From positions 6,532,850-6,596,849 of the forward strand of contig NZ_JACBZA010000001.1 of assembly GCF_013408535.1 (NCBI RefSeq): 64,000 nt of DNA, given 5' to 3'. Source of the DNA: Actinopolymorpha cephalotaxi (lineage in GTDB: Bacteria; Actinomycetota; Actinomycetes; Propionibacteriales; Actinopolymorphaceae). Shown in pieces: positions 1-64,000 of this stretch (positions are counted from its first letter, which is position 1; the number at the start of each line of letters is the position of its first letter). Both the position numbers and the translations under genes were made by a program. Below the pieces are notes generated by a model. It was not told the DNA's origin. It searched no databases and was given only the letters and a program-made list of their open reading frames with translations.

Positions 1-1
1 G

Positions 2-1333
2 GCGTTCCAGGGCCGGAAGGGCCGGCAGTCACCGAACGCGCCGGGTCGTACGGTCACCCTCGCGGGCTTCCTGCTCGGCACCGTCTCCGGCTCGGGTACG
101 GCGACCGCGGTCAGCCTGGGCTCGGTGTCGTGGCCGATCCTGCGCCGCGCGGGCTACGGTCGCGAACAGGGCGGTGGGGTGCTGGCGGCGGCCGGCATCG
201 GGGCGATCCTGTCGCCGCCGACCCTGGGCGCGGCGGCGTTCATCATCGCCGAACTCCTGCGCACCAGCTATCTCACCGTGCTGGTGTACGCGATCATCCC
301 GACACTGCTCTACTACGTCGGCATCATTCTGGCGATCGAGATCGACGCCCGCCGGCACGGCGCCCGCGCAGTGGACATCCCGGCCGGGTCGGCGCGCAAG
401 CTGTTGCTGCGCTTCGGCTACCACTTCGCGTCGCTGTTCCTGATCGTGGCGTTCATGGCGGCCGACATCCCGCCGTTCCGTGCGGTCGTGTACGCCACGA
501 TCCTGCAGTTCCTGTTCTCGTTCCTCGACCCCGCGCACCGGATGGGCCCGCGCCGGCTGCTGGAGGCGCTGGCCGCGGGCACCCGCAGCGTCCTTCCGGT
601 GGCGGCGGTGTGCGCTGCGGCCGGCATCATCGTCGCGGTCGTGACCCTCACCGGCCTGGGCCTCAACCTGGCCGGGATCATCATCGACGCGGCCCAGGTC
701 GTCGGCGACCACCCGACGCTGGTGCTGGTGCTGACCGCGGTGTTCGCGGCGGTCGCGGTGGCGGTCCTCGGTCTCGCCGTACCCGTCACCGCGTCGTTCA
801 TCATCGCGTCGGTCATCATCACCCCGGCGCTGGTGGAGCTCGGCGTGAGCCGGCCCGAGGCGTACATGTTCGTCTTCTACTACGCCGTGCTGTCCGAGGT
901 CAGCCCGCCGACCGCCCTGGCCGCCGTCGCCGCGGCCGCGATCACCGGCGGCAATCCGATCCGGACGATGTGGGCCACCTGGCGGTACGCGCTGCCGGCG
1001 TTCCTGGTGCCGTTCGCGTTCGTGCTCACCGACAACGGCTCCGCCCTGCTGGCACAGGGGCCGATCCTCGGCATCCTCGCGGCCACCGCGGTGTCGGTGC
1101 TCGCCGTCGCCGCACTCGCCGCGGCCACCGGCGGCTGGATCGTCGGGCCGGCCAACGCGCCGGAAAGGGTCCTTGCCTTTATTGCCGCACTCCTGCTTCT
1201 CTACCTGGAACCGCTCACCGCCGGGATCGGCGGCGCTCTGATCGGCGTCGCCGTCGTCCTCCATCTGCTCCGGCGCCGCCTGCGTGGCAGGCCTGGCGCG
1301 CCGGTGCCGGACACGCAAGGGAGCACCACATGA
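2..1333 (+). CDS. TRAP transporter fused permease, TAXI type (5' end outside window)
   Basis: This is the C-terminal part of a large multi-pass membrane permease that moves an organic acid or similar solute using an ion gradient, paired with a periplasmic-type binding protein. The frame is open from base 2, so the start lies upstream. The conserved stretch GTVSGSGTATAVSLGSVSWP and the following GIGAILSPPTLGAAAF segment are typical of the fused DctQM-like permeases of TAXI systems. About 440 residues are visible, dominated by hydrophobic segments and ending in a basic tail. Its TGA overlaps the ATG of the binding protein (ATGA), so the two are translationally coupled. The substrate cannot be told from sequence. 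Confidence 0.9.
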   Translation, partial: AFQGRKGRQSPNAPGRTVTLAGFLLGTVSGSGTATAVSLGSVSWPILRRAGYGREQGGGVLAAAGIGAILSPPTLGAAAFIIAELLRTSYLTVLVYAIIPTLLYYVGIILAIEIDARRHGARAVDIPAGSARKLLLRFGYHFASLFLIVAFMAADIPPFRAVVYATILQFLFSFLDPAHRMGPRRLLEALAAGTRSVLPVAAVCAAAGIIVAVVTLTGLGLNLAGIIIDAAQVVGDHPTLVLVLTAVFAAVAVAVLGLAVPVTASFIIASVIITPALVELGVSRPEAYMFVFYYAVLSEVSPPTALAAVAAAAITGGNPIRTMWATWRYALPAFLVPFAFVLTDNGSALLAQGPILGILAATAVSVLAVAALAAATGGWIVGPANAPERVLAFIAALLLLYLEPLTAGIGGALIGVAVVLHLLRRRLRGRPGAPVPDTQGSTT

Positions 1334-2364
1334 CCAGGTTCACTCACCGGTCCACCCGGCTGCCGCTGCGGATCGCGGTGGCGTTGCTCGCGGGCGTGCT
1401 CGCGCTGGCCGGCTGCGGCGGCAAACGCAACGACTCCGGCAGCGACGACGCGGGCGGCGGCAGTGGTGGTGGCGGCAAGAGCTCCGGCGGCCGGCTCACC
1501 ATCGCCACCGGGAACACCACCGGCGTCTACTACCAGCTCGGCGGCGGCCTGGCCCGGCTGATCGGCCAGGACCTCGACGGCTACAAGGCCACCGCCAGTG
1601 AGACCGGCGCGTCGGTGCAGAACATCCAGGGCATCGTGGCCGGCACCTACGACGTCGCGTTCTCCCTCGCCGACACCGCCGACGACGCGGTGGAGGGCAA
1701 GGGCGCGTTCAAGTCCAAGCAGCCGATCGAGGCCCTGACCCGGCTCTACCCCAACTACACCCACGTGCTGGTACGCACCGGCTCCGGCATCGACTCGATC
1801 GCCGACATGAAGGGCAAGCGCATCTCCACCGGTTCGCCGAACTCCGGCACCGAGGTGATCGCCCAGCGGCTGCTCAGGGCCGCCGGACTCGACCCGGCAA
1901 AGGACGTCAAGGCGCAGCGGCTCGGCCTCCCGGAGACCCAGGACGGCATGAAGGACGGCACGGTGGACGGGATGTTCTGGTCCGGCGGCCTGCCCACCGG
2001 CGGCATCACCGACCTCACCACGTCCCTGCGCGGCAAGGTGAAGTTCCTCGACCTGTCCGCGGAGCTGCCGAAGCTGCGGGAGGAGTACGGCGAGATCTAC
2101 GAGCCCGGCACACTGGCGAAGGCGACGTACGACCAGCCCGCCGACGTGCCCACCATCGTCGTACCCAACGTGCTGGTGGTGAAGAAGGGCTTCGACCCCG
2201 AGCTCGCCGGCAAGCTGGTCAAGCTGGTGTTCGACCGCAAGGCGGAGTTGGCGAAGGTCAACCCGGCGGCGAACGACATCTCCCTGGACACCGCGCGCAA
2301 GACCGACCCCATCCCGCTGAACTCCGGCGCCGACAAGGCCCTGAGTGATCTCGGTGCGAAGTAG
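1330..2364 (+). CDS. TAXI family TRAP transporter substrate-binding lipoprotein
   Basis: A 344-residue extracytoplasmic binding protein that presents solute to the upstream permease. The N-terminus has a signal peptide ending in a lipobox (LALAGC), so the protein is likely lipid-anchored after cleavage before Cys. A Gly/Ser-rich linker follows, then the TAXI core with ATGNTTGVYYQLGGGLARLI and a later GTYDVAFSLADTA stretch. The ATG overlaps the permease stop codon by one base pattern ATGA, which fixes the start. Length and order fit the family. The substrate is unknown; TAXI proteins often bind dicarboxylates or amino acids. Confidence 0.9.
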   Translation: MTRFTHRSTRLPLRIAVALLAGVLALAGCGGKRNDSGSDDAGGGSGGGGKSSGGRLTIATGNTTGVYYQLGGGLARLIGQDLDGYKATASETGASVQNIQGIVAGTYDVAFSLADTADDAVEGKGAFKSKQPIEALTRLYPNYTHVLVRTGSGIDSIADMKGKRISTGSPNSGTEVIAQRLLRAAGLDPAKDVKAQRLGLPETQDGMKDGTVDGMFWSGGLPTGGITDLTTSLRGKVKFLDLSAELPKLREEYGEIYEPGTLAKATYDQPADVPTIVVPNVLVVKKGFDPELAGKLVKLVFDRKAELAKVNPAANDISLDTARKTDPIPLNSGADKALSDLGAK

Positions 2365-2456
2365 GGGACCGGCGCGAAGTAGGGCAGACCAGCCCCTGAG
2401 CCTGCGAGCGGTTAGCGTGGGAGCGGTAACACACGCGAGGCGGGCGAGGTGGGCAG

Positions 2457-3470
2457 ATGGCCGGGCGGTTGACCGAGCGGGTCGCGAGCAAGATCCCCTT
2501 GCGGCGGATGGCGGCGACCCGGTGGGCGGAGCAGACGCCCACGTGGGAAGGCGCGCGCCCCGGACTGATCGAGGCCGCCCTCAAGCGTGCCGAGGCCAGG
2601 CCGTCCGGCAACTGGTTCGTGCTGGCGAGCAGCGCGGAGATCCGGGCCGACCGGCCGTTCGGGCGTACGGTCGCCGGGATCGAGCTGGTCGCCTGGCGTA
2701 CGCCCGACGGCGCGCCGCACGTCGGCCCCGGTGCCTGCCCGCACCTCGGCGCACCGCTGTGTCAAGCCGCAGTTGACGGGGGCAAGCTGATCTGCCGCTG
2801 GCACGGACTCGGCCTCGGCGCGCAGGGTTTTCCGGGCTGGGATCCCTATCCCGTCCACGACGACGGTGTGCTGTGCTGGGTCCGGCTGGACGGCCCGGGC
2901 GGGGAGGAGCCGCTGCCCGCGCCGGTGCTGCCCGAGCGGCCGGACGTCCCGGTGAGCATCGACGCGGTGGCCACCGTGGTCGGCCGGTGCGAACCCGCCG
3001 ACGTCGTGGCCAACCGGCTCGACCCGTGGCACGGCGCGTGGTTCCACCCGTACTCCTTCGCCCACCTGAAGGTGCTGGACGCCCCGCGTGATCCTTCGCC
3101 CGAGGACGACAACCTCGTGGTGGAGGTGACCTTCCGAGTCGCCGGCCGGGTCGGTGTGCCGGTGCGGGTGGCGTTCAGCTGCCCCGAGCCGCGCACCGTC
3201 GTCATGCACATCCTCGACGGCGAGGGCGCGACCAGCGTGGTGGAGACCCACGCCACCCCGCTCGGCGTGGACGACCGGGGCCGGCCGCTGACCGCGGTCA
3301 TCGAGGCGACGATCGCCTACTCCGGACGGCCCGGGTTCGCGGTGGCGCGGCGGGTCGCGCCGGCGGTGCGCCCGCTGATGCGCGTCGCCGCCCGCCGGTT
3401 GTGGAAGGACGACCTCGCCTACGCCGAACGCCGGTACGAGTTGCGCAGCACCGGCCGTTTCCCCGGCTGA
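2457..3470 (+). CDS. Rieske [2Fe-2S] protein with DUF5914-type C-terminus
   Basis: A 337-residue protein with an N-terminal Rieske domain. The cluster ligands are seen as CPH (Cys94, His96) and CRWHG (Cys113, His116). The rest resembles the DUF5914 domain found beside carotenoid CrtU-type genes in actinomycetes, including a DPWHGAWFHPYSF segment with possible metal-binding His residues. It is therefore a probable ring-modifying oxygenase or electron-transfer partner for carotenoid tailoring. It reads away from the transporter and lies upstream of, but in opposite orientation to, the methyltransferase-CrtU gene. A purine-rich stretch (GAGGTGGG) precedes the ATG. Exact substrate unknown. Confidence 0.75.
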   Translation: MAGRLTERVASKIPLRRMAATRWAEQTPTWEGARPGLIEAALKRAEARPSGNWFVLASSAEIRADRPFGRTVAGIELVAWRTPDGAPHVGPGACPHLGAPLCQAAVDGGKLICRWHGLGLGAQGFPGWDPYPVHDDGVLCWVRLDGPGGEEPLPAPVLPERPDVPVSIDAVATVVGRCEPADVVANRLDPWHGAWFHPYSFAHLKVLDAPRDPSPEDDNLVVEVTFRVAGRVGVPVRVAFSCPEPRTVVMHILDGEGATSVVETHATPLGVDDRGRPLTAVIEATIAYSGRPGFAVARRVAPAVRPLMRVAARRLWKDDLAYAERRYELRSTGRFPG

Positions 3471-3503
3471 GGCCGTGCCAACCTCACCGACCGGGCCCCG
3501 GGA

Positions 3504-3521
3504 ATTCTTCCGCGGAAGAAT
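3504..3521. repeat. 18-bp perfect palindrome, copy 1
   Basis: ATTCTTCCGCGGAAGAAT is a perfect palindrome inside a 24-bp sequence (3501-3524) that recurs without change at 4718-4741. The two copies bracket the phosphotransferase gene and its four hairpins. It could be a protein-binding site or the outer end of a small mobile cassette. No function is proven. Confidence 0.8.
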
Positions 3522-3568
3522 CTCGTCGCCGGTCGATCCGATCGAGCCCGCCGCCCCGGGCTAGTGGA

Positions 3569-3612
3569 GCGTGAAAACCGCGGGTGGCCCTGACCACCGC
3601 GGAGTTTCACGC
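3569..3612. repeat. Palindromic hairpin repeat A, upstream copy
   Basis: A 44-bp imperfect inverted repeat: GCGTGAAA at one end pairs with TTTCACGC at the other, the arms continue through CGCGG/CCGCGG and GTGG/CCAC, and the loop is CCCTGA. The core TGACCACCGCG is shared by all four hairpins around the phosphotransferase gene. It is followed by GCTGCGGCC, which also follows the downstream A copy. Confidence 0.85.
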
Positions 3613-3642
3613 TGCGGCCCACTCGACCGACCGGTCGCCGGA

Positions 3643-3686
3643 GTGTGAAAGCTGCAGGTGGCCCTGACCACCGCGAGCTTTCACGC
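3643..3686. repeat. Palindromic hairpin repeat B, upstream copy
   Basis: A second 44-bp hairpin, 30 bp after hairpin A: GTGTGAAAGCT pairs with AGCTTTCACGC, and the GGTGG/CCACC arms close on the same CCCTGA loop. The bases after it (CCCCGTCCGAGCCGAGC) are nearly repeated after the downstream B copy, so the repeated unit is the A-spacer-B block and not just the palindromes. Confidence 0.85.
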
Positions 3687-3742
3687 TCCCCGTCCGAGCC
3701 GAGCCGCGGAAGAGGGTTGAGTGGACGTGCCAGCATGTCTGC

Positions 3743-4507
3743 GTGACTGAGCAGCGGCTCGAGGGCGGCAACGTCGGCGGTGCGGTGCGAGTAGGAGACA
3801 CGGTCCGCCGCGCGGCGGGGCCCTGGACGCCGGCAGTGCACGCGCTGCTCGAACACCTTGCGGGCAAGGGGTTTCCGGGTGCCCCGCGGCCTTTGGGGTA
3901 CGACGAGCAGGGACGCGAGGTGCTCACGTTCCTCGACGGCGAGACGGTCGGAACGCGCAGGCCGCGACCTGCCTGGGTCTTCGCTGACGACACCCTCGAG
4001 CAGGTCGCCCGCTGGATGTGCGCCTACCACCGGGCGGTCGCCGACTTCGTACCTCCGTCCGGTGCCGTCTGGCGCGGGGGCGGCTCGTGGTCACCGGGCC
4101 TGATCATCGCCCACAACGACGCCGCCACCTACAACGCGGCCTGGCACCGGGGCAGGCTCACCGGGTTCTTCGACTGGGACTTCGCCGGGCCGGCCACTCC
4201 TGAGTGGGACCTGGCCCTCGCCGCTTTCAGCTGGGTTCCCCTGCACACCCGCAGCGTCGTCGCGGCCGAGGGGTTCACCGACTTCGCGGCCAGGCCACGC
4301 CGGCTGGAACGGTTCCTTCGTACCTACGGCTGGCAGGCGACCACCGGAGAGTTCCTGGACGTGGTCGGGGCGCGGGTCAGGTCGCAGGCCGACAGCATCC
4401 GCGAGCTCGCCGCCTCAGGTGACGAGGCGTTCGTACGCCTGCTCGGCCAGGGCATCCCCGACGACCTCGACCAGGCGGTCGCCGAACTCGCGACCTTCCC
4501 GCGCTAG
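3743..4507 (+). CDS. APH-family phosphotransferase
   Basis: A 254-residue small-molecule kinase of the aminoglycoside phosphotransferase fold. The catalytic loop is seen as HNDAATYN (Brenner-type HxDxxxxN) and the metal-binding motif as DWDFAGP about 20 residues later. LTFLDGETVG matches the hinge region. The start is GTG at 3743. The fold covers antibiotic kinases but also many kinases of metabolites, so the substrate is open. The gene stands alone, framed by two hairpins on each side and an outer 24-bp repeat, which suggests that gene and flanks moved or duplicated as a unit. Confidence 0.85.
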   Translation: MTEQRLEGGNVGGAVRVGDTVRRAAGPWTPAVHALLEHLAGKGFPGAPRPLGYDEQGREVLTFLDGETVGTRRPRPAWVFADDTLEQVARWMCAYHRAVADFVPPSGAVWRGGGSWSPGLIIAHNDAATYNAAWHRGRLTGFFDWDFAGPATPEWDLALAAFSWVPLHTRSVVAAEGFTDFAARPRRLERFLRTYGWQATTGEFLDVVGARVRSQADSIRELAASGDEAFVRLLGQGIPDDLDQAVAELATFPR

Positions 4508-4524
4508 TGCCGGCTTTGATCGGA

Positions 4525-4568
4525 GTGCGGAAACCGCGGGTGGCTCTGACCACCGCGAGTTTCCACGC
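4525..4568. repeat. Palindromic hairpin repeat A, downstream copy
   Basis: Same design as the copy at 3569: GTGCGGAAAC pairs with GAGTTTCCACGC across the core TGACCACCGCG. Base changes in one arm are partly matched in the other (GGAAA/TTTCC in place of GAAAA/TTTC), which suggests the pairing is maintained. Followed by the same GCTGCGGCC. Confidence 0.85.
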
Positions 4569-4598
4569 TGCGGCCAATCCGGCGGGTCTGGCACCCAA

Positions 4599-4641
4599 GT
4601 GTGATAGCTGCGGGTTGCCCTGACCACCGCGGGCTTTCACG
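4599..4641. repeat. Palindromic hairpin repeat B, downstream copy
   Basis: Corresponds to the copy at 3643: AGTGTGATAGC against GGGCTTTCACG around the shared TGACCACCGCG core. It is followed by CCCCGCCCGAGCCGAGC, which differs by one base from the sequence after the upstream B copy. Confidence 0.85.
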
Positions 4642-4720
4642 TTCCCCGCCCGAGCCGAGCGGCTCGAGTCTGATCGGGGCCGAACAGGCCCGTGGAAAGC
4701 ATTTCGAGTTGAGGAGCGGA

Positions 4721-4738
4721 ATTCTTCCGCGGAAGAAT
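4721..4738. repeat. 18-bp perfect palindrome, copy 2
   Basis: Identical to the palindrome at 3504, within the same 24-bp block (4718-4741). Here it lies outside the downstream hairpins, so the order is mirrored: palindrome, A, B, gene, A, B, palindrome. Confidence 0.8.
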
Positions 4739-4745
4739 CTCTCGC

Positions 4746-4889
4746 ATGCAGTCCGCCACCGCGTTCGAGATAGCCGGTCCCGATGCCGGCCCGTACGGCA
4801 GGGAGCCGCACGGCCTGGCAGTGGACGCCGCGGGCGCGGTGTGGGTGGCGCTGGAGACCGGAGCGGTCGTCCGCCTCAGCCTGACCTGA
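4746..4889 (+). pseudogene. Short remnant resembling the N-terminus of a virginiamycin-B-lyase-like propeller
   Basis: An ATG-initiated 47-codon frame contains GPYGREPHGLAVDAAGAVWV, which looks like one blade of the Vgb/SMP-30-like beta-propeller families, then stops. A real lyase would run to about 280-300 residues. The last 14 bp overlap the end of the convergent CrtU gene. I read it as a truncated leftover, possibly cut off when the flanking repeat unit formed. A short real peptide cannot be excluded. Confidence 0.35.
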
Positions 4890-7401
4890 CGTCCGAGCCG
4901 GCCCCCGAACCAGCGGGTGCGTACCGGTGGGACAACGCCCGCAGCGCCCGCCACCGGCCGGCGTTCGGGACGCTCCACACCTGGTGCGTCGGGCGGCCCC
5001 ACCGGGCGAGCAGGTGGTTGGCCGCGAGCAGGCCGCTGGTGGCGGCGCGTTCCATCAACGCCACCGGCGCGTCCACGCGCACCAGGTCGCCGGCGACCAC
5101 GACGCCCGGATCCGGGGTGGTGACCGTGGGCCGCCGGTCGAACCCGCCGGGCGGGAAGAGCGGGCAGTCCGCGCGGAACTCGTGGCGTTCGTCCACCACG
5201 GTCGCGTCGGCGGTCTCCGGGAACACCCGGTGCAGTTGCTCGAGCACCTCGTGGCGCAGCTTGTCCAGGTCGGTGCCGTCGGGCACGGCGTACGCGTGCA
5301 GTTCGACCACCGACCCGCCGGTGCGCCCAGCCCAGGCCCGGGCCTCGTCCTCGTACCGGTCCAGCACACTCACGTTGTCCAGCGGGCCGTATCCCGCCGT
5401 ACCCGCGAACGCCGGCCGGTCCGCCCGCACCGGCGTGGACAGCCACAGCCGGGACACCAGGAACGCGGGCGCGCTCGGCAACCCGGCCAGCTGGTCCCGC
5501 CACTCGGGTGTGCCGAGTGCAGCGGACCCGGTGACCAGCGACCGCAGCCCGGGTACGTCCGCGGCCAGCACGACACCGTCCACGTCGTAGATCGCCTTGT
5601 CGGTGTGCACGAGGTGCGTACGGCCGCCACCGCCGACGGCACTCGGCTCGACCGACCGGACCGGGGTGTCAAGCTCCACTTGCGCGCCGCGGTCGTACAG
5701 GTAGGAAGCGAGCGGGTTCCACAACGCCTGCGGGAACGGCGAGGACGGCACGTCGAACAGCAGACCCTCGCTGGAGCCGAGGAAGTACAGGTGGAACATC
5801 GCCACCAGTTCGGCCGCGGACAGGTCCCGCGGGTCGGCGAAGAAGCTCCGGGAGAACACCGAGAACGCCAGGTCGCGGGCGGCCGCCGGGAACCCGATGC
5901 GGTTGAGGAACGTGAGCGCGTCCACGTCGTCCAGCCGGTGGTAGACGTCGGGCACCGACACGTCCACCATCGGCAGCGCGGCCCGGGGCTTGAGCCGGAG
6001 GAAGTCGCGGGCGGCGAACGTCGGGCTGGTCGCGGCGAAGACGGCGGCGTTCAACGGCGGCGTACGCGGCACCCGGGTGAACGTGTCGCGCACACCGTCG
6101 GCGTGCAGCAGCGGGTAGTCGCGCAGCGGGACGAGCGAACCGAGTCCGGGGTCGACCCGCTCGATCAGCGCACGCAGGTTGTAGTACTGCCGGAAGAACG
6201 CGTGGAAGCCGCGGGTCATGGTGACCTCGCTGCCGTCGTTCAGCCGGGTGGACCAGCCGGCCAGCCGGCCGCCGAGGTGCGGCTCGCGTTCGAACAGGAC
6301 GACCCGGACGCCGCGTTCGGCCAGCGCGACCGCGGCGCTCACCCCGGCGATGCCGCCGCCGACGACGGCGACCCGGGGAGCCTCCGGCGGTCGCGGCACC
6401 GGGCGCACCGTGGGGGAGGGGAGCAGCGTCGCCCGGCGGTCCCGTCCCGGCGGCCGCGGCGAGCCGTTCCCGTCAGCAGTTCCGCCAGCTGCACCGTCGG
6501 CCGTCCGGTCGGCATGCCGGCCCTCGGATCCATTGCCCAGCCTGTCCAGGACCTTCCCCGCGTGCGCGTTCACGTGTCCGTCGACCTTCCCGTTCGCCTG
6601 GCCTCTCGCGTGGCTGTTCACCACCCGGCCGTTGACCTGACCGTTGACCTGGCCGTTGGCGCCCGCGGTGGCCGGACGGCTGGCGAGGAACGTGTGCACG
6701 ATCCCGCGCTGCCAGCCCGACATCGGGGCCACCCGCACCCGGGTGTAGCCCGCCGACCGCAGCCGCGCGGACAGCTCGCCCACGCTGTCGAAGTGCAGCA
6801 CGCTGTGCCGCAGGTGTTCGTACAACGCGGGGTGACCGGACACCGCCCGGCCCATCGGCACGATGATCGACGTGCTCACCGCCCGCCAGACGGCGCTGCT
6901 GAGCGGCGAGCCGGCGACGGAGTACTCGTGCACGGCGAGCGTGCCGCCCGGGCGCAGCAGGCCGAACACCTCCCGCAGCAGGGCGTCGGGATCGTCGAGG
7001 TTGCGCAGCAGGTAGGCGGCCAGCGCCCCGTCGAACGGCTCGTGTTCACCGACCGCGGCCAGCCCGGCGGTCAGGTCGCCGGCGTCGGCGTGCACGAACG
7101 TCACCCCGGCCGGCCAGGGCTTGCGGCGCGCCTGGGCCAGCATCCCGGCCGACCCGTCGACGGCGACGACCCGGGCGCGCGGCGCGACCCGCAGCAGGGC
7201 GGCGGTGGAGGCGCCGGTGCCGCAGCCGAGGTCGAGCAGCCGCAGCCCGGACCCGTCGCCGGACAGCGGCACGAGCCGGCGGGCCGACCTGCGCAGATGG
7301 GTGTGGTAGCCGGGATTGGATCCGACCAGAAGGTCGTAGGTGTCGGCCGCGTCGTCGAAGCCCGCCACCACCTGGGTCGGGCGCAACAGCCGGTCGGTCA
7401 C
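4876..7401 (-). CDS. crtU: SAM methyltransferase fused to CrtU-type carotenoid flavoprotein
   Basis: An 841-residue fusion. Residues 1-245 are a class I methyltransferase with motif I LDLGCGTG (56-63) and an acidic VAVDGS strand end. Residues 246-340 form a low-complexity Asn/Gly/His linker with repeated NGQVNGQVNG-like units. Residues 342-841 are an FAD flavoprotein: GGGIAGVSAAVALAERG dinucleotide motif, HLGGRLAG, and HAFFRQYYNLRALIERVDP typical of CrtU (carotene desaturase/methyltransferase forming aromatic phi rings). In Streptomyces crtT (methyltransferase) and crtU are separate neighbouring genes, so this looks like a CrtT-CrtU fusion. The GTG at 7401 overlaps the photolyase stop (GTGA). 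It is the last gene of the light-regulated operon. Confidence 0.85.
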   Translation of the reverse strand: MTDRLLRPTQVVAGFDDAADTYDLLVGSNPGYHTHLRRSARRLVPLSGDGSGLRLLDLGCGTGASTAALLRVAPRARVVAVDGSAGMLAQARRKPWPAGVTFVHADAGDLTAGLAAVGEHEPFDGALAAYLLRNLDDPDALLREVFGLLRPGGTLAVHEYSVAGSPLSSAVWRAVSTSIIVPMGRAVSGHPALYEHLRHSVLHFDSVGELSARLRSAGYTRVRVAPMSGWQRGIVHTFLASRPATAGANGQVNGQVNGRVVNSHARGQANGKVDGHVNAHAGKVLDRLGNGSEGRHADRTADGAAGGTADGNGSPRPPGRDRRATLLPSPTVRPVPRPPEAPRVAVVGGGIAGVSAAVALAERGVRVVLFEREPHLGGRLAGWSTRLNDGSEVTMTRGFHAFFRQYYNLRALIERVDPGLGSLVPLRDYPLLHADGVRDTFTRVPRTPPLNAAVFAATSPTFAARDFLRLKPRAALPMVDVSVPDVYHRLDDVDALTFLNRIGFPAAARDLAFSVFSRSFFADPRDLSAAELVAMFHLYFLGSSEGLLFDVPSSPFPQALWNPLASYLYDRGAQVELDTPVRSVEPSAVGGGGRTHLVHTDKAIYDVDGVVLAADVPGLRSLVTGSAALGTPEWRDQLAGLPSAPAFLVSRLWLSTPVRADRPAFAGTAGYGPLDNVSVLDRYEDEARAWAGRTGGSVVELHAYAVPDGTDLDKLRHEVLEQLHRVFPETADATVVDERHEFRADCPLFPPGGFDRRPTVTTPDPGVVVAGDLVRVDAPVALMERAATSGLLAANHLLARWGRPTHQVWSVPNAGRWRALRALSHRYAPAGSGAGSDVRSG

Positions 7402-8801
7402 GTGGGTCCCTTCGGTCCGCGCCGGGGCACGGGGTCGATCAACGGTGGCGGGTAGTCCAGATTACGGCGTACGTCCTCGGGCAGCTGCCACGGCTGGTGC
7501 GCCGCGCCGCCCTCGATCCCGGCCAGCTCGGGGACGTACCGGCGGACGTACTCCCCGTCGGCGTCGAACCGCTCACCCTGCCGGATCGGGCTGAGCACCC
7601 GGTTGGGCCTGGTGTCGTTGCCGGTGCCGGCGACCCACTGCCAGTTGCCGAAGTTGTTGGCGACGTCGCCGTCGACCAGCCAGCGCATGAAGTGCGCGGC
7701 GCCGATCCGCCAGTCGACCCCGAGTTGCTTGGTGAGGAACGACGCCACCAGCATCCGGGCGCGGTTGTGCATCCAGCCCTCGGCCAGCAGTTGCCGCATC
7801 CCGGCGTCCACGAGCGGTACGCCGGTGTGCCCGGTGCGCCACGCCTCCACCGCGTCCTCGGTGTCGGCGGTCCACTCCCGGCCCCGGTTGCGCAGGTCGT
7901 CGGTGGAGATGCGGGGGAACGCGGCGGTCACCTGGTGGTAGAAGTCCCGCCAGCAGAGTTGGCGTACGACGTCGTCGGCCTTGCCGCGCAGCCGGTTGGC
8001 CACCCCGAGCGGCGACAGGCAACCGAAGTGGAAGTACGGGCTGAGCCGGGTGGTCTGGTCACCGGGCAGGTCGTCCCGGTCGAGCTCGCCGCCGTCGCCG
8101 GGCAGCCTGCGCAGGTAGGCGTCCAGCACGGCCCGGCCGGCGCTCTCCCCGCCCTTCGGCAGCCGCGGGGAGGTGTCGCCAAACACCAGGTCGGCGCGGC
8201 CGGGCAGGTCGCCGGGCGCGATCCCGTCCGGAAGCTCCACCCGGGTGGGCGCGCGGTCGGGAGTACGCCAGGTGGCTGCGTCCCAGGCCCGCCAGTACGG
8301 CGTGAACACCTGGTACGACGCACCCGACGCGGGCCGGAGCTCACCCGGCGGGACCACGGTGACGCCCGGGAACAACGCCAGGTCCAGCCCCTCACGCTCA
8401 CACTCCCGGGCCAGCCGGTCCTGCCTGGCCTGGGCGTACGCCGTGACGTCGGCACTGACTGCCACCCGGTCGGCACCGACCTGCCTCGCCACCGCCAGCG
8501 TCTCCGTCACCGCGTCGCCGGACCGGATCACGAGGTCCCCGCCGCGGTCGCGCAGGCTGTCCCGCAGGTCGGCCAGCGCCTCGCCCAGGAACGCGCCCCG
8601 GTTGGGCGAGGCGTACGGACCCCGGACGATCCGGTCGTCCACCACGAACAGCGGCACCACCCGTGCGGACCACCGGCAGGCGGCGGCCAGCGCCGGGTGG
8701 TCGCGCACCCGCAGGTCCCGGGTGAACAACACCACCGTCGTGTGGCCTCCGGCTCCCCCCGCCGTGGTGGTTCCGGTGGCCGGGGCTTCGGCGTCGCTCA
8801 A
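7398..8801 (-). CDS. phr: Deoxyribodipyrimidine photolyase
   Basis: A 467-residue class I photolyase that repairs UV pyrimidine dimers with light. The N-terminal antenna domain begins TTVVLFTRDLRVRDHPAL; the FAD domain has WRDFYHQV, MHNRARMLVASFLTK, and NNFGNWQWVAGTGNDTRPNR. I chose TTG at 8801 because it overlaps the upstream stop as TTGA; the frame stays open further upstream, but that part is the other strand frame of the regulator gene. It sits between the photoreceptor and the CrtU fusion, so light probably induces it. CPD specificity is likely from family resemblance only. Confidence 0.93.
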   Translation of the reverse strand: MSDAEAPATGTTTAGGAGGHTTVVLFTRDLRVRDHPALAAACRWSARVVPLFVVDDRIVRGPYASPNRGAFLGEALADLRDSLRDRGGDLVIRSGDAVTETLAVARQVGADRVAVSADVTAYAQARQDRLARECEREGLDLALFPGVTVVPPGELRPASGASYQVFTPYWRAWDAATWRTPDRAPTRVELPDGIAPGDLPGRADLVFGDTSPRLPKGGESAGRAVLDAYLRRLPGDGGELDRDDLPGDQTTRLSPYFHFGCLSPLGVANRLRGKADDVVRQLCWRDFYHQVTAAFPRISTDDLRNRGREWTADTEDAVEAWRTGHTGVPLVDAGMRQLLAEGWMHNRARMLVASFLTKQLGVDWRIGAAHFMRWLVDGDVANNFGNWQWVAGTGNDTRPNRVLSPIRQGERFDADGEYVRRYVPELAGIEGGAAHQPWQLPEDVRRNLDYPPPLIDPVPRRGPKGPT

Positions 8802-9697
8802 GAAGTCAGTCCTTCCAGTAGGTCGGCGAACCCGCCGGCGTCGGCGGCCCAGCCGCTGGCGCCGAGGTCGGTGGCCTGCCCGGCGGAGACCACCGCCGGT
8901 CCGCCGACGTAGATCGGCAGGTCGGGTCGCTCCGCGCGGACGGCGCGGACGGTGCGGCGTACGGCGTCCAGGTGCTGGTCGGCGCCGGCGCTCAGCCCGA
9001 GCGCGAGGATCCGCGGCGTCTTTCCGACCGCCTCGACCACCGACCGGACGGGCGTGTCGGCGCCGAGGTCGACCAGCGCGTACCCCTCGCCGCGCAGCAC
9101 GTCGGCGACCATCGCGGTGGGCAGGCTGTGCGGGTCGCCGGTCACCGAGGCCAGGACGACGGTGCCGCGTGGGCGTCCCCGGCGGGCGAACAGCGGCCCG
9201 AGCCGGCCGACCAGCCGCAGGGCGACGGTGCTGGCGCGGTGCTCCTCGGCGATCGTGAACCGGCCCTCCTGCCAGCCCTCGCCGAGGGTCCGCATCGAGG
9301 GGGCGAGCACGCCGAGGATCACGTCCTTCGGCGAGACGCCGGACACCAGCGCGGACTCCACCACCGCCCAGGCGCCCGCCTCGTCGCCCTCGACCATGCG
9401 TTCGCCGAGCCGGGAGCGGTAGGCCTCCGGATGCCAGTCGCCCCGCCGGGCGGGCGGTGTGGCGGTACGCTGCGCGGCGAACCGGTCCAGATCGGCCGGA
9501 TCCACCCACCAGCGGCCGCCGCGATGGGCAGCGGGCAGCCGGCCGAGGCGGACGTAGCGGTAGGCCGTCATGTAGTGCACGTCCAGCCGCCGAGCCACCT
9601 CGGCGAGGTCGAGCGGGTGTCCCGAACGCGCGGATTCCGCCGGATCGGCGGGATCGTCTTCGCGGTCGTGGCCCCCGGAACCCTGGGTGCCGTTCAT
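8798..9697 (-). CDS. litR: CarH/LitR-type B12-binding light-responsive repressor
   Basis: A 299-residue regulator. Residues 28-78 form a MerR/excisionase-like winged helix (LAEVARRLDVHYMTAYRYVR). Residues 90-170 form the helical bundle with the CarH signature W-x9-EH, here W142 and E152-H153; the His is the upper cobalamin ligand in CarH. A C-terminal B12 domain follows with DPHSLP at 188-193, keeping the lower-ligand His but with Pro where DxHxxG has Gly. In the dark such proteins bind DNA as adenosylcobalamin tetramers; light breaks the Co-C bond and releases repression. It starts the operon with photolyase and CrtU and is divergent from crtYc. Confidence 0.88.
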   Translation of the reverse strand: MNGTQGSGGHDREDDPADPAESARSGHPLDLAEVARRLDVHYMTAYRYVRLGRLPAAHRGGRWWVDPADLDRFAAQRTATPPARRGDWHPEAYRSRLGERMVEGDEAGAWAVVESALVSGVSPKDVILGVLAPSMRTLGEGWQEGRFTIAEEHRASTVALRLVGRLGPLFARRGRPRGTVVLASVTGDPHSLPTAMVADVLRGEGYALVDLGADTPVRSVVEAVGKTPRILALGLSAGADQHLDAVRRTVRAVRAERPDLPIYVGGPAVVSAGQATDLGASGWAADAGGFADLLEGLTS

Positions 9698-9718
9698 CTC
9701 GTTACTACCCTCGCAGGT

Positions 9719-9777
9719 GGTCTGTCCGCGCGTACGCCCGGCCGGACCCGGCGCCGGGGGTCTGTCGCGGGACAGAC
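9719..9777. promoter_or_regulatory. Divergent light-responsive promoter region with GTCTGTC repeats
   Basis: The 95-bp gap between the CarH-like gene and crtYc holds GTCTGTC at 9720-9726 and a perfect inverted repeat GTCTGTC-GCGG-GACAGAC at 9760-9777. The same GGGTCTGT string occurs between crtE and the DUF523 gene, and a near copy occurs upstream of the exonuclease gene at 50,079. It is the best candidate operator for the CarH-like repressor. Binding is inferred only. Confidence 0.55.
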
Positions 9778-9792
9778 TCCAGGGATGCCGCC

Positions 9793-10200
9793 GTGCCGCA
9801 CCGAGTGCTGAGGAGTCCGCAGATCGACAGGTTCCAGTACCTCCTGCTGATGGCGGCGTGCCTGGTGTTGACCCTGCCGCTGGAGTTCGTGTTCCGTGCC
9901 CGGGTCTACCGCCGCCCGAGCCGGCTGGTGCGCACGCTCGTCCCGGTGCTGGTGGTGTTCCTCGCCTGGGACGCGGTGGCGGTCGCCCGCGGCCACTGGC
10001 ACTTCAGCGACCGCTACACCACCGGCTGGCTGCTGCCGCTGCGGATCCCGGTGGAGGAGTTCGCGTTCTTCCTGGTGATCCCGATCTGCGCACTGCTGAC
10101 GTACGAGTCGGTGACCACCATGCTCGGCTACCTCGCCGACCGCCGCCGCGCGCGGCGAGCCGCTCCGGTCGGCGAACCGCAGGGGGCCGAGCATGCCTGA
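9793..10200 (+). CDS. crtYc: Lycopene cyclase subunit C
   Basis: A 135-residue membrane protein with three hydrophobic segments and the cyclase motif RIPVEEFAFFLVIP (PxEE). It forms one half of the heterodimeric beta-cyclase that closes the ends of lycopene to give beta-carotene, the usual substrate of CrtU. The start is GTG at 9793 with AGGG upstream; GTG at 9805 is an alternative. The ATG of crtYd lies inside its last codons (8-bp overlap), so the two subunits are coupled. Transcription is divergent from the CarH-like repressor. Confidence 0.88.
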   Translation: MPHRVLRSPQIDRFQYLLLMAACLVLTLPLEFVFRARVYRRPSRLVRTLVPVLVVFLAWDAVAVARGHWHFSDRYTTGWLLPLRIPVEEFAFFLVIPICALLTYESVTTMLGYLADRRRARRAAPVGEPQGAEHA

Positions 10201-10588
10201 GTACACCCTGGCCGCGGTCGTGTCCGTGGTCCTCGTCATGGTGCTGGAGCTGGCCTGGCTGCGTACCGGGATGTTCCGCCGCCCGGCGTTCTGGATCACC
10301 GCCGTGATCGTGTTCGGCTTCCAGATCCCGGTGGACGGCTGGCTCACCAAGCTGAGCGCGCCGATCGTGTTGTACGCCGAGAGCCACGCCAGCGGCATCC
10401 GGGCGCCGTGGGACATCCCGGTGGAGGACTTCGCGTTCGGCTTCAGCCTCATGACGCTCACGTTGCTGTTGTGGGATCGGCTGGGCTCCCGGGAGCGCGA
10501 CCAGGACCACGGCCGGGCGCGCGGCCGAGCATCGACCGCACCGCCACCGCCAGCTTCCGCCGGCCGGGCACCCGGGCGCGAGCGGTGA
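10193..10588 (+). CDS. crtYd: Lycopene cyclase subunit D
   Basis: A 131-residue partner of CrtYc with hydrophobic segments and the motif DIPVEDFAFGFSLM, matching the PxE(E/D) motif of the second cyclase half. The last 40 or so codons, rich in Arg, Ala and Pro, overlap the 3' end of crtB on the opposite strand by 131 bp. That tail carries no cyclase motif and looks like a readthrough extension. Confidence 0.87.
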   Translation: MPEYTLAAVVSVVLVMVLELAWLRTGMFRRPAFWITAVIVFGFQIPVDGWLTKLSAPIVLYAESHASGIRAPWDIPVEDFAFGFSLMTLTLLLWDRLGSRERDQDHGRARGRASTAPPPPASAGRAPGRER

Positions 10589-11426
10589 ACACGTCGTAGT
10601 CGGCGGCCTCGACGCGGTCCAGGATCTGGCTGTAGAGCACCCGCGCGGTGTGCACACAACGCGCCGAACGCCCTGCCAGCATGGGGATTCCGGCGTCGGC
10701 GGCGGCGTAGATCTCGCGGTTGCGGGCGATCTCGAACCGCATCAGCGCCCGCCACTCCGGTGTGACCGTGCGGGCCTGCGGGTCGGCGCCGAACCGCCAC
10801 AGGTCCTCCTGTGGCAGGTAGACCCGGCCGCGGTCGAGGTCCTCGCCGACGTCGCGCAGGAAGTTGGTGAGCTGGAACGCCACCCCGAGGTCACGCGCCG
10901 GGCGCAAGGCCGCATTGACACGAGGCCGCAGCACCGGCAGCATCATCTCCCCGATCACCGCGGCCGACCCGTCCATGTAGTCCATCAGGTCGGCCCAGGT
11001 GTCGTACTTCGCGGTGTCCAGGTCCATCGACATCGACCGCATGAACCGCGTGAAGCACTCCGGGTCGATGTGCAGCGTGAGTGCCGAGTGCACCACGGCG
11101 GCGAGCACCGGATGGCCGGAGTGCCCGGCGGCGAGGTCGGCCTCGAACCTCGCGCCGAACTCCGCGAGCTCCGCCCGGGTCTGGGCCAGGTCACGCTCGC
11201 CGGCCTCGTCCACGATGTCGTCGGCGACCCGGCAGAACGCGTACACCGCGTGCACGTGCCGGCGTTGCTCGGCGTCCAGCAGCCGGGCCGCCATCGAGTA
11301 CGTCTTGCCGTGCGCGCGGGCGATCGTGCGGCACAGGTCGTACGACCGTCGGAGTTCCGGTGTCAACCCGTCCTTGCCCTGTCTGGTGTCCTCGGCGGAT
11401 CCCCCTGAGCCCCCGCTCCCGCTCAC
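10458..11426 (-). CDS. crtB: Phytoene synthase
   Basis: A 322-residue squalene/phytoene synthase that joins two GGPP molecules head to head. The first Asp-rich motif is FCRVADDIVDE and the second region is FQLTNFLRDVGEDLDRGRVYLP. The start is GTG at 11426, overlapping the crtI stop (GTGA). The C-terminal Gly/Arg/Pro-rich tail runs into the opposite-strand crtYd gene. Last gene of the crtE-SDR-crtI-crtB operon. Confidence 0.94.
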   Translation of the reverse strand: MSGSGGSGGSAEDTRQGKDGLTPELRRSYDLCRTIARAHGKTYSMAARLLDAEQRRHVHAVYAFCRVADDIVDEAGERDLAQTRAELAEFGARFEADLAAGHSGHPVLAAVVHSALTLHIDPECFTRFMRSMSMDLDTAKYDTWADLMDYMDGSAAVIGEMMLPVLRPRVNAALRPARDLGVAFQLTNFLRDVGEDLDRGRVYLPQEDLWRFGADPQARTVTPEWRALMRFEIARNREIYAAADAGIPMLAGRSARCVHTARVLYSQILDRVEAADYDVFTARARVPGRRKLAVAVRSMLGRAPGRGPGRAPGSPADPTTAT

Positions 11427-12985
11427 AGTTCCTCCACGCGTTCGGCGGCCAGCCGTCCGGAGACGAGCACCATCGGAACGCCAACCCCTGGGACGGTTCC
11501 GCTGCCGACGAAGACCAGGCCGCGCATCCGGCGGTCGACGTTGGGCGGGCGGAACGGCCCGGACTGGAAGAACGTGTGCGCCAGGGCGAACGGCGTACCC
11601 CGCGCCATGCCCTGGTAGGCCCAGTCGGTCGGGTCGACGGTCTCCTCGACCACGACGTCGCTCGGGTAGCCCCACCCCTCGACCAGCCCGGCCAGCCGGT
11701 CGCGGGTGGCGCCGCGTTCGACCGTCCAGTCGACCTTGCCGGACAGGTTCGGCACCGGCTCCAGGACGTACAGCACCGAGGAACCGTCCGGCGCCAGCCC
11801 CGGGTCGGTCAGCGTGGGCACGGTGACCAGCACCGACGGGTCCGGCATCCGTTTGCCCTCGCGCAGCAGGGTGCGGAACGACGACGACCACTCCTTGCCG
11901 AAGTGGATGTTGTGGTGGGTCGCCTCGGGCGGCGGGAGGCCGCGCACCCCGACGTGCCACACGAACGCCGACGGGGAGTAGCGGCCCTTGCGCGCGGCCA
12001 CCGGCGCGGTGAGTTCGGGCAGCAGCGTGCGGTAGGCCGTGGGCAGGTCGGCGTTGACGACCACCGCGTCGGCGGGGATCTCGGTGCCGTCGGCGAGGAG
12101 TACGCCCCGCACCTGGGCGGCGCGACCGCCGCCCGCCGACCCGGGCACGTCGCCCTCGTGCAGCACGCGGACGACCCGGGCGCCGTGGACGAAGGTGGCG
12201 CCGGCCTTCTGCGCGGCCGTCGCCATCGCCGCCGGCACCGCGCCGATGCCGCCCTCGGGGAAGTACACCCCGCGTACGGAGTCCATGTAGGTGATCACCG
12301 CGAACACCGCGAGGGCCTGCTGGGGTGCGAGCCCGGCGTACATCGCCTGGAAGCTGAACAGCCGCACCAGCCGCTCGTCGGTGAAGTACCGCCGGATCGC
12401 GCTCTCCAGCCGCCGCAGCGCGCCCAGCCGGAACAGGCCGAGTGCTGGGCCCAGCGGCCGTGCGAGGTCCCAGAAGTGGTCGTAGTTGCGGTCGATGAAG
12501 GCCGGCATCTCCAACTGGTACAGGGATTCCAGCCAGTTGCACATGCGCACGAAGCCGGCCTCCTCGGCCGGCCCGCACTTCTCCCGGATCTCCGCCGCCA
12601 TCGCCTCCCGGCCGTGCCGGAGCGCGATCGTCGAGCCGTCGGCGAAGTTCGCGCGGTACGACGGGTCCAGCGGGCGCAGCGTCAGCAGGTCGGCCATCGA
12701 GGTGCCGGCCGCGGCGAACGTCGCCTCCAGCAGGTCCGGCATGGTGAGCACGGTCGGCCCGGTGTCGAAGGTGAAGCCGCCGGACTCGATCCGCCCGGCC
12801 CGGCCACCCGGTCGCGAGCCCTGTTCGACGACGGTGACCTGGTGGCCCGCGCCGGCGAGGTGGCAGGCGGCGGACAGCCCGCCGAGCCCGGCGCCGACGA
12901 TGACCACCCGGCGTCTGGGACGGGTGCCGCTCAGGCCGGTGCCGGAACTGGGGCCGGTGCCGGTGCCGGGGCCGGTCGCGCTCAT
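11423..12985 (-). CDS. crtI: Phytoene desaturase
   Basis: A 520-residue FAD enzyme that desaturates phytoene to lycopene. It has a Thr/Gly-rich leader of about 22 residues, then the dinucleotide motif VVIVGAGLGGLSAACHLAG, EQGSRPGGRAG, and the C-terminal bacterial desaturase signature GVGVPMVLVSGRLAAER. The ATG overlaps the stop of the upstream SDR gene (ATGA), and its own stop overlaps crtB. Family and length agree well. Confidence 0.95.
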   Translation of the reverse strand: MSATGPGTGTGPSSGTGLSGTRPRRRVVIVGAGLGGLSAACHLAGAGHQVTVVEQGSRPGGRAGRIESGGFTFDTGPTVLTMPDLLEATFAAAGTSMADLLTLRPLDPSYRANFADGSTIALRHGREAMAAEIREKCGPAEEAGFVRMCNWLESLYQLEMPAFIDRNYDHFWDLARPLGPALGLFRLGALRRLESAIRRYFTDERLVRLFSFQAMYAGLAPQQALAVFAVITYMDSVRGVYFPEGGIGAVPAAMATAAQKAGATFVHGARVVRVLHEGDVPGSAGGGRAAQVRGVLLADGTEIPADAVVVNADLPTAYRTLLPELTAPVAARKGRYSPSAFVWHVGVRGLPPPEATHHNIHFGKEWSSSFRTLLREGKRMPDPSVLVTVPTLTDPGLAPDGSSVLYVLEPVPNLSGKVDWTVERGATRDRLAGLVEGWGYPSDVVVEETVDPTDWAYQGMARGTPFALAHTFFQSGPFRPPNVDRRMRGLVFVGSGTVPGVGVPMVLVSGRLAAERVEEL

Positions 12986-14553
12986 CGGTGGTCTCCTTCG
13001 TCTCGCCGTGCGGCCACCTCACGGCGCCACCGCTCGTGCGTTCGCAGCGGCCGTGACCGACCGCGTTCGGCGGCCTCGGCGATGTTGGCGATCATTGTCC
13101 CGAAGACCACCCCGTGGAAGGGCATGATGCTCCACCAGTACGCCTGACCCGCCAGCCCGCGCGGGTGGAACACCGCCCGCTGCACCAGGGTCACCTCGTC
13201 ACCGTCGGCGTCTTCGAGGTGGAACTCCAGCCAGGCAAGGCCGGGCAGCCGCATCTCCGCGCGCAGCCGCAGCAGCCGGCCGGGTTCGCGGGCCTCCACC
13301 CGCCACCAGTCCAGCGCGTCGCCGACCTGCAGCCTGTTCGGGTCGCGCCGTCCGCGCCGCAGCCCGACACCGCCGACGGCGCGGTCCATCAGTCCGCGTA
13401 CCCGCCAGGGCGCGTTCACCGAGTACCACCCGCGCTCGCCGCCGATCCCCTCGATCACCGACCACAGCGCGTCCCGTGAGGCGTGCACCCGGCGCCGGCG
13501 CTCGTCGACGTACAGGCTGCCGCCGGCCCAGTCCGGGTCGGTCGGCAGCGGGTCGCTGGGCGCGCCCGGCACCGACGCCGAGGACCACCGGGTGGTCACG
13601 TCGGCCTCCCGGATCCGCTTCAGGGCAAGGGAGACGGCGTCGTCGAACCCGAGCCGGTTGGGCGGTCCGCCGAGGTGGTCGGCGATGTCGTTCTCCCGGC
13701 ACACCACCTCATAGCGCAGCGACTCCACCAGCGGCTTGGCGATCCCGCTCGGCACCGGCGTCACCAGCCCCACCCAGTGGCTGGACAGCCTCGGCGTGAG
13801 GACCGGCACCGGCACGATCACCCGCCGGTGCAGCCCGGCGACGGCGGCGAACCGCTTCATCATCTGCTCGTACGTGAGGACGTCGGTGCCGCCGATGTCG
13901 AACGTACGGTTGACGTCCGGCGCGAGGCGCGGCGCCTCGGCGAGGTACCACAGCACGTCCCGGATCGCGATCGGCTGGATCCGGGTGCGCACCCACGACG
14001 GCGCCACCATCGCCGGCAGCCGTTCGGTGAGGTAGCGCAGCATCTCGAACGACACCGAGCCCGAGCCGATGATCACCGCCGCCTGCAGTACCGCGGCCGG
14101 GACCGAGGAGTCCAGGAAGATGCGCCCGACCTCCTCCCGCGAACGCAGGTGCGGCGACAGGTCCGTCACCGGCCGGCCGTTCTCGTCCAGGGGGGTGATG
14201 CCGCCGAGGTAGACGATCCGGCTCACCCCGGCCCGCTCGGCCGCCCGGGCGAACTCGGTGGCGGTGCCGCGGTCGCGTTCCTCGAACTTCGCCGACGTAC
14301 CCATCGCGTGGATCAGGTAGTACGCCACGGACACGCCGTCCAGCGCCCGCGCGAGCACGTCGGGGTCGCCGGCGTCGCCTTCCACGGCCTCGACGTCGGC
14401 GAACCAGGTGCGTTCGCGGATCCGGTCGACCGAACGGGTGAGCACCCGGACGCGGTGGCCGCGTTCGAGGAGTTCGGGGACCAGCCGGCCGCCGACGTAC
14501 CCGGTGACGCCGGTGACCAGGACCGGTGCGTCGTTCCCCCGCGCGTCGTTCAT
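12982..14553 (-). CDS. SDR/NmrA-like oxidoreductase with C-terminal DUF2867-type domain
   Basis: A 523-residue two-domain protein. The N-terminal Rossmann part begins VLVTGVTGYVGGRLVPELL (TGxxGxxG) and reads like an atypical SDR acting on a quinone, lipid or similar substrate. The C-terminal 170 residues (from about LYVDERRRRVHASRDALWSV) resemble the DUF2867/START-like domain that often follows it. ATG at 14553 overlaps the crtE stop (ATGA), favouring it over the ATG four codons upstream. It lies inside the carotenoid operon between crtE and crtI, so a role in carotenoid or isoprenoid supply is plausible but not shown. Confidence 0.8.
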   Translation of the reverse strand: MNDARGNDAPVLVTGVTGYVGGRLVPELLERGHRVRVLTRSVDRIRERTWFADVEAVEGDAGDPDVLARALDGVSVAYYLIHAMGTSAKFEERDRGTATEFARAAERAGVSRIVYLGGITPLDENGRPVTDLSPHLRSREEVGRIFLDSSVPAAVLQAAVIIGSGSVSFEMLRYLTERLPAMVAPSWVRTRIQPIAIRDVLWYLAEAPRLAPDVNRTFDIGGTDVLTYEQMMKRFAAVAGLHRRVIVPVPVLTPRLSSHWVGLVTPVPSGIAKPLVESLRYEVVCRENDIADHLGGPPNRLGFDDAVSLALKRIREADVTTRWSSASVPGAPSDPLPTDPDWAGGSLYVDERRRRVHASRDALWSVIEGIGGERGWYSVNAPWRVRGLMDRAVGGVGLRRGRRDPNRLQVGDALDWWRVEAREPGRLLRLRAEMRLPGLAWLEFHLEDADGDEVTLVQRAVFHPRGLAGQAYWWSIMPFHGVVFGTMIANIAEAAERGRSRPLRTHERWRREVAARRDEGDHR

Positions 14554-15776
14554 CGCTGCCGCCACGCGGCCTCCTCGGCGAGCGCGCGCAACGCGGGCAC
14601 CGCCCTCGGGTGGACCGGCGCCCGCTCCAGCGCGAGCAGGGCGCGGTCGACGGCCAGCTTGACCTGTTGCTCGACCTCGACGTCGGCGTCGGTGCGGCGG
14701 AGTACGGCGGTCAGCTCGGCCACCTCGTCGTCACCGAGGCCGGGGTCGCCGACCCGGTCCAGCAACCGGCGTTCGGCGGGCCCGGCGCGTTCGGCGGCTA
14801 CCGCCAGCAGCAGGGTCGGCCGGCCCTCCCGCAGATCCTCACCGACCGGCTTTCCGGTGGCGGCGCTGTCGCCGAACGCGCCGAGCAGGTCGTCCCGCAG
14901 CTGGAACGCGACACCGAGCGGATTTCCGTACTCGGCGTACGCCGCTGCGAGCGACCTCGATCCGCCCGCCAGGCCTGCTCCCAGCTGTAGCGGGCGGACA
15001 ACTGTGTAGCGACCGGACTTCAGGGTCGCGACGGATGTGGCGTAGTCGGCGTCGCGCTCGCCGGTGGCACTGCCCAGCATGTCCAGGTGCTGCCCGATCA
15101 CGAGTTCGGTACACATCTGGTGCCAGGTCCGCGCGGCCGAATCGGGCAGGCCGGCGGCGATTCGGTGGGCGAGGGTGAACGCGAGGTCGCCGACCAGCAC
15201 CGCCAGTCCCTCCCCGAAGCGCCGCGGGTCGCCACGCCAGCCGAGCCCGGTGTGCCGGGCCTGCAGCGAAGTGTGCAGAGCAGGTATGCCACGGCGCGAC
15301 GACGAGCCGTCCATCACGTCGTCGTGGACGAGCGCGAAGGTGTGCAGCAGCTCCAGGGCGGCCGCGGCGCGGACGGCTGTGTCGTCGGGCGGCGTACCGT
15401 CCACTCCCACGAAACCCCAGCCACAGAAGGCGGGACGCAGTCGTTTGCCGCCGGCCAGACGGCCCCGCAGGTCGGCGAGGAGTTCGCTCACCCGGTCGCC
15501 GGCCCGGTCGGTCAACCGGGTGGCGAGGCCCTCGGTCCAGGGCTCGGCCTCCGCGGCCAACAGGTCCCGAAGGTAGGTGTCCACCGCACGGTCGAACTCC
15601 TCGGTCAGCCGGTCGGGAAACTCCTCGGCCAGTTCGGCGACCGAACTGTCGGCCAGGTCGTCCGGATATGCGTCGGTGTGTGCATCGGCGGTGTGTGCAT
15701 CGGGCAGATCGTCCACTGCACCGAATTGGCCTTGTTCGTAGGGGATTCGGGTGTGGTCGGGTCGGGCGAGAGCCAT
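14550..15776 (-). CDS. crtE: Polyprenyl (GGPP-type) diphosphate synthase
   Basis: A 408-residue all-trans prenyl synthase making the C20 precursor for CrtB. The first Asp-rich motif is HDDVMDGSSSRRG and the second is FQLRDDLLGAFGD; GGKRLRPAF precedes them. An N-terminal extension of about 90 residues is Asp/Ala-rich. The ATG at 15776 is preceded by GGGAG with 7-base spacing. First gene of the operon; its 81-bp upstream gap is shared with the divergent DUF523 gene and probably carries the light-controlled promoter. Confidence 0.92.
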   Translation of the reverse strand: MALARPDHTRIPYEQGQFGAVDDLPDAHTADAHTDAYPDDLADSSVAELAEEFPDRLTEEFDRAVDTYLRDLLAAEAEPWTEGLATRLTDRAGDRVSELLADLRGRLAGGKRLRPAFCGWGFVGVDGTPPDDTAVRAAAALELLHTFALVHDDVMDGSSSRRGIPALHTSLQARHTGLGWRGDPRRFGEGLAVLVGDLAFTLAHRIAAGLPDSAARTWHQMCTELVIGQHLDMLGSATGERDADYATSVATLKSGRYTVVRPLQLGAGLAGGSRSLAAAYAEYGNPLGVAFQLRDDLLGAFGDSAATGKPVGEDLREGRPTLLLAVAAERAGPAERRLLDRVGDPGLGDDEVAELTAVLRRTDADVEVEQQVKLAVDRALLALERAPVHPRAVPALRALAEEAAWRQR

Positions 15777-15806
15777 TGGGTTCTCCCTGGCCGCGGAGTA
15801 GGTTTC

Positions 15807-15855
15807 CAGTACTAAAAGAAGTCGATCCGACGGGTCTGTTGACGGGGTTGAACAG
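15807..15855. promoter_or_regulatory. Divergent promoter region between crtE and the DUF523 gene
   Basis: The gap contains CAGTACTAAAA (15807-15817), which matches CAGTGCTAAAA on the minus strand upstream of the FAD oxygenase (18120-18130), and GGGTCTGT (15832-15839), shared with the CarH-like promoter. CTGTT/AACAG form a small inverted repeat at 15836-15855. These are candidate operator or sigma-factor elements that would tie the island together. Confidence 0.4.
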
Positions 15856-15857
15856 CG

Positions 15858-16799
15858 ATGGGATCTGGTTCGGCGCCGGGTCCGCCGAAGCTCGGAGTCG
15901 CGGGGTGCCTTCTGGACGGGCCTCCCACCGGTGAGCGGCACGGTGACGGCGACGGCGACGGCATGTGCGTTCCTCGGGAACATCCGTGCACGGACCGCAT
16001 GCGCGGATACGTCGAGTTCGTGCGGGTCTGCCCGCCGACCGACACCGAGGCGCTGCGGTCCTACGGCGACGCGCGGACGCAGCGCCTGCTGCAGGCCGGG
16101 CTGGCCGGTTACATCGTGGCGGGGGAGCCGCCCCAGTGCGGCCGGCGCACGTGCGACGCCAACCAGTCCATCCACTGCTACACCCCCGACGTGATCGTGG
16201 ACACGCTGACCGAACACCTGTCGTGGCTGCCGGTGGAGACCGACGTCCGGCTGTGTGACGACGCGCGGTGTACGCACTTCCTGGAACGCGTCTTCGCCTA
16301 CGAACGGCTCCGACGGCACCTCGCCGCCGACCCCGCGCTCACGGCGCTGCCGGCCTTCCATGGTTGGCACCGGCTGCAGTTGTTCGCCCACGACCCCGAG
16401 CGCTGCCGCGCGCTGGACCGGCTGGTCGACCACGTACGGCCCTGGTCGCGGGCGGTCGACGTACGCGAGGCCTACGGCCGGCTGTTCAGTGAGGCGCTGG
16501 CGTTGCCGGTGTGCCCGGACCGGCAGGCCGAGGCGATGATGCTCGCGGTCGGGGAACTGGCCGGCATCGACGACAGGTGCCGGAGCGAGATCGTCGACCG
16601 GATCGCGGCGTACCGGCACGGCGAGGTTCCGCTCACGGTTCCGCTCGACCTGTTGACCAGGCAGGTCCGGTCGATCGGGTCGGACGCCGTACGCCGGCAA
16701 ACGTACTTCCATCCCTGCCCGGCCGGGCTCGGGCCGCACCTTCACGACGCCTCCGTGGTCAGCACGGACTCGTCCAGGCGGGGCGTCCGCGGACCGTAG
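15858..16799 (+). CDS. DUF523-DUF1722 fusion protein (YbgA-like, TudS-like N-terminus)
   Basis: A 313-residue protein. The N-terminal part resembles DUF523: KLGVAGCLLDG with Cys17, VRVCPP with Cys58, and PPQCG with Cys94, the three Cys positions that hold a [4Fe-4S] cluster in TudS thiouracil desulfidases. The C-terminal half resembles DUF1722, ending VPLTVPLDLLTRQV and RRQTYFHPCPAGLGP. Proteins of this make-up often sit next to photolyase and light-regulator genes, as E. coli ybgA does. The ATG at 15858 has only a weak ribosome site. The 3' end overlaps the convergent FAD oxygenase by 58 bp. Role possibly in repair or detoxification of damaged pyrimidines; inference only. Confidence 0.7.
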   Translation: MGSGSAPGPPKLGVAGCLLDGPPTGERHGDGDGDGMCVPREHPCTDRMRGYVEFVRVCPPTDTEALRSYGDARTQRLLQAGLAGYIVAGEPPQCGRRTCDANQSIHCYTPDVIVDTLTEHLSWLPVETDVRLCDDARCTHFLERVFAYERLRRHLAADPALTALPAFHGWHRLQLFAHDPERCRALDRLVDHVRPWSRAVDVREAYGRLFSEALALPVCPDRQAEAMMLAVGELAGIDDRCRSEIVDRIAAYRHGEVPLTVPLDLLTRQVRSIGSDAVRRQTYFHPCPAGLGPHLHDASVVSTDSSRRGVRGP

Positions 16800-18052
16800 G
16801 CGTTGGATCGGGCGCTCAGCCAGCGCACCAACGGGACCTCGGTGATCAGCCGCAGCGGCAGTGGTGGACGGAACGCCTTGTCCGCGCGCAGGGTTTCCGC
16901 CGACCGGCGTTCGGTGCGGATCTGCTGGCGCTGGACGGAGATGATGGCGGGCTCGCGAATCTCCTGCACACGTGCGAGTTCCGCCTCGGTGGCAAGGCCG
17001 TGTTGACGCAGTGGGCGGGCCAGTTCGTTCGCCACCGTCACCGCGTCCTGGATGGCCATCAGGATGCCGTTGCCGCCGACCGGTGAGATCACGTGCGCGG
17101 CGTCGCCGATCAGCAGCAGCCCCGGACGGTGCCAGCGCTCCACCCGGGCGATGTCGACCGACAGCAGCGTCAGTTGCGACCAGTCGGCGAGCAGGTGTGC
17201 CCGGTCGGCCAGCCACGGGACCCAGCGGCGGACGAAGTCCTGGATGGGTACGACGCCGGCCTCGCGCGCCTGTGCGTACGTGCCCTTGGGGATCGTGTAG
17301 CCGACCTGCCAGGTGTCGGTGCGGCCGAGCACCCCGACGTACCCTCCGACGCCGAAGTACAGCGAGACGTCCGCGTCCGGCGGGTCGGTCTTCGGCCGGC
17401 GGGGGAGCTCGAACCACAGCACGTCCGCCCCGGCGCCGAACGACTCCGCCGGCATGTCGGCAATCCGCCGCAACCGGGAGAACCGGCCGTCGGCGCCGAT
17501 CACCAGCCCGGCCGGAAGCTCGTGTTCGCCGTCAGGTCCGCGGTAGCGCACGCCCTGGACGACGCCGTTCTCGTCCTCCAGCAGGCCGGTGACCTTGGCC
17601 TGCTTCCGCAGCGTGAACGTCGGCAGCTCCGCCGCCTTGGCCGCCATGAAGTCGAGGAAGCGGTCCTGCGGCATCAGGGCGACGTACGGGAAGCGGGTGC
17701 GCAGCTTGCCGTAGTCGGTGGTCGTGAGCGTCGCGGTCGGGGTGTGGAAGCGGAAGTACCGGGCGCGGTAGTGATCGAGACGGAGGAGCTCGTCGGCCAG
17801 GCCGAGGCTGTCCAGGAGCTCGAGGGTGGCGGGGTGGAGGGAGTCGCCGCGGAAGTTGCGGTCGAAGTCGGCGTGCGCCTCCAGCAGGGTCACCTGGACC
17901 CCGGCGCGGGCGAGGAGGTAGGCCGCGATCATGCCCCCCGGCCCGCCGCCGACAACTACGCAGGTGACCGACGGTTGCCGGCGGCGGGCGGGGGCACGAT
18001 CGGTGGTGGACGCGGTTGTACGAGCCGGGTCGGCTGCCGAGCCGTTGGCCAT
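16742..18052 (-). CDS. UbiH/PHBH-like FAD-dependent oxygenase
   Basis: A 436-residue flavoprotein. After about 25 polar residues comes CVVVGGGPGGMIAAYLLARAG (dinucleotide fold, here at about 30-50), then VIGADGRFSRLRR (DG motif) and GDAAHVISPVGGNGILMAIQ (second FAD motif). Such enzymes hydroxylate aromatic or polyketide/isoprenoid substrates with NAD(P)H and O2. I set the start at ATG 18052 because GGAGGAGG stands 8 bases upstream; an in-frame ATG at 18103 would add 17 residues. Its place beside the carotenoid genes suggests a tailoring step, with substrate unknown. Confidence 0.82.
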   Translation of the reverse strand: MANGSAADPARTTASTTDRAPARRRQPSVTCVVVGGGPGGMIAAYLLARAGVQVTLLEAHADFDRNFRGDSLHPATLELLDSLGLADELLRLDHYRARYFRFHTPTATLTTTDYGKLRTRFPYVALMPQDRFLDFMAAKAAELPTFTLRKQAKVTGLLEDENGVVQGVRYRGPDGEHELPAGLVIGADGRFSRLRRIADMPAESFGAGADVLWFELPRRPKTDPPDADVSLYFGVGGYVGVLGRTDTWQVGYTIPKGTYAQAREAGVVPIQDFVRRWVPWLADRAHLLADWSQLTLLSVDIARVERWHRPGLLLIGDAAHVISPVGGNGILMAIQDAVTVANELARPLRQHGLATEAELARVQEIREPAIISVQRQQIRTERRSAETLRADKAFRPPLPLRLITEVPLVRWLSARSNAYGPRTPRLDESVLTTEAS

Positions 18053-18094
18053 CGTCGCGTCCTCCTCCGTGTGCACCGATGGCTCGGGGGCTGG

Positions 18095-18130
18095 GAGGTC
18101 CATCGGTGTAGGACCTCAGTTTTAGCACTG
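18095..18130. promoter_or_regulatory. Operator-like inverted repeats upstream of the FAD oxygenase
   Basis: GAGGTCC and GGACCTC form a perfect 7-bp inverted repeat with a 9-base gap (18095-18117). Directly beside it is the minus-strand motif CAGTGCTAAAA (18120-18130), itself part of TCAGT-GCTAAA-ACTGA. The motif is shared with the crtE upstream region. Probably regulatory; factor unknown. Confidence 0.4.
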
Positions 18131-18328
18131 AAACCAGGTTGTTGAGTACTCCCCTCTTTCACGCTAGCCAGCCGGTGCTCGGCCGCAGCACGTCCGTAAT
18201 GCCTCTGACCTGCGGATTCGCCCCGCGAAAGATCCACCCGAAGCGGGCCGGAACGGGCACTCGGTACGCTGAGGGGTAACTGGTTCGGCGGTACCGCAGG
18301 GGTACCTGTAGACTTTCGAACCGTTCCG

Positions 18329-18404
18329 GCGCTCGTAGCTCAACGGATAGAGCATCTGACTACGGATCAGAAGGTTGGGGGTTCGAATCCCTCCGAGCGC
18401 GCCA
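18329..18404 (+). tRNA. tRNA-Arg (anticodon ACG), CCA encoded
   Basis: The cloverleaf is complete: acceptor GCGCTCG (18329-18335) pairs with CGAGCGC (18394-18400); the anticodon stem TCTGA/TCAGA encloses CTACGGA with ACG at 18362-18364; the T loop GTTCGAATCC is standard. CCA is encoded at 18402-18404. The integrase pseudogene begins 13 bp past the 3' end, which marks this tRNA as an integration site. Confidence 0.97.
18390..18402. repeat. Candidate att core at tRNA-Arg 3' end
   Basis: CCTCCGAGCGCGC covers the 3' acceptor arm and recurs exactly at 26434-26446. A tRNA 3'-end repeat with an integrase gene just inside is the usual layout for tyrosine-recombinase elements. Thirteen bp is short, probably because an IS481 end abuts the distal copy. 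Confidence 0.55.
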
Positions 18405-18417
18405 GCAAAACCGCAGG

Positions 18418-19204
18418 TCACAGGCCTGCACCTCCGGACTCGTCCGAGTCGACACCCTCAGAAGCCCCGTTTTGGCCACGTTCTGGCCACACGTCGAACT
18501 GCCGAGCGGTGTCGTCCAACCGCGCAGCCCAGGTGTCCATCTCGTCGGCGTACAGGTGGCCGTACAGATCCATCGTGATCGTGATCGAGGCGTGCCCGAG
18601 GATGTGCTGGACGACCTTGGGCGGAGTGCCTACCGAGATATAGAGCGACGCCGCCGTGTGCCGCATGCCGTGGATTGTCAGTCCGTCCAGCCCGGCTGCT
18701 GCGACGGCCGGGTGCCACACCGAACGCCGGAAGTTCGTCAACCGCAGCGGCCACCCTTGGGTGAGGTGAAGACGAGGGCATCCCGGTCACGGCCGTCCAG
18801 GACGACGACGAGCTTCTCGCACAGCGACGGCGGAAGCGGGACCGTTCGACTCTGGTGACTCTTCGGAGTGCCCTCGACGAGCTTCCCGGCCAGGTCAGCG
18901 AATGCCCGCCGCACGTCGAGTCGCCGGCGAGCCAGGTCGACGTCCCGGACCCGAAGCGCGATCAGCTCACCCCAGCGAAGCCCGGTGTAGGCGAGCGTCC
19001 GCACGAGGGTCCCGTATCTACCAGCTGCGCCGGCGAGACGACCAACCTCCGGATGGCCCAGGAACATCCGTTCCCGCGCAGGCATCGGCCTGGGCAGCTT
19101 CAGACCGCTACCGGGTTCGCCCGGGCCCGACCGGTCCGCACCGCGTACTGGCACACCGCCGAGAACACGTACACGGTCTGCCGGATGTCCGTCGGCGCCG
19201 GAGC
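18418..19204 (-). pseudogene. Tyrosine recombinase (integrase) pseudogene
   Basis: The catalytic domain of a phage-type integrase is readable in three frames. It runs from DIRQTVYVFSAVCQYAVRTG (part of the core-binding domain), through RTLAYTGLRWGELIALRVRD (first catalytic Arg), to GMRHTAASLYISVG and HILGHASITITMDLYGHLY (HxxR, H and the Tyr nucleophile). Frame changes occur near 19100 and 18740. The N-terminal domain is missing: the sequence joins straight onto the rep pseudogene near 19200, pointing to a deletion that removed xis and the start of int. Confidence 0.85.
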
Positions 19205-20262
19205 GCGTAGTACTTGTCTTCGCGCCACTCCTCGGCTCGTTGGCTGCCTTGCTGGCTGAGCCGCCAGCAGCCTTGGATGAGCCGGCCGGGGTGGGTGTCG
19301 TTGGCGTAGAAGTCGACCGTCTCGTCGGTGATCTTGCGGGAGGTGTGCCCAGCCGCCTCGGTCGCCTTCGTGGCGTACTTCGGCAGATAGCCGGCACAGC
19401 GGGGCCGGACAGGAGCCGCCGGCGCCCGTGCTTGTCGGTCTGCTCAGAGGCGTCAGTGTGGTCGAGCTCGTCGACGACCCGCTCACCGGACAGCTTGTCC
19501 TCACCGCGCAGCCGGACCGGCCGGACATCGACCTGCGATCCCCACTGCAGCAGCCATCCGTTGGGCTGGTCTACGAGCGTGTGCCCGTCATGGTCGTGGA
19601 CCACTAGGTTCGGCGTGCGGTACGTCGTTTCGGCGACGGCCTGTTCGAGGATCCAGGACAGGAGGAACACATTCGCCCACTCCGGTGGTGGCACCACCAG
19701 GTCCGGGTCGAGGGGGGGATACCGTCGAAGCGGGCGAGGATATGGAAGTGGACCAGGCCGCGGCGCTGGAACTCCGCGGCCTTCCCGAAGCTGATCCGCA
19801 CCGGCACCCTGCGCTCGACCTTGCCCGTGTCGGGGTTCTCGACCCGTTCGGCGTGGCCGTGGCGGCGGGCCCACTTCCGTAGTTCGCGGTTGGCTTTCAT
19901 CGTGGTGTAGCGCCACAGTTCACCGGCGAAGGTGTTCCACACGGCGTGGTGGTCGTAGTCGTAGCAGTCCGGGCACAGAGGTCGGCCGAGTTGCTCGTCC
20001 CCACCGCGGTGCCGGGTCATGCAGCGCACGTCGACGCCGTGCGGGCAGGGCTCAGGGGCACGACGAGCACGGCAGGATTCGGGCTTGCCACTCTTCTTGT
20101 TTGGTAGGCATCAGCCCGATACATCTCCGCACACGAAGGACACACCGATGCCCGACGGTTCCCGCAGGCCTTGTAGATCACCCCGTCGGGCATGTCCTCG
20201 GTCACCGTCTTCGTCTCGGTGACCTCACCCGTTCTGGTGTTGACGTTCGTGGTGCGGACCAG
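19205..20262 (-). pseudogene. RepSA-type replication initiator pseudogene
   Basis: Fragments of the AICE/plasmid Rep are recognisable: DGVIYKACGNRRASVCPSCA (zinc-finger-like N-terminus), LCPDCYDYDHHAVWNTFAGE, GLVHFHILARFDGI (HUH-like His pair) and VDFYANDTHPGRLIQGCWRL near the C-terminus. They lie in different frames with material missing between them, so the gene is dead. In live elements this protein starts rolling-circle replication of the excised circle. The 3' end is fused to the integrase remnant. Confidence 0.8.
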
Positions 20263-20685
20263 ACAGGGACGCAGTTAAGCAATCGACCGCTCCTTCCGGA
20301 CAGATACGGGTCGTCCGCATCTCATGCCGTGCCGATGGCTTCGAGATGTCTGAATTGCCGAAGTCCTCTCCGCTGGCATCGGCGCCGAACACCTCAACCC
20401 GTCCCCGCGGCGCGCGTCGAAGACACGTAGATCTGGTGTTGCATGCCATGGAACGAGGACGACTCCACCCCCGCATGCTCGCCGCCCACGGCCAAGGACG
20501 CCGCCTATGGGTCGGCCTCCCCGACGGTAACTGGACCGAAGCCGACGACAAGGCAGCCAAGAAGGGGCGCCCGATGTGCGCGGCGCCAGACGTCTGGCCT
20601 CAGGCGCGAGCGCACCGTCAGTACGACGAGAACCGGTGGGCGCTATAGAGGTATCGCGTTCTTTCCCTTGCCCCACATGGGGTGG
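20263..20685. other. No gene recognised
   Basis: Short open frames here show no family motif and no ribosome site. The stretch lies between the rep remnant and the hairpin behind the sortase gene and is probably degraded element DNA. Confidence 0.5.
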
Positions 20686-20781
20686 GCACCTGGACCTGCG
20701 CAAGGTCGCAACCAGAGGACAGATGGGGAAATGGTCGATCCGGGTTGCGGCCTTGCGCAGAACTCAGGTCCAGAAAGGTGC
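20686..20781. repeat. 96-bp imperfect hairpin after the sortase gene
   Basis: CTGCGCAAGGTCGCAACC (20696-20713) pairs with GGTTGCGGCCTTGCGCAG (20743-20760) with one mismatch, and the flanks GCACCTGGACC and GGTCCAGAAAGGTGC extend the stem. It starts 20 bp past the sortase stop codon. It may end transcription of the sortase operon, or be a small inverted-repeat element; no T-run is seen. Confidence 0.5.
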
Positions 20782-20800
20782 GACGCCTGCGGTTCACGGT

Positions 20801-21658
20801 TCACCATCGTGGCGGGGTGTCGAGATGCATCGGCTTCTTGCGCTCCGCGCTGGTCGCATGGTGCCAGGAGATCATGTGGGCGTAGACAACGACGTTGCCT
20901 GACCAGCCAGTCGCTTTGTCGTACGTGCCGCCGCAGGTGATGAGCCGGAGTTCGGGACGCTTGCTCTTCCCGTAGATCTGGCCGACGGGAAAGTTCGCCT
21001 TCGACTGAAGTGATGCGCCGTCGACGACGTACTCGACGACTACTCCGTCGGCGCGCCTCACCGTTACCTTCTGGCCCCGCTTCAAGGCACCGAGGCGGTA
21101 GAAGACAGCGGTGTACCGCCTGCTGAACCTAGAGTCCAGATGACCCACGATGACGGTACGGCCGAGTTCACCAGGGGCGGCGCTGTACTTGTACCACGCG
21201 GCGAGATAGGGCTTCTTCTCGGGCGGTACGCCGATGGTGCCGTCTTTGGCGTTCCCGACCGCGATAAGAGGTGCGGCGACATCGATCGCCCCAATGTCGA
21301 CTCGGACTGGCCGTGCATTGGCCGTCGGCAACTGTGTCGGAACGGGCGTGGAAGTTGGACGGGGCGCCGGTGATGCGAGCCTGTCCAGCCAGGACCTGTC
21401 CGCGATGTTCAGCTGCGGCGGTGGAAGCGCCTTCGCAGGCTGCTTTCGTGGAGGTGTCGTCGCAGCCGGGCCCGTCGTCCCAGCGGGCTCCGTTGGTGGA
21501 GTTGTCGCCACCGGCGTCGGCGGTGGTGCCGCTCGGCCGAGTTGGTCAGAAACAATCAGCCCGATCCCGCTCACCGCCACGAGCAGGAACATCAGGGTTG
21601 CGGCGGCCCTCCGCGCCGCATGCCGCGGGCGGAGGGCCAACCACTGAAGGTGTCTCAC
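20801..21658 (-). CDS. Class E/F sortase
   Basis: A 285-residue transpeptidase with one N-terminal membrane anchor, a Pro/Thr-rich spacer (about 45-110) and a sortase domain. The catalytic His is in VIVGHLDS, the Cys in LRLITCGGTYD, and the Arg is likely in PELRL just before. It would join surface proteins to the cell wall by their C-terminal sorting signal. GTG at 21658 lies 17 bases past the stop of the collagen-like gene, so the two form an operon and are probably enzyme and substrate. The pair is cargo of the decayed element. Confidence 0.85.
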   Translation of the reverse strand: MRHLQWLALRPRHAARRAAATLMFLLVAVSGIGLIVSDQLGRAAPPPTPVATTPPTEPAGTTGPAATTPPRKQPAKALPPPQLNIADRSWLDRLASPAPRPTSTPVPTQLPTANARPVRVDIGAIDVAAPLIAVGNAKDGTIGVPPEKKPYLAAWYKYSAAPGELGRTVIVGHLDSRFSRRYTAVFYRLGALKRGQKVTVRRADGVVVEYVVDGASLQSKANFPVGQIYGKSKRPELRLITCGGTYDKATGWSGNVVVYAHMISWHHATSAERKKPMHLDTPPRW

Positions 21659-21675
21659 AGCATCCAGGCCTATGT

Positions 21676-22593
21676 TCAGGCCGCTGTGCTCTCACTGTTG
21701 AGGCGCCGGCGCCGCAGCGCGAGGACACCTCCACCAGTGATTGCCAGTCCCAGCAGAGCGCCGCCGGCGGCGGTCGCGGTGCCAGGACCATTGCTCATGC
21801 TCGCGCCGTCACCGGTGTTCGGCCCGTTCGGGGCGTCGACAGGCGGAGGCGGAGCGTTGGTGCCCGGTCCGCTGTCTTCATCGCTTCCAGTCGCGGTGGC
21901 GGTGGAAGGTAGCGGCGTGAGTTCCTTGAACGCCGCGCAGCGGGTGTTCGGGTTGAACGGGTTGTTGGCGTTGTCGGGGTTGACGGTGCAGTCGGTCTGC
22001 CAGACGTGCTGCCCACCGGTGGTGTCCTTGGTCACGATCGTGATCGCGACGTTGTTACCGTGTGCAGTGATCGTCGCGCAGACGACGGTGGTCGGGATGG
22101 GAAGCGGAGTCGTAGTCCCTGGCGTCGTGGTGAACAGCACCCAGGGGTTCACGGTGCCGGCGCCGCGGTTTTCCTTCCAGATCCACAGCTGGTTGTCGAC
22201 TCCAGGCACGTAGACCAGGAACTTTTCGTTGTTCTGCTGCGACGAGTCGATGCAGAGTCCAGGCCCAGCGGGCCCGGGCGGTCCCTGTTCTCCTGGAGGT
22301 CCCTGTTCTCCTGGAGGTCCAGGAGGGCCGGGAGGGCCCTGCTTGCACTTCTTGTTGTGCTTCTTGGCGTCCTTGACCTTGACGCAAACGAAATCCCAGG
22401 TCTTGACGACGGCGCCGTGGTTGATGGCGGCTTCGCGGTTGACGGTGGGCTTCACGCTGGCGGCGGCCTGCGGGGCCGTCATCAAGCCGAGAAGGCCACC
22501 GACCACGAAGGTCGAACTAAGGATCGCCATTAAGCGGCGACCAATTCTCATCCTCTGGAGCAGAGGACGGGTATCGGACGAATGCGCATTCAT
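21676..22593 (-). CDS. Secreted collagen-like protein with wall-sorting-type C-terminus
   Basis: A 305-residue surface protein. It has an N-terminal signal peptide, a basic spacer, then a run of Gly-X-Y triplets ([19 protein letters not shown] and more) that would form a short collagen-type triple helix, a globular domain of about 120 residues with paired Cys, and a Pro-rich stalk. The C-terminus has GPNTGDG, then a hydrophobic segment and RRRR, the layout of a sortase signal, though LPXTG is not kept. ATG 22593 is preferred because GGGGGA lies 7 bases upstream; another ATG is at 22608. Confidence 0.8.
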
Positions 22594-23441
22594 CCGGCAT
22601 CCCCCCATTCCTGTCAGACAGATAATGCGGACTGCATCTGCGCGACAGAATGAATCGGATTTCTGTAGCTGTTAATCCGATCGATTTCGTCGCCTTGATG
22701 CATCGAAGGGGGTACCCGGGTCGGATGGACTAATAGCAACTGACTTGGCTTTTGAGATTTATTAGCGCGACTTCACGGCGATAGCGCCAAGCTCTGGACC
22801 AGACAATCGCGCCGGTTGGGCGGGTGGCCTGCGCCGCACGGCGAGCACGACGCAGGCCACAAGCGCCGGGGCAGGAACGGGAGAAACTGACCCCGGGCAC
22901 GGGGCGGCTGCCGAGCGGATGCTGTCCACCAATAAAGGAAGTGACGTGACGGCGCCACCTTCAAACCTCACAAGTTCCGATCGCATCCGCGACGCCAGCC
23001 ACCCTCCAGAATGAGGACCCACCCAGAAGGCGGCAGGCCGGAGCCGATCAGGCCGGTCCAAAGGGCAACCCGCGACGCCGGAAAGCCCTGGACCCATTGG
23101 ACGTCGTGATCGTCGTTGTCGTACTCGGGTCACCTGGTCCTCCGGCAGCAGCCGAACCAAGTCCACAACGTCCCACGGAACGCCGCCGATCAGGATGACC
23201 GAACACGACCGGTGTCAAGGGCGGCCCAAGGCCGCCGCACCCCGCCCGAACGGCGCCGGCCCTCCCTCCGCGCCTTCGGCGCCCGGTCGGCCGGCGCGGC
23301 TGGGCGCGACAAGAGGGCCGCCAGAACACTGGCGACCCTCATCAACTCCCGCCCCGCGGGAGACAGTGCGTATGGCTGGGTGCCGGGCCGGCGGCTTTAG
23401 CCACCTCGCTTGGCCCGGGACCCGAAGGCCGGGGGCCCACG
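22594..23441. other. No gene recognised (about 850 bp)
   Basis: Open frames of up to about 150 codons exist on both strands but have no recognisable motif, signal or ribosome site. A small palindrome CTGTCAGACAG (22611-22621) lies upstream of the collagen-like gene and may be part of its promoter. The rest looks like eroded DNA. Confidence 0.5.
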
Positions 23442-23984
23442 GTGGGCGGTTACCGGCAGGCAGCGTGGCAGGCCCTGGCAACGCTGGAGCTCAGGCGACG
23501 TCAGCGACTCCTGATCACCAACGGGGCCGGCAACACCGGCTCGCTGGCCATTCAACTCGCCGCAGCCATGGGCATCGAGGTGACCGCAACCGCATCCGCC
23601 GCTGCCACCGATCGACTGCGCGGCCTCGGAGCAGCACAGGTCGTCGACTACCATGACCAAGATTGGCCGGACCAGGTACACGGGCGGTTCGACGGGGCGC
23701 TGACCGCCGCAACCGGCACGGCGGCGGCCGCCATGCCCCTGGTGCGCGACGGCGGGCGGCTGTGCTCCCTGACCTTCGACGCACCCGCACCCGAACGCGC
23801 CATCACAACCCCGGACCTGACCGTCCAACCCGATGCCACGCAGCTCGCCGAGCTGGCGAAGCAGCTCAGCGAAGGAACATTGCACCTGACGCCAGAACCT
23901 CTCCCGCTACGCGAGGGGCCGACCGCTCTCACCCGCGCCGAAGCCGGACGGACCGGTGGGAGAAAGATCGTGCTCATCCCCTGA
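23442..23984 (+). pseudogene. C-terminal fragment of an MDR-type quinone oxidoreductase
   Basis: About 180 residues match the NADPH-binding half of zinc-independent medium-chain dehydrogenases: LLITNGAGNTGSLAIQLAAA (nucleotide motif), GAAQVVDYHDQDW, RDGGRLCSL and the end GGRKIVLIP. The N-terminal GroES-like half (about 120 residues) is absent; traces may lie upstream in another frame. It is a truncated remnant carried in the element. Confidence 0.75.
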
Positions 23985-24104
23985 GCAAGCACAGCGCGAC
24001 CAGCCGCCTCTCGCACGGCACATACCCCAGACCGCAGACGGCTCTGGGCTGCCTCGTAGTGCGTAGCCGTTTCCGTTCCCAAACGGTATGGGGACGGGAC
24101 CGCT

Positions 24105-24255
24105 GCATCGTCTGTTGGAACCGTTCGACCTTCCCGCAGGTGGTGGGGTGGTTGGGGCGGGAGTTCTTCTGGGTCACGCCGAGCTTGCGTAGTTCGGTTT
24201 CCAGCCCGTTGCGGCCCTTGCCGCCGGACAGTCGGGTGGTGAAGACCATGCCGTT
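24105..24255 (-). pseudogene. IS481 transposase remnant, C-terminal part
   Basis: Reads NGMVFTTRLSGGKGRNGLE then NSRPNHPTTCGKVERFQQTM, the DDE-domain end of an IS481 transposase, after which homology stops. The missing front half is at 25979-26363: the IS110 element sits exactly between ...STLTD and NGMVF. Confidence 0.85.
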
Positions 24256-24281
24256 GAGTTCCTAAGGGATGTCAAGCTCGT

Positions 24282-25676
24282 TCAGGCTGCTCCGGGTGTC
24301 GTAGCGTGGGTGGTGGACGGGCCGGTTGACGGAGCGCGTGGCGACTCCTTACTTCGCCGGTCCGTTCCTGCGTTCGTGGTGGTTCGGCGCCTGGCCCGCA
24401 GGTCCTTGGGGATCGCGTAACGCTCGGCGATGATCGTTCGGGCTTGGTCGATAGTGACTGCGCTGCCGTCGACGTCGCGCAGTTGGTAGGGCTGCCCGGC
24501 GCGCCAGCAGGCGATGATCCGGGTGAGCAGGGTCGTGGCGATGTGGCAGAGCGCAGAGTTGTGGTGCTTGCCGGCGTTGACCATGAGCCGGTGGTATTTC
24601 GCGGCCAGGGTGGGGTCGATCCGGCGGGCTTGGCTGGCGGCCATGAAGAGGGCTTGGCGCAGAACGGCGTCGCCGCGCTTGGTGGGGCCGCCGTGGCGTC
24701 CGGTGAGTCCGGAGGAGTCGAGGATCGGCACCAAGCCGGTGAACGCACGGGCGCCCGCGAGTGAGTCGAAGCGGTTCGGGTCGCCGAGGCGGCCGAGGAT
24801 CGCGGCTGCGGTGATGGTGGCAACGCCCGGGGCGGAGGTCAGGATGCCGTTCGGGTCGGCGGCCTTGAGCACCAGCGTGGCCCGCTCGTCGAGGTCCTTG
24901 AGCTCCTCGCTCAGCTGCAGTGCGAGGCGGGCTTCGATCGCGATGTCCTCGGCCAGGTCGGGGTAGTCCAGTTCACCGTCGGACCACAGCTCGAGGGTTT
25001 CCCTGGCGGCGGCCAGCAGTGCGTCGGCGTGTGGTTCACCCCAGGCGCCGCGGGAGTGCCGGTGACAGAACCGAGCCAGCCGGACGCGGCCGAGACGCTT
25101 GACGACGTGGGGGTCGGCGTATCCGGCGGCGAGGAACTTCAACACGGTGCGGTTGCCCAGGTCGGCGCCGATCGCGGAGTGCCATGCCGGGCCGAGCAGC
25201 TCCAGTAGCGTGTCCAACCGGGCCAGGCTCTGGGTGCGGCGATGGACCAGTGTGGAGTGCAGCTTCGCTGCACGCTTGAGCGCATCGCCGGGTCCGAGGC
25301 CCTGTTCGAGGTGCAGCCCGTCCGGGTGCAGCATCGGTAGTCTGGCCAGCAGCTGGGAGTCCAGCCGATCGCTCTTGGTGTGTTTGGCGTAGTAGTTGCG
25401 CAGGTCCGCCGACCGCTCCGGCGGCACGAGCACGACCCGGGCGCCTTTGCGCCGGAACCAGGCGGCCAGCGGGACCCAGGCGTTACGGGTGGGCTCCATC
25501 ACCACCAGCACCTCGCCCGGGTCGGCGTCGTCGGGCAGGCTCGACCACAGCTGGTCCAGGTCGGGTGGGGTGGTGCGGAAACGTCGGCCTGACCAGATCA
25601 ATCGGCCTTGCTCATCGGCAAGGCTGACCTGATGCGCAGCCCGACACGCGACGTCGATGCCTAGGCGAAGCGGCAC
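24282..25676 (-). CDS. IS110-family DEDD transposase
   Basis: A 464-residue RNA-guided recombinase. The N-terminal RuvC-like DEDD domain starts LRLGIDVACRAAHQVSLAD and includes MEPTRNAWVPLA and KSDRLDSQLLARL. The C-terminal Tnp domain has LTSAPGVATITAAAILGRLG, then RFDSLAGARAFTGLVP and GPTKRGDAVLRQALFMAA with the catalytic Ser region. I chose GTG 25676 because AAGGAG lies 6 bases upstream; an upstream in-frame start would run through the non-coding leader. No stop or frameshift is seen, so the element may be active. Confidence 0.92.
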   Translation of the reverse strand: MPLRLGIDVACRAAHQVSLADEQGRLIWSGRRFRTTPPDLDQLWSSLPDDADPGEVLVVMEPTRNAWVPLAAWFRRKGARVVLVPPERSADLRNYYAKHTKSDRLDSQLLARLPMLHPDGLHLEQGLGPGDALKRAAKLHSTLVHRRTQSLARLDTLLELLGPAWHSAIGADLGNRTVLKFLAAGYADPHVVKRLGRVRLARFCHRHSRGAWGEPHADALLAAARETLELWSDGELDYPDLAEDIAIEARLALQLSEELKDLDERATLVLKAADPNGILTSAPGVATITAAAILGRLGDPNRFDSLAGARAFTGLVPILDSSGLTGRHGGPTKRGDAVLRQALFMAASQARRIDPTLAAKYHRLMVNAGKHHNSALCHIATTLLTRIIACWRAGQPYQLRDVDGSAVTIDQARTIIAERYAIPKDLRARRRTTTNAGTDRRSKESPRAPSTGPSTTHATTPGAA

Positions 25677-25739
25677 TTCCAGCTCCTTCTCATGACGACA
25701 GCAGTGCGACACCGACTGCCTGCTGCCGACCGAGAACGA

Positions 25740-25930
25740 CCGCACCGGACATTCGCTAACAGGGATCCGCCGCGGGCGTTCTCGACGGTCGCCGGGTTCC
25801 TAACAGGGCGGCCCTTTCTCCGGCAGAGGCCCCGCTCACCAACGTGATCAACAGGCAAGGAGTCGCGAGGCGCGCTCCGATCGGTGAAGCAACGACGGTG
25901 AGCAGGTGCCGGACCCGTCGATCCTCACAC
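25740..25930 (-). ncRNA. Candidate IS110 bridge RNA
   Basis: The leader of the transposase can fold into two loops. Loop 1 is closed by GCTCACC/GGTGAGC (25897-25903 with 25834-25840), with an apical hairpin at 25859-25878. Its 5' side has TCACCGA (25881-25887), identical to the left target next to the core, and its 3' side has CGTTG (25840-25844), complementary to core plus right target. Loop 2 is closed by CCGGA/TCCGG (25819-25823 with 25745-25749). Its 5' side has TTAGGAAC (25796-25803), identical to the element's 3' end, and its 3' side has GAATG (25750-25754), complementary to core plus the 5' end. Borders are approximate. Confidence 0.6.
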
Positions 25931-25978
25931 CGCCGGCCGGACAATCCGGGGACCTTCGAGCTTCACCCAGCTTGAATG

Positions 25979-26363
25979 TCGGTGAGGGTGGACGCCGGGA
26001 TCTGGTGTGTGGCAACGGCTTGCCGGGAGCTGGCGAGCACGGCGGGGCCGGTGACCGGGCGGTGGGCGGTGACCGAGAGCGCGTAGCGGGAGTGGTCTGC
26101 CAGCACTCGTTCGGCAGGTCCGCTGCGAACCGGATGTAGGAGGAACGCGGCCGCACGATCAACTCCACCGTGCCCGGCGGCGCCGCGGTTGGTGAGGTCT
26201 TCGGCCGCCGTGATCGCGGCTCGAACGCCGCCTGCCCCTCCGCCCGGTAGCGGGCCACCAGCCGGCTCACCCAGCTTTGGGACACCCCGTAATCCCGCGC
26301 CACCGCGCTTTGACTACGGCCCTCGACAACGACAGCGGTGACCACAAGACGCGCCTTCGACAT
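25979..26363 (-). pseudogene. IS481 transposase remnant, N-terminal part
   Basis: Starts MSKARLVVTAVVVEGRSQSA with the helix-turn-helix DYGVSQSWVSRLVARYRAEG of IS481 transposases, then loses about 60 residues before SSYIRFAADLPNECWQ and shifts frame before DHSRYALSVTAHRPVTG. It ends at ASTLTD where IS110 is inserted. It was therefore already decaying or has decayed since. Confidence 0.85.
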
Positions 26364-26387
26364 CGACCGACACTCACCGGCCGCCTA

Positions 26388-26430
26388 TTCGCATGTCTTG
26401 AGACACGCCATTCCGATGTCCTGAAACACA
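26388..26430. repeat. IS481-type terminal sequence
   Basis: The stretch with TGTCTTGAGACACGCCATTC and TGTCCTGAAACACA upstream of the transposase start has the TGT...ACA character of IS481 ends. It directly abuts the distal 13-bp tRNA-derived repeat. Confidence 0.5.
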
Positions 26431-26433
26431 ACA

Positions 26434-26446
26434 CCTCCGAGCGCGC
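26434..26446. repeat. Candidate distal att copy
   Basis: CCTCCGAGCGCGC, identical to the tRNA-Arg 3' end at 18390-18402. It would be the right border of the decayed integrative element. Confidence 0.5.
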
Positions 26447-26497
26447 ACTACCCAGAAGGCCCTTGACCAGGCACTACGTCCGAGCAGGGGCCCTTCG

Positions 26498-26708
26498 TCA
26501 TTGACAACCGTTCCCATCTGGCGGCCGGCTTGCTAACGCTTCTGCCAACAAGAGGTCGTCGCGACGGGGCAGCTGGTCGGCCTCGTCGGGCGCCTGGTCC
26601 TCCTCCTCGACCTGGCGGGCGAACACCTCCGCAACGCCGACCGCGTGCTGGCGGATCACGTGCGCGTAGACCCGAAGCGTGATCGACGGATCCGCATGCC
26701 CCAGCAAC
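26498..26708 (-). pseudogene. C-terminal fragment of a second tyrosine recombinase
   Basis: LLLGHADPSITLRVYAHVIR is the box around the Tyr nucleophile of phage integrases, followed by an acidic tail with EVFARQVEEEDQAPDEADQ. The rest of the protein is missing and the frame runs into unrelated sequence. It is distinct from the integrase at 18.4 kb (GHASITITMDLYGHLY there), so a second element was once here. Confidence 0.7.
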
Positions 26709-26710
26709 AG

Positions 26711-26938
26711 GCGCTGGAGATCGTCGCAGCGCCCGGCATGGAGTGCGTCCTCATCGGGGACGCACTCACCGACATCGAAGTCGCCCACGCGACAGGAGTC
26801 CACAGCGTCGGCTACGCCAAGTCACCCGACCGGACCCCCAACCTCCTCGCCGCGGAACCCGACGCCCTTGTCGACAGCATGGAAGACATGGCGATAGCCA
26901 TCCGGACCATCCAGCCACCAGGCGGGGCTGCGCCCTAG
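26711..26938 (+). pseudogene. C-terminal fragment of a HAD-family phosphatase
   Basis: GMECVLIGDALTDIEVAHAT followed by GVHSVGYAKSPDR matches motif IV (GDxxxD) and the end of HAD hydrolases. The N-terminal Asp nucleophile domain is absent; instead the sequence is joined to the integrase remnant on the other strand. It marks a deletion or insertion junction. Confidence 0.65.
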
Positions 26939-26956
26939 CCCTTTGACCAGCCGGCT

Positions 26957-28015
26957 TCATTTCGCTGACCTCTTCTGAGCGGACAGAAGGGGCTGTAGCC
27001 AGGCCGAGCCCGGGTCGGCGTCGACGAGCAGTGCCTTGACCAGAAGGGACAGTGGGACGGCCATCAGTGCACCGATGGCGCCGAGCGTTGCGGCCCAGAA
27101 GACCAAGGACAGCATGGTGAGGGTGGCTGACATGTCTATGACGTTGCCCACGACCTTCGGCTGAATGACGCTTTGGATGAGGACGTTTGCGGCGCTGTAC
27201 GCCACGATGACGGCGATCATCATCTTGGGGCCGCCTTGGAGCAGCCCGAGGATTGCCGGTGGTATCAGGCCGAGGACGAAGCCGACGTTCGGGATGTAGT
27301 TGGTAATGAATGACAGTAGGCCCCACAGCACGGCAGCTGGTACGCCGATCACGAGCAAGGCGAGGACGTCGACAACGCCTACGGCAAGTCCGAAGACTGT
27401 GGAAACCAGGAGGTACCTTCGGGTTCCGGACGCGAAGGTGCTCAGCGCACGGACCAACCGACGTCGCTCGGCGGGCACGGCGGAGAGCTTGTGCGCGAGG
27501 CCGGCGGCGTCGGAGACCATGAACAGCAACAGGGCCAGGATGAAGCCGAGACTGGTCAGTACGCCGAGCAGACCGCCGGCCACGCTTCCGGCCACCGTGG
27601 CCAGCTTGTTGATGTCGAGTGTGCCGGCCATTTTCTCGAGCTGGCGCTGGGTTACCCCCAGGTCCGAGAGCCAGGCCAGGCCGCGATCGAGCAGTCGGCT
27701 CATCTGCACCCGGTAAGTGGGCAGCAGCGTAGCGAAACGTGCCATCGCGATGCCGAAGGAGACCGTGAGGGTGAGCAGGAAAAGGTAGATGGCGATTAGG
27801 CCACCGACTGTTCCGACCCAGCCAGGTAGTCGGTGACGCTTAGCCTAGCCGTGCAGGGGATGCACGGCGATGGTGAGCACCAAGGCCAGGAAAGTCGGCC
27901 CAACGAGGTTGGCGGTGTCTCGCAGACCCGAGATGACAAGGAACGTGGCCGCTAGTCCCACCAGGAGCGTGATCGGTCGCGACATCCCCGATCGCGTGAC
28001 CGCCTTGTCCGACAT
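26957..28015 (-). pseudogene. AI-2E-type permease interrupted by an in-frame TAG
   Basis: The frame from ATG 28015 encodes a 352-codon membrane protein of the AI-2E/PerM family, with conserved ITNYIPNVGFVLGLIPPAIL and VIQPKVVGNVIDMSATLTML. A single TAG at 27847-27845 follows HPLHG and precedes AKRHRLPGW in the same frame, likely from a Trp TGG codon. Everything else is intact, so the break is recent, a sequencing error, or suppressed. A start at 27745 would give a 262-residue product without the first membrane segments. Family members export small molecules or ions; substrate unknown. Confidence 0.8.
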
Positions 28016-28426
28016 AAGCCCTCCCTGGGCCTGCCGTCATGTGGGCAGCCATACCCCGCCCCGAGCGGCGCGGCTGGGCTCCTCCAGCCAACCTCGTGGT
28101 CGAACTTTCCACGATGAGGATCGGACAAACGAGCCAAACGTCGGTTGGACCTGCGGACTGGCGGGCTCGAACTCATCGCTCGTTCGGACCTTAGCGTGTG
28201 TTCACCCGAGGACTCGTCATGTCAGGTCATCGGGTCGGTCCGCTTCGGTGACGTTGGTCCCTGTAACTGATGTCTGTGGTTTCGTATGTTCGAAGGAGTC
28301 CGGCGAGTGCGGGCACTTCGACTTCGACGGGCACTTCTACGGGTCGAACGGCGCACAAGGTCCATAGGACGGGAGGTAGCTCAGCCTGCCTGGCACCTCA
28401 GCCTCGCTGGAGTTGAGGAGAACCAG
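28016..28426. other. No gene recognised (about 410 bp)
   Basis: The gap between two divergently read genes has no frame with motif or ribosome site. It probably holds the promoters of the AI-2E-like and coiled-coil genes. Confidence 0.45.
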
Positions 28427-28855
28427 ATGACACTTTCGGAACAGCTAGCCGCTATGTCAGCCAAAGCCAAGGAAGCAGAAGACGCTTTCCATGCCGCGCA
28501 GACCGACAAGCACACCAAACTGGAAGAGCAGGTCGCCAAGGCGCGGGCCGGAGCACAGCAACGCAACAACGAACTCAAGGAACGCGCTGGCCAGGCCAAG
28601 GCCGGAGCCTCCGCGTGGTGGCGAGACGTTCAGCAGCAATGGGACAGCCAGGTCCAGCAAATCCGTTCCAAGATGGAGTCGAAACGTGAGGAGTTTGATG
28701 CCGACAGGGCAGCCGACAAGGCCGACACGGCAGAAGATGACGCCTCCTTCGCCATTGACCTCGCCAGAGCAGCCATCGACGAGGCAGAGTGCGCCGCACT
28801 CGAAGCTGTTCTCAGACGCGAGAAAGCAAACGAACTCGTGGGCGGCCGGCGCTGA
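28427..28855 (+). CDS. Small charged coiled-coil protein, unknown function
   Basis: A 142-residue soluble protein almost wholly of Ala, Glu, Lys, Gln and Asp, with heptad-like spacing (LSEQLAAMSAKAKEAEDAFH; EEQVAKARAGAQQRNNELKE) and a short Trp pair at GASAWWRDVQQQW. The start is firm: TTGAGGAGA lies 7 bases before ATG 28427. I do not recognise a family. It may be a structural or stress-related protein; it stands alone. Confidence 0.7.
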   Translation: MTLSEQLAAMSAKAKEAEDAFHAAQTDKHTKLEEQVAKARAGAQQRNNELKERAGQAKAGASAWWRDVQQQWDSQVQQIRSKMESKREEFDADRAADKADTAEDDASFAIDLARAAIDEAECAALEAVLRREKANELVGGRR

Positions 28856-29376
28856 CCATCTCCTGGCGAGAAGATCCGCCTGACCGGTTCGTCTGCGCCG
28901 TTCAGAACTGAGAGTCGTTTCAGAGGAAGGATGATGTGCGGGCGGCGCATGTCTCGACGGAGGCCTTTAACGTCGGAACTTGGTCTCCGTCGAGGCATGC
29001 ACAGGCCGTCGGTATTCCCGCGATCTAGCCGCTGGACCGGGCCATTTCACCGATTCCGGCTTTCTTGGATCAAGCGCCGCTGACGCGACGCACCACCCGG
29101 CCACGCCCTTGCGGGCGGCGCCGAGGCGCCGTCCTCGGGCTCGCCGGGCGGACAGAATGACGGCGTCCGAGCTTCAAATGGCGCCTTCGGCGTCACTTCG
29201 TGATCGGCTCCGCCGACCATGCCAACCTTTCAGGCGACGCTGTGGCCAAGCAGGCTGGCACGCTCCTCGGCTTGGCTCTGGGCAGGTGCCAACGGCGGAG
29301 GAGGTCGGCGCGTGACCTCGCAAAGGTCCCCCTACGGCGCTACCGGAACAGTCGCCGGAATCGCCGCGGTCGTCAC
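28856..29376. other. No gene recognised (about 520 bp)
   Basis: Short frames only, with no motif. Because the response regulator at 29377 lacks its output domain, part of this stretch may be what replaced that domain. Confidence 0.45.
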
Positions 29377-29853
29377 TCATTCTGAACTGAGCCCCAAGAC
29401 CGGATCGATAACTGTGCCGTCCTGACATATCCGATCCAGTGCTTCGAGGAATTCTGATAGGCCGGTGACGCGGTTTTTCAGCAGGTATCCGATTCCGCGC
29501 CCTTCCGCCAGAAGGTCGCGGGCATGCTCGATTTCGACGTACGCCGACAAGACCAGAATGGCGATATGAGGAAATTCCGTACGGATGGTGTGGGCCGCCG
29601 CTAGTCCTTCTGTAGTGTTGCTGGGCGGCATCCGAATGTCGACGATGACCAGATCGGGCACGGACTCGCGCACCTCGGCGATCAGCTGCTCGGCATCGGC
29701 GGCAAGCCCGACGATATCGAACCCGGACCGGAGGAGCACGGTCGCGATTCCCTCGCGTACCACGAGATCGTCATCGGCTATCACCACACGGCCACCGGCC
29801 GCCGGAGGAGACCTTTGCTCCGGGACCTCGAACAGCTTGAGGGAGCCGCTCAT
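29377..29853 (-). pseudogene. NarL-type response regulator lacking its DNA-binding domain
   Basis: 158 residues with a receiver domain: acidic pocket VVIADDDLVVREGI, phospho-acceptor Asp in LVIVDIRMPP, and the Lys in GYLLKNRV. After QDGTVIDPVL, where NarL/LuxR regulators continue into a helix-turn-helix, the protein ends with GLSSE and a stop. Either a truncated gene or a stand-alone receiver; the linker end typical of NarL proteins favours truncation. No histidine kinase is next to it. Confidence 0.7.
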
Positions 29854-30467
29854 GAGTCCAGCCTAACCGTGGCGGGAGTATCCGGCAGTAACCAACTGCC
29901 CCCGCCTATCAGTCTGACCACGCGTCGCCGACGACATGCAAGGAGGTCTACGAGCACAACACGTCCAATCAAGCACTTGCCATGACACTTTTCGCATTCG
30001 GCCTTATCTAATACTTCGACGATTTTAGCGTCGTACATTTCGATTGCCGAGATGATAGGGACTAGGGCTGGGTCCTACTTGGGCCATCATTCTCTGCCGC
30101 CTTCGTCAGCACAACCATTTGCGTGCTGTTGGTGCCGACGTTGCATGACGGGACTGACCCAAAAACCGCACCTGTCGGCACGCGTTCAGCGCCCTTGCAT
30201 CGGCGCGGCGGCTCCTCAGAGATCTTGAGCCCCCGGGTGGCGACGGCTCGCACGCTACTGCACACGCATCAACGACTCGCGACACTAGGTCGGGGCCTGC
30301 ACTACTCCTGAGCGATCGAGGGGGTTCGCGGGATGGATTCGACCACTCGAGCAAGTTGCTCCGCGGCCAGAGGCTCGTCGACGGCGAGACACCATTGCCA
30401 TGTCGTCGGACCACGACCTGAACACCTGGCTCAAAGCCGACATGCTGGCAACGCGGTCGTCGTGGGC
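29854..30467. other. No gene recognised (about 610 bp)
   Basis: Frames below 105 codons on both strands, none with a family motif. GC content drops in parts (for example 29990-30060), which suggests non-coding or foreign DNA. Confidence 0.5.
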
Positions 30468-31004
30468 TCAGTCGATCAGCTTGTCCAGGAGCTCGAACGT
30501 GGGATACGGCTGGTCGTAGTCGCCGAAGTGCCCGTCGTCGCGGATGATCTGGGTGCCACCGAGTCGTTCGAACATGGCCCGTCCCTGCCGCTCGTCGCAG
30601 CCGTACGGATCACTGCGGGAGTTGATGAAGTACAGGTCGCGGACGTGGGACTTGATGGCGGCCCAGTCGTACTCGGCCTGCAGGACGGGTTCGTCGCTGG
30701 TGTTCGGCTGGGTGGAGTACCCGGCGACGAGGATGGCCTGGGCCACGGGAACGTCGATGTGCTCCAGGATCGCCAGGAGCAGGGCGGCGCCGCCGGAATG
30801 ACCGACGAGCACGGTGTGCTCGTCGAAGGTGTGGTTGGCGAGCACCTTCGGCAGGAAGCTGTCGATGGGCTCGACGTTGAGGTCGGGATAGTGAGGGCTC
30901 TCGACGGCGTAACCGCGGCCTGCCAGCCGGTCGCGCAACCACGGGAGCCACACAACCTCGGGGTTCGCGCCGGTGCCGTGGAAGATGATGGCCGTTCGGT
31001 TCAC
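30468..31004 (-). CDS. RBBP9/YdeN-type serine hydrolase
   Basis: A 178-residue alpha/beta hydrolase. It opens with AIIFHGTGANPEVVWLPWL, the nucleophile elbow is VLVGHSGGAALLLA, and the late Asp and His are in NSRSDPYGC and RDDGHFGDYDQPYP. Length and motif spacing match the RBBP9 family, whose natural substrates are mostly unknown. The start is GTG 31004, with AAAGGA 8 bases upstream. Single gene. Confidence 0.85.
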   Translation of the reverse strand: MNRTAIIFHGTGANPEVVWLPWLRDRLAGRGYAVESPHYPDLNVEPIDSFLPKVLANHTFDEHTVLVGHSGGAALLLAILEHIDVPVAQAILVAGYSTQPNTSDEPVLQAEYDWAAIKSHVRDLYFINSRSDPYGCDERQGRAMFERLGGTQIIRDDGHFGDYDQPYPTFELLDKLID

Positions 31005-31135
31005 GGGTGGTTCCTTTCGTCAGGGTGAGGCGGCCGCACTGTCGCGGGCTTCGAACGAGACGTCGGAGCCGAACGCCAGATCTCGACAGATCAGCAGGCT
31101 TCCACATCCAGGGGTTCGACCCGACAATCGAAGAC

Positions 31136-31687
31136 GTGGCGGGAGCGTCGGAGCGAGGGCGTCGCAAGTACGGGGCCGCGCGGGTCGATGCGGTGGCCGT
31201 GGCTCTGTTCGGTTGGGTCTTCGCCCCCCTCTTCGCCGTTGTCGGTCTCGTCACCGGGGTCCTGGACATGGGGCCCGAGTGGGAGGCCGCGCAGGGCGGT
31301 GGCAACCACGGCACGTTGACGGTGTCGGAACGGGTGTGCGGGGAAGGTGTCTGCGGAGCGGCCGGACTGTTTCGCTCCGACGATGGTTCCGTCCGCATCG
31401 AGGACGCCTACCTGGATGAGCCACCGCGGGGCTTCGCCGTGGGCGATCGAGTCCGGGCGACCTACACGGGAGGTCGACCTTTTCCGGTCGTCTTCCCCGA
31501 GGAAGGTTCAAGAAACTGGTTTGTGACGGGTCTCTTCCTGGTCGTGTCGGTCGTTCTCGCCGTCGGATGGGTGACGGCGGTCGTCATGCGGGTGACTCGG
31601 CGAGGGTACTGGCGAGTCGAGAGTCCACAGAATTTTCGTACGGCTGACGTCGGCTCGTCGATCGATTCGCCGCCCGGACGCCCGTGA
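31136..31687 (+). CDS. Two-helix membrane protein, unknown function
   Basis: 183 residues with hydrophobic segments near residues 20-42 (VAVALFGWVFAPLFAVVGLV) and 130-152 (WFVTGLFLVVSVVLAVGWVT), enclosing a soluble domain with ERVCGEGVCGAAGLFRSDDG (two Cys that may pair outside the cell). The start is the GTG at 31136; the ribosome site is weak, so other starts are possible. I do not recognise the family. Confidence 0.55.
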   Translation: MAGASERGRRKYGAARVDAVAVALFGWVFAPLFAVVGLVTGVLDMGPEWEAAQGGGNHGTLTVSERVCGEGVCGAAGLFRSDDGSVRIEDAYLDEPPRGFAVGDRVRATYTGGRPFPVVFPEEGSRNWFVTGLFLVVSVVLAVGWVTAVVMRVTRRGYWRVESPQNFRTADVGSSIDSPPGRP

Positions 31688-31735
31688 AGGTCGCTATCTT
31701 CGGGACACCATTCGAGGGCCTTCCCGGGAGCGGCT

Positions 31736-32359
31736 GTGACGTCAGAGCCTGCAGTGCGCCGGAACAGACCACGAAGGCGTACAACCCGGGCTGTGCGCTG
31801 GGCCGTTCTGGTCGTGGCGGCCGTCGTCGCGGTGTGGGTGGCGTACTCCTCCTTGTACTCGCCGCTGTCCACGGGGAGCTTCTCGGCTCCGGAGACGCGT
31901 TCGGTCAAGGCGTTGACCGATGGGGTGGCGCCCACCCGCTACATCGTGGACGCCGCGGCCGGTCAGCAGGGCCGGATCGCCTACGACGTGGGGAACGATG
32001 GCAGGTTCCCCGTTCGCGTCGACGGCCTGGCGTCCGACCACCCGTACGGGATCACGGCTGTGGGCTGGGTGCCGCCTGCGGGAAACGGCGGCCTGTTCGG
32101 CGGTCATGCGAGCGACGTACGGGATTTCCCCGTCACGATCAAACCCGGTGAGTGGGTCGTGCTCTGGGTGACAGTCACCAAGCCGCGTTGCCAGGAAGGA
32201 CAGAACTCCGGCATCGAGGAGATCCCGCTGAGGTGGTCGGCACTCGGACGGCACCACGTCTACAAGCTTCGCCTCAGCGACTCCGCCGGGGGCGTCCGCG
32301 AGATAGCGCTCTGCCATCCGTCCGACGCGCTCAGGCATCTGGAGTTCCCCGAGAGCTGA
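31736..32359 (+). CDS. Membrane-anchored or secreted protein, unknown function
   Basis: 207 residues: an Arg-rich N-terminus, one hydrophobic segment (VRWAVLVVAAVVAVWVAYSS, about 20-40), then an extracytoplasmic beta-rich domain with two Cys (KPRCQEG, EIALCHPSD). GGGAG precedes the GTG start by 5 bases. It lies 48 bp after the two-helix protein, so they may be co-transcribed. No family recognised. Confidence 0.6.
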   Translation: MTSEPAVRRNRPRRRTTRAVRWAVLVVAAVVAVWVAYSSLYSPLSTGSFSAPETRSVKALTDGVAPTRYIVDAAAGQQGRIAYDVGNDGRFPVRVDGLASDHPYGITAVGWVPPAGNGGLFGGHASDVRDFPVTIKPGEWVVLWVTVTKPRCQEGQNSGIEEIPLRWSALGRHHVYKLRLSDSAGGVREIALCHPSDALRHLEFPES

Positions 32360-32551
32360 GTCGACCGGCCGAGCCGACTGTCACCGCCCCGGAGCCGATG
32401 GGCCCAACCGGGAAGCATACGCTGCGGATTTCCGGGGTACGCGCGTTCGAGGCTTGATCACCGGCCGTCCGTCGGCGCCCTGGTCTCGCTTGGCACGGCC
32501 GCGACCTGATCAGTCTGTGTGCCGGCGATTCACGCTCGGCGAGGAGAGTTC

Positions 32552-33748
32552 ATGGTTGACACGGCGACGGCGAGTCGCGGCACGACGGGCCTGGGCCCGG
32601 CCCGGCTCGGGCTGGTGGTGCTGGCCCTGGCGGTGTTCGGCGCGGTGACGACGGAGATGTTGCCGGTCGGACTGCTCCCGGCGATCAGCCGCCAACTGGG
32701 GCTGACCGCCTCGGTGACCGGGCTACTGGTCAGCCTGTACGCCGTCATGGTGATGCTGCTGTCCGTACCCCTCACGCTCGCCACGCGGCGCATCCCCGGC
32801 AAGGTCCTCCTGCTGTCGACGATCGGCTCGTACGCGGTGAGCAGCCTGATCTGCGCCCTCGCACCGAACGCCGGGCTGCTGGCCGCGGGCCGTGCTCTCG
32901 GCGGCCTGACGCACGCGATCTTCTTCTCGGTCTGCATCGGCTACGCGTCACGCCTGGTCCCGGCGTCGCAGACAGGCAGGGCCCTCGCGCTGGTGTCGTC
33001 CGGGGTGGCGGCCGGGCTGATCCTGGGCGCGCCGCTGGCGACCGCGCTCGGCAACGCGGTGGGCTGGCGGGCCGGGTTCGGCGCACTCGTCGTGCTGATG
33101 ATCGCCGTACTGATCCTGATGGCGTTCACGCTGCCGGCGGCGGACACCACAGACGTGGCCGCCACACCGGTCCGCACGGGACGTCGGTGGGACGCCGTTC
33201 CTGTCCTGGCGGCGAACGCCCTTGCCTACTTCGGGCAGTACGCCGTCTACACCTATGTGGCCGTACTCCTGCTCCGGTCCGGTGCGACCCCAAGCTGGAT
33301 CGCACCGATCCTCTTCCTCTTCGGAGGATTCGGGCTCCTGGGGATCTGGCGAGCCGCGCACTCACTCGACCACCGGCCACGCCGGACCGCCCTGGTCGTC
33401 CTGCTCGTCAGCGGAGCCGGGATGATCGCGGTCAGCGCGGGCTTCCCGTCGCTGCTGCTCGTGGTCGTCTTCGGTGTCGTCTGGAACGCGGCCTTCGGGC
33501 CGGCGCCCTCGCTGTTCCAGAGTGCCGCGATCCGAAGCGACGCCACGTCCCCGGAGATCTCCGGCGCCTGGCTGAACGCGAGCGCCAACGTCGGGATCGC
33601 CGGTGGCGCCGCGTTCGGCGGCCTCCTCCTCAGCGCGTACGGCATTCGCACGCTGGCCTGGGCCGGCTCGATCCCGATCCTGCTGGCGGCGGTCATGGTC
33701 CTCGTCGGCCGCAAAGGCTTTCCGAGCACGGGCACGGCTACTTCCTGA
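32552..33748 (+). CDS. MFS drug/sugar-efflux-type transporter
   Basis: A 398-residue permease of the DHA1 type with 12 hydrophobic segments. TTEMLPVGLLPAISRQLGLT and the loop TLATRRIPGKVLL (motif A region) are typical of the AraJ/NepI-like group of efflux pumps. ATG 32552 is chosen because GAGGAGAG lies 5 bases upstream. Stands alone; substrate unknown. The following gene is a DHFR-like protein 131 bp downstream. Confidence 0.88.
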   Translation: MVDTATASRGTTGLGPARLGLVVLALAVFGAVTTEMLPVGLLPAISRQLGLTASVTGLLVSLYAVMVMLLSVPLTLATRRIPGKVLLLSTIGSYAVSSLICALAPNAGLLAAGRALGGLTHAIFFSVCIGYASRLVPASQTGRALALVSSGVAAGLILGAPLATALGNAVGWRAGFGALVVLMIAVLILMAFTLPAADTTDVAATPVRTGRRWDAVPVLAANALAYFGQYAVYTYVAVLLLRSGATPSWIAPILFLFGGFGLLGIWRAAHSLDHRPRRTALVVLLVSGAGMIAVSAGFPSLLLVVVFGVVWNAAFGPAPSLFQSAAIRSDATSPEISGAWLNASANVGIAGGAAFGGLLLSAYGIRTLAWAGSIPILLAAVMVLVGRKGFPSTGTATS

Positions 33749-33879
33749 CGAGTTGCCGGCCGCTGTCGCCACTCCTTGGCTCGTCGATCTTCAACAGGCC
33801 GAACTCGTCCCGGCGCGATGAGTTTCACCGTCGAGTCCGGTCTGCACCCAGTAGGCCAACCGCACTGGAGGAGATCGAC

Positions 33880-34458
33880 ATGACTGCCACGTACACGTTC
33901 GACGTCTTCACTAGTCTGGACGGCTTCGGCACCGCCACCGCCAACTGGTCCGGCTACTGGGGCAAGCAGGGACCTGAGCTGCTCGACCACCGCCTCGCCG
34001 CGTACAGCGGGGAGCAGCGGATGGTCTTCGGGGCCAACACATACAGGGCGTTCGCGCAGCTCCTGGCGTCGAGTACGGAGGACTCCGACGTCCGCGACCC
34101 GTGGGTGACCAGGATGAGGAACCTTCCGGCCACGGTGATGTCGACCACCCTGGACGGCCCGCTGGACTGGCCGGACGCGACTCTGGTGAAGGGCGACGCC
34201 GTCGATGTCGTCGCGCGGCTCAAGGAGGAGTCCGACGTACCGTTGCGCTCGCACGGCAGTCTGTCGATGAACCGGGCACTGATGGCCGCCGGCCTGGTCG
34301 ACCGGGTTCAGGTGACGCTCTTCCCCGTGATCACCGGGCAGACCGGATCGGACGCCATCTTCGAGGGGGCGGCCGACTTCGACCTGGAGCTGTTGGAGAG
34401 CAGGGTTCTCGACGGCCGTACGCACGAACTCGTCTACCGGCCCACCCTGCACGGTTGA
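33880..34458 (+). CDS. DHFR/RibD-like reductase domain protein
   Basis: A 192-residue member of the bacterial bifunctional deaminase-reductase C-terminal family. FDVFTSLDGFGTATANWSG is the N-terminal substrate-loop signature, and LRSHGSLSMNRALMAAGLVD resembles the NADPH-binding G-x-L-x region; LFPVITGQTGSDAIF follows. True folate reduction is unlikely for this family; a stand-alone pteridine- or riboflavin-like reductase is the usual guess. GGAGGAG precedes ATG 33880. Confidence 0.82.
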   Translation: MTATYTFDVFTSLDGFGTATANWSGYWGKQGPELLDHRLAAYSGEQRMVFGANTYRAFAQLLASSTEDSDVRDPWVTRMRNLPATVMSTTLDGPLDWPDATLVKGDAVDVVARLKEESDVPLRSHGSLSMNRALMAAGLVDRVQVTLFPVITGQTGSDAIFEGAADFDLELLESRVLDGRTHELVYRPTLHG

Positions 34459-34585
34459 GTCGCCGACGACCCCTTCACGCGAGGCGCGACGCTTGCTTCG
34501 CCGTCAACTCCAGGTTGCTGCGGTAGCCCGCCCACCACGCCGGGTCGCGCTGCGTCAAGCTGTCGTTGCCCTCGCGCCTTTCGAC

Positions 34586-34634
34586 GAGCTGGGAAGACTT
34601 ATGGGCCTATGACACCCAAAAGTCTTCCCAGCTC
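34586..34634. terminator. Bidirectional hairpin between convergent genes
   Basis: GAGCTGGGAAGACTT (34586-34600) and AAGTCTTCCCAGCTC (34620-34634) form a perfect 15-bp stem with a 19-base loop. It lies between the 3' ends of a plus-strand and a minus-strand gene, so a two-way terminator is the simplest reading, although no T-run follows. Confidence 0.6.
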
Positions 34635-34684
34635 ACGAACTCGACCACCACGAACATGGTCAGCCGCGGCTGAGCGGGGGAGGT

Positions 34685-35134
34685 TCACGTGATGCAGAAC
34701 TCGTTTCCTTCGACGTCCTGCATGACGATGGCCCCCTCGATCGGGCGCGTGACCACTTTCGCGCCGGCCGCGACGAGTCGCTCCGCTTCGGCGTCCTGGC
34801 GTGCGCGTACCTGATCGGCCGGCAGCCCCTTGGAAGCCTTGATGTCCAGGTGCAAGCGGTTCTTGACAACCTTGTCTTCGGGTACGGCGATGAAGAAGAT
34901 GTCGGGACGGTTGCCTTCAGTGTCGATGATCGTCCGCACGGCGTAGCGCTGGTCCTCGGGCACGCCGTGGGCGTCGGCCCAGGCATCCCAAGTGGCGAAG
35001 CCCTCCGGCGGGCTACCGGCCGGCTGGTCCGGCGGGCTGCCGGGGTAGTTGTAGCCGTCGAGCGCGGTCAGCCAGAACCGCGACACCTTGTCGACGTCGT
35101 GGGAGTCGAAGACGATGTGGAGGTCGTACGCCAT
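34685..35134 (-). CDS. VOC-superfamily (glyoxalase-like) protein
   Basis: 149 residues with the paired beta-alpha-beta-beta-beta pattern of VOC proteins: DLHIVFDSHDVDKVSRFWL at the start, RLHLDIKASKGLPAD with a possible metal His in the middle, and IVMQDVEGNEFCIT at the end. Members include resistance proteins and dioxygenases; function is not resolved here. Single gene, tail to tail with the DHFR-like gene. Confidence 0.8.
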   Translation of the reverse strand: MAYDLHIVFDSHDVDKVSRFWLTALDGYNYPGSPPDQPAGSPPEGFATWDAWADAHGVPEDQRYAVRTIIDTEGNRPDIFFIAVPEDKVVKNRLHLDIKASKGLPADQVRARQDAEAERLVAAGAKVVTRPIEGAIVMQDVEGNEFCIT

Positions 35135-35171
35135 GGCGGGTCAATCTTCCTTCGCTGTCGATGAAACCAGG

Positions 35172-36560
35172 TCAGGCCGAGGGCTCCGCGGCCCGCGGCA
35201 CCAGCCGGCCGACGTGCTTGACCGCGACGACGGCGTCCGCCTCGCGGACGAACTCGCCTTGCAGGCCTGCGAACGGGCCACCGACGACCAGGAACCGTTC
35301 ACCGGGCAGCAGCCTCGACGGGAACTCCAGCGTCTCCGCGACTCCGTCGTCGGTCAGCGTGCCGTGGATGAGCAGGCCCGTTCCGTCGACAACGACCCGC
35401 AGATCGAGGCCTTCGGTGCGGTAGTCACCGGCGTACGGAGCCAGATCGTCGGGGCTGAGCGAGAGCGGCTCGGGTGGACGCTCGACCAGCCCGAGCCGGG
35501 ACTCCAGGGCCTCGCGCACGATCCGTTCCGCCAGCTCACGGCCGGACGGGGTGGCGTTCGTGAGTACGACGATCGCGAAGTCGTGCTCGGGCACGACGGT
35601 GACCGTCGAGTGCTGGCCTGACACGTCGCCGTGGTGCTCGATCAGCCGTACGCCGTCGATCTCGCGGAGCAGCCACGCGATCCCGACCCGGACGCCCGGC
35701 CACAGCTCGTGGCTCGTCGTCGGCGTGTGCATCGCCCGCAACCGTTGCTCCGACAGCACCCGGGTGCCGTCCGGCGAACGGCCGTCGCCCAACTGGAATC
35801 GTGCCCAGGTGAGCTGGTCGCCGAGGCTGGAGGCGAGCCGGGCCCCGGCCGGGAGATAGCCGCGCGGGTCGCTCCACGGCCGGCTCATCGACAGCACGCC
35901 GTCGGCCGACCCCGCCGAGTCGGTCGTACTCGCCGCGCGATGGCCGGCCGCGTACGGCCGCGTCATGATCTCGTTCAGCGACGTGAGCGTCTGGCGCATC
36001 CCGAGCGGGTCGAGGACCAGCCGGGCCAGTGCCCGTTCGAAGGTCTCGCCGGTCACCTTCTCCACCACGCGGCCGGCGAGCACGAAGGCCGCGTTGTTGT
36101 ACGACGCGGCGGTCCCCGGGGCGAACTGCTGCGGCAGGTCCGCGAGCAGTGCGACGGAGCGTTCCAGCGCGTCGTCACCCTCGCCGGTGTCGGTCCAGAC
36201 GTCGCCGCCGTCCCAGCCCGCGGTGTGGTTGAGCAACTGGCCGACGGTCAGCGTCTCGGCAGCGTCGCCGTCCAGCAACCGCAGCTCGGGAAGATAGCGG
36301 CGCACCGGCTGGTCGAGGTCGATCCGCCCCTGGTCGACCAGGACCATGATCGCCGTGGCGGTGAACGTCTTGGCCGTCGAGCCGATCTGGAACAACGTCG
36401 CCTCGTCGACCGGCCGGCCGTACTCGATGCTGGTGACGCCGTAGGTGACGGTCTCGCGCTTCCCGCCGTGATCGACACCCACCGCCACGCCGGGAACGCC
36501 GAGCTCCCGGGCGGCTTCCGCCACGTCGTCGGGTCGCAGGACAGTCGGCTGATCGTGCAT
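35172..36560 (-). CDS. Beta-lactamase-fold serine hydrolase
   Basis: 462 residues of the class C beta-lactamase/penicillin-binding-like family. The nucleophile motif SxxK is FQIGSTAKTFTATA, and YxN is TAASYNNAAFVLAG. The late HxG-type motif is in LIEHHGDVSGQHS. A C-terminal lipocalin-like extension of about 100 residues follows, as in many esterases and peptidases of this family. No signal peptide is seen, so it acts in the cytoplasm. More likely an esterase or peptidase than an antibiotic-resistance enzyme. Confidence 0.85.
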   Translation of the reverse strand: MHDQPTVLRPDDVAEAARELGVPGVAVGVDHGGKRETVTYGVTSIEYGRPVDEATLFQIGSTAKTFTATAIMVLVDQGRIDLDQPVRRYLPELRLLDGDAAETLTVGQLLNHTAGWDGGDVWTDTGEGDDALERSVALLADLPQQFAPGTAASYNNAAFVLAGRVVEKVTGETFERALARLVLDPLGMRQTLTSLNEIMTRPYAAGHRAASTTDSAGSADGVLSMSRPWSDPRGYLPAGARLASSLGDQLTWARFQLGDGRSPDGTRVLSEQRLRAMHTPTTSHELWPGVRVGIAWLLREIDGVRLIEHHGDVSGQHSTVTVVPEHDFAIVVLTNATPSGRELAERIVREALESRLGLVERPPEPLSLSPDDLAPYAGDYRTEGLDLRVVVDGTGLLIHGTLTDDGVAETLEFPSRLLPGERFLVVGGPFAGLQGEFVREADAVVAVKHVGRLVPRAAEPSA

Positions 36561-36649
36561 GCCGAGACCCTACGGCAGGATGCGGACTCCACGTAAGGAC
36601 GAAATTCTGGTCCCTCGGCCGGCGCCGAACCCCGGCCCCAGCGGCTTGT

Positions 36650-37615
36650 CTACCGGCCGACCGGTGCGGGGTCCCGTCCGGCACGCAGCCGGACCGAGAA
36701 GCCGTCCGCTGTGTAGATGAGGGCCGCGTCGATGTCGAGCAGGTGGGCGACCCACAGGCCGAGGCCGGTGCCGAACGTCGCACTCGACCGGGGCACGAGC
36801 CCGGCGAGCGGGTCGGCCGGTCCGTGGCCTCCATCCTGTATGTCGGCCACCAGCCGGTCGCCGGTCGCCCAGATGCGGACGATCGTGGGCGGTACGCCGT
36901 GCAGGCGTGCGTTGGTGACGGCCTCGGAGATGCCGAACAGCAGGTCGCCGAGGGTGTGGTCGCCGACCACGCCGCGGCCGGAGCGCTCCAGTGCGTGCCG
37001 GGCCTCGGCCGCGGAGGGGTTGACGAGTTCGACGTCGGGCGTCGTGGCCTCGAGCGGGTCGGCGGACACGGGAACGCGCGCCTTCCCGGTGCGCCCTTCG
37101 TAGCGGCTGTTCGTGGTGTGCGTGTTGTCGGCGGTGAGGATCCGCGGATGTGTCCGCTCCACGACGTCGCGCACCGGTCCGGGAATCGTCGCCGCGTCGT
37201 ACAGGCAGAGGCTGTCCACGGGACACTCGTCCCACACGGTGTTGAGGGCGGACTCGTAGCGGTCCCATCCCTCGAAGCGACCGCCGTTGCCCGCGTGCGG
37301 CACGTCTCCGGCGAGCCGGACCCGTCGTGCCCCGGCCGCGACGTGACGTTCGAAAAGTCGCTGCCAGGCCGAGATGGCCCGGGCGGGTGTGGCGTACATG
37401 CTCCCGCCCTTGATGAACGTGACCGTGGACGGATCGTCGAGCCAGGACCGGAGCAAGTCGGACTTGCGCTCGTCGTAGCAGATGACGACCGGCTCGCCAG
37501 CGGCGATGCCCTCCTCGACGAACGGCATGATCAGCGCGCGGAACTCCGCGTCGGACGCGTAGAAACCGGCCTCGTGGAAGTAGCCGGTGAAGCCGTCCAG
37601 CACCTCGGCGCTCAT
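36650..37615 (-). CDS. MEDS-domain sensor with anti-sigma-type histidine kinase domain
   Basis: 321 residues. The N-terminal half (FTGYFHEAGFYASDAEFRAL, VVICYDERKSDLLRSWL) is a MEDS sensory domain. The C-terminal half is a GHKL ATPase of the RsbW/anti-sigma type: LLFGISEAVTNARLHGVPP (N box with Glu/Asn), DIQDGGHGPADP (G1) and FGTGLGLWVAHLLD (G2). Such proteins phosphorylate an anti-sigma antagonist. The ATG at 37615 overlaps the stop of the upstream MEDS-STAS gene (ATGA), so kinase and likely partner are made together. Confidence 0.82.
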   Translation of the reverse strand: MSAEVLDGFTGYFHEAGFYASDAEFRALIMPFVEEGIAAGEPVVICYDERKSDLLRSWLDDPSTVTFIKGGSMYATPARAISAWQRLFERHVAAGARRVRLAGDVPHAGNGGRFEGWDRYESALNTVWDECPVDSLCLYDAATIPGPVRDVVERTHPRILTADNTHTTNSRYEGRTGKARVPVSADPLEATTPDVELVNPSAAEARHALERSGRGVVGDHTLGDLLFGISEAVTNARLHGVPPTIVRIWATGDRLVADIQDGGHGPADPLAGLVPRSSATFGTGLGLWVAHLLDIDAALIYTADGFSVRLRAGRDPAPVGR

Positions 37616-38487
37616 GAGGGTGTCTCCGCCAGGACGAGGTTGGGCAGTTCGTCCCAGCCCGCCAGGTGGAACACGATGCACTGGGCGGGTTGCAACTCCT
37701 GCAGTACGAGACGTCTGCCGTGCTGGGTGAGCTGATCCGACAGCAGCGCCAGCATGCGGGCCCCCGCGACGTCGATGAACCGCAACTCGGCGAGGTTCAA
37801 GAGGACGTCGTCCTCGGTGCCTGACGCCGCCCGATGGATCCAGCTGAGCCAGGCCGTCACCTGCGCGATGTCCAGTTCGCCGACCATGCGGAAGCCCGGT
37901 GGCCGGAACATCCGGAAGATCGACAGCCGCCCGTCCTGGTAGAGAGGGTTCGGGACCACAGTGTGGGTGTGCAAGGACTCGACCTCGGCGATCTCGGCTG
38001 GGGTGAAGACGCGGCGGTCGTACTGACACAGGGCCAGCACCGGCCGGTCGGTGAAGTCGTCCGCGGCCTTGTGTTCGTACTCGGGCCATCTGTCCGCGCC
38101 CGGCCGGCCACGAAGGACACTGGGTTCTCCGGTGACCCGCAGACCCTGGTAACCGGCGGCGAATGCCTTGTCGGCCGTCTGCCTCAACTGCTCGACCATC
38201 GCGTCGGGATCGAATGGCCTGGTTGCGAGGAATGCTTCCTGCGGAGCCATCACCCGGAGCTGGCCGCTGGCCGCGAACCGGTCCGGCTCGACTCCGCTGT
38301 CGCGGAGGAAGTCCAACACCGTCACAGGGTCCGAGGCGGCGAAATAGGTGACCTGCTCGTGGTGTGCAAGCCCGTTGCGGACATAGGAAGTGACTACGTC
38401 GCGCTGCTCAGCGTCGGCGTCGAAGCTGAGGCAGTAGTGGTCGCCGGCCCGCATCTGGCCGACCGTTTGCTGGGCGACATCCGTCAC
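37612..38487 (-). CDS. MEDS-STAS fusion protein (anti-sigma antagonist type)
   Basis: 291 residues. An N-terminal MEDS domain (GDHYCLSFDADAEQRDVVTS; HEQVTYFAASDPVTVLDFL) is followed from about residue 200 by a STAS domain: RMVGELDIAQVTAWLSWI, VLLNLAELRFIDVAGARML and LVLQELQPAQCIVF. The conserved Ser/Thr phosphosite of many STAS proteins falls at DVAG, with Ala following Val, so phosphorylation is not assured. GTG 38487 is chosen for the GAGGA 8 bases upstream. It is co-translated with the MEDS kinase and probably forms a partner-switch with it. Confidence 0.82.
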   Translation of the reverse strand: MTDVAQQTVGQMRAGDHYCLSFDADAEQRDVVTSYVRNGLAHHEQVTYFAASDPVTVLDFLRDSGVEPDRFAASGQLRVMAPQEAFLATRPFDPDAMVEQLRQTADKAFAAGYQGLRVTGEPSVLRGRPGADRWPEYEHKAADDFTDRPVLALCQYDRRVFTPAEIAEVESLHTHTVVPNPLYQDGRLSIFRMFRPPGFRMVGELDIAQVTAWLSWIHRAASGTEDDVLLNLAELRFIDVAGARMLALLSDQLTQHGRRLVLQELQPAQCIVFHLAGWDELPNLVLAETPS

Positions 38488-38621
38488 GGCGGTTTCCTCA
38501 GCGGCCAACACTACGCCGCGCAACCGAAACCAAGAAGCTCTCGTTCGGTGAGCATCGGTCGCAAAATAAGGAGTATGCGAGGATTCACCGTCCTGAAGCC
38601 GTACGAGAGGAGTGAACGGCC

Positions 38622-39137
38622 ATGATCCTCCCGAAGGTTCGGGACCACCGATTCGTGACGATCCGCCGTGGTGGAACCCTCACCGACCCCGACCACCAGC
38701 TCCTCGCTCTGTGGGCGGCGTCGTGCGCGGAGCACGTCCTCGATCTCTTCGAATCGGTACGCCCGGAGGACCCACGACCGCGCCAGGCTATCGAGCATGC
38801 ACGTGCCTGGGTACGTGGTGAGGTGAAGATGATGCAGGCCCGTGCGGCCGGCGGCCATGCGATGGGTGCTGCCAGAGACCTGCGAGGCGCTGCCCGGCAT
38901 GCCGCCTATGCCGCGGGACAGGCCGGGGTCGTCGCGCACGTGGCCGCGCACGAACTCGGCGCCGCCGCCTACGCGATCAAGGCCGTGCGGGCCGCCGCAC
39001 CCGAAGGCGAGGGCGAGGCCGCGGGGCGACGCGAGTGCCGATGGCAGCGCGACCAGCTACCGGAGGCGATCCGCGCGCTAGTGCTCGACGACCAGCGGTT
39101 GCGCAACGACATCTGCTGGTCGGTGTTCGACTGCTGA
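38622..39137 (+). CDS. Imm5-like putative immunity protein
   Basis: 171 residues, Ala- and His-rich, mostly helical: RPEDPRPRQAIEHARAWVRG then AARHAAYAAGQAGVVAHVAA and HELGAAAYAIKAVRAA. This matches the Imm-5-like immunity family linked to bacterial toxin systems. No toxin gene is next to it, so it may be an orphan immunity gene. GAGGAG lies upstream of ATG 38622 (9-base spacing). Divergent from the MEDS operon. Confidence 0.65.
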   Translation: MILPKVRDHRFVTIRRGGTLTDPDHQLLALWAASCAEHVLDLFESVRPEDPRPRQAIEHARAWVRGEVKMMQARAAGGHAMGAARDLRGAARHAAYAAGQAGVVAHVAAHELGAAAYAIKAVRAAAPEGEGEAAGRRECRWQRDQLPEAIRALVLDDQRLRNDICWSVFDC

Positions 39138-39149
39138 CGTACGCCGTTC

Positions 39150-40409
39150 TCAGAGCTCGTCAAGCCGCGCTTGCAGGTAGTCGCGCTCGGTGTCGGTGGA
39201 GGCGAGTGCGATCGCCTCGCGGTAGGCCTCGGCGGCGCGGTCGACGTCGCCCGTACGCCGCAACAGGTCGGCGCGCGTCGCGGGCAGCAGGTGATAGTCG
39301 GCGAGCTCCCCTGAGGCGGTCAGCTCGTCCACCAGCGCGAGGCCCGCGGCCGGTCCGTCGGCCATCGCCACGGCCACCGCGCGGTTGAGCCGGACGACCG
39401 GCGACGGTGTGTGGGCGAGCAGTTCGTCGTAGAGCGCCGCGATCCGTGCCCAGTCGGTGGTCTCGACGCTTTCGGCAACGGCATGACAGGCCGCGATCGC
39501 CGCCTGCAGTTGGTACGGCCCGGGCTCGGCGGGCAGCAGCCGTACGCCCTCGGCGATCCTGGCGTGGTCCCAGCGGGTACGGTCCTGCCGGTCCAGCGTG
39601 ACCAGCTCGCCGTCGGCGCCGACCCGGGTCGCGCGCCGGGCGTCGTGCAGCAACATCAGCGCCAGCAGGCTCCGCGCCTCCGGGTCGGGCAGCAGCCGTA
39701 CCAGCAGCCGGGCCAGCCGGATCGCCTCGGCGCTGAGGTTCGCCCGGATCAGGTCGGCGCCGGCCGTCGCGGCGTACCCCTCGTTGAACAGCAGGTAGAG
39801 AACGCCGAGAACGGACGAGAGCCGCTCCGGCAGCAGCTGAGCAGGCGGGACGCGGTAGGGGATGCCGGCCTCGCGGATCTTCTTCTTGGCCCGGGTCAGC
39901 CGCTGGTACATCGTCGGCTCGGGTACGAGGAAGGCGCGGGCGATCTCCGCCGTGGTGAGGCCCGTGAGGGTCCGCAGGGTGAGCGCGATCCGCCCCTCGA
40001 ACGGCAGCGCGGGATGGCAGCAGGTGAAGATCAGCCGAAGCCGGTCGTCGCGTACCTCGTCCGGCTCGGCCGCGTCCTCGCCGTCGCGGGTGAGCAGCGC
40101 GAGCTCGCGCAACTTGGCGTTGCCGGTGGCCTCCCGGCGGATCCGGTCGGTCGCGCGGTTGCGTGCGGTGGTGGTGAGCCAGGCGCCGGGGCTGCGCGGG
40201 ATGCCGTCGCGTCGCCAGCGTTCCAGCGCGGCGGCGAACGCGTCCGCGGCGCTGTCCTCGGCGAGGTCCCAGTCGCCGGTGAGACGGATCAGGGTGGCGA
40301 CGACCTGGCCCCATTCGGTGGTGAACGCCGAGGAGACGGCCGCCTCGACGTCGTCGCCCGGCACTTCGTTCGGCTCCCTGATCCGGTCCCTGCCCGGGTC
40401 CCGGCTCAT
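39150..40409 (-). CDS. ECF42-type RNA polymerase sigma factor
   Basis: 419 residues. The N-terminal sigma-2 region has [20 protein letters not shown] and [12 protein letters not shown]; sigma-4 has [21 protein letters not shown] long C-terminal DUF6596/TPR-like extension ([20 protein letters not shown] and [20 protein letters not shown]) marks the ECF42 group. Its ATG overlaps the stop of the YCII gene (ATGA); ECF42 factors are usually paired with such DGPF/YCII proteins. No anti-sigma gene is present, which is also usual. Confidence 0.9.
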
Positions 40410-40738
40410 TCCCAGACCGGCCGGACCTCGACCGTGCCGAACGCCGCGAACGGGTGCCCGGCCGCGATCTCGATCGCCTCGTCCAGGTGCGCGCACTCGA
40501 CCACGAGGAACCCGCCGATCAGGTCCTTGGTCTCGGCGTACGGGCCGTCGGACACCAGCGTCTCGCCGTCACGGACGCGCACCTTCGTGGTGGCCGTCGG
40601 CCGCAGCCGGGCACCACCCCTGAAGACGCCGCGGGCGACGAGATCGTCCATCCAGGCCTTGTGGTCCGGCCAGGTGTCGATCTCCTCCGGGGGCTCCGAG
40701 TGCTCCTCGCCGTGCCAGATCATCAACGCGTACTTCAC
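40406..40738 (-). CDS. YCII/DGPF-domain protein paired with ECF42 sigma
   Basis: 110 residues of the YCII-related fold with the [15 protein letters not shown] signature (DGPF box). GTG 40738 has GGAGGT 7 bases upstream. Such proteins accompany ECF42 sigma factors as targets or partners; their chemistry is unknown. First gene of the two-gene operon. Confidence 0.88.
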
Positions 40739-40871
40739 GGCTGTCACCTCCCTCAGAGCCCGACAATAGGGCCTGTCCTGGACCCGGCTCGGAAATTGTT
40801 GCGCCGCCATGTCGAATCGCGGCGGGTGCCGTTCGTCGGTGGGTAGGTCCACAGCCGACGGAGGAGAGATC

Positions 40872-41672
40872 ATGACCACCACCCCGAAGGAAACTCCCGA
40901 AACCACCGAAAGCGCCCGGCCGCGCGTCGTCGACCGGGCCACGTACCAGGCCGAACGGGAAGCCCTGCTGGTCCGAGAGAAGGCACATACCCACGAAGGG
41001 GACGCGCTCGCGGCGGACCGCCGACGGCTGCCGATGGTGGAGGTCGACCCGACGATCACGGTGGTCGGGGAGCAGGGCCCGGTCAGCCTGCTGGAGGTGT
41101 TCGAGGGGCGCGAGCAGCTGATCGCGTACTTCCACATGTGGCACCACGGCCACTCCGCCGCCGGCCAGTGTGAGGGGTGCACGTTCTTCAACGGCCAGGT
41201 CCGCGAACTGGCGTACCTGCACTCGCGCGACGTCACCTACGCCACGCTGTGCCAGGGTCCGTACGACGTGAGCGTGCGGTACCGCGACTTCATGGGCTGG
41301 GGCGTGCCGTGGTACTCCGCCCGCGACTCGCTCGACGTCCTGCTCGGTGACCGGCCCCGCTCGCCCGCCCCGATGGTCTGCTACCTGCGGCAAGGGTCCC
41401 GGGTCTTCGAGACCTACTGGACGACCGGCCGTGGCCTGGAGGCGATGGACAACACGTACGGCCTGCTGGACCTCACCGTCCACGGCCGGCGGGAGGGGTG
41501 GCAGGACACGCCGGACGGCTGGCCGGACCCGCGCTGGGCGAAGGGCGCCGACCCGTTCCGTACGAACGGACGGCCGATCGCGCAGTGGCCCCGCATTCAG
41601 GCCGGCCGCTCCGACGACCTCGGAGAGAGTGGCAACGACGGCGCCGCTGCCGGAGACTCCTGCTGCCACTGA
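40872..41672 (+). CDS. DUF899 (thioredoxin-like) protein
   Basis: 266 residues. FEGREQLIAYFHMWHHGHSA followed by CEGCTFFNGQV gives a CxxC pair in the place of a thioredoxin active site, and YSARDSLDVLLGDRP and DNTYGLLDLTVHGRREGW are DUF899 hallmarks. Members are often found in ECF sigma regulons. GGAGGAGAG precedes ATG 40872. It is divergent from the YCII-ECF42 operon across a 133-bp gap, so it may be a target of that sigma factor. Confidence 0.85.
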   Translation: MTTTPKETPETTESARPRVVDRATYQAEREALLVREKAHTHEGDALAADRRRLPMVEVDPTITVVGEQGPVSLLEVFEGREQLIAYFHMWHHGHSAAGQCEGCTFFNGQVRELAYLHSRDVTYATLCQGPYDVSVRYRDFMGWGVPWYSARDSLDVLLGDRPRSPAPMVCYLRQGSRVFETYWTTGRGLEAMDNTYGLLDLTVHGRREGWQDTPDGWPDPRWAKGADPFRTNGRPIAQWPRIQAGRSDDLGESGNDGAAAGDSCCH

Positions 41673-41694
41673 CGGGACGTCCGGCTCGACGTCC

Positions 41695-42831
41695 TCAGCG
41701 GCGCGCGGGAGGCCCGGCCAGTCGGTAGGTCGCGAGCACCGCCTTGTGGTCGCTCGGCCAGTGCTCGGGGATCGGCAGGAAGTGGTCGTCGGTGTCCTCG
41801 ACGACGCGCTCGCTGCGGACGATCGTCGACCGCGGCCCGACGATGCCCGCACCGACCAGCCGCACCCCGGGCTCGGGCCGGTGGAAGACGAAGTCGATCC
41901 GGTCGCGCTCGTCGGCCTCGGGCGCCCAGGTCAGGTCGCCGACAGCCTTGTCGGGGTTGTCCGACGGCCAGGTGAAACCGGGATGCGTGACCGGGTTGGG
42001 ATATTCGCTGCGGTAAGCATCGACGTACCCCGCGTCCCGGAGAAGAGCGGTCGTCTGCCACGGGATCGTGAGTCCATGGTGGTCGAACAGCGAACCCGTC
42101 GCCGCGGTCCAGTCGTACACCGACGGCTCGTTGAAGTCGCCGCCGAGGAACACCGCCCGCCGCTTCGCGCGCTCTCCGGCCGCGTCCGCGACGATCGTGC
42201 CGATGACGTCGGGCCGGCCGGAGTCCGCGTTGACCTTGAGGACCTTGTCCACGTCGAGGACGGGACCGCCGGGCAGCTTGTTCCAGTCGTACTTCGCGAA
42301 CTCGCTGGGCTCGTCGACGCCGCCGCCGTAGCCGCGGGGGAGGTAGGTCGCGTAGTTGCGGTAGTACAGGTGTGCCGCGTACGTCGTCACCTCCCGGCCG
42401 TGGACGTCGAGGACGGCCTTCTTGGCGTACGGAAAATCGGCCTGGTCGATGATCGGGAAGGCCGAGACGATGCCGGCGTCGTCGGAGGAGGCCGCGTAGT
42501 AGGGCTTGCCGGGCGTCGACAGCGCCTTCGCGATCGGGTTCGCCGCCGCGCCGGCCTCCGACAGCAGGATCACGTTGGCGTCGGACATCCGGATCGTCTC
42601 GACCACGTGGTCGAGGCCGTCGGGGACGGCGGTGCCCTCCAGCCAGATGTTGAACGTGAGGATCTTCAGCGTGGTCGGTGCACCGACGGACTCGCGCGGT
42701 TTTGCCGACTGAGCCGGCTTTGCCGACTGGGCCGGCTGGGCGAGTGCGGCGGACGCGACGACGGCGGAGGGCAACGTGGCGACGGCCATCAGCACCGCGA
42801 GCCGACGAGAGAGGCGTACGAACCAGCGCAA
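41695..42831 (-). CDS. Secreted endonuclease/exonuclease/phosphatase-family protein
   Basis: 378 residues with a signal peptide and a short SAKPAQSAKP repeat, then the EEP fold: LKILTFNIWLEGT (Asn), VILLSEAG (metal Glu), AVFLGGDFNEPSVYDW (Asp/Asn), RDRIDFVFHR and PSDHKAVLATYRL (final Asp-His). Family members cut DNA, phospholipids or inositol phosphates; the target here is unknown. The start is TTG 42831 with GGGAGA 6 bases upstream. Exported. Confidence 0.85.
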   Translation of the reverse strand: MRWFVRLSRRLAVLMAVATLPSAVVASAALAQPAQSAKPAQSAKPRESVGAPTTLKILTFNIWLEGTAVPDGLDHVVETIRMSDANVILLSEAGAAANPIAKALSTPGKPYYAASSDDAGIVSAFPIIDQADFPYAKKAVLDVHGREVTTYAAHLYYRNYATYLPRGYGGGVDEPSEFAKYDWNKLPGGPVLDVDKVLKVNADSGRPDVIGTIVADAAGERAKRRAVFLGGDFNEPSVYDWTAATGSLFDHHGLTIPWQTTALLRDAGYVDAYRSEYPNPVTHPGFTWPSDNPDKAVGDLTWAPEADERDRIDFVFHRPEPGVRLVGAGIVGPRSTIVRSERVVEDTDDHFLPIPEHWPSDHKAVLATYRLAGPPARR

Positions 42832-42963
42832 CGGAATCTCCCAGGGGGTCCGGATGGGTAGCGACGCAGACCGTCAGCGTAGTGGGTTCCGCCCGGTGAT
42901 GAGTTGTCCCGCCCGCGCCCGTCACACCTACGACGGGACCAGGCGAGAGGGAAGGATGGCGTG

Positions 42964-43959
42964 ATGGGTGCGGACGCGCGGCTGGAGGTGCAGGGCGTGG
43001 GCGATGTGGGCGAGATGGACGAGCCGGCCTTCTCGGGGCTGGCGGAGCGACACCGGCGGGAGCTGCACGTGCACTGCTACCGGATGCTCGGGTCGTTCGA
43101 GGACGCCGAGGACGCCGTGCAGGAGACGTTCCTCCGCGCCTGGCGGCGGCGAGAGACCTTCGAGGGACGGTCGACCTTCCGGGCCTGGCTGTACCGGATC
43201 GCCACCAACGCCTGCCTGGACCTGCTCGCCAAGGTCCGCCCGGAGCCCGCGACCGGCGGGGAGGTGCTGTGGCTGCAGCCCTACCCGGACCGGTTGCTCG
43301 ACGAGCCGACCGCGGGCGACGCGGACGAGCCGGAGACCGTCGCCGTCGCGTGGGAGACGATCGAGCTGGCGTACGTGGTCGCGGTCCAGCACCTCGCGCC
43401 GCGCCCGCGGGCCGTGCTGGTCCTGCGGGACGTCCTCGGCTGGCCGGCGAAGGACGTCGCGGAGGCCCTCGGGGATTCGGTCAACTCCGTGAACAGCGCG
43501 CTCCAGCGGGCCCGCGCGGGCATGCGGGAACACCTGCCCGCCGAGCGTCAGGACTGGTCCGGCGGCGCCGACGCCGGGACCCGCGACCTGGTACGCCGCT
43601 TCACCGACGCCAGCGTGGCCACGGACATCGATGCGATCGCGGCCATGTTGCGCGACGACGTCCGCACCTCGATGCCGCCCACGCCGGGCCTGCTCGTCGG
43701 CCGCGACGCGGTGGTGGCGGACTGGACCGAGAGCGGCTTCCCGGACCTCCGCGGCCTGCGCGCCGTCCCCACGTCGGTGAACCGGCAGGCCGCCATCGCC
43801 TTCTACCTCTGGCAGGAGAAGGAGGGCGCCTACCTGCCGCTGACGATCGACGTCCTGCGTATCGCCGACGGGAAGATCGCCGAGATCATCACGTTCCACG
43901 CCGACCAGTTCCCGCGCCTCGGGCTGCCCGAGCGCCTGCCGGCCGACGGCACGGAGTGA
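42964..43959 (+). CDS. ECF sigma factor with SnoaL-like C-terminal domain
   Basis: 331 residues. Sigma-2: YRMLGSFEDAEDAVQETFLR and FRAWLYRIATNACLDLL; sigma-4: AVLVLRDVLGWPAKDVAEAL with NSVNSALQRARAGMRE. The C-terminal 120 residues (LVRRFTDASVATDIDAIAAM; MPPTPGLLVGRDAVVADW) form a SnoaL-type domain, as in the sigma-70 subgroup with a built-in sensor. ATG 42964 or the GTG just before it may start the protein; GGAAGG lies upstream. The next gene, an alpha/beta hydrolase, follows by 40 bp. Confidence 0.87.
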   Translation: MGADARLEVQGVGDVGEMDEPAFSGLAERHRRELHVHCYRMLGSFEDAEDAVQETFLRAWRRRETFEGRSTFRAWLYRIATNACLDLLAKVRPEPATGGEVLWLQPYPDRLLDEPTAGDADEPETVAVAWETIELAYVVAVQHLAPRPRAVLVLRDVLGWPAKDVAEALGDSVNSVNSALQRARAGMREHLPAERQDWSGGADAGTRDLVRRFTDASVATDIDAIAAMLRDDVRTSMPPTPGLLVGRDAVVADWTESGFPDLRGLRAVPTSVNRQAAIAFYLWQEKEGAYLPLTIDVLRIADGKIAEIITFHADQFPRLGLPERLPADGTE

Positions 43960-43999
43960 TCCAGCGCGAAGTCTTCGCCTGGCTGGCTACTCTTCCGGC

Positions 44000-44839
44000 A
44001 TGCAGCCCTCGCGCAGTGGACAGCTTCCGATCAACGGCCTTCAGCTGTACTACGAAGTGCACGGTGAGCCTGCCGCCTCGGACACGGTGCCGTTGCTGCT
44101 GATACCCGGGGCCTTCATGGCCACCGACACGATGAGGCAGTGGGTCGCCGCGTTCGCGACCAGGCGTCCGGTCATCGTCTTCGACCAGCAAGGACACGGC
44201 CGTACGCCGGACACGCCGCGTGCGATGTCGTACGAACAGTTCGGCGACGACGCCTCGGCCTTGCTGCAGGCGTTGGAGATCGAGCGTGCCGACGTGATGG
44301 GGTACTCACAGGGAGGGGGAGTCGCGTTGCAGCTCGCCCTGCGTCACCCGCGGCTGGTCGGCAAGCTCGTCACGCTGTCCGCCACCTACCGCCAGGACGG
44401 CTGGTACCCGTCGGCTCTGCACGTGATCGAGGGCCTCACCGCTGACCTGTTCAAGGACACGCCCGTCGGTGAGGCCTTCCGTCAGCACACGCCCGATCCG
44501 CCTGCGTTCGACGCCTGGGTGGAGAAGATGAGAGTGCTGAACTTCGAGGACCAGCACATCACCGACGAGCAACTGCGGTCGATCCGGGCCCAGACGATGG
44601 TCATCATCGGCGACGCGGACGGGGTGCGTCCCGAGCATGCCGTGGAGATGTTCAAGCTGCGCGGTGGCTGTGACGAGGAAGCGGCGGCGACGGGGATGAT
44701 CACTGAGCTTCCCCGGGCCAGACTCGTCATTCTTCCCGCGACCTCTCACGTCTCGATCTCGGGAACTGTGCAGGTGCTCGAACCGATGGTCACCGCGTTC
44801 CTGGATGACGTACCACCAGCCAACCCTTCACTCTGGTGA
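44000..44839 (+). CDS. Alpha/beta hydrolase
   Basis: 279 residues. LLLIPGAFMATDTMRQWV leads to the oxyanion region, VFDQQGHGRTPDTPRAMSYE is typical, and the nucleophile elbow is VMGYSQGGGVALQLALRHP. Late Asp is in MVIIGDADGVRPEHA and His in LPATSHVSIS. Substrate unknown. It is probably co-transcribed with the ECF sigma gene upstream. Confidence 0.85.
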   Translation: MQPSRSGQLPINGLQLYYEVHGEPAASDTVPLLLIPGAFMATDTMRQWVAAFATRRPVIVFDQQGHGRTPDTPRAMSYEQFGDDASALLQALEIERADVMGYSQGGGVALQLALRHPRLVGKLVTLSATYRQDGWYPSALHVIEGLTADLFKDTPVGEAFRQHTPDPPAFDAWVEKMRVLNFEDQHITDEQLRSIRAQTMVIIGDADGVRPEHAVEMFKLRGGCDEEAAATGMITELPRARLVILPATSHVSISGTVQVLEPMVTAFLDDVPPANPSLW

Positions 44840-44915
44840 TTCTGGACCCGCCCGGCTACCCGTGGTTGGTCGACAACATCGCGTCAATGGCACCTTGCCT
44901 GCCCGCAGTGAACGG

Positions 44916-45443
44916 CTATTCGCCCGTGGCGCCGTCGATGCGTTCGCGGAGCAGGTCCGCGTGGCCGTTGTGGCGCGCGTACTCCTCGATCATGTGCAGG
45001 TAGATCCACCGCAGCTTGTAGTCCTCGCCGGGGCTGGCCTCGTCGAGACCGAGCCCTGCTACGGCCGCGCGCGACCGGGCGACACTCGCCTGGTAGCTGG
45101 CCAGGTCGTCGTGGGCACGTGCGACGTCGATGTCCCCGAAGCCGTCGGACGCACCCGGCACGTAGTTCCAGAAGAACTGGTGATCCGGCCGGCCGTCGTA
45201 CGCATGGAACCACGCCTCCACGCCGGACAGGTGCCGAACAAGGCCGAGCAGCGAAAGGGACGACGGCGGCACCGACCGCAGGGCGAGCTGTTCCGGTGTG
45301 AGCCCACCACACTTCAGCAGCAACGTGGTGCGCTGGAACTCCAGGCGGTCGTCGAGCGCGGCACGCTCGTCGGCCGGGTTGATCGGCGGCTCGGGTCGCT
45401 CGGGCGTGGTCCAGGTCCCGAGACCGGTCTCCGTATCGTTCAC
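44916..45443 (-). CDS. DinB/DUF664-family protein
   Basis: 175 residues of the four-helix DinB-like fold with a metal-binding His triad: VRHLSGVEAWF and HMIEEYARHNGHADLLRE. Members act as thiol-dependent transferases or hydrolases. ATG 45443 overlaps the stop of the upstream phosphotransferase (ATGA), so the two are coupled, which hints at drug or metabolite modification. Confidence 0.83.
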   Translation of the reverse strand: MNDTETGLGTWTTPERPEPPINPADERAALDDRLEFQRTTLLLKCGGLTPEQLALRSVPPSSLSLLGLVRHLSGVEAWFHAYDGRPDHQFFWNYVPGASDGFGDIDVARAHDDLASYQASVARSRAAVAGLGLDEASPGEDYKLRWIYLHMIEEYARHNGHADLLRERIDGATGE

Positions 45444-46528
45444 GAGGTCCTCCTTGCAAGGGCGGCACGCCAGCCGGGCAGGTCACGCGCGATCCGTAGC
45501 GTACGACGGACCTCGCCGACCATGACGTCCACGAGACTCTTCGCCCGCTTCTCGTCGAGCTTGCTCACGTGCCCGAATCCCCACAGCTGCTGGCGTGCGA
45601 GCGCTGCCGGGACGGCCGCTCGTTCCTCTGGCGTCAGCGGATGGTCGAGTCCGCGGTCGTAGTGGTCGACAAGCCCACGTAGCAAGGGGATCTGATCGAC
45701 CTCGACCGGCAGGATCGTCTGGTCCGTGAAGAAGAGCGTCAGCGCGAGATCGTCGACACGTGGTCGGTGGCCGAGGAAGTCGAGGTCCAGCACGGCGGCC
45801 ACCCGCCCCGAACGGAACAGCACGTTGTTGTCCCAGAAGTCACCGTGCACCAACTGCCGATGCGTCGGTGGGGCAGCGGCTTCGGCGGTCACGACGAACT
45901 CGGCGATCTCTTCCGCCTCCTCGCACATGCGCGCCACGTCGGCACTGATGTCGTCCCACGAACGGATGCGCGCAATCCCACGGGCCGCCACCGCACGAGC
46001 GTCAGCGGCCTCGACCGCGTTCGCGAACCCGGGGTACCGCGTCACGGGCGCGGCGTCGACACCATCCAGGACGGAGTGGATCCGGCCGAGCGTCGGCATG
46101 CCGGCGTTCAGGTGCGTCCAGGTGTCCATCTCCGCGTCGTGTTCGACGTACTCCTCGACCTCGACCAGACGTCCTCCGAGCGACGTCCAGGGCCGACCGT
46201 TCGCGGTGGGAAGTAGGCGTGGGGTGGGGACGCCCGCCTCCCGCAGCAGGCCGCGGATCCGTTGGAGGTCGGTCAGTCTGACCGAGTCGACCCAGGGCAG
46301 GTACACGCGAACCACCACGGGGCGCCCGGCGCGTCCGGCAAGCAGGTTGAGGTTCGAACTGCCACCGAGGTCACGGATGCCGAGTTCTTCCGGTGTGCCG
46401 GACACATCGCCCAGCGGGGGTTGGCCATCCAGGTCGTACGCCATCCAGACCGCGCGCAGCAGCTCACCGGTCGGGGTCGCCCGCTCCCCGCGTTCGACTG
46501 CCACGTCGACATCGACAGCGCCGTCCAC
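45440..46528 (-). CDS. APH-family phosphotransferase
   Basis: 362 residues of the aminoglycoside/choline kinase fold. The catalytic motif is QLVHGDFWDNNVLFRSG and the metal motif VLDLDFLGHRP. The N-terminal lobe has VVVRVYLPWVDSVRL. Substrate unknown; macrolide, homoserine and other kinases share this fold. It is the first gene of the operon with the DinB-like protein. Confidence 0.83.
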   Translation of the reverse strand: MDGAVDVDVAVERGERATPTGELLRAVWMAYDLDGQPPLGDVSGTPEELGIRDLGGSSNLNLLAGRAGRPVVVRVYLPWVDSVRLTDLQRIRGLLREAGVPTPRLLPTANGRPWTSLGGRLVEVEEYVEHDAEMDTWTHLNAGMPTLGRIHSVLDGVDAAPVTRYPGFANAVEAADARAVAARGIARIRSWDDISADVARMCEEAEEIAEFVVTAEAAAPPTHRQLVHGDFWDNNVLFRSGRVAAVLDLDFLGHRPRVDDLALTLFFTDQTILPVEVDQIPLLRGLVDHYDRGLDHPLTPEERAAVPAALARQQLWGFGHVSKLDEKRAKSLVDVMVGEVRRTLRIARDLPGWRAALARRTS

Positions 46529-46795
46529 CTGATCCCATCCTCTGCTCAGCCGGTCGCGCCGAGGCTACGGGCAAGTTCACCGCCTGGCGAGCGGATTTCA
46601 CGGCGCCTCAAGGACGGAGACCCCTACCGCGGGCCGCTTCCTCGCAGCCCGTCGACGGCTTCGCGGAGCATTACGGCCCGCGGCCGCACGGGGTCGCGGT
46701 CGCCCTCCCGGATTGTTGCGCGTGCTGCGCTGGATCGGCGGGCCGGTACGGAACAGAATGACCTCGGCGTACCGCTGCTGAGAAAGGAGCCTCTC

Positions 46796-47155
46796 ATGCA
46801 GGTCACCGGCATCAGGGCCAACCTGTCGGTCCCGGACATCGGCAAGGCCCGCGACTTCTACACCGACTACCTCGGGCTGAGCGTCGAGGCGTTCAACCTG
46901 GGCTGGGTCGCCAACTTCCAGTCACCGGACGGCGAGGCCGTCGTCCAGCTCGTCACCCGTGACGCCACCGCCCCGATCGACTCGGTGATCTCGGCCGCGG
47001 TCGGCGACGACATCGAGGCGGCGTACGAAGACGCGCAACGGCGTGGCTACGAGATCGTCTATCCGCTCACCACCGAGCCCTGGGGTATCCGGCGGTTCTT
47101 CGTCCGCGCACCCGACGGCAACGTGATCAACGTCAACAGCCACACGGACGAGTGA
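46796..47155 (+). CDS. VOC-superfamily (glyoxalase/bleomycin-resistance-like) protein
   Basis: 119 residues: GIRANLSVPDIGKARDFYTD at the start and RRFFVRAPDGNVINVNSHTD at the end show the paired VOC fold. AAAGGAG precedes ATG 46796. Its stop is inside the GTG start of the next gene (GTGA), so it is co-translated with the XRE-ImmA protein. Confidence 0.85.
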   Translation: MQVTGIRANLSVPDIGKARDFYTDYLGLSVEAFNLGWVANFQSPDGEAVVQLVTRDATAPIDSVISAAVGDDIEAAYEDAQRRGYEIVYPLTTEPWGIRRFFVRAPDGNVINVNSHTDE

Positions 47156-48195
47156 ACGCCTCGGTGGGTGATTTGCTGGCCATTGCGCGTAGGGCGCGTT
47201 CGCTGACCCAGGCGCAGCTGGGCGAGATGGTGAACGTCAGTCAGGTGGCGATCAACCGTTACGAGGCGGGGGAGCGCCAGCCCGATGCCGCCACGGTGGC
47301 CGCTCTTGCCGGAGCTTTGGGGGTGACCGAGGAACTTCTGCGGCACGGTGACCGGTTCCGGGGTGCGCTCGGGGTCGAGGCACACATGCGCCGGCAGAAG
47401 TCGACGAAGACGTCGCAGTGGCGCAGAGTCGAGGCACTCCTCAACCTGACTCGGGTGCACGCCTCGTTTCTCTTCGAGGATGTGTCGATCGACGCCGAAC
47501 ACCGGTTGCCGACGTTCGATCCGGAGTACACCCGCCCGGAGGATGCCGCCCGCATGGTGTGCGCCCAGTGGCGGCTGCCGATGGGGCCGGTGACGAACCT
47601 GACCCGCTGGCTGGAATCAGCCGGGTGCCTGGTGGTTGAGAAGGACTTCGGTACGCAGCGCATTGACGGCGCCTCGCAGTGGGTGAGTGATCATCCCGTG
47701 ATCCTCGTCAACCAGTCCGCACCCACCGATCGCAAGCGGCTCACCCTCGCCCACGAACTCGGACACCTTGCCTTGCACACCGACGATCCGCACGAGGAGA
47801 TGGAAGCCCAGGCCAACGCGTTCGCCGCTGAATTCCTCATGCCCGAGGGTGAGATCCGACCGGAGGTACGCCACCTCGAACTCGGTACGCTGGTCGATCT
47901 CAAACGGGAGTGGGGCGTCTCGATGCAGGCGCTCCTGGAACGCGCCTACCGGATGGGCCAGGTCTCCGCAGCCCAGCGCGCTTCCATCCTCAAGGCACTC
48001 AACGCCCGCGGTTGGAAGACGCAGGAGCCGGGCAGTTCGAGTCTGCCGGCGGAGCATCCCCAACTCCAGAAGCACATCGGCGAGGCCCTTACAGCCAAGG
48101 GCCTTTCGGATGTTGAGATCGCGAGACTGGCGGGCTACGCGAACCCGGGTGACTGCCTCTTCCGTCCTTCCGGGTCACACCTTCGCGCCGTATAG
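47152..48195 (+). CDS. XRE regulator fused to ImmA/IrrE metalloprotease
   Basis: 347 residues. Residues 5-60 are an XRE helix-turn-helix (RRARSLTQAQLGEMVNVSQV, NRYEAGERQPDAATVAALAG). Residues 160-250 are an ImmA/IrrE zinc protease with HExxH in RLTLAHELGHLALHTDD and the third ligand likely in EMEAQANAFAAEFLMPE. Such proteins cleave a repressor to switch mobile elements, toxin-antitoxin loci or DNA-damage genes. It is translationally coupled to a VOC gene, an unusual partner. GC content and codon use look like the surroundings. Confidence 0.88.
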   Translation: MNASVGDLLAIARRARSLTQAQLGEMVNVSQVAINRYEAGERQPDAATVAALAGALGVTEELLRHGDRFRGALGVEAHMRRQKSTKTSQWRRVEALLNLTRVHASFLFEDVSIDAEHRLPTFDPEYTRPEDAARMVCAQWRLPMGPVTNLTRWLESAGCLVVEKDFGTQRIDGASQWVSDHPVILVNQSAPTDRKRLTLAHELGHLALHTDDPHEEMEAQANAFAAEFLMPEGEIRPEVRHLELGTLVDLKREWGVSMQALLERAYRMGQVSAAQRASILKALNARGWKTQEPGSSSLPAEHPQLQKHIGEALTAKGLSDVEIARLAGYANPGDCLFRPSGSHLRAV

Positions 48196-48216
48196 GCGTG
48201 CCAGGCGTACCCCACC

Positions 48217-48663
48217 TCAGTGTGAGGCCGACGCCCACGGGCCGACGCCGCCGATACGGCCGACGGCATAGCGCAGGATGTAGCCGGGTGCCCTGGGCGC
48301 GGGAAACTCCGCCTCGGGAGCCATGTAGACCTTGGCGAGGCGGTTCAGCAGGTCCCACGCCTCTTCGGTCGGCTCGACGGTGGCCCGTGCACGCAGGACG
48401 GCGTACGGATTGAGGAAGACACCAGGTTTCCTCGGTGCGTCGAACGACAACACGACGCGCGGGTCGCGTTCGACGTTGCGCAGCTTCGCCCCACGCCTCA
48501 TGTGACCGCTGACGATCTCGTCGCCGTCCAGGCCGATCCAGATGACGGAGACCTGCGGGCTTCCGTCGGGGTTGATGGTGCTCAGGTGGGCCATCGGCCC
48601 GGACTCGATGAGCTCGCGTAGCTCGTCCGGTAGTTCGCGTACTGGTTCAGTTCTCGTGCTCAC
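48217..48663 (-). CDS. PPOX-class F420/flavin-binding protein
   Basis: 148 residues of the split-barrel flavin fold: MAHLSTINPDGSPQVSVIWI, GAKLRNVERDPRVVLSFD and a typical YAVLRARATVEPT strand. In actinomycetes such proteins mostly bind F420 and reduce or oxidise small molecules. GTG 48663 is supported by the start of homology. Confidence 0.82.
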   Translation of the reverse strand: MSTRTEPVRELPDELRELIESGPMAHLSTINPDGSPQVSVIWIGLDGDEIVSGHMRRGAKLRNVERDPRVVLSFDAPRKPGVFLNPYAVLRARATVEPTEEAWDLLNRLAKVYMAPEAEFPAPRAPGYILRYAVGRIGGVGPWASASH

Positions 48664-48754
48664 GTCGTTCACCGTACCCAGATTCGACGGGCTGACCAGG
48701 GTCCATGCGCCCTGTCGGCTCTTCGTAGTCGGTGCGGCGTGCCAGACTGCCGCA

Positions 48755-49126
48755 ATGGGCAGACCGCAAACGATCGACGAGTACGTCGCAGGCTTCACCG
48801 GGCAGGGGCGCGAACTGCTCCGGGAGTTGTGCGTTCTGGCCGGTGAAGCGGTTCCCGAGGCGGACGAGGCGATCAAGTGGGGGTCGCCGGCCTGGGTCCA
48901 CCCGTCCGGGACGATCCTCTTCATCGTCAACGGGTACACCAAGCACGCGAACGTCGTCTTCACGCCCAGCACGCGGGAGGCGTTCGACGCGGACCTCGAA
49001 GGGTTCGACACGGGGAAGGGTTCGGTCAAACTCCCGTACGGCGAGCCCGTTCCGAGTGACCTGCTGCGCCGGATGATCGATTTCCGCGTACGTGAACACG
49101 AAGTCGACGGGGTGCAGTGGATGTGA
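48755..49126 (+). CDS. DUF1801-family protein
   Basis: 123 residues: TIDEYVAGFTGQGRELLREL, AIKWGSPAWVHPSGTILFIV and LPYGEPVPSDLLRRMIDFRV match the YdhG/DUF1801 fold, similar to frataxin-like proteins. Function unknown. Divergent from the PPOX gene. Confidence 0.82.
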   Translation: MGRPQTIDEYVAGFTGQGRELLRELCVLAGEAVPEADEAIKWGSPAWVHPSGTILFIVNGYTKHANVVFTPSTREAFDADLEGFDTGKGSVKLPYGEPVPSDLLRRMIDFRVREHEVDGVQWM

Positions 49127-49155
49127 CCGGCCACGGAAGGACCGCATCCTCCGGC

Positions 49156-50010
49156 TCACCACAGGTCGAGCAGGTCCAGAACCCTCGGCGCAGCAGGCAG
49201 TTCCGCAGTCGGTGAACGAACGACCAGCCCGGCCGGCACCGGGTGGTCTGCCCGCATCCGGATCAGCTCCTTCCACCGCACGACGTCGGCCAGCGAGTCG
49301 CGGACCCGTTCGCCCACCCGGCCGGCGAGCCGGCCCGAGCCCGGCAGCTCCTCGACCGTCAGACCGCCGGCGAGCAGGCGGGCGGCGGTGATCGGGCCGA
49401 CGCCGCGAACGCCCCGGATCCCGTCGGACGGATCGCCCACCAGGCTGGTCCGGTCGCACCACTGTGCGGGGGTGACGCCGAAGCGGGCCTCGATGTCGAG
49501 GGCGTCGACGACGCGCTGTCCCGGCCGCCGGAGGGTGTTGAGGATTCGGGTCCGTTCGTCCAGCAGCTGGTGGAAGTCGCGGTCGGCGGACATGATCCAG
49601 ACGTCCCGCTCCGGCGCGTGGCTCCGGCACTGGCGGACCATACTGGCGATGATGTCGTCCGCCTCGGCGGTGTCGACGCAGATGTGCCGTACGCCCAACG
49701 CGTCAAGCCCGCGTACGACGTCCGCGAGAGCCCGGATCGGCGCCATCGCCACGTTGTCGGTCGGCCGGTGTGCCTTGTAGGAGGGGTCGACCAGCGTGCG
49801 TTCGTCCCAGGCGTTCTCGCCGTCGAAGACGACCACGACCTCAGGCGGCGCGGGCAGTTCGCGGATCGCCACCCTCAGCAGGGCGAAGAAGCCGAAGACT
49901 CCGGTGACGTCCCGGGTCTTGTCACGACTGCGGATCCGTGCGGGAAAACCGAACCATGCCCGCCACAGCAGGTTGTGGCCGTCGACGAGGAGAAGCGGAG
50001 CGGCTGACAT
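49156..50010 (-). CDS. 5'-3' exonuclease / flap-endonuclease-like
   Basis: 284 residues of the FEN family, a stand-alone version of the Pol I 5' nuclease domain. LLVDGHNLLWRAWF (first metal Asp), VVVFDGENAWDERTLVDPSY, VDTAEADDIIASMVRQC (acidic cluster), MSADRDFHQLLDERT, then the helix-hairpin-helix GDPSDGIRGVRGVGPITAAR. It trims or removes 5' flaps and RNA primers in repair and replication. The motif at 50079-50098 upstream resembles the one at the light-responsive promoter. Confidence 0.9.
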   Translation of the reverse strand: MSAAPLLLVDGHNLLWRAWFGFPARIRSRDKTRDVTGVFGFFALLRVAIRELPAPPEVVVVFDGENAWDERTLVDPSYKAHRPTDNVAMAPIRALADVVRGLDALGVRHICVDTAEADDIIASMVRQCRSHAPERDVWIMSADRDFHQLLDERTRILNTLRRPGQRVVDALDIEARFGVTPAQWCDRTSLVGDPSDGIRGVRGVGPITAARLLAGGLTVEELPGSGRLAGRVGERVRDSLADVVRWKELIRMRADHPVPAGLVVRSPTAELPAAPRVLDLLDLW

Positions 50011-50078
50011 CCGGGCACCCACCAGCGTCGCGCTCGGTTGGCCGCTGAGCGCACGGCGGGTCGGCGTACGGATGCCGA

Positions 50079-50098
50079 GGGTCTGTCTCGCGGGACAG
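50079..50098. promoter_or_regulatory. Inverted-repeat motif upstream of the exonuclease gene
   Basis: GGGTCTGTC and GCGGGACAG flank a two-base gap, about 70 bp upstream of the exonuclease ATG. Apart from the extra two bases it is the same as the 9758-9775 motif before the CarH-like operon. Possibly the same regulator acts on both. Confidence 0.45.
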
Positions 50099-50196
50099 CA
50101 TAGACGGACTGATCGACGCGTACGGACGGACACGATCGGGTCACCGATCCGGCGCAGCCATTGCCGGCGTACGAAACGATCCGCACACTCGCGCCC

Positions 50197-50370
50197 ATGG
50201 GATGGATCGTGTTGGTCGTCATCGCCTTGGTGGTGCTCCTCGGAGTGACCTACCGGTTCAAGGGCCAGGAAGTCATTCAGCGCGCGAAGAAGTCGCGGGT
50301 CCTGGGCGGCAGCAAGGGCAACGAGAACTCCACGCCCCCCGACCACGCCGACATGTCAGGATGGGGCTGA
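50197..50370 (+). CDS. Small single-pass membrane protein
   Basis: 57 residues from ATG 50197: MGWIVLVVIALVVLLGVTYR is a clean membrane segment, followed by a polar tail. A TTG at 50161 could add 12 residues. Located just before the HAD gene on the same strand. No family recognised; small membrane proteins of this form are common. Confidence 0.4.
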   Translation: MGWIVLVVIALVVLLGVTYRFKGQEVIQRAKKSRVLGGSKGNENSTPPDHADMSGWG

Positions 50371-50405
50371 TCTCGACTCGCCACACGTGAGGGGCGCCTG
50401 CCGCA

Positions 50406-51188
50406 ATGCCCAGCGACCAGCCGACGTCCCCCATGCCCGCCGAACCGGCGCCCGTCCGCGGTGTCCTGTTCGACATCGACGACACCCTCTTCGACTACTC
50501 GTCCTCGGAGAGGTCCGGCCTGCTCGCGCATCTGGCCGCCCTCGGCCTCCTGGATCACGGCGCCGAGCACGAGGAACTCGTGGCCGTCTGGCGGCGGTTC
50601 GTGGACGAGGAACACGAGCGCTTCCTGGCGGGTGAACAGACCTTCACCGATCAGCAGCTCTCCCGGACCAGGCGGTTTCTCGCCCACCTAGGGCGGCTGC
50701 CGGACGGCGGGATCTCCGACTCGGAGGCGGCCGCGTGGTTCGCGGGCTACGTGTCCCATCGGAACGCGAGCTGGGCAGCGTTCCCGGACGCCGCACCGCT
50801 GCTGGAACTCCTCGCGGCCGACTACCGCCTCGGCGTGATCTCGAACTCCTCACGCGAGCACCAACTGCACAAGCTGGAACACATCGGCCTGCTGACGTAC
50901 TTCGGCGACGCGATCGTCTGCTCGGAGTCGCACGGCGCGGCGAAACCTCACCCGAGCATCTTCCGGGCCGGTTGCGCGCTGCTCGATCTGCCGCCTCACG
51001 AGGTCGCCTACGTGGGCGACAAGTACGCCGTGGACGCGGTGGGAGCGCGTGATGCCGGCCTGCGTGCGTACTGGCTGGACCGTACGGGCGCGAGCGCGGA
51101 CGTCGCGAGCGAGTACGACATCCAGGTGATCACCTCACTGGCAGAGCTCCCGGCGTTGCTGCGGCTCCCAGCAGTCGATCGCGGCTGA
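50406..51188 (+). CDS. HAD-superfamily hydrolase
   Basis: 260 residues. Motif I is GVLFDIDDTLFDYSSSE, motif II is in LGVISNSSREHQ, motif III Lys in GAAKPHPSIFRAG and motif IV is VAYVGDKYAVDAVGARDAGL. The cap is C1-type helical. Likely a small phosphatase acting on a sugar or nucleotide phosphate. Confidence 0.87.
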   Translation: MPSDQPTSPMPAEPAPVRGVLFDIDDTLFDYSSSERSGLLAHLAALGLLDHGAEHEELVAVWRRFVDEEHERFLAGEQTFTDQQLSRTRRFLAHLGRLPDGGISDSEAAAWFAGYVSHRNASWAAFPDAAPLLELLAADYRLGVISNSSREHQLHKLEHIGLLTYFGDAIVCSESHGAAKPHPSIFRAGCALLDLPPHEVAYVGDKYAVDAVGARDAGLRAYWLDRTGASADVASEYDIQVITSLAELPALLRLPAVDRG

Positions 51189-51198
51189 AGCCGTCCGG

Positions 51199-51588
51199 TC
51201 AGCTGCGGGCGGCGGGGGCGAACAACTCGACGAGGTTGCCGGAGGGGTCCGCCAGGAGGATCTGCCGCCCACCAGGGCCGGACACCAGGTCGCTGCGGAA
51301 GGTCAACCCGGCCGCGCGTAGTCGCTCGATCTCGGCGTCCAGGTCGCCGACGATGAGATGAATCCGGTTGCGGCCGGGTTCCTTGGCATCCGGCGGAGTG
51401 GCGCGGGCGCCGGAGCTCTGCGCTCCGGACAGCAGCAGTCGCAGGGGGCCGCGGGTCACGTCGGCGAAGGCGGGCACGTGCGCGGTGTTCACCGTGAACC
51501 CAAGGTGGGTGGTGTAGAAGTCGATGGCGGCCTGCACGTCGTCGACGATGTAGCGGACGCTGACGAGGTTGTCGGCGGTCTCGGTCAT
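51199..51588 (-). CDS. VOC-superfamily protein
   Basis: 129 residues: VSVRYIVDDVQAAIDFYTTH, NRIHLIVGDLDAEIERLRAA and ILLADPSGNLVELFAP show the duplicated VOC half-fold with a C-terminal Glu ligand. It lies 7 bp after the ArsR fusion gene and belongs to the same operon, suggesting a role in arsenic or organoarsenical response (compare ArsI-type VOC enzymes); the link is inference. Confidence 0.82.
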   Translation of the reverse strand: MTETADNLVSVRYIVDDVQAAIDFYTTHLGFTVNTAHVPAFADVTRGPLRLLLSGAQSSGARATPPDAKEPGRNRIHLIVGDLDAEIERLRAAGLTFRSDLVSGPGGRQILLADPSGNLVELFAPAARS

Positions 51589-51595
51589 GAAAGGA

Positions 51596-52399
51596 TCACT
51601 CCTTCGGTGGCGTTGTCGGTGTCGTTGTCGGTGTCGTTGGGATGCCCAGGTGGCTGACAAGGAACGCGATACGGGTGTGAAGGTCGGCCGCGACGCGCCG
51701 GAAGGCGGGATAACCACCCTCGGAGGCGGGATCGGCGATGCTCCAGTGGCTGGTCTCGGGGCCCCCGGGGAACTCCGGGCAGATCTCACGAAGCTTGTCG
51801 CACAACGTGATGACGTGGTGGAACCGTTGCCCGGCGAACTCGTCGAGGTGCTTGCTCCGCCGGCCGGAAAGATCGATGCCGTACGCCCGCATGGCGCGTA
51901 CGGCATCGGGGTGAATGGCCTTGGGATGGCTGCCCGCGCTGGCGACCCCGGCGTGCTCACCGGCCGCCTGTGCGAGCAGGGCCTCGGCCATCTGGGAACG
52001 CGCGCTGTTCCCCGTGCAGAGGAACAGCACCCGGGCCTTCCGGGCCTTGCGGTGGCGTCGCTGGTGCCCCGTCAAGGCCGGCTTGACGTTGGCGATCAGC
52101 CCGGGATGAAGGGCCGTCCCCGTCGAGGCGAGCAACTCGCCGCACCTTACGAGGTCCGTGTGGTAGTAGCTGTCGCGCTGGTCGGCGGAGCTGCGCCGCA
52201 TCGAGACGAGTCCGGCGGAGCGCAGACGTCCGAGATGGTACGAGACCGTGTTCTGGGGTTGGTCGATCGCGGCGACGAGCTCCCCGACTCGTAGATCACT
52301 TCGCGCCAGCTCGGTGAGCAGCCGCCAGCGCACGGGGTTCCCCGCCAGTTGGAGGAAGGCCGGCGGGGAGACGTCCGCACGCCTCTGGGCAACAGTCAC
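51596..52399 (-). CDS. ArsR repressor fused to arsenate-reductase-like phosphatase
   Basis: 267 residues. Residues 1-95 are an ArsR winged helix (LAGNPVRWRLLTELARSDLR; NTVSYHLGRLRSAGLVSMRR). Residues 120-250 are a low-molecular-weight phosphatase/arsenate reductase with the P-loop VLFLCTGNSARSQMAEALLA and a DPA motif in SIADPASEGG. A Thr/Pro repeat tail (PTTPTTTPTTP) comes from 12-bp DNA repeats near 51610-51643. The GTG start is 6 bp from a perfect inverted repeat. It probably senses arsenite and reduces arsenate in one polypeptide. Confidence 0.87.
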   Translation of the reverse strand: MTVAQRRADVSPPAFLQLAGNPVRWRLLTELARSDLRVGELVAAIDQPQNTVSYHLGRLRSAGLVSMRRSSADQRDSYYHTDLVRCGELLASTGTALHPGLIANVKPALTGHQRRHRKARKARVLFLCTGNSARSQMAEALLAQAAGEHAGVASAGSHPKAIHPDAVRAMRAYGIDLSGRRSKHLDEFAGQRFHHVITLCDKLREICPEFPGGPETSHWSIADPASEGGYPAFRRVAADLHTRIAFLVSHLGIPTTPTTTPTTPPKE

Positions 52400-52404
52400 G
52401 CGCT

Positions 52405-52440
52405 CACCATATACATCAATCCAGTTCGATGTATATGGTG
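52405..52440. promoter_or_regulatory. Perfect 13-bp inverted repeat, ArsR-type operator
   Basis: CACCATATACATC (52405-52417) and GATGTATATGGTG (52428-52440) are exact inverted repeats with a 10-base gap, AT-rich in a GC-rich region, directly upstream of the arsR-fusion start. This is the expected autoregulatory operator. It also covers the promoter -10 zone. Confidence 0.8.
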
Positions 52441-52486
52441 AGGACCAAGCCTTTGCGACGGACGGAATTCCGGAGCCCCGGTCGGC

Positions 52487-53008
52487 TCAGAGCGTGCGTA
52501 CGCCGCCCTGGAACGGCAGATCGAACCACATCAGCTCCGCAGGTCCCACGACCGTCGTTCCGACCTCGGTGAAGCCGACCTTGCGATACAGGGACCGCGC
52601 CGGAGGGTTGTTCGACGGCGTGTTGGTGACGACGGCTTCCAGTTCGTTGGCGGCGGCCCAGTCGACCAACGTGCCGCAGAGCCGAGCCCCCACGCCCTGC
52701 CGCCGGCACTCCGGCGCGATCCGCATGCGGCTGAGGTGGGCCAGCTTCGCGCGCCCCTCGACCAGGTGCGGTGGCACGTCGGCGCCGGGAAGGTCTGCTC
52801 CCACCATGCCGACCAGCACCTCGGATCCGTCGCGCTCCTCGACGGCGACCCAGAACGCGAGGTAACACTCCTCGATGCGTTCCAGATCGGTGAACCAGCC
52901 GGGCGGCTCCGGACCCTTGTGCCACGGCGGCCAGACCCGGTCGTGCAGCGTACGAATCTGTGGACGGTCGGATGCCTGGTAGCGCCGTACGTGGATCACG
53001 ACCCGCAT
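52487..53008 (-). CDS. GNAT N-acetyltransferase
   Basis: 173 residues. IHVRRYQASDRPQIRTLHD at the start, the acetyl-CoA loop RIAPECRRQGVGARLCGTLV and NPPARSLYRKVGFTEVGTTV at the end are GNAT hallmarks. Substrate unknown. Confidence 0.87.
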   Translation of the reverse strand: MRVVIHVRRYQASDRPQIRTLHDRVWPPWHKGPEPPGWFTDLERIEECYLAFWVAVEERDGSEVLVGMVGADLPGADVPPHLVEGRAKLAHLSRMRIAPECRRQGVGARLCGTLVDWAAANELEAVVTNTPSNNPPARSLYRKVGFTEVGTTVVGPAELMWFDLPFQGGVRTL

Positions 53009-53059
53009 CCTGACAACCTCGACAGAGCAGGCGCAATCGCTTTCCGTACGACTGGTCGG

Positions 53060-53364
53060 CTACGCGCGACCTGGCGGTGCGGGCTCGAGAGTCTTCACGT
53101 AGTAGACGGTGGTCCACTCGCCGTAGGGCGAGGGCTTCCGGCCGACCTCCCGGTAGCCGAGGCTCAGATAGAAGGCCATCGAGTCCGGTTGGTCGGCGGT
53201 GTCCAGGTGCAACTCCCGCTTGCCCAACTCGGCGGCGCGCCGCTCCAACGCGGTCATCAGCGCCCGGCCGACGCCCACACGGCCGGCGCATCCGTCGGAC
53301 GGAACCGCCGCACCTTCACCGCCGTACTCCCGTGCGTTCCGTGCGTTCCGTGCGTCTCGTTCAT
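53060..53364 (-). pseudogene. GNAT acetyltransferase with internal deletion and frameshift
   Basis: The N-terminus VKVRRFRPTDAPAVWA (after a THGTHGTHG repeat) is followed in another frame by GVGRALMTALERRAAELGKR and SMAFYLSLGYREVGRKPS. About 50 residues of the GNAT core are missing, including strands before the CoA loop. The ATG overlaps the stop of the upstream GNAT gene (ATGA). Confidence 0.75.
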
Positions 53365-53867
53365 CGCCGGACCATCCGGAGCAGGGTCGTCCCGGTGGAC
53401 TCGTGCCGGGTCGTCACGCCGTCCGCCGCGAACCCGTACCGGCGGTAGAACGCGAGCGCGCGCTCGTTGCCCTCCATCACCCACAGGTAGGCCGGGGAGT
53501 CGCCCAGGGCGTCGGCCAGCATCCGGTCGGCCAGGCCGGTGCCGTGATGGGCGGGGAGGACGTTGATGACCTGGAGTTCCCGCGGCGTCGGCGGGTCGTC
53601 GTCTCGTGGCGGCCCGACCATCACGAACCCGACGATCTCCTGCTCGTACAGCCCGAGCAGCCGTACCTGCCGGCCGTCAGGAGCCTCGCTCAGCAGGACT
53701 CTCCACCGCTCGGCCGACCGCCGGGGATCCAGCTGGTCGAGATACTCCTGCGACACCAGGCTTTGATACGCCTCGCGCCACACCCGAACGTGCACCTCTC
53801 CGAGTTCGTCGGCGTCGTCGGGCACGGGCGGTCGGACCTCGTACTCTCCTGGAAGCTCTCCGGGCAT
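53361..53867 (-). CDS. GNAT N-acetyltransferase
   Basis: 168 residues: YEVRPPVPDDADELGEVHVR, INVLPAHHGTGLADRMLADA (CoA loop) and NERALAFYRRYGFAADGVTT. ATG 53867 is the best fit to family length; upstream in-frame sequence lacks homology. Next gene in the operon is the broken GNAT copy. Confidence 0.86.
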   Translation of the reverse strand: MPGELPGEYEVRPPVPDDADELGEVHVRVWREAYQSLVSQEYLDQLDPRRSAERWRVLLSEAPDGRQVRLLGLYEQEIVGFVMVGPPRDDDPPTPRELQVINVLPAHHGTGLADRMLADALGDSPAYLWVMEGNERALAFYRRYGFAADGVTTRHESTGTTLLRMVRR

Positions 53868-54062
53868 TTCCTGCCTGCCTGCCTGCTCTGTCAGGGACGC
53901 CTTGACGGCCTCCCGCAATCGGTACCATGCGGGCACCCTGCAAGCAACGTCCCGCACCTTCCCGGAACCCGATATCCGTACCGCGATGAGTTTCTGGCCG
54001 CGTCCGGGTCTGTGCCATCGACACGAACAGCTCGTGTCACCCATCCTGGAAGGAAGCAGCTG

Positions 54063-54614
54063 ATGGCCGCACTGGTCCTGAAGATGTCTGTGTCGCTCGA
54101 CGGCTACGTGGCATCCGATGACGGCAGCTCGGACTGGATCGCGGCGGGAGGTTCCGAGGACGCCGTTGACTGGCTTGTCGAGACCGTGAGCAACGCCGGC
54201 GTGCACCTGATGGGTGCCTCCACGTACGCGGTGATGGCCGGCCACTGGCCCAACGACTCCGGGCCGTTCGCGAAACCGATGAACGAGATCCCGAAGGTCG
54301 TGTTCTCGTCCACGCTCACGTCCGCCGACTGGGACGAGACGACGATCTCCACCGGGGATCTGGGCGAAGCCATCACGCGGCTCAAGCAGGAACGCTCCGG
54401 GGGATACCTGCTCGCCCACGGTGGGGCACGGTTCGCGCGGTCGCTGGTCGAGACCGGCCTGATCGACGAGTACCGCCTTGTCGTCCACCCGGTGGTCCTG
54501 GGCGCGGGCGAGCGGATCTTCCGCGCACCGCTCGCCATCGAACCCGACAGCACCACTGTTTTCAGCGGGGGAGCAGTCGCACACGTCTTCACGACACACC
54601 CGCGATCGAGCTGA
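54063..54614 (+). CDS. DHFR/RibD-like reductase domain protein
   Basis: 183 residues of the same family as the gene at 33880: LKMSVSLDGYVASDDGSSDW, GYLLAHGGARFARSLVETGL and YRLVVHPVVLGAGERIF. ATG 54063 follows GGAAGG. Stand-alone reductase of unknown substrate; not an obvious paralogous duplicate (low identity by eye). Confidence 0.85.
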   Translation: MAALVLKMSVSLDGYVASDDGSSDWIAAGGSEDAVDWLVETVSNAGVHLMGASTYAVMAGHWPNDSGPFAKPMNEIPKVVFSSTLTSADWDETTISTGDLGEAITRLKQERSGGYLLAHGGARFARSLVETGLIDEYRLVVHPVVLGAGERIFRAPLAIEPDSTTVFSGGAVAHVFTTHPRSS

Positions 54615-54678
54615 CCGGTTCGTTGCCCGTTCACGAGGTCGGCAACGGCTCGAATACCGGCGGATAGGGTGCGCCGGT

Positions 54679-55488
54679 ATGTCGTCGTCGCTGCCTGCGC
54701 AGGTGCACGAGGTCACGGACACCTATCTCCGACTGGTCGACGCGGCCGTTCCAGGTCTTGTCGACGGACTCTACCTGCACGGGTCCACGGCGTTGGGTGA
54801 TTTCTGCCCCGGTCACAGCGACATCGACTTCGTGGCACTGACCCCGCACCGCCCCGCCGATGCGGAGGTCGCCGCGCTCGCCTCCGTCCACAAGGAGTTG
54901 GACCGGCTCCACCCGCGGCCGTACTTCGACGGGGCGTACCTGCTGTCCGCGGACCTCGCGGCCGATCCCGACCTGTGCCCGGACGTTCCGGCCTGCCACG
55001 AAGCCACGTTCGAGCCCAGTGGGCACCGCATGGTGTCCCTGGTGACGTGGCACGAGTTGCACGAGTACGGCGTGGCGGTACGCGGGCCCGCGATCGGGAA
55101 GCTCGACGTGTGGACGGACGAGGCGACGCTGCTCGCCAACACCCGCACCAACCTGCGGACGTACTGGAAGAGGTGGGTCGGCGACCTGGACCGCCTCACC
55201 GAGACCGCACCGGACCGGGCGGTCGACCCGTGGTTCGTGGAGTGGTGCGTGCTCGGCTCCGTACGCCTGCACGCGTTGCTGGTCACCGGAAGGCTGCATT
55301 CCAAGGGCGGTGCCGGTCGATGGGCAGTGGAGGTCGAGGCGTTCGGGCCGCGATGGCGCCCGATCCTCACCGAGGCGCTGCGGATCAGGTCCGACGACGA
55401 CGGGCCGTCGGCGTACGCGGACCTACGGCACCGGCTTCGCGACACCCGGGACTTCCTCGCCGCCGTCGTCGCGGCGAACGAAGTGTGA
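54679..55488 (+). CDS. Nucleotidyltransferase with DUF4111-like domain
   Basis: 269 residues. The polymerase-beta-type motif is YLHGSTALGDFCPGHSDIDF (GS x D x D), followed by a helical C-terminal domain as in aminoglycoside 3''-adenylyltransferase-like proteins. Could modify an antibiotic or another small molecule; resistance is unproven. Confidence 0.82.
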   Translation: MSSSLPAQVHEVTDTYLRLVDAAVPGLVDGLYLHGSTALGDFCPGHSDIDFVALTPHRPADAEVAALASVHKELDRLHPRPYFDGAYLLSADLAADPDLCPDVPACHEATFEPSGHRMVSLVTWHELHEYGVAVRGPAIGKLDVWTDEATLLANTRTNLRTYWKRWVGDLDRLTETAPDRAVDPWFVEWCVLGSVRLHALLVTGRLHSKGGAGRWAVEVEAFGPRWRPILTEALRIRSDDDGPSAYADLRHRLRDTRDFLAAVVAANEV

Positions 55489-55503
55489 GTCGTCGCCCCG
55501 GTG

Positions 55504-55995
55504 TCACCGCGCGCCGGGACACAGGTGGGCGAGGGCGGCGTCGATGGGCGTCAGGTCGGTGAGGTTCTCAGCCGGGTCCCACCAGGTCGCGCCGGACATC
55601 TCGGCGTTCGGTACGAACGGAAGCGGCGAGTCCACCCGGCCCCGATAGATGGCCAGGAACTCCAGCCGGTCTTCCGGTGCGCAGGTCACCCGCGCCACGC
55701 CCGCGAGGTCGAGCGTGTCCGGATGCTGCGCACTCTCCTCCACGAGTTCGCGAACGGCCGCCTCGCGAGGCGTCTCACCCGGATCGATCATGCCGCCCGG
55801 CAACTCCCACAACTGCCGGAACCGGTTGAACACCATCAGGCACCTGCCGTCGTGCCAGAGCACGACCAGCGAGGCCGTCAACGGTACGGACGCGTCCAGG
55901 CCGCCGAGGTCCGTCTCGATCAACCGCTCGAAACCCAACAGCGCGGACCCGTCGGCGTTCTTCACCGGCAGCGCAGGCATGTCCTTCACGGGCAC
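55504..55995 (-). CDS. NUDIX hydrolase
   Basis: 163 residues with a full Nudix box, GGMIDPGETPREAAVRELVE followed by ES. It hydrolyses a nucleoside diphosphate linked to another moiety. Convergent with the nucleotidyltransferase gene. Confidence 0.9.
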   Translation of the reverse strand: MPVKDMPALPVKNADGSALLGFERLIETDLGGLDASVPLTASLVVLWHDGRCLMVFNRFRQLWELPGGMIDPGETPREAAVRELVEESAQHPDTLDLAGVARVTCAPEDRLEFLAIYRGRVDSPLPFVPNAEMSGATWWDPAENLTDLTPIDAALAHLCPGAR

Positions 55996-56044
55996 ATCCT
56001 TCCACCCGCGCTCACTGGCGGCGAATGGAACTGTGGCCTCAAGG

Positions 56045-56668
56045 TCAGTGTGCGTAGACGATGAGGTTCTGCTGGTAGCCGCCGTTGGCGCGGTCGTAGG
56101 GGCCGGCGCAGGTGATCAGCCGGAGGACGGGTTGCTTGCCCCCGGTCCAGATCCGGCCGTACGGCAGGCCGTCCCTGTCAGCGCGTTCGAGTCGTTCGAC
56201 GGTGAACGTGTGACGTGCGTCGGCCGAGTCGGTCACGGTGATCCGGTCGCCGGGACGGAGTTCGCGAAGCCTGTAGAAGACGTCCGGGCCGGTCTTGGAG
56301 TCGACGTGGGCCACGATCACCGCCGGTCCGGGCTGGCCGGGCCGCGGTCCTTCGACGTACCAGCCGGCCAGGTTGGAGTCGTACGCCGGAGTCTGCATCT
56401 CACCGTTCGGTAGGAGTCCGACGCCGACCATGCTGGCATCCACGTCGATGGCGGGGATGGTGAGCACCGCCGGATCGGCGACGTGACCTCGGGTGGGATT
56501 CGGAGCTGACGTGGAGGCGTCGACGGGCTTGGCGGCCGGAGCGAGCTGCCGGGATGCGGCGTGCTTCGCCACGCCGGACGAGTCGGCGGGTGCGGCCACA
56601 ACTCCACAGCCCGCAAGGAGCACCGAGGCAAGCAGCGCAACAAGAAGGGATCCTACGAACCGGCGCAT
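56045..56668 (-). CDS. Class E/F sortase, lipoprotein-like N-terminus
   Basis: 207 residues. The N-terminus is a signal peptide with lipobox-like VLLAGC, then a Ser/Ala/Pro spacer and the sortase domain: VIVAHVDSKTGPDVFYRL (catalytic His), LRLITCAGPYDRANGGY (Cys) with Arg upstream. ATG 56668 is preferred over a TTG at 56704. It is a chromosomal counterpart of the element-borne sortase. The next gene downstream in the opposite direction of reading is a secreted Excalibur protein, which lacks a clear sorting signal. Confidence 0.83.
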   Translation of the reverse strand: MRRFVGSLLVALLASVLLAGCGVVAAPADSSGVAKHAASRQLAPAAKPVDASTSAPNPTRGHVADPAVLTIPAIDVDASMVGVGLLPNGEMQTPAYDSNLAGWYVEGPRPGQPGPAVIVAHVDSKTGPDVFYRLRELRPGDRITVTDSADARHTFTVERLERADRDGLPYGRIWTGGKQPVLRLITCAGPYDRANGGYQQNLIVYAH

Positions 56669-56780
56669 GTGAGTTCGACTTTCCGGGACCTGATGACCTG
56701 ACAAGGCTGGGTTGACGAGACTGCAACGAGGCCAGGCGGGCGTGAGGATCGCCCACGCCCGCCTGGCCTCGATCGGTATG

Positions 56781-57122
56781 TCAGGCGGTCGCGCCGCCGC
56801 CGGTGTGGATCAGCGACGGCATCCGGATGCCGCCGTTGTCGTCGGCGTCATCGGAGTTGTCACGGCTGTTGTCGTTCCCGTTGTCCTTGCTGCTGTGCCC
56901 ACTGTTCGAGCCGCCGGACGGCAGCGTCTCGCAGGCGATCCCGTCGTTGTCCCGGTCGAGACCGTACGGGTCGGACCGGTCCTGCTCCAGGACTGTCTGC
57001 GCTTCTTGCTGCGTGCTGAAGTCCTCGCAGTCGTACTTGTCGGTATCCGCGGTGGCGATACCGACAACTCCGAGCGTTGCCAGAACGAAGGTGGCCAGAA
57101 CGGCCGCAATCTTCTTGTACAA
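56781..57122 (-). CDS. Secreted Excalibur calcium-binding domain protein
   Basis: 113 residues: a signal peptide ([20 protein letters not shown]) and one Excalibur domain with [19 protein letters not shown] and the DxDxDGxxCE motif in [11 protein letters not shown], then an acidic Asn/Asp/Ser tail. It is exported and probably binds calcium at the cell surface. It lies 113 bp upstream of the sortase gene on the same strand. Confidence 0.85.
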
Positions 57123-57296
57123 GGTGGTCCCCCCATAGGTGCTTCATGGCGTCCTTGCAGACGCCGGGACCGGCTCTCGTCCGGGCCCAGTGACCAGAAG
57201 CCGTGAGCCACCAGGGAGGTTGCGAAGCCTTGGAAGTTTCTTTGTGAAAGCTGGAAGGAACCGATGCGACGCTGACGAAGGCTGCGACCCTTACGC

Positions 57297-57707
57297 CTAC
57301 TTCGGCCAGTGGGTGAGCTTCTCCGGGGTGACCCGGACGATGATCCGGTCGGTTTCCCGCACCGAGTCGGGGTTCCGCTCGCCGTACTTGCCACCCAGGT
57401 ACTTCAGCGAGAGCTCGTCGGGCAGCTGACTCTCCGGGTCGGGCACGATGGTCACCCGGCCACGGATCTCCGCGTACGTGTAGGGCTTGCCGGGCGGGCT
57501 GATCAGCACGCTGATCCGCGGATCGCGGGCGAGGTTCCTGCCCTGGATGCGGCTCTCGGTGGTGGAGAAGACCAGCTCGTCACCTTCGCGCTTCAGCCAC
57601 ACGATCGTGAGGTGTGGCTGGCCGTCGGCGAGCAGCGTCGCGACGGTCGCGAACACCTTCTCCTCGTCGACGAGCATCTTCAGGTCCTCGGGCAGAACGG
57701 CCGTCAT
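57297..57707 (-). CDS. PPOX-class F420-dependent enzyme
   Basis: 136 residues: FATVATLLADGQPHLTIVWL, RIQGRNLARDPRISVLISPP and a C-terminal RIIVRVTPEKLTHW fit the F420-binding split-barrel group. GAGGAG lies 8 bases before ATG 57707. Three 10-bp tandem repeats at 57754 lie in its promoter zone. Confidence 0.85.
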   Translation of the reverse strand: MTAVLPEDLKMLVDEEKVFATVATLLADGQPHLTIVWLKREGDELVFSTTESRIQGRNLARDPRISVLISPPGKPYTYAEIRGRVTIVPDPESQLPDELSLKYLGGKYGERNPDSVRETDRIIVRVTPEKLTHWPK

Positions 57708-57753
57708 GGTGGGCTCCTCACCGGACGCGGTTGTCGTGGAAGCGGGCGGTCCC

Positions 57754-57783
57754 ATCGAACGAGATCGAACGAGATCGAACGAG
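57754..57783. repeat. Three tandem 10-bp repeats
   Basis: ATCGAACGAG is present three times without change, ending 47 bp upstream of the PPOX ATG. It may be a helical-phase array of binding sites or simple slippage. Confidence 0.7.
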
Positions 57784-57829
57784 TACGTACGCCATCGGCA
57801 ACCCGGTCCCGGCCGCGCACATTCCGGGT

Positions 57830-58354
57830 TCAGGGCAGCGGCGGCGGGCCGTCGTGCAGGATGCGCTGGAAGAGGTGGCAGTCCTGCCACTGCCCGGCGA
57901 CGTACAGGTAGCGGGGCGCGGTGCCGTACTGCTCGAACCCGCACTTGCGCAACACCCCCTGGGACGCGACGTTCGCTACGACGGTGGATGCCTCGACACG
58001 GTGCAGGCCCACCTCGTCCCGGGCGGCCTGACAGACCAGCTCCACCCCACGGGTCGCGAGCCCGCGCCGGGTGTGGCCGACGTCGATCCAGTAGCCGAGA
58101 CGCGCGCTGCGGAACCCGCCGAGTTCGATCGTCGACAACGTGAACTCACCGGCGATCAAGTCACCGTCGACCAGGTGCCAGCGACGTACGTGCGGGCTGG
58201 CGAGACGCTCCGCCTGCGCCTGGACGGTCAAGAAGTCGGCGGGACGGTCCGGATCCCAGGGCGCCATGTGCTCACGGCTGCGTACGAGCGCGTCGAGCAC
58301 CGCCTCGGCGACGTCCGGCGTGGCGGGCTGGAACCAAATCGAGGTCTCGGGCAT
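57830..58354 (-). CDS. RimJ/RimL-type GNAT acetyltransferase
   Basis: 174 residues: WDPDRPADFLTVQAQAERLA, LGYWIDVGHTRRGLATRGVE (CoA loop) and SQGVLRKCGFEQYGTAPRYL are typical of ribosomal-protein or peptide Nalpha-acetyltransferases. Confidence 0.87.
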   Translation of the reverse strand: MPETSIWFQPATPDVAEAVLDALVRSREHMAPWDPDRPADFLTVQAQAERLASPHVRRWHLVDGDLIAGEFTLSTIELGGFRSARLGYWIDVGHTRRGLATRGVELVCQAARDEVGLHRVEASTVVANVASQGVLRKCGFEQYGTAPRYLYVAGQWQDCHLFQRILHDGPPPLP

Positions 58355-58367
58355 CCGGCTACCGTAC

Positions 58368-59078
58368 CTATCCCGGCTGCCCCCGGGTCGCCTCCGACTC
58401 CTGTCCCAGGCCGGCTGCGGTCACGTCGACGCGCGGCGGTGCCAGGGTGGGCAGGTCCCACCAGGTCGGCAGCGGTGTCGGGCCCCAGCCCGCGTCGGGA
58501 AGGTAGTCGCACCACGTGCCGTCGAACGGGAAGTCGCCTCGCTCGATCGTCCGCGTGACCGACTCGGCCCGTGCCCGGATCACCGCCGCCTCCGTCGCGG
58601 TCCAGAACAGCGGATGGCCGGTCTGGTCGGCGAACTCCTTCTCGTCCTTCCACTCCCATCGGCGATCGGGTTGGACGAGCACGTCCAGGGCGAAGTCGAA
58701 CACGTCGATGCCGCCGTTCCACCGCAGCACCGGGGACTCGAGGTTGACGTACCACCCGAGGAGTTCACCGGGTGTGTCGAACGCCCACGCCACCGAGTGC
58801 CCGGCGCCGGCCGGGGTGAGGACGAGCGTGCCGAAGCGTTGGTGCCGCGTTGGCGCGAGCATGGTGGGCATCGCGAGTTCCTCGGCGTACGGCAGGTGCC
58901 TGGTGGGTTCGCCGTCCACGTCGACCCGGCGCATGAGGGTCGAGCCCGCGCCGATCCAGATCGCCAGCCCGCGCTCGTCGTCGGCGACGACCCGTGCGCA
59001 CTGCACGGTCGCCAGCCGGCCGTCGGGATGCAGGCACCGCCGGACGACGACCTGACCGGGCCGGAACGAGACGGCCAT
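58368..59078 (-). CDS. DUF402-domain protein
   Basis: 236 residues: HQRFGTLVLTPAGAGHSVAW and GWYVNLESPVLRWNGGIDVF then DFALDVLVQPDRRWEWKDE are DUF402 features; this fold has nucleoside-phosphatase members with acidic metal ligands. ATG 59078 lies 1 bp from the upstream stop, so it is the second gene of an operon with the apiosidase-like gene. Confidence 0.82.
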   Translation of the reverse strand: MAVSFRPGQVVVRRCLHPDGRLATVQCARVVADDERGLAIWIGAGSTLMRRVDVDGEPTRHLPYAEELAMPTMLAPTRHQRFGTLVLTPAGAGHSVAWAFDTPGELLGWYVNLESPVLRWNGGIDVFDFALDVLVQPDRRWEWKDEKEFADQTGHPLFWTATEAAVIRARAESVTRTIERGDFPFDGTWCDYLPDAGWGPTPLPTWWDLPTLAPPRVDVTAAGLGQESEATRGQPG

Positions 59079-59079
59079 G

Positions 59080-60357
59080 TCAGGCGGTCCGTTCGGCGAC
59101 GACGAGTTGGTCGGACAGGCTCGGTAGTTGCCGCAGTCGCGTCCCGCCGTCCTCGAAGACCGGGTCGACGGTGAGCGGTGCGCGTTCGGTGAGGTCCCAG
59201 CCGGTGAGGCGATGGCCGCGCAGGTCGAACCGCACCTCCGCGTCCTGGCTGTACGGCAGGTAGAGCACGAGCAGGTCCCGGTCGGGGCTCGCGCCCAACC
59301 GGGAGTTCTCATCCGAGCCGCCGAGCAGGTCCTGCGCGGACGCGAGCCGGTACAGCCGATGGTCGGCGAACAGCCGGGCCATCAGCGAGATGTCCAGCGC
59401 ACCGGGGAATCCGAGCGCGGTCTGCCACGGGTAGGGCTCCAGCGAGGCGCCGCCGGAGGTGAACCGCGCGCTCGGCGAGTGCCACATCCACATGCCGTGC
59501 GCGCCGTAACCGATCCCCGCGGTCGCGCCCGCCAGCACGCTCGTCCAGCTCGCCCGGCGTACGTCGTCGCGACTCCACCGGCCGTGGCCGCCGACCCGGC
59601 CGTGTTGTTCGTACGCCGGCTCGGCCGCGAGCAGCGGCTTGCGCGGCCTACGCGCGAGGTAGGGAGCGGCCTGCTGCCACGTCAGGTCGACGTTGCGTAC
59701 GTCGTGACCGGACTGGTGGCAGAAGAAGTCCAGCGAGTCGGCGAGGTCGTCCGGCAGGTCGGCATGGGGAGCCGAGTGCGTGGTGAGCAGGCAGTGCGGC
59801 GCGGCGGCGCGCAGGTGGCCGGCCGCCTCGAGGTAGGCGGCGTTCGCCTCCGGGACGCGGTAGTTGTCGTCGCCGCCGACGACCAGGACCGGCTCCAGGT
59901 CGCCGAACGTGCGCGCCACGCGTTCGACGTACGCGCGCCTGTGCTTGTCGGGCATCACGGCGTACGGCGTGCGGGCCGCGGCCCAGGTGCCCGGGACGTA
60001 GTTGTTCCACAGCACGACGAGCAGCAGCCGAAGGCCGTACTCCTCGTGCGCGATCCGGGTGAACTCCCGCGCCTGGGCGAAGTAGTCCTCGTCGGGCCGC
60101 TCGAAGTCGGGGTGCCCGTCGCCGTCGAGGGCGAACGGCTCCCGCGAACCCGCGCGCTCGTCCCGGTCGTGCAGGATCGGCAGCACCGACACGGCCACGC
60201 AGGTGAAGCCCTGCCGGCGGCGAGCGGCGAGGTAGGTGCGCCACTCCTCCTCGCTCGGGTCGGCGAAGCTGCTCCACGCCGTGTCCATGATCAGGGGGAA
60301 GAACGCCTCGCCGAGACGCAGGTGAGTGCCCGACGGGTCCACGGTCAGCCGCGACAT
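59080..60357 (-). CDS. DUF4038 / apiosidase-like glycoside hydrolase
   Basis: 425 residues of the DUF4038 (beta/alpha)8 barrel: FFPLIMDTAWSSFADPSEEE, WNNYVPGTWAAARTPYAVMP, LEPVLVVGGDDNYR and PLLAAEPAYEQHG (late Glu in the acid/base region). No signal peptide, so it may act inside the cell on imported oligosaccharides. ATG 60357 is preferred over a TTG at 60387 close to a GAGG. The exact sugar is unknown. Confidence 0.8.
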   Translation of the reverse strand: MSRLTVDPSGTHLRLGEAFFPLIMDTAWSSFADPSEEEWRTYLAARRRQGFTCVAVSVLPILHDRDERAGSREPFALDGDGHPDFERPDEDYFAQAREFTRIAHEEYGLRLLLVVLWNNYVPGTWAAARTPYAVMPDKHRRAYVERVARTFGDLEPVLVVGGDDNYRVPEANAAYLEAAGHLRAAAPHCLLTTHSAPHADLPDDLADSLDFFCHQSGHDVRNVDLTWQQAAPYLARRPRKPLLAAEPAYEQHGRVGGHGRWSRDDVRRASWTSVLAGATAGIGYGAHGMWMWHSPSARFTSGGASLEPYPWQTALGFPGALDISLMARLFADHRLYRLASAQDLLGGSDENSRLGASPDRDLLVLYLPYSQDAEVRFDLRGHRLTGWDLTERAPLTVDPVFEDGGTRLRQLPSLSDQLVVAERTA

Positions 60358-60506
60358 GTGGGGGAACGTACCAGTCAGCTCGGACAACCTCGGCGAGATC
60401 GTCCGGGACCGGGTGTCGATCCGGGCGGGTCGCGTTCGTGTGGAGGGTGACCAGCGCCGAGACTGACGGCGAGCCGGCGAGACCGGCCAGAGCCCGGGAG
60501 GACACC

Positions 60507-60869
60507 GTGACGAAGCACTACCTGCTCAGCATCCAGCAGCCCGACGGCGGGCCGCCCGCACCGGAGATCATCGAGCCGATCATGGCCGACGTCGCGCGGT
60601 TCAACGACGAACTCCGCGCGGCGGGCGCCTGGGTCTTCGCCGGCGGGCTGCACGAGCCGACCACGGCCACCGTCGTCCGCTACGACGACGGCGAACTGCT
60701 CACCACCGACGGCCCGTACGTCGAGGGCAAGGAACACGTCGGCGGCCTGTCGATCATCGCCGCGGAGGACCTGGACGAGGCCCTGGAGTGGGGCCGCAAG
60801 GCGGCGAAGGCGACCCGGCTACCGGTCGAGGTACGCCCGTTCCAGGGCGACCCCGGCGACCACCTGTAG
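60507..60869 (+). CDS. YCII/DGPF-domain protein paired with ECF42 sigma
   Basis: 120 residues with [20 protein letters not shown] (DGPF-type box). GGGAGG lies just before GTG 60507. The ECF42 sigma gene begins 35 bp downstream. It is a paralogue of the pair at 39-41 kb. Confidence 0.87.
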
Positions 60870-60904
60870 TCGACCGGGTTCATCCACGGGACAGCCCCAG
60901 CGTC

Positions 60905-62143
60905 ATGCCGGCGATCACCACCGCGGACATCGACCGCGTGTTCCGCGCGGAGTACGGCCGCGCGGTCGCGGTGCTGGTGCGCGTCCTCGGCGACATCGAA
61001 CTCGCCGAGGAGTCGGTCCAGGACGCGTTCGCCGCGGCGGTCGAACGCTGGCCGGACGCCGGGCTTCCACCCAGCCCGGCGGGCTGGATCATCACCACCG
61101 CGCGCAACCGCGCGATCGACCGGCTCCGGCGGGAGGCGTCCCGCGCGGACCGGCACGCCCAGGCCGCCCTGCTGCACGCGGCCGGCGAACCCCTGGAGGA
61201 GGGTGCAGTGCGCGACGACCGGCTGCGTCTCCTCTTCACCTGTTGCCATCCCGCACTCGCCCCGGCCGCGCGGGTGGCGCTCACCCTGCGGTTGCTGGGC
61301 GGGCTCACCACCGCCGAGATCGCCCGCGCGTTCCTGGTGCCCGAACCCACGATGGCGCAGCGGCTGGTGCGCGCGAAGGGCAAGATCCGCGACGCCCGGA
61401 TCCCGTACCGCGTGCCGAACGAGGCCGACCTCCCGGACCGGGTGCGGGCCGTGCTGGCGGTCATCTACCTGATCTTCAACGAGGGGTACGCCGCGAGCGG
61501 TGGCGAGCACCTCGTCCGGGCGGACCTGTGCGCGGAGGCGATCCGGCTGGGCCGCGTACTCGCCGAACTCATGCCGGACGAACCGGAGGCGCTCGGCCTG
61601 CTGGCGTTGATGTTGCTGGTCGACTCGCGCCTGCCGGCGCGGACCAGTGCGGACGGCGGCCTGGTCCGGCTGGCCGACCAGGACCGCGCGCTGTGGGACC
61701 GGTCGCTGGTCGCCGAGGGCCAGTTGCTCGTACGGCGGTGTCTGCGGCGTGGGCAGCCGGGGCCGTACCAGATCCAGGCGGCGATCAACGCCGTGCACAG
61801 CGACGCACCCACCGCCGCCGCGACGGACTGGGCGCAGATCGTCGCGTTGTACGACCAGTTGCTGGCTCTCGGCCCGAACCCGGTTGCCGCGCTCAACCGT
61901 GCGGTAGCCGTCGCGGAGGTGGAGGGTGCCGAGTCGGCGCTCGCGCTGGTCGACGACCTGGACCTGGCCGGCTACTACCTGTTCCACGCCATCCGGGCCG
62001 ACCTGCTGGGCCGGCTGGGCCGGGACGAGGAGGCGGTACGCGCGTACGACGCGGCCATCGCACGCAGCGGGAACCACGCCGAACGTACCTTCCTCGAACA
62101 GCGCCGCGCACTCGCGGCGGGCACCGCGTCAAGCGGGCCTTGA
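60905..62143 (+). CDS. ECF42-type RNA polymerase sigma factor
   Basis: 412 residues: [20 protein letters not shown] and [12 protein letters not shown] in sigma-2, [20 protein letters not shown] in sigma-4, and the long C-terminal DUF6596/TPR part with [20 protein letters not shown]. Closely like the factor at 39150. It follows its YCII partner in the same orientation. Confidence 0.9.
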
Positions 62144-62245
62144 CGCGGTGCCCGGTGGTGGACCGCCGGCAGGTGGTCGGGGTCGACGGGCCTGCCGGTC
62201 GGGTCTGCAGGAGTTACAGGCGGTCGGACGGAACTGCTGCGCGGT

Positions 62246-63274
62246 CTACTGGTCGCGCTTCATCCAGCCGCTGACCTTCCCGCGCACCTTCTCCTCGATG
62301 GTCTCCTCCTTCTCGCCCTCTTCTGTCAACTTCTCCTTGGCGCCCTGTGCCTGTTCCTTGGCGCCCTGGGCCTGTTCGCCGAAGCCCTGCTTCTCCCCGG
62401 CTCCCTGTGCGGTATCCCGAACGCCCTCGGTGCTCTCGCGGCCTTCCTCGACACGGCCTTCCCCGACGCGGCCTTCAGCGGCCTCGCGGGCGCCGGTGAC
62501 GCCCGACGCACCCCGTTCGCCCTCGGGAGCGCCGACGAAGCGTTCCTCGGTGGACTCTTCGTACATCGCGGCACCACCACCCGCGCCGGAGCCCTCGGCG
62601 AACCGCTCCTCGGTCGTGGTCTCCGCGTAACCAGCCGGTCCGCGTCCTTCCGTGCTGCCCGTACCGCCCGTGCTGCCCGGACCGCCCTGTTCGATCCTGC
62701 TCTCCTCCAGGCGGCCTTCCTCGATCTTCTCCTCACCGATCTGGTCCCCGCCGAGCCGGCCCTCTTCGGCGCGGCCCTCCTCGAACCGTCCTTCTTCCTC
62801 ACGGCGCTGATCCGGAATCGCGGTGGCGGCACCCGCGCCCACCGCTCCGCCCGCGGCCGCACCTGCCGCCGCGCCTCCTGCTGCACCTCTTGCCGTTCCA
62901 CCTCCGGTTCCTTCACCGGTGACGTCCTCTTCGACGTACTCCGCAGCCAGCTCCGCCAGTCCGAACGCACGCAACACGTTGCCCGCGGCGTCGACCACGC
63001 GCGAGCTGCCGACGATCGGTGCGATGGCGACGCAGACGCCCTGCGCGTCCTGCACCGTCAGGCCCGCTTCCCGGGCGACCGCGAGGTTGGCGAGGTACGA
63101 CGCGGGTGCGGCGTCCATCGCGATCAGTGCGGCAAGTCGGACGATGTGGTAAGTCCGCGGGTCGAGTTCGGAGTTGGGCAACGTGTCGACGTTCATCTGT
63201 GCCAGTTGCGCGAAGATCGGGTGTTCCCCGTGCGAAAAGGCTCCCAAGGTTCCTTCAGGTGTCTGTGCCGTCAT
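62246..63274 (-). CDS. CMD-like domain with long charged repetitive tail
   Basis: 342 residues. Residues 1-115 resemble the carboxymuconolactone-decarboxylase/AhpD helical fold (YHIVRLAALIAMDAAPASYL; AREAGLTVQDAQGVCVAIAP) but without the CxxC of AhpD. The remaining two thirds are low complexity: Ala/Gly stretch, then many EEGRxEE units, EERF repeats and a QAQGAKEQAQGAKEK tail like LEA/CsbD proteins. GGAAGG lies before ATG 63274. Probably a stress protein; the tail may be disordered. Confidence 0.7.
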   Translation of the reverse strand: MTAQTPEGTLGAFSHGEHPIFAQLAQMNVDTLPNSELDPRTYHIVRLAALIAMDAAPASYLANLAVAREAGLTVQDAQGVCVAIAPIVGSSRVVDAAGNVLRAFGLAELAAEYVEEDVTGEGTGGGTARGAAGGAAAGAAAGGAVGAGAATAIPDQRREEEGRFEEGRAEEGRLGGDQIGEEKIEEGRLEESRIEQGGPGSTGGTGSTEGRGPAGYAETTTEERFAEGSGAGGGAAMYEESTEERFVGAPEGERGASGVTGAREAAEGRVGEGRVEEGRESTEGVRDTAQGAGEKQGFGEQAQGAKEQAQGAKEKLTEEGEKEETIEEKVRGKVSGWMKRDQ

Positions 63275-63403
63275 GGCGTTTCCTTCCTGACAGACCGGGC
63301 GGCCACAAATGATGTCCGCCGCCCCCACAGACCCCACAAGACATCGCAACGGGCACTGCGCCTCACCCCGATCGGGTGAAAGGGCGCAGGCTCCGTCCTC
63401 GGG

Positions 63404-63796
63404 TCAGCCCTGGCCGCGGGCTGCGTCGAACTCCTTCACCAGTTGACGCGGAGCCTGGCAGCGCCACGCGTCGGTCAGCAGTTCCGCGAGCTCGTCGACC
63501 GGTACGTTCGCCAGCCGGACGAGCACGGCCGGGTACCCGTTGTAGTGCGGCTCGGTGAAGAACTTCTCGCTGTCGGAGGCGAGCAGATCCTGCTTCTCAC
63601 CCTCGTTCGCCACCCGTACCGCCAGTACTTCCGGCTGCGGCACCCGGGCCTTCTTGGGGTGGACCCGCTCCATCCACGTCCACGCGAAGCCGCGCTCCTT
63701 GCCCTTGTTCCGTACGGAGAACCCGAAGTGATCTTCACCCTCGGTGGTCTCCGGCAGCGCCAGCGCGATCCGGCGTACGTCGTCCTGGTCGGCCAT
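63404..63796 (-). CDS. MmcQ/YjbR-family protein
   Basis: 130 residues: VRRIALALPETTEGEDHFGF, FFTEPHYNGYPAVLVRLANV and LAELLTDAWRCQAPRQLVKE match the MmcQ/YjbR fold. Function unknown. A GTG at 63817 could add 7 residues. Confidence 0.85.
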   Translation of the reverse strand: MADQDDVRRIALALPETTEGEDHFGFSVRNKGKERGFAWTWMERVHPKKARVPQPEVLAVRVANEGEKQDLLASDSEKFFTEPHYNGYPAVLVRLANVPVDELAELLTDAWRCQAPRQLVKEFDAARGQG

Positions 63797-63891
63797 GCCT
63801 GCCACCGGTCCCTTCACTCACGCCGTACGAGCGTGTGGTCCACGGACCTCACTGTAGGCATCCCTCGCTGTGGGCATCCCAGCTGTCGGCG

Positions 63892-64000
63892 TCACTCGAC
63901 CAGCTGGGGGTACGCCGGGCGCCGGCTGGTGGACAGCGTGCGGATCTCCCGCGGCCAGGCCAGCTCGATGCCGAGGCCGTCGGTGAGCAGGCGCTGGTAG
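63892..64000 (-). CDS. C-terminal end of a gene running off the window
   Basis: The minus-strand frame from 64000 encodes 35 residues (GLGIELAWPREIRTLSTSRR within them) before TGA at 63894-63892. Codon bias is good, so it is probably a real gene end. Too short to name. Confidence 0.5.
   Translation of the reverse strand, partial: YQRLLTDGLGIELAWPREIRTLSTSRRPAYPQLVE

What the first reader, a model, noticed from the sequence alone, without database searches (positions are those of the whole stretch)
25677..25978. IS110 leader folds into two guide loops that match its own target and ends (bridge RNA)
Because the element splits an IS481 gene, target and donor are known. On the transposase strand the target is CTCACCGA-CA-ACGG and the joined ends would be TTAGGAACT-CA-TTCAAG. 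The leader has a loop closed by GCTCACC/GGTGAGC with TCACCGA on the 5' side and CGTTG on the 3' side, and a second loop closed by CCGGA/TCCGG with TTAGGAAC on the 5' side and GAATG on the 3' side. The left guides equal the left halves, and the right guides pair with core plus right half, as known for IS110-group bridge RNAs. The same logic fits both loops independently.
Basis: partly seen in the sequence, partly recalled or inferred. Interest (0 to 1): 0.82.

Follow-up and report, generated by a model that had tools for sequence, protein, structure and literature searches.

The report
Bridge RNA aiming at transposase genes
A small jumping gene carries a guide RNA whose two loops match the place it jumped into and its own joined ends; its relatives use the same guide mostly to land in the most conserved active-site stretch of other jumping genes.

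Summary
The 302-nt leader (25978-25677, minus strand) of an IS110-group element encodes a two-loop bridge RNA, supported here by sequence comparison and covariation only; no transcript or activity was measured. A second identical copy in the same genome sits at a second TCACCGA-CA-ACGGC site. About 50 homologous leaders show covariation of LTG, RTG, RDG and handshake guide with each element's own target or ends. A compensated target stem (98% of cells paired) and a split -35/17-bp/-10 promoter at the RE-LE junction (35 of 36) support it further.

Two corrections. The donor loop is more likely closed by GAGNNCGA/TCGNNCTC than by CCGGA/TCCGG, which shows no covariation.

More interesting: in this clade the guides spell the DNA of Thr-Asp-Asn-Gly, the conserved second-Asp motif of rve/DDE transposases. 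19 of 24 insertions split such genes (mostly IS481-like). Of 43 empty guide-matching sites examined, only 1 lies in such a gene. Whether this is aim or survivorship is open. The mechanism is known; target choice and natural re-aiming are the new parts.

The parts
24257..25978 (-). IS110-group element: one core CA plus LE, transposase gene and RE
   Evidence: both junctions read directly; 100% identical second copy G000:C1:3339691-3341426 with different flanks
24282..25676 (-). IS110 recombinase, 464 aa, GTG start after GAGAAGGAG
   Evidence: Pfam DEDD_Tnp_IS110 4.3e-21 and Transposase_20 1.2e-20; PDB relatives ISCro4 and IS621
25979..25985 (-). left target TCACCGA in the split IS481-type gene
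24251..24256 (-). core CA plus right target ACGG at the right junction
25831..25906 (-). target-binding loop: stem CCTGCTCACC/GGTGAGCGGG enclosing LTG, apical hairpin and RTG
   Evidence: 98% of cells paired, 7 of 10 pairs with changes on both sides in 15 homologues
25881..25887 (-). left target guide TCACCGA
   Evidence: covariation scan z=10.5, guide table
25859..25878 (-). apical hairpin GGAGCGCG..CGCG-A-CTCC between LTG and RTG
   Evidence: 90.5% of cells paired, 5 of 8 pairs with changes on both sides
   Evidence: scan z=7.0; covaries in L004, L007, L013, L023, L032, L114
25732..25820 (-). donor-binding loop: probable outer stem GAGAAAGG/TCGTTCTC and apical stem GACCG../..GGATC
   Evidence: outer stem 67.9% of cells paired (4 of 8 pairs with changes on both sides), apical stem 94.8% (5 of 9)
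25796..25803 (-). left donor guide TTAGGAAC, equals the element's right end
   Evidence: little variation, so no covariation test
25750..25754 (-). right donor guide GAATG, pairs with CATTC at the left end
   Evidence: covaries with CATTC/CATTT/CATCT ends
25748..25749 (-). handshake guide TC, pairs with target GA just before the core
   Evidence: both positions match in nearly all of 39 loci; L032 has TG where its target has CA
24270..24275 (-). TTGACA, -35 half of the split promoter in the right end
   Evidence: TTGAC in 35 of 36 right ends
25969..25974 (-). CAAGCT, -10-like half (YANNNT) in the left end, exactly 17 bp away in the circle
   Evidence: YANNNT at 17 bp in all 35 with TTGAC

Best explanation
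This is an IS110-group insertion sequence with a left-end bridge RNA. When the element excises as a circle, its ends join (TTAGGAACT-CA-TTCAAG) and complete a -35/-10 promoter that would transcribe the leader. The RNA would bind the DEDD recombinase. [quoted passage not shown] Its second loop (LDG TTAGGAAC, RDG GAATG) pairs with the joined ends, and handshake bases help strand exchange at the CA core. In this clade the target guides spell the Thr-Asp-Asn-Gly codons of rve/DDE transposases, so most surviving insertions sit in other insertion sequences and destroy their transposase. Shown: sequence matches, covariation, conserved structure, split promoter, target distribution. Inferred from published IS621 work: transcription, binding, pairing in the recombination complex.
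For: Pfam IS110 domains; relation to IS621 and ISCro4; two identical copies at the same 14-bp site in different genes; blind covariation scan; guide-by-guide table with within-clade shuffles, LTG and RTG p<=5e-5 in the diverse clade. Compensatory cases: L004 target CAATGG with guide CTATTG; L023 target CAGGGGG with guide CCCCCTG; L032 target CATCCGC with guide GCGGATG, and target CA before the core with handshake TG; L022/L031 ends CATCT with guide AGATG. Stem covariation. Split promoter in 35 of 36. 19 of 24 insertions in rve-type genes, most of them confirmed by Pfam and the rest by motif, against 1 of 43 unoccupied guide-matching sites.
Against: No transcript or activity data. Shuffles do not fully remove phylogeny; within the TDNG clade alone, with the two divergent members left out, covariation is not significant (LTG p=0.06, RTG p=0.08) because the targets hardly vary. 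L045, L113 and L017 match poorly on at least one guide. The LDG is nearly invariant. Rfam has no matching family. The core is CA, not IS621's CT.
Confidence: 0.93

Rival explanations
1. The guide is not kept for hitting transposons. The element inserts at any ACCGACAACGG-like site, and insertions in host genes are lost by selection, so those in transposases are what we see. (This rival concerns target choice, not the bridge-RNA mechanism.)
For: Matching sites in host genes are common (13 unoccupied in the own genome; 42 of 43 sampled), and some insertions are in host genes: a Ser/Thr kinase (L106), a secreted chitinase-like protein (L111).
Against: The clade keeps the TDNG-matching guide across diverse Actinomycetota hosts although re-aiming is possible (L023, clade B); this does not exclude survivorship.
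Confidence: 0.5
2. One reading: RTG is CGTTG at 25844-25840 and the donor loop is closed by CCGGA/TCCGG.
For: CGTTG pairs with CAACG without G.U; the stem is 94.7% pairable.
Against: CGTTG overlaps the covarying stem and is replaced by CGTGG, CGCGG, ATGCTGG in homologues with the same target; it gives no scan signal. The stem shows no change on both sides, and its CCGGA half also belongs to the target-loop outer helix, which covaries A-U/G-C at one pair.
Confidence: 0.04
3. The leader is an ordinary structured 5' UTR or regulator of the transposase; guide matches are remnants of shared ancestry.
For: The leader is structured and lies directly upstream of the gene.
Against: Guides track targets in unrelated genes in independent changes; the split promoter exists only in the circle.
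Confidence: 0.03

Closest known systems
IS621 bridge RNA (IS110 group; PMC11208160, PMC11208158)
   Same: LE-encoded RNA, target loop before donor loop, each with stem, left guide, apical hairpin, right guide; core included in the pairing, handshake bases, split promoter at RE-LE junction, DEDD recombinase
   Different: core CA instead of CT; protein 464 aa instead of about 328; right target guide longer; target is a coding motif of transposases instead of REP elements
ISEc21 seekRNA (IS110 family; PMC11187229)
   Same: upstream non-coding RNA matching both target strands, natural re-aiming among relatives
   Different: different target and sequence; activity shown there, not here
IS4321/IS5075 (IS1111 group; Partridge and Hall 2003, cited in PMC11187229)
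   Same: site-specific insertion into other mobile elements
   Different: they target Tn21-family terminal repeats and, as IS1111 members, carry their RNA in the right end; here the target is the catalytic motif inside the transposase gene and the RNA lies in the left end

Membership tests
IS110 group of the IS110 family | DEDD RuvC-like domain plus Transposase_20 domain | tested here: met
   Pfam 4.3e-21 and 1.2e-20
IS110 group of the IS110 family | left non-coding end much longer than right, RNA in the left end (unlike IS1111) | tested here: met
   about 302 nt against about 25 nt
IS110 group of the IS110 family | no target duplication beyond a short core, target shared by copies | tested here: met
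   both copies share core CA and target TCACCGA-ACGGC; homologues alike
IS110-group bridge RNA | two internal loops whose 5' sides equal the left half and 3' sides pair with core plus right half of target and donor | tested here: met
   LDG match only, no covariation
IS110-group bridge RNA | conserved structure with compensatory changes | tested here: met
   whole structure 89.6% of cells paired, 22 pairs with changes on both sides, 0 of 500 shuffles as high
IS110-group bridge RNA | promoter completed at the RE-LE junction of the circle | tested here: met
   TTGAC and YANNNT at 17-bp spacing in 35 of 36; transcription itself not tested
IS110-group bridge RNA | CT core as in IS621 | tested here: not met
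   core is CA in all but L005 and L011, whose left copy reads TA; CT marks IS621 and its near relatives, and is not a defining feature of the whole group
IS110-group bridge RNA | RNA expressed, bound by the recombinase and required for recombination | not testable with these tools
   needs RNA-seq and recombination assays

The most novel reading that the evidence does not exclude
The guide of this clade has been kept by selection because it hits the codons of the second catalytic Asp (TDNG) of rve/DDE transposases: an RNA-guided hyperparasite that finds nearly any member of a protein family of competing transposons through its least changeable DNA stretch, gaining a harmless, mobile and repeated landing site.
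Probability: 0.4. Interest if true: 0.72.

Novelty: new member of a known kind. Interest (0 to 1): 0.5.

Why it matters
It adds a clade of actinobacterial bridge-RNA elements with a CA core and clearly readable guides, including natural re-aiming events (L004, L023, L032, L114) that show which bases set the target. It also suggests a way for a programmable element to persist: aim the guide at the invariant codons of other transposons' active site. That makes target choice in IS110 evolution testable: aim versus survivorship.

Tried and rejected
Rfam gathering scan: no match except one tRNA. IMG/VR viral contigs: no relative. A secondary scan signal at GTCGTTG just 5' of the LTG (z about 4-5) was judged phylogenetic and left open. 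Plasmid relatives (53-57% identity) added only distant copies. The long branch of L026 in the tree is a frameshift artefact of my translation. Paper searches for IS110 elements targeting IS481 or transposase motifs found none, but ISfinder, supplements and preprints were not available, so absence is not shown.

Full report
What is there. On the minus strand, 25978-24257 is an IS110-group element. The recombinase gene (25676-24282, 464 aa, GTG start) has DEDD_Tnp_IS110 and Transposase_20 domains and is related by sequence to IS621 and ISCro4 of the PDB. The left non-coding end is 302 nt, the right end about 25 nt, the arrangement of the IS110 group rather than IS1111 (PMC11208160). The element splits an IS481-type transposase gene. 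Rejoined, the target reads CTC ACC GAC AAC GGC, i.e. Leu-Thr-Asp-Asn-Gly. The same genome holds a second, 100% identical copy at G000:C1:3339691-3341426 whose flanks differ except for TCACCGA-CA-ACGGC, again at a TDNG motif of an rve-type gene. The host is probably an Actinopolymorpha: a genome of the same genus carries the copy that is L010, from Actinopolymorpha pittospori.

Homologues. Searches of GTDB genomes, relatives and plasmids gave about 50 distinct leaders at 49-86% protein identity. Right ends (TTAGGAACT|CA) and left ends (CA|TTCA, CA|TTTA or CA|TCTA) are so conserved that most junctions can be read. A protein tree puts the TDNG-targeting elements in one clade A (support 88/97; L026 falls outside only because my translation of it was frameshifted), with the re-aimed L023 nested inside it; clade B has other targets.

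Guides. A scan of all alignment columns, with no position assumed, compared leader segments with each element's own target against shuffled pairings. The best left guide is exactly TCACCGA of this leader (z=10.5), the best right guide GCCTGTT(G) (z=7.0). With guides fixed at these places, within clade B alone LTG matches 5.67 of 7 against 3.68 expected, and RTG 5.0 of 6 against 3.64, p<=5e-5 each. In clade A every readable RTG pairs over 6 positions. Independent compensatory cases: L004 (nearest relative) has target CAATGG and guide CTATTG; L023 has target CAGGGGG and guide CCCCCTG; L032 has CATCCGC and GCGGATG; L114 has CAAGCT and AGCTTG. On the donor side RDG follows the left end (GAATG with CATTC, AGATG with CATCT; p=5e-5). 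The two bases after it, the handshake guide described for IS621 (PMC11208158), match the two target bases before the core in nearly all elements, and change together in L032.

Structure. In 15 clade A leaders the target-loop stem has 98% of cells paired and 7 of 10 pairs with changes on both sides. The apical hairpin between the guides, a donor-loop outer stem (GAGNNCGA/TCGNNCTC) and a donor apical stem are also compensated; the whole structure exceeds all 500 shuffles on all five measures and all slid controls. The donor outer stem is the weakest (67.9% of cells), at least partly because the alignment slips there. The order stem, LTG, hairpin, RTG, then stem, LDG, hairpin, RDG is that of IS621.

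Promoter. Joining RE to LE gives TTGAC and, at exactly 17 bp, YANNNT in 35 of 36 elements, the split-promoter arrangement reported for IS621. No transcript was measured.

Where the clade lands. Translating across 24 clade A junctions, 19 fall in rve-type transposase genes at the DNG motif, confirmed by Pfam rve, rve_3 or related models in most cases and by motif in the rest (L002, L043, L051, and L001 at sub-cut-off score). The five others are a Ser/Thr protein kinase (L106), a chitinase-like secreted protein (L111) and three unclear (L004, L007, L010). As control, 43 unoccupied matching sites in eleven host genomes (13 ACCGACAACGG sites of the own genome, 30 sampled GACCGACAACGG sites of ten others) include one in an rve gene; for occupied against unoccupied sites in the same genomes (11 of 15 against 1 of 43) Fisher p=7e-8. 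So matching sites lie nearly always in ordinary genes, while surviving insertions lie mostly in transposases. Loss of harmful insertions explains this at least in part; whether the guide itself is kept because it hits transposons cannot be decided here. L114 of clade B, with a different RTG, sits in an IS6/IS240-type DDE gene at VTDKLGSY.

Limits. Everything is computational. Shuffles do not remove phylogeny, and within the TDNG clade without its two divergent members covariation is not significant; the weight rests on clade B and on the individual compensatory cases. LDG is matched but nearly invariant. No held paper describes IS110 elements aimed at this motif, but ISfinder, supplements and preprints could not be searched.

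Noticed in passing
window 1026-1038 (+): An unoccupied exact copy of the target TCACCGACAACGG lies in a transporter-like gene (TRAP-type by appearance, 125-1333).
   Followed up: yes
L023: A relative in a Cyanobium MAG has both target guides changed together with its target: natural re-aiming inside clade A.
   Followed up: partly
L114: A clade B relative is inserted in an IS6/IS240-type DDE gene at its VTDKLGSY motif with a matching right guide AGCTTG.
   Followed up: partly
L106, L110, L111, L112: One genome (G915) has four copies: two in IS481-type genes, one in a Ser/Thr kinase gene, one in a chitinase-like gene.
   Followed up: partly
L074 and L076: Two copies in one genome (G096) whose transposase frame contains one TGA stop codon; not examined whether it is decay or misprediction of the frame.
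   Followed up: no
window 25892-25898 (-): GTCGTTG just 5' of the LTG also resembles the reverse complement of the right target (secondary scan signal, z about 4-5); probably shared ancestry, unexplained.
   Followed up: no
window 26498-26803 (-) and 18329-18401 (+): An ORF with a piece resembling a tyrosine recombinase C-terminus, and a tRNA gene about 8 kb away; possible remnant of an integrated element.
   Followed up: no
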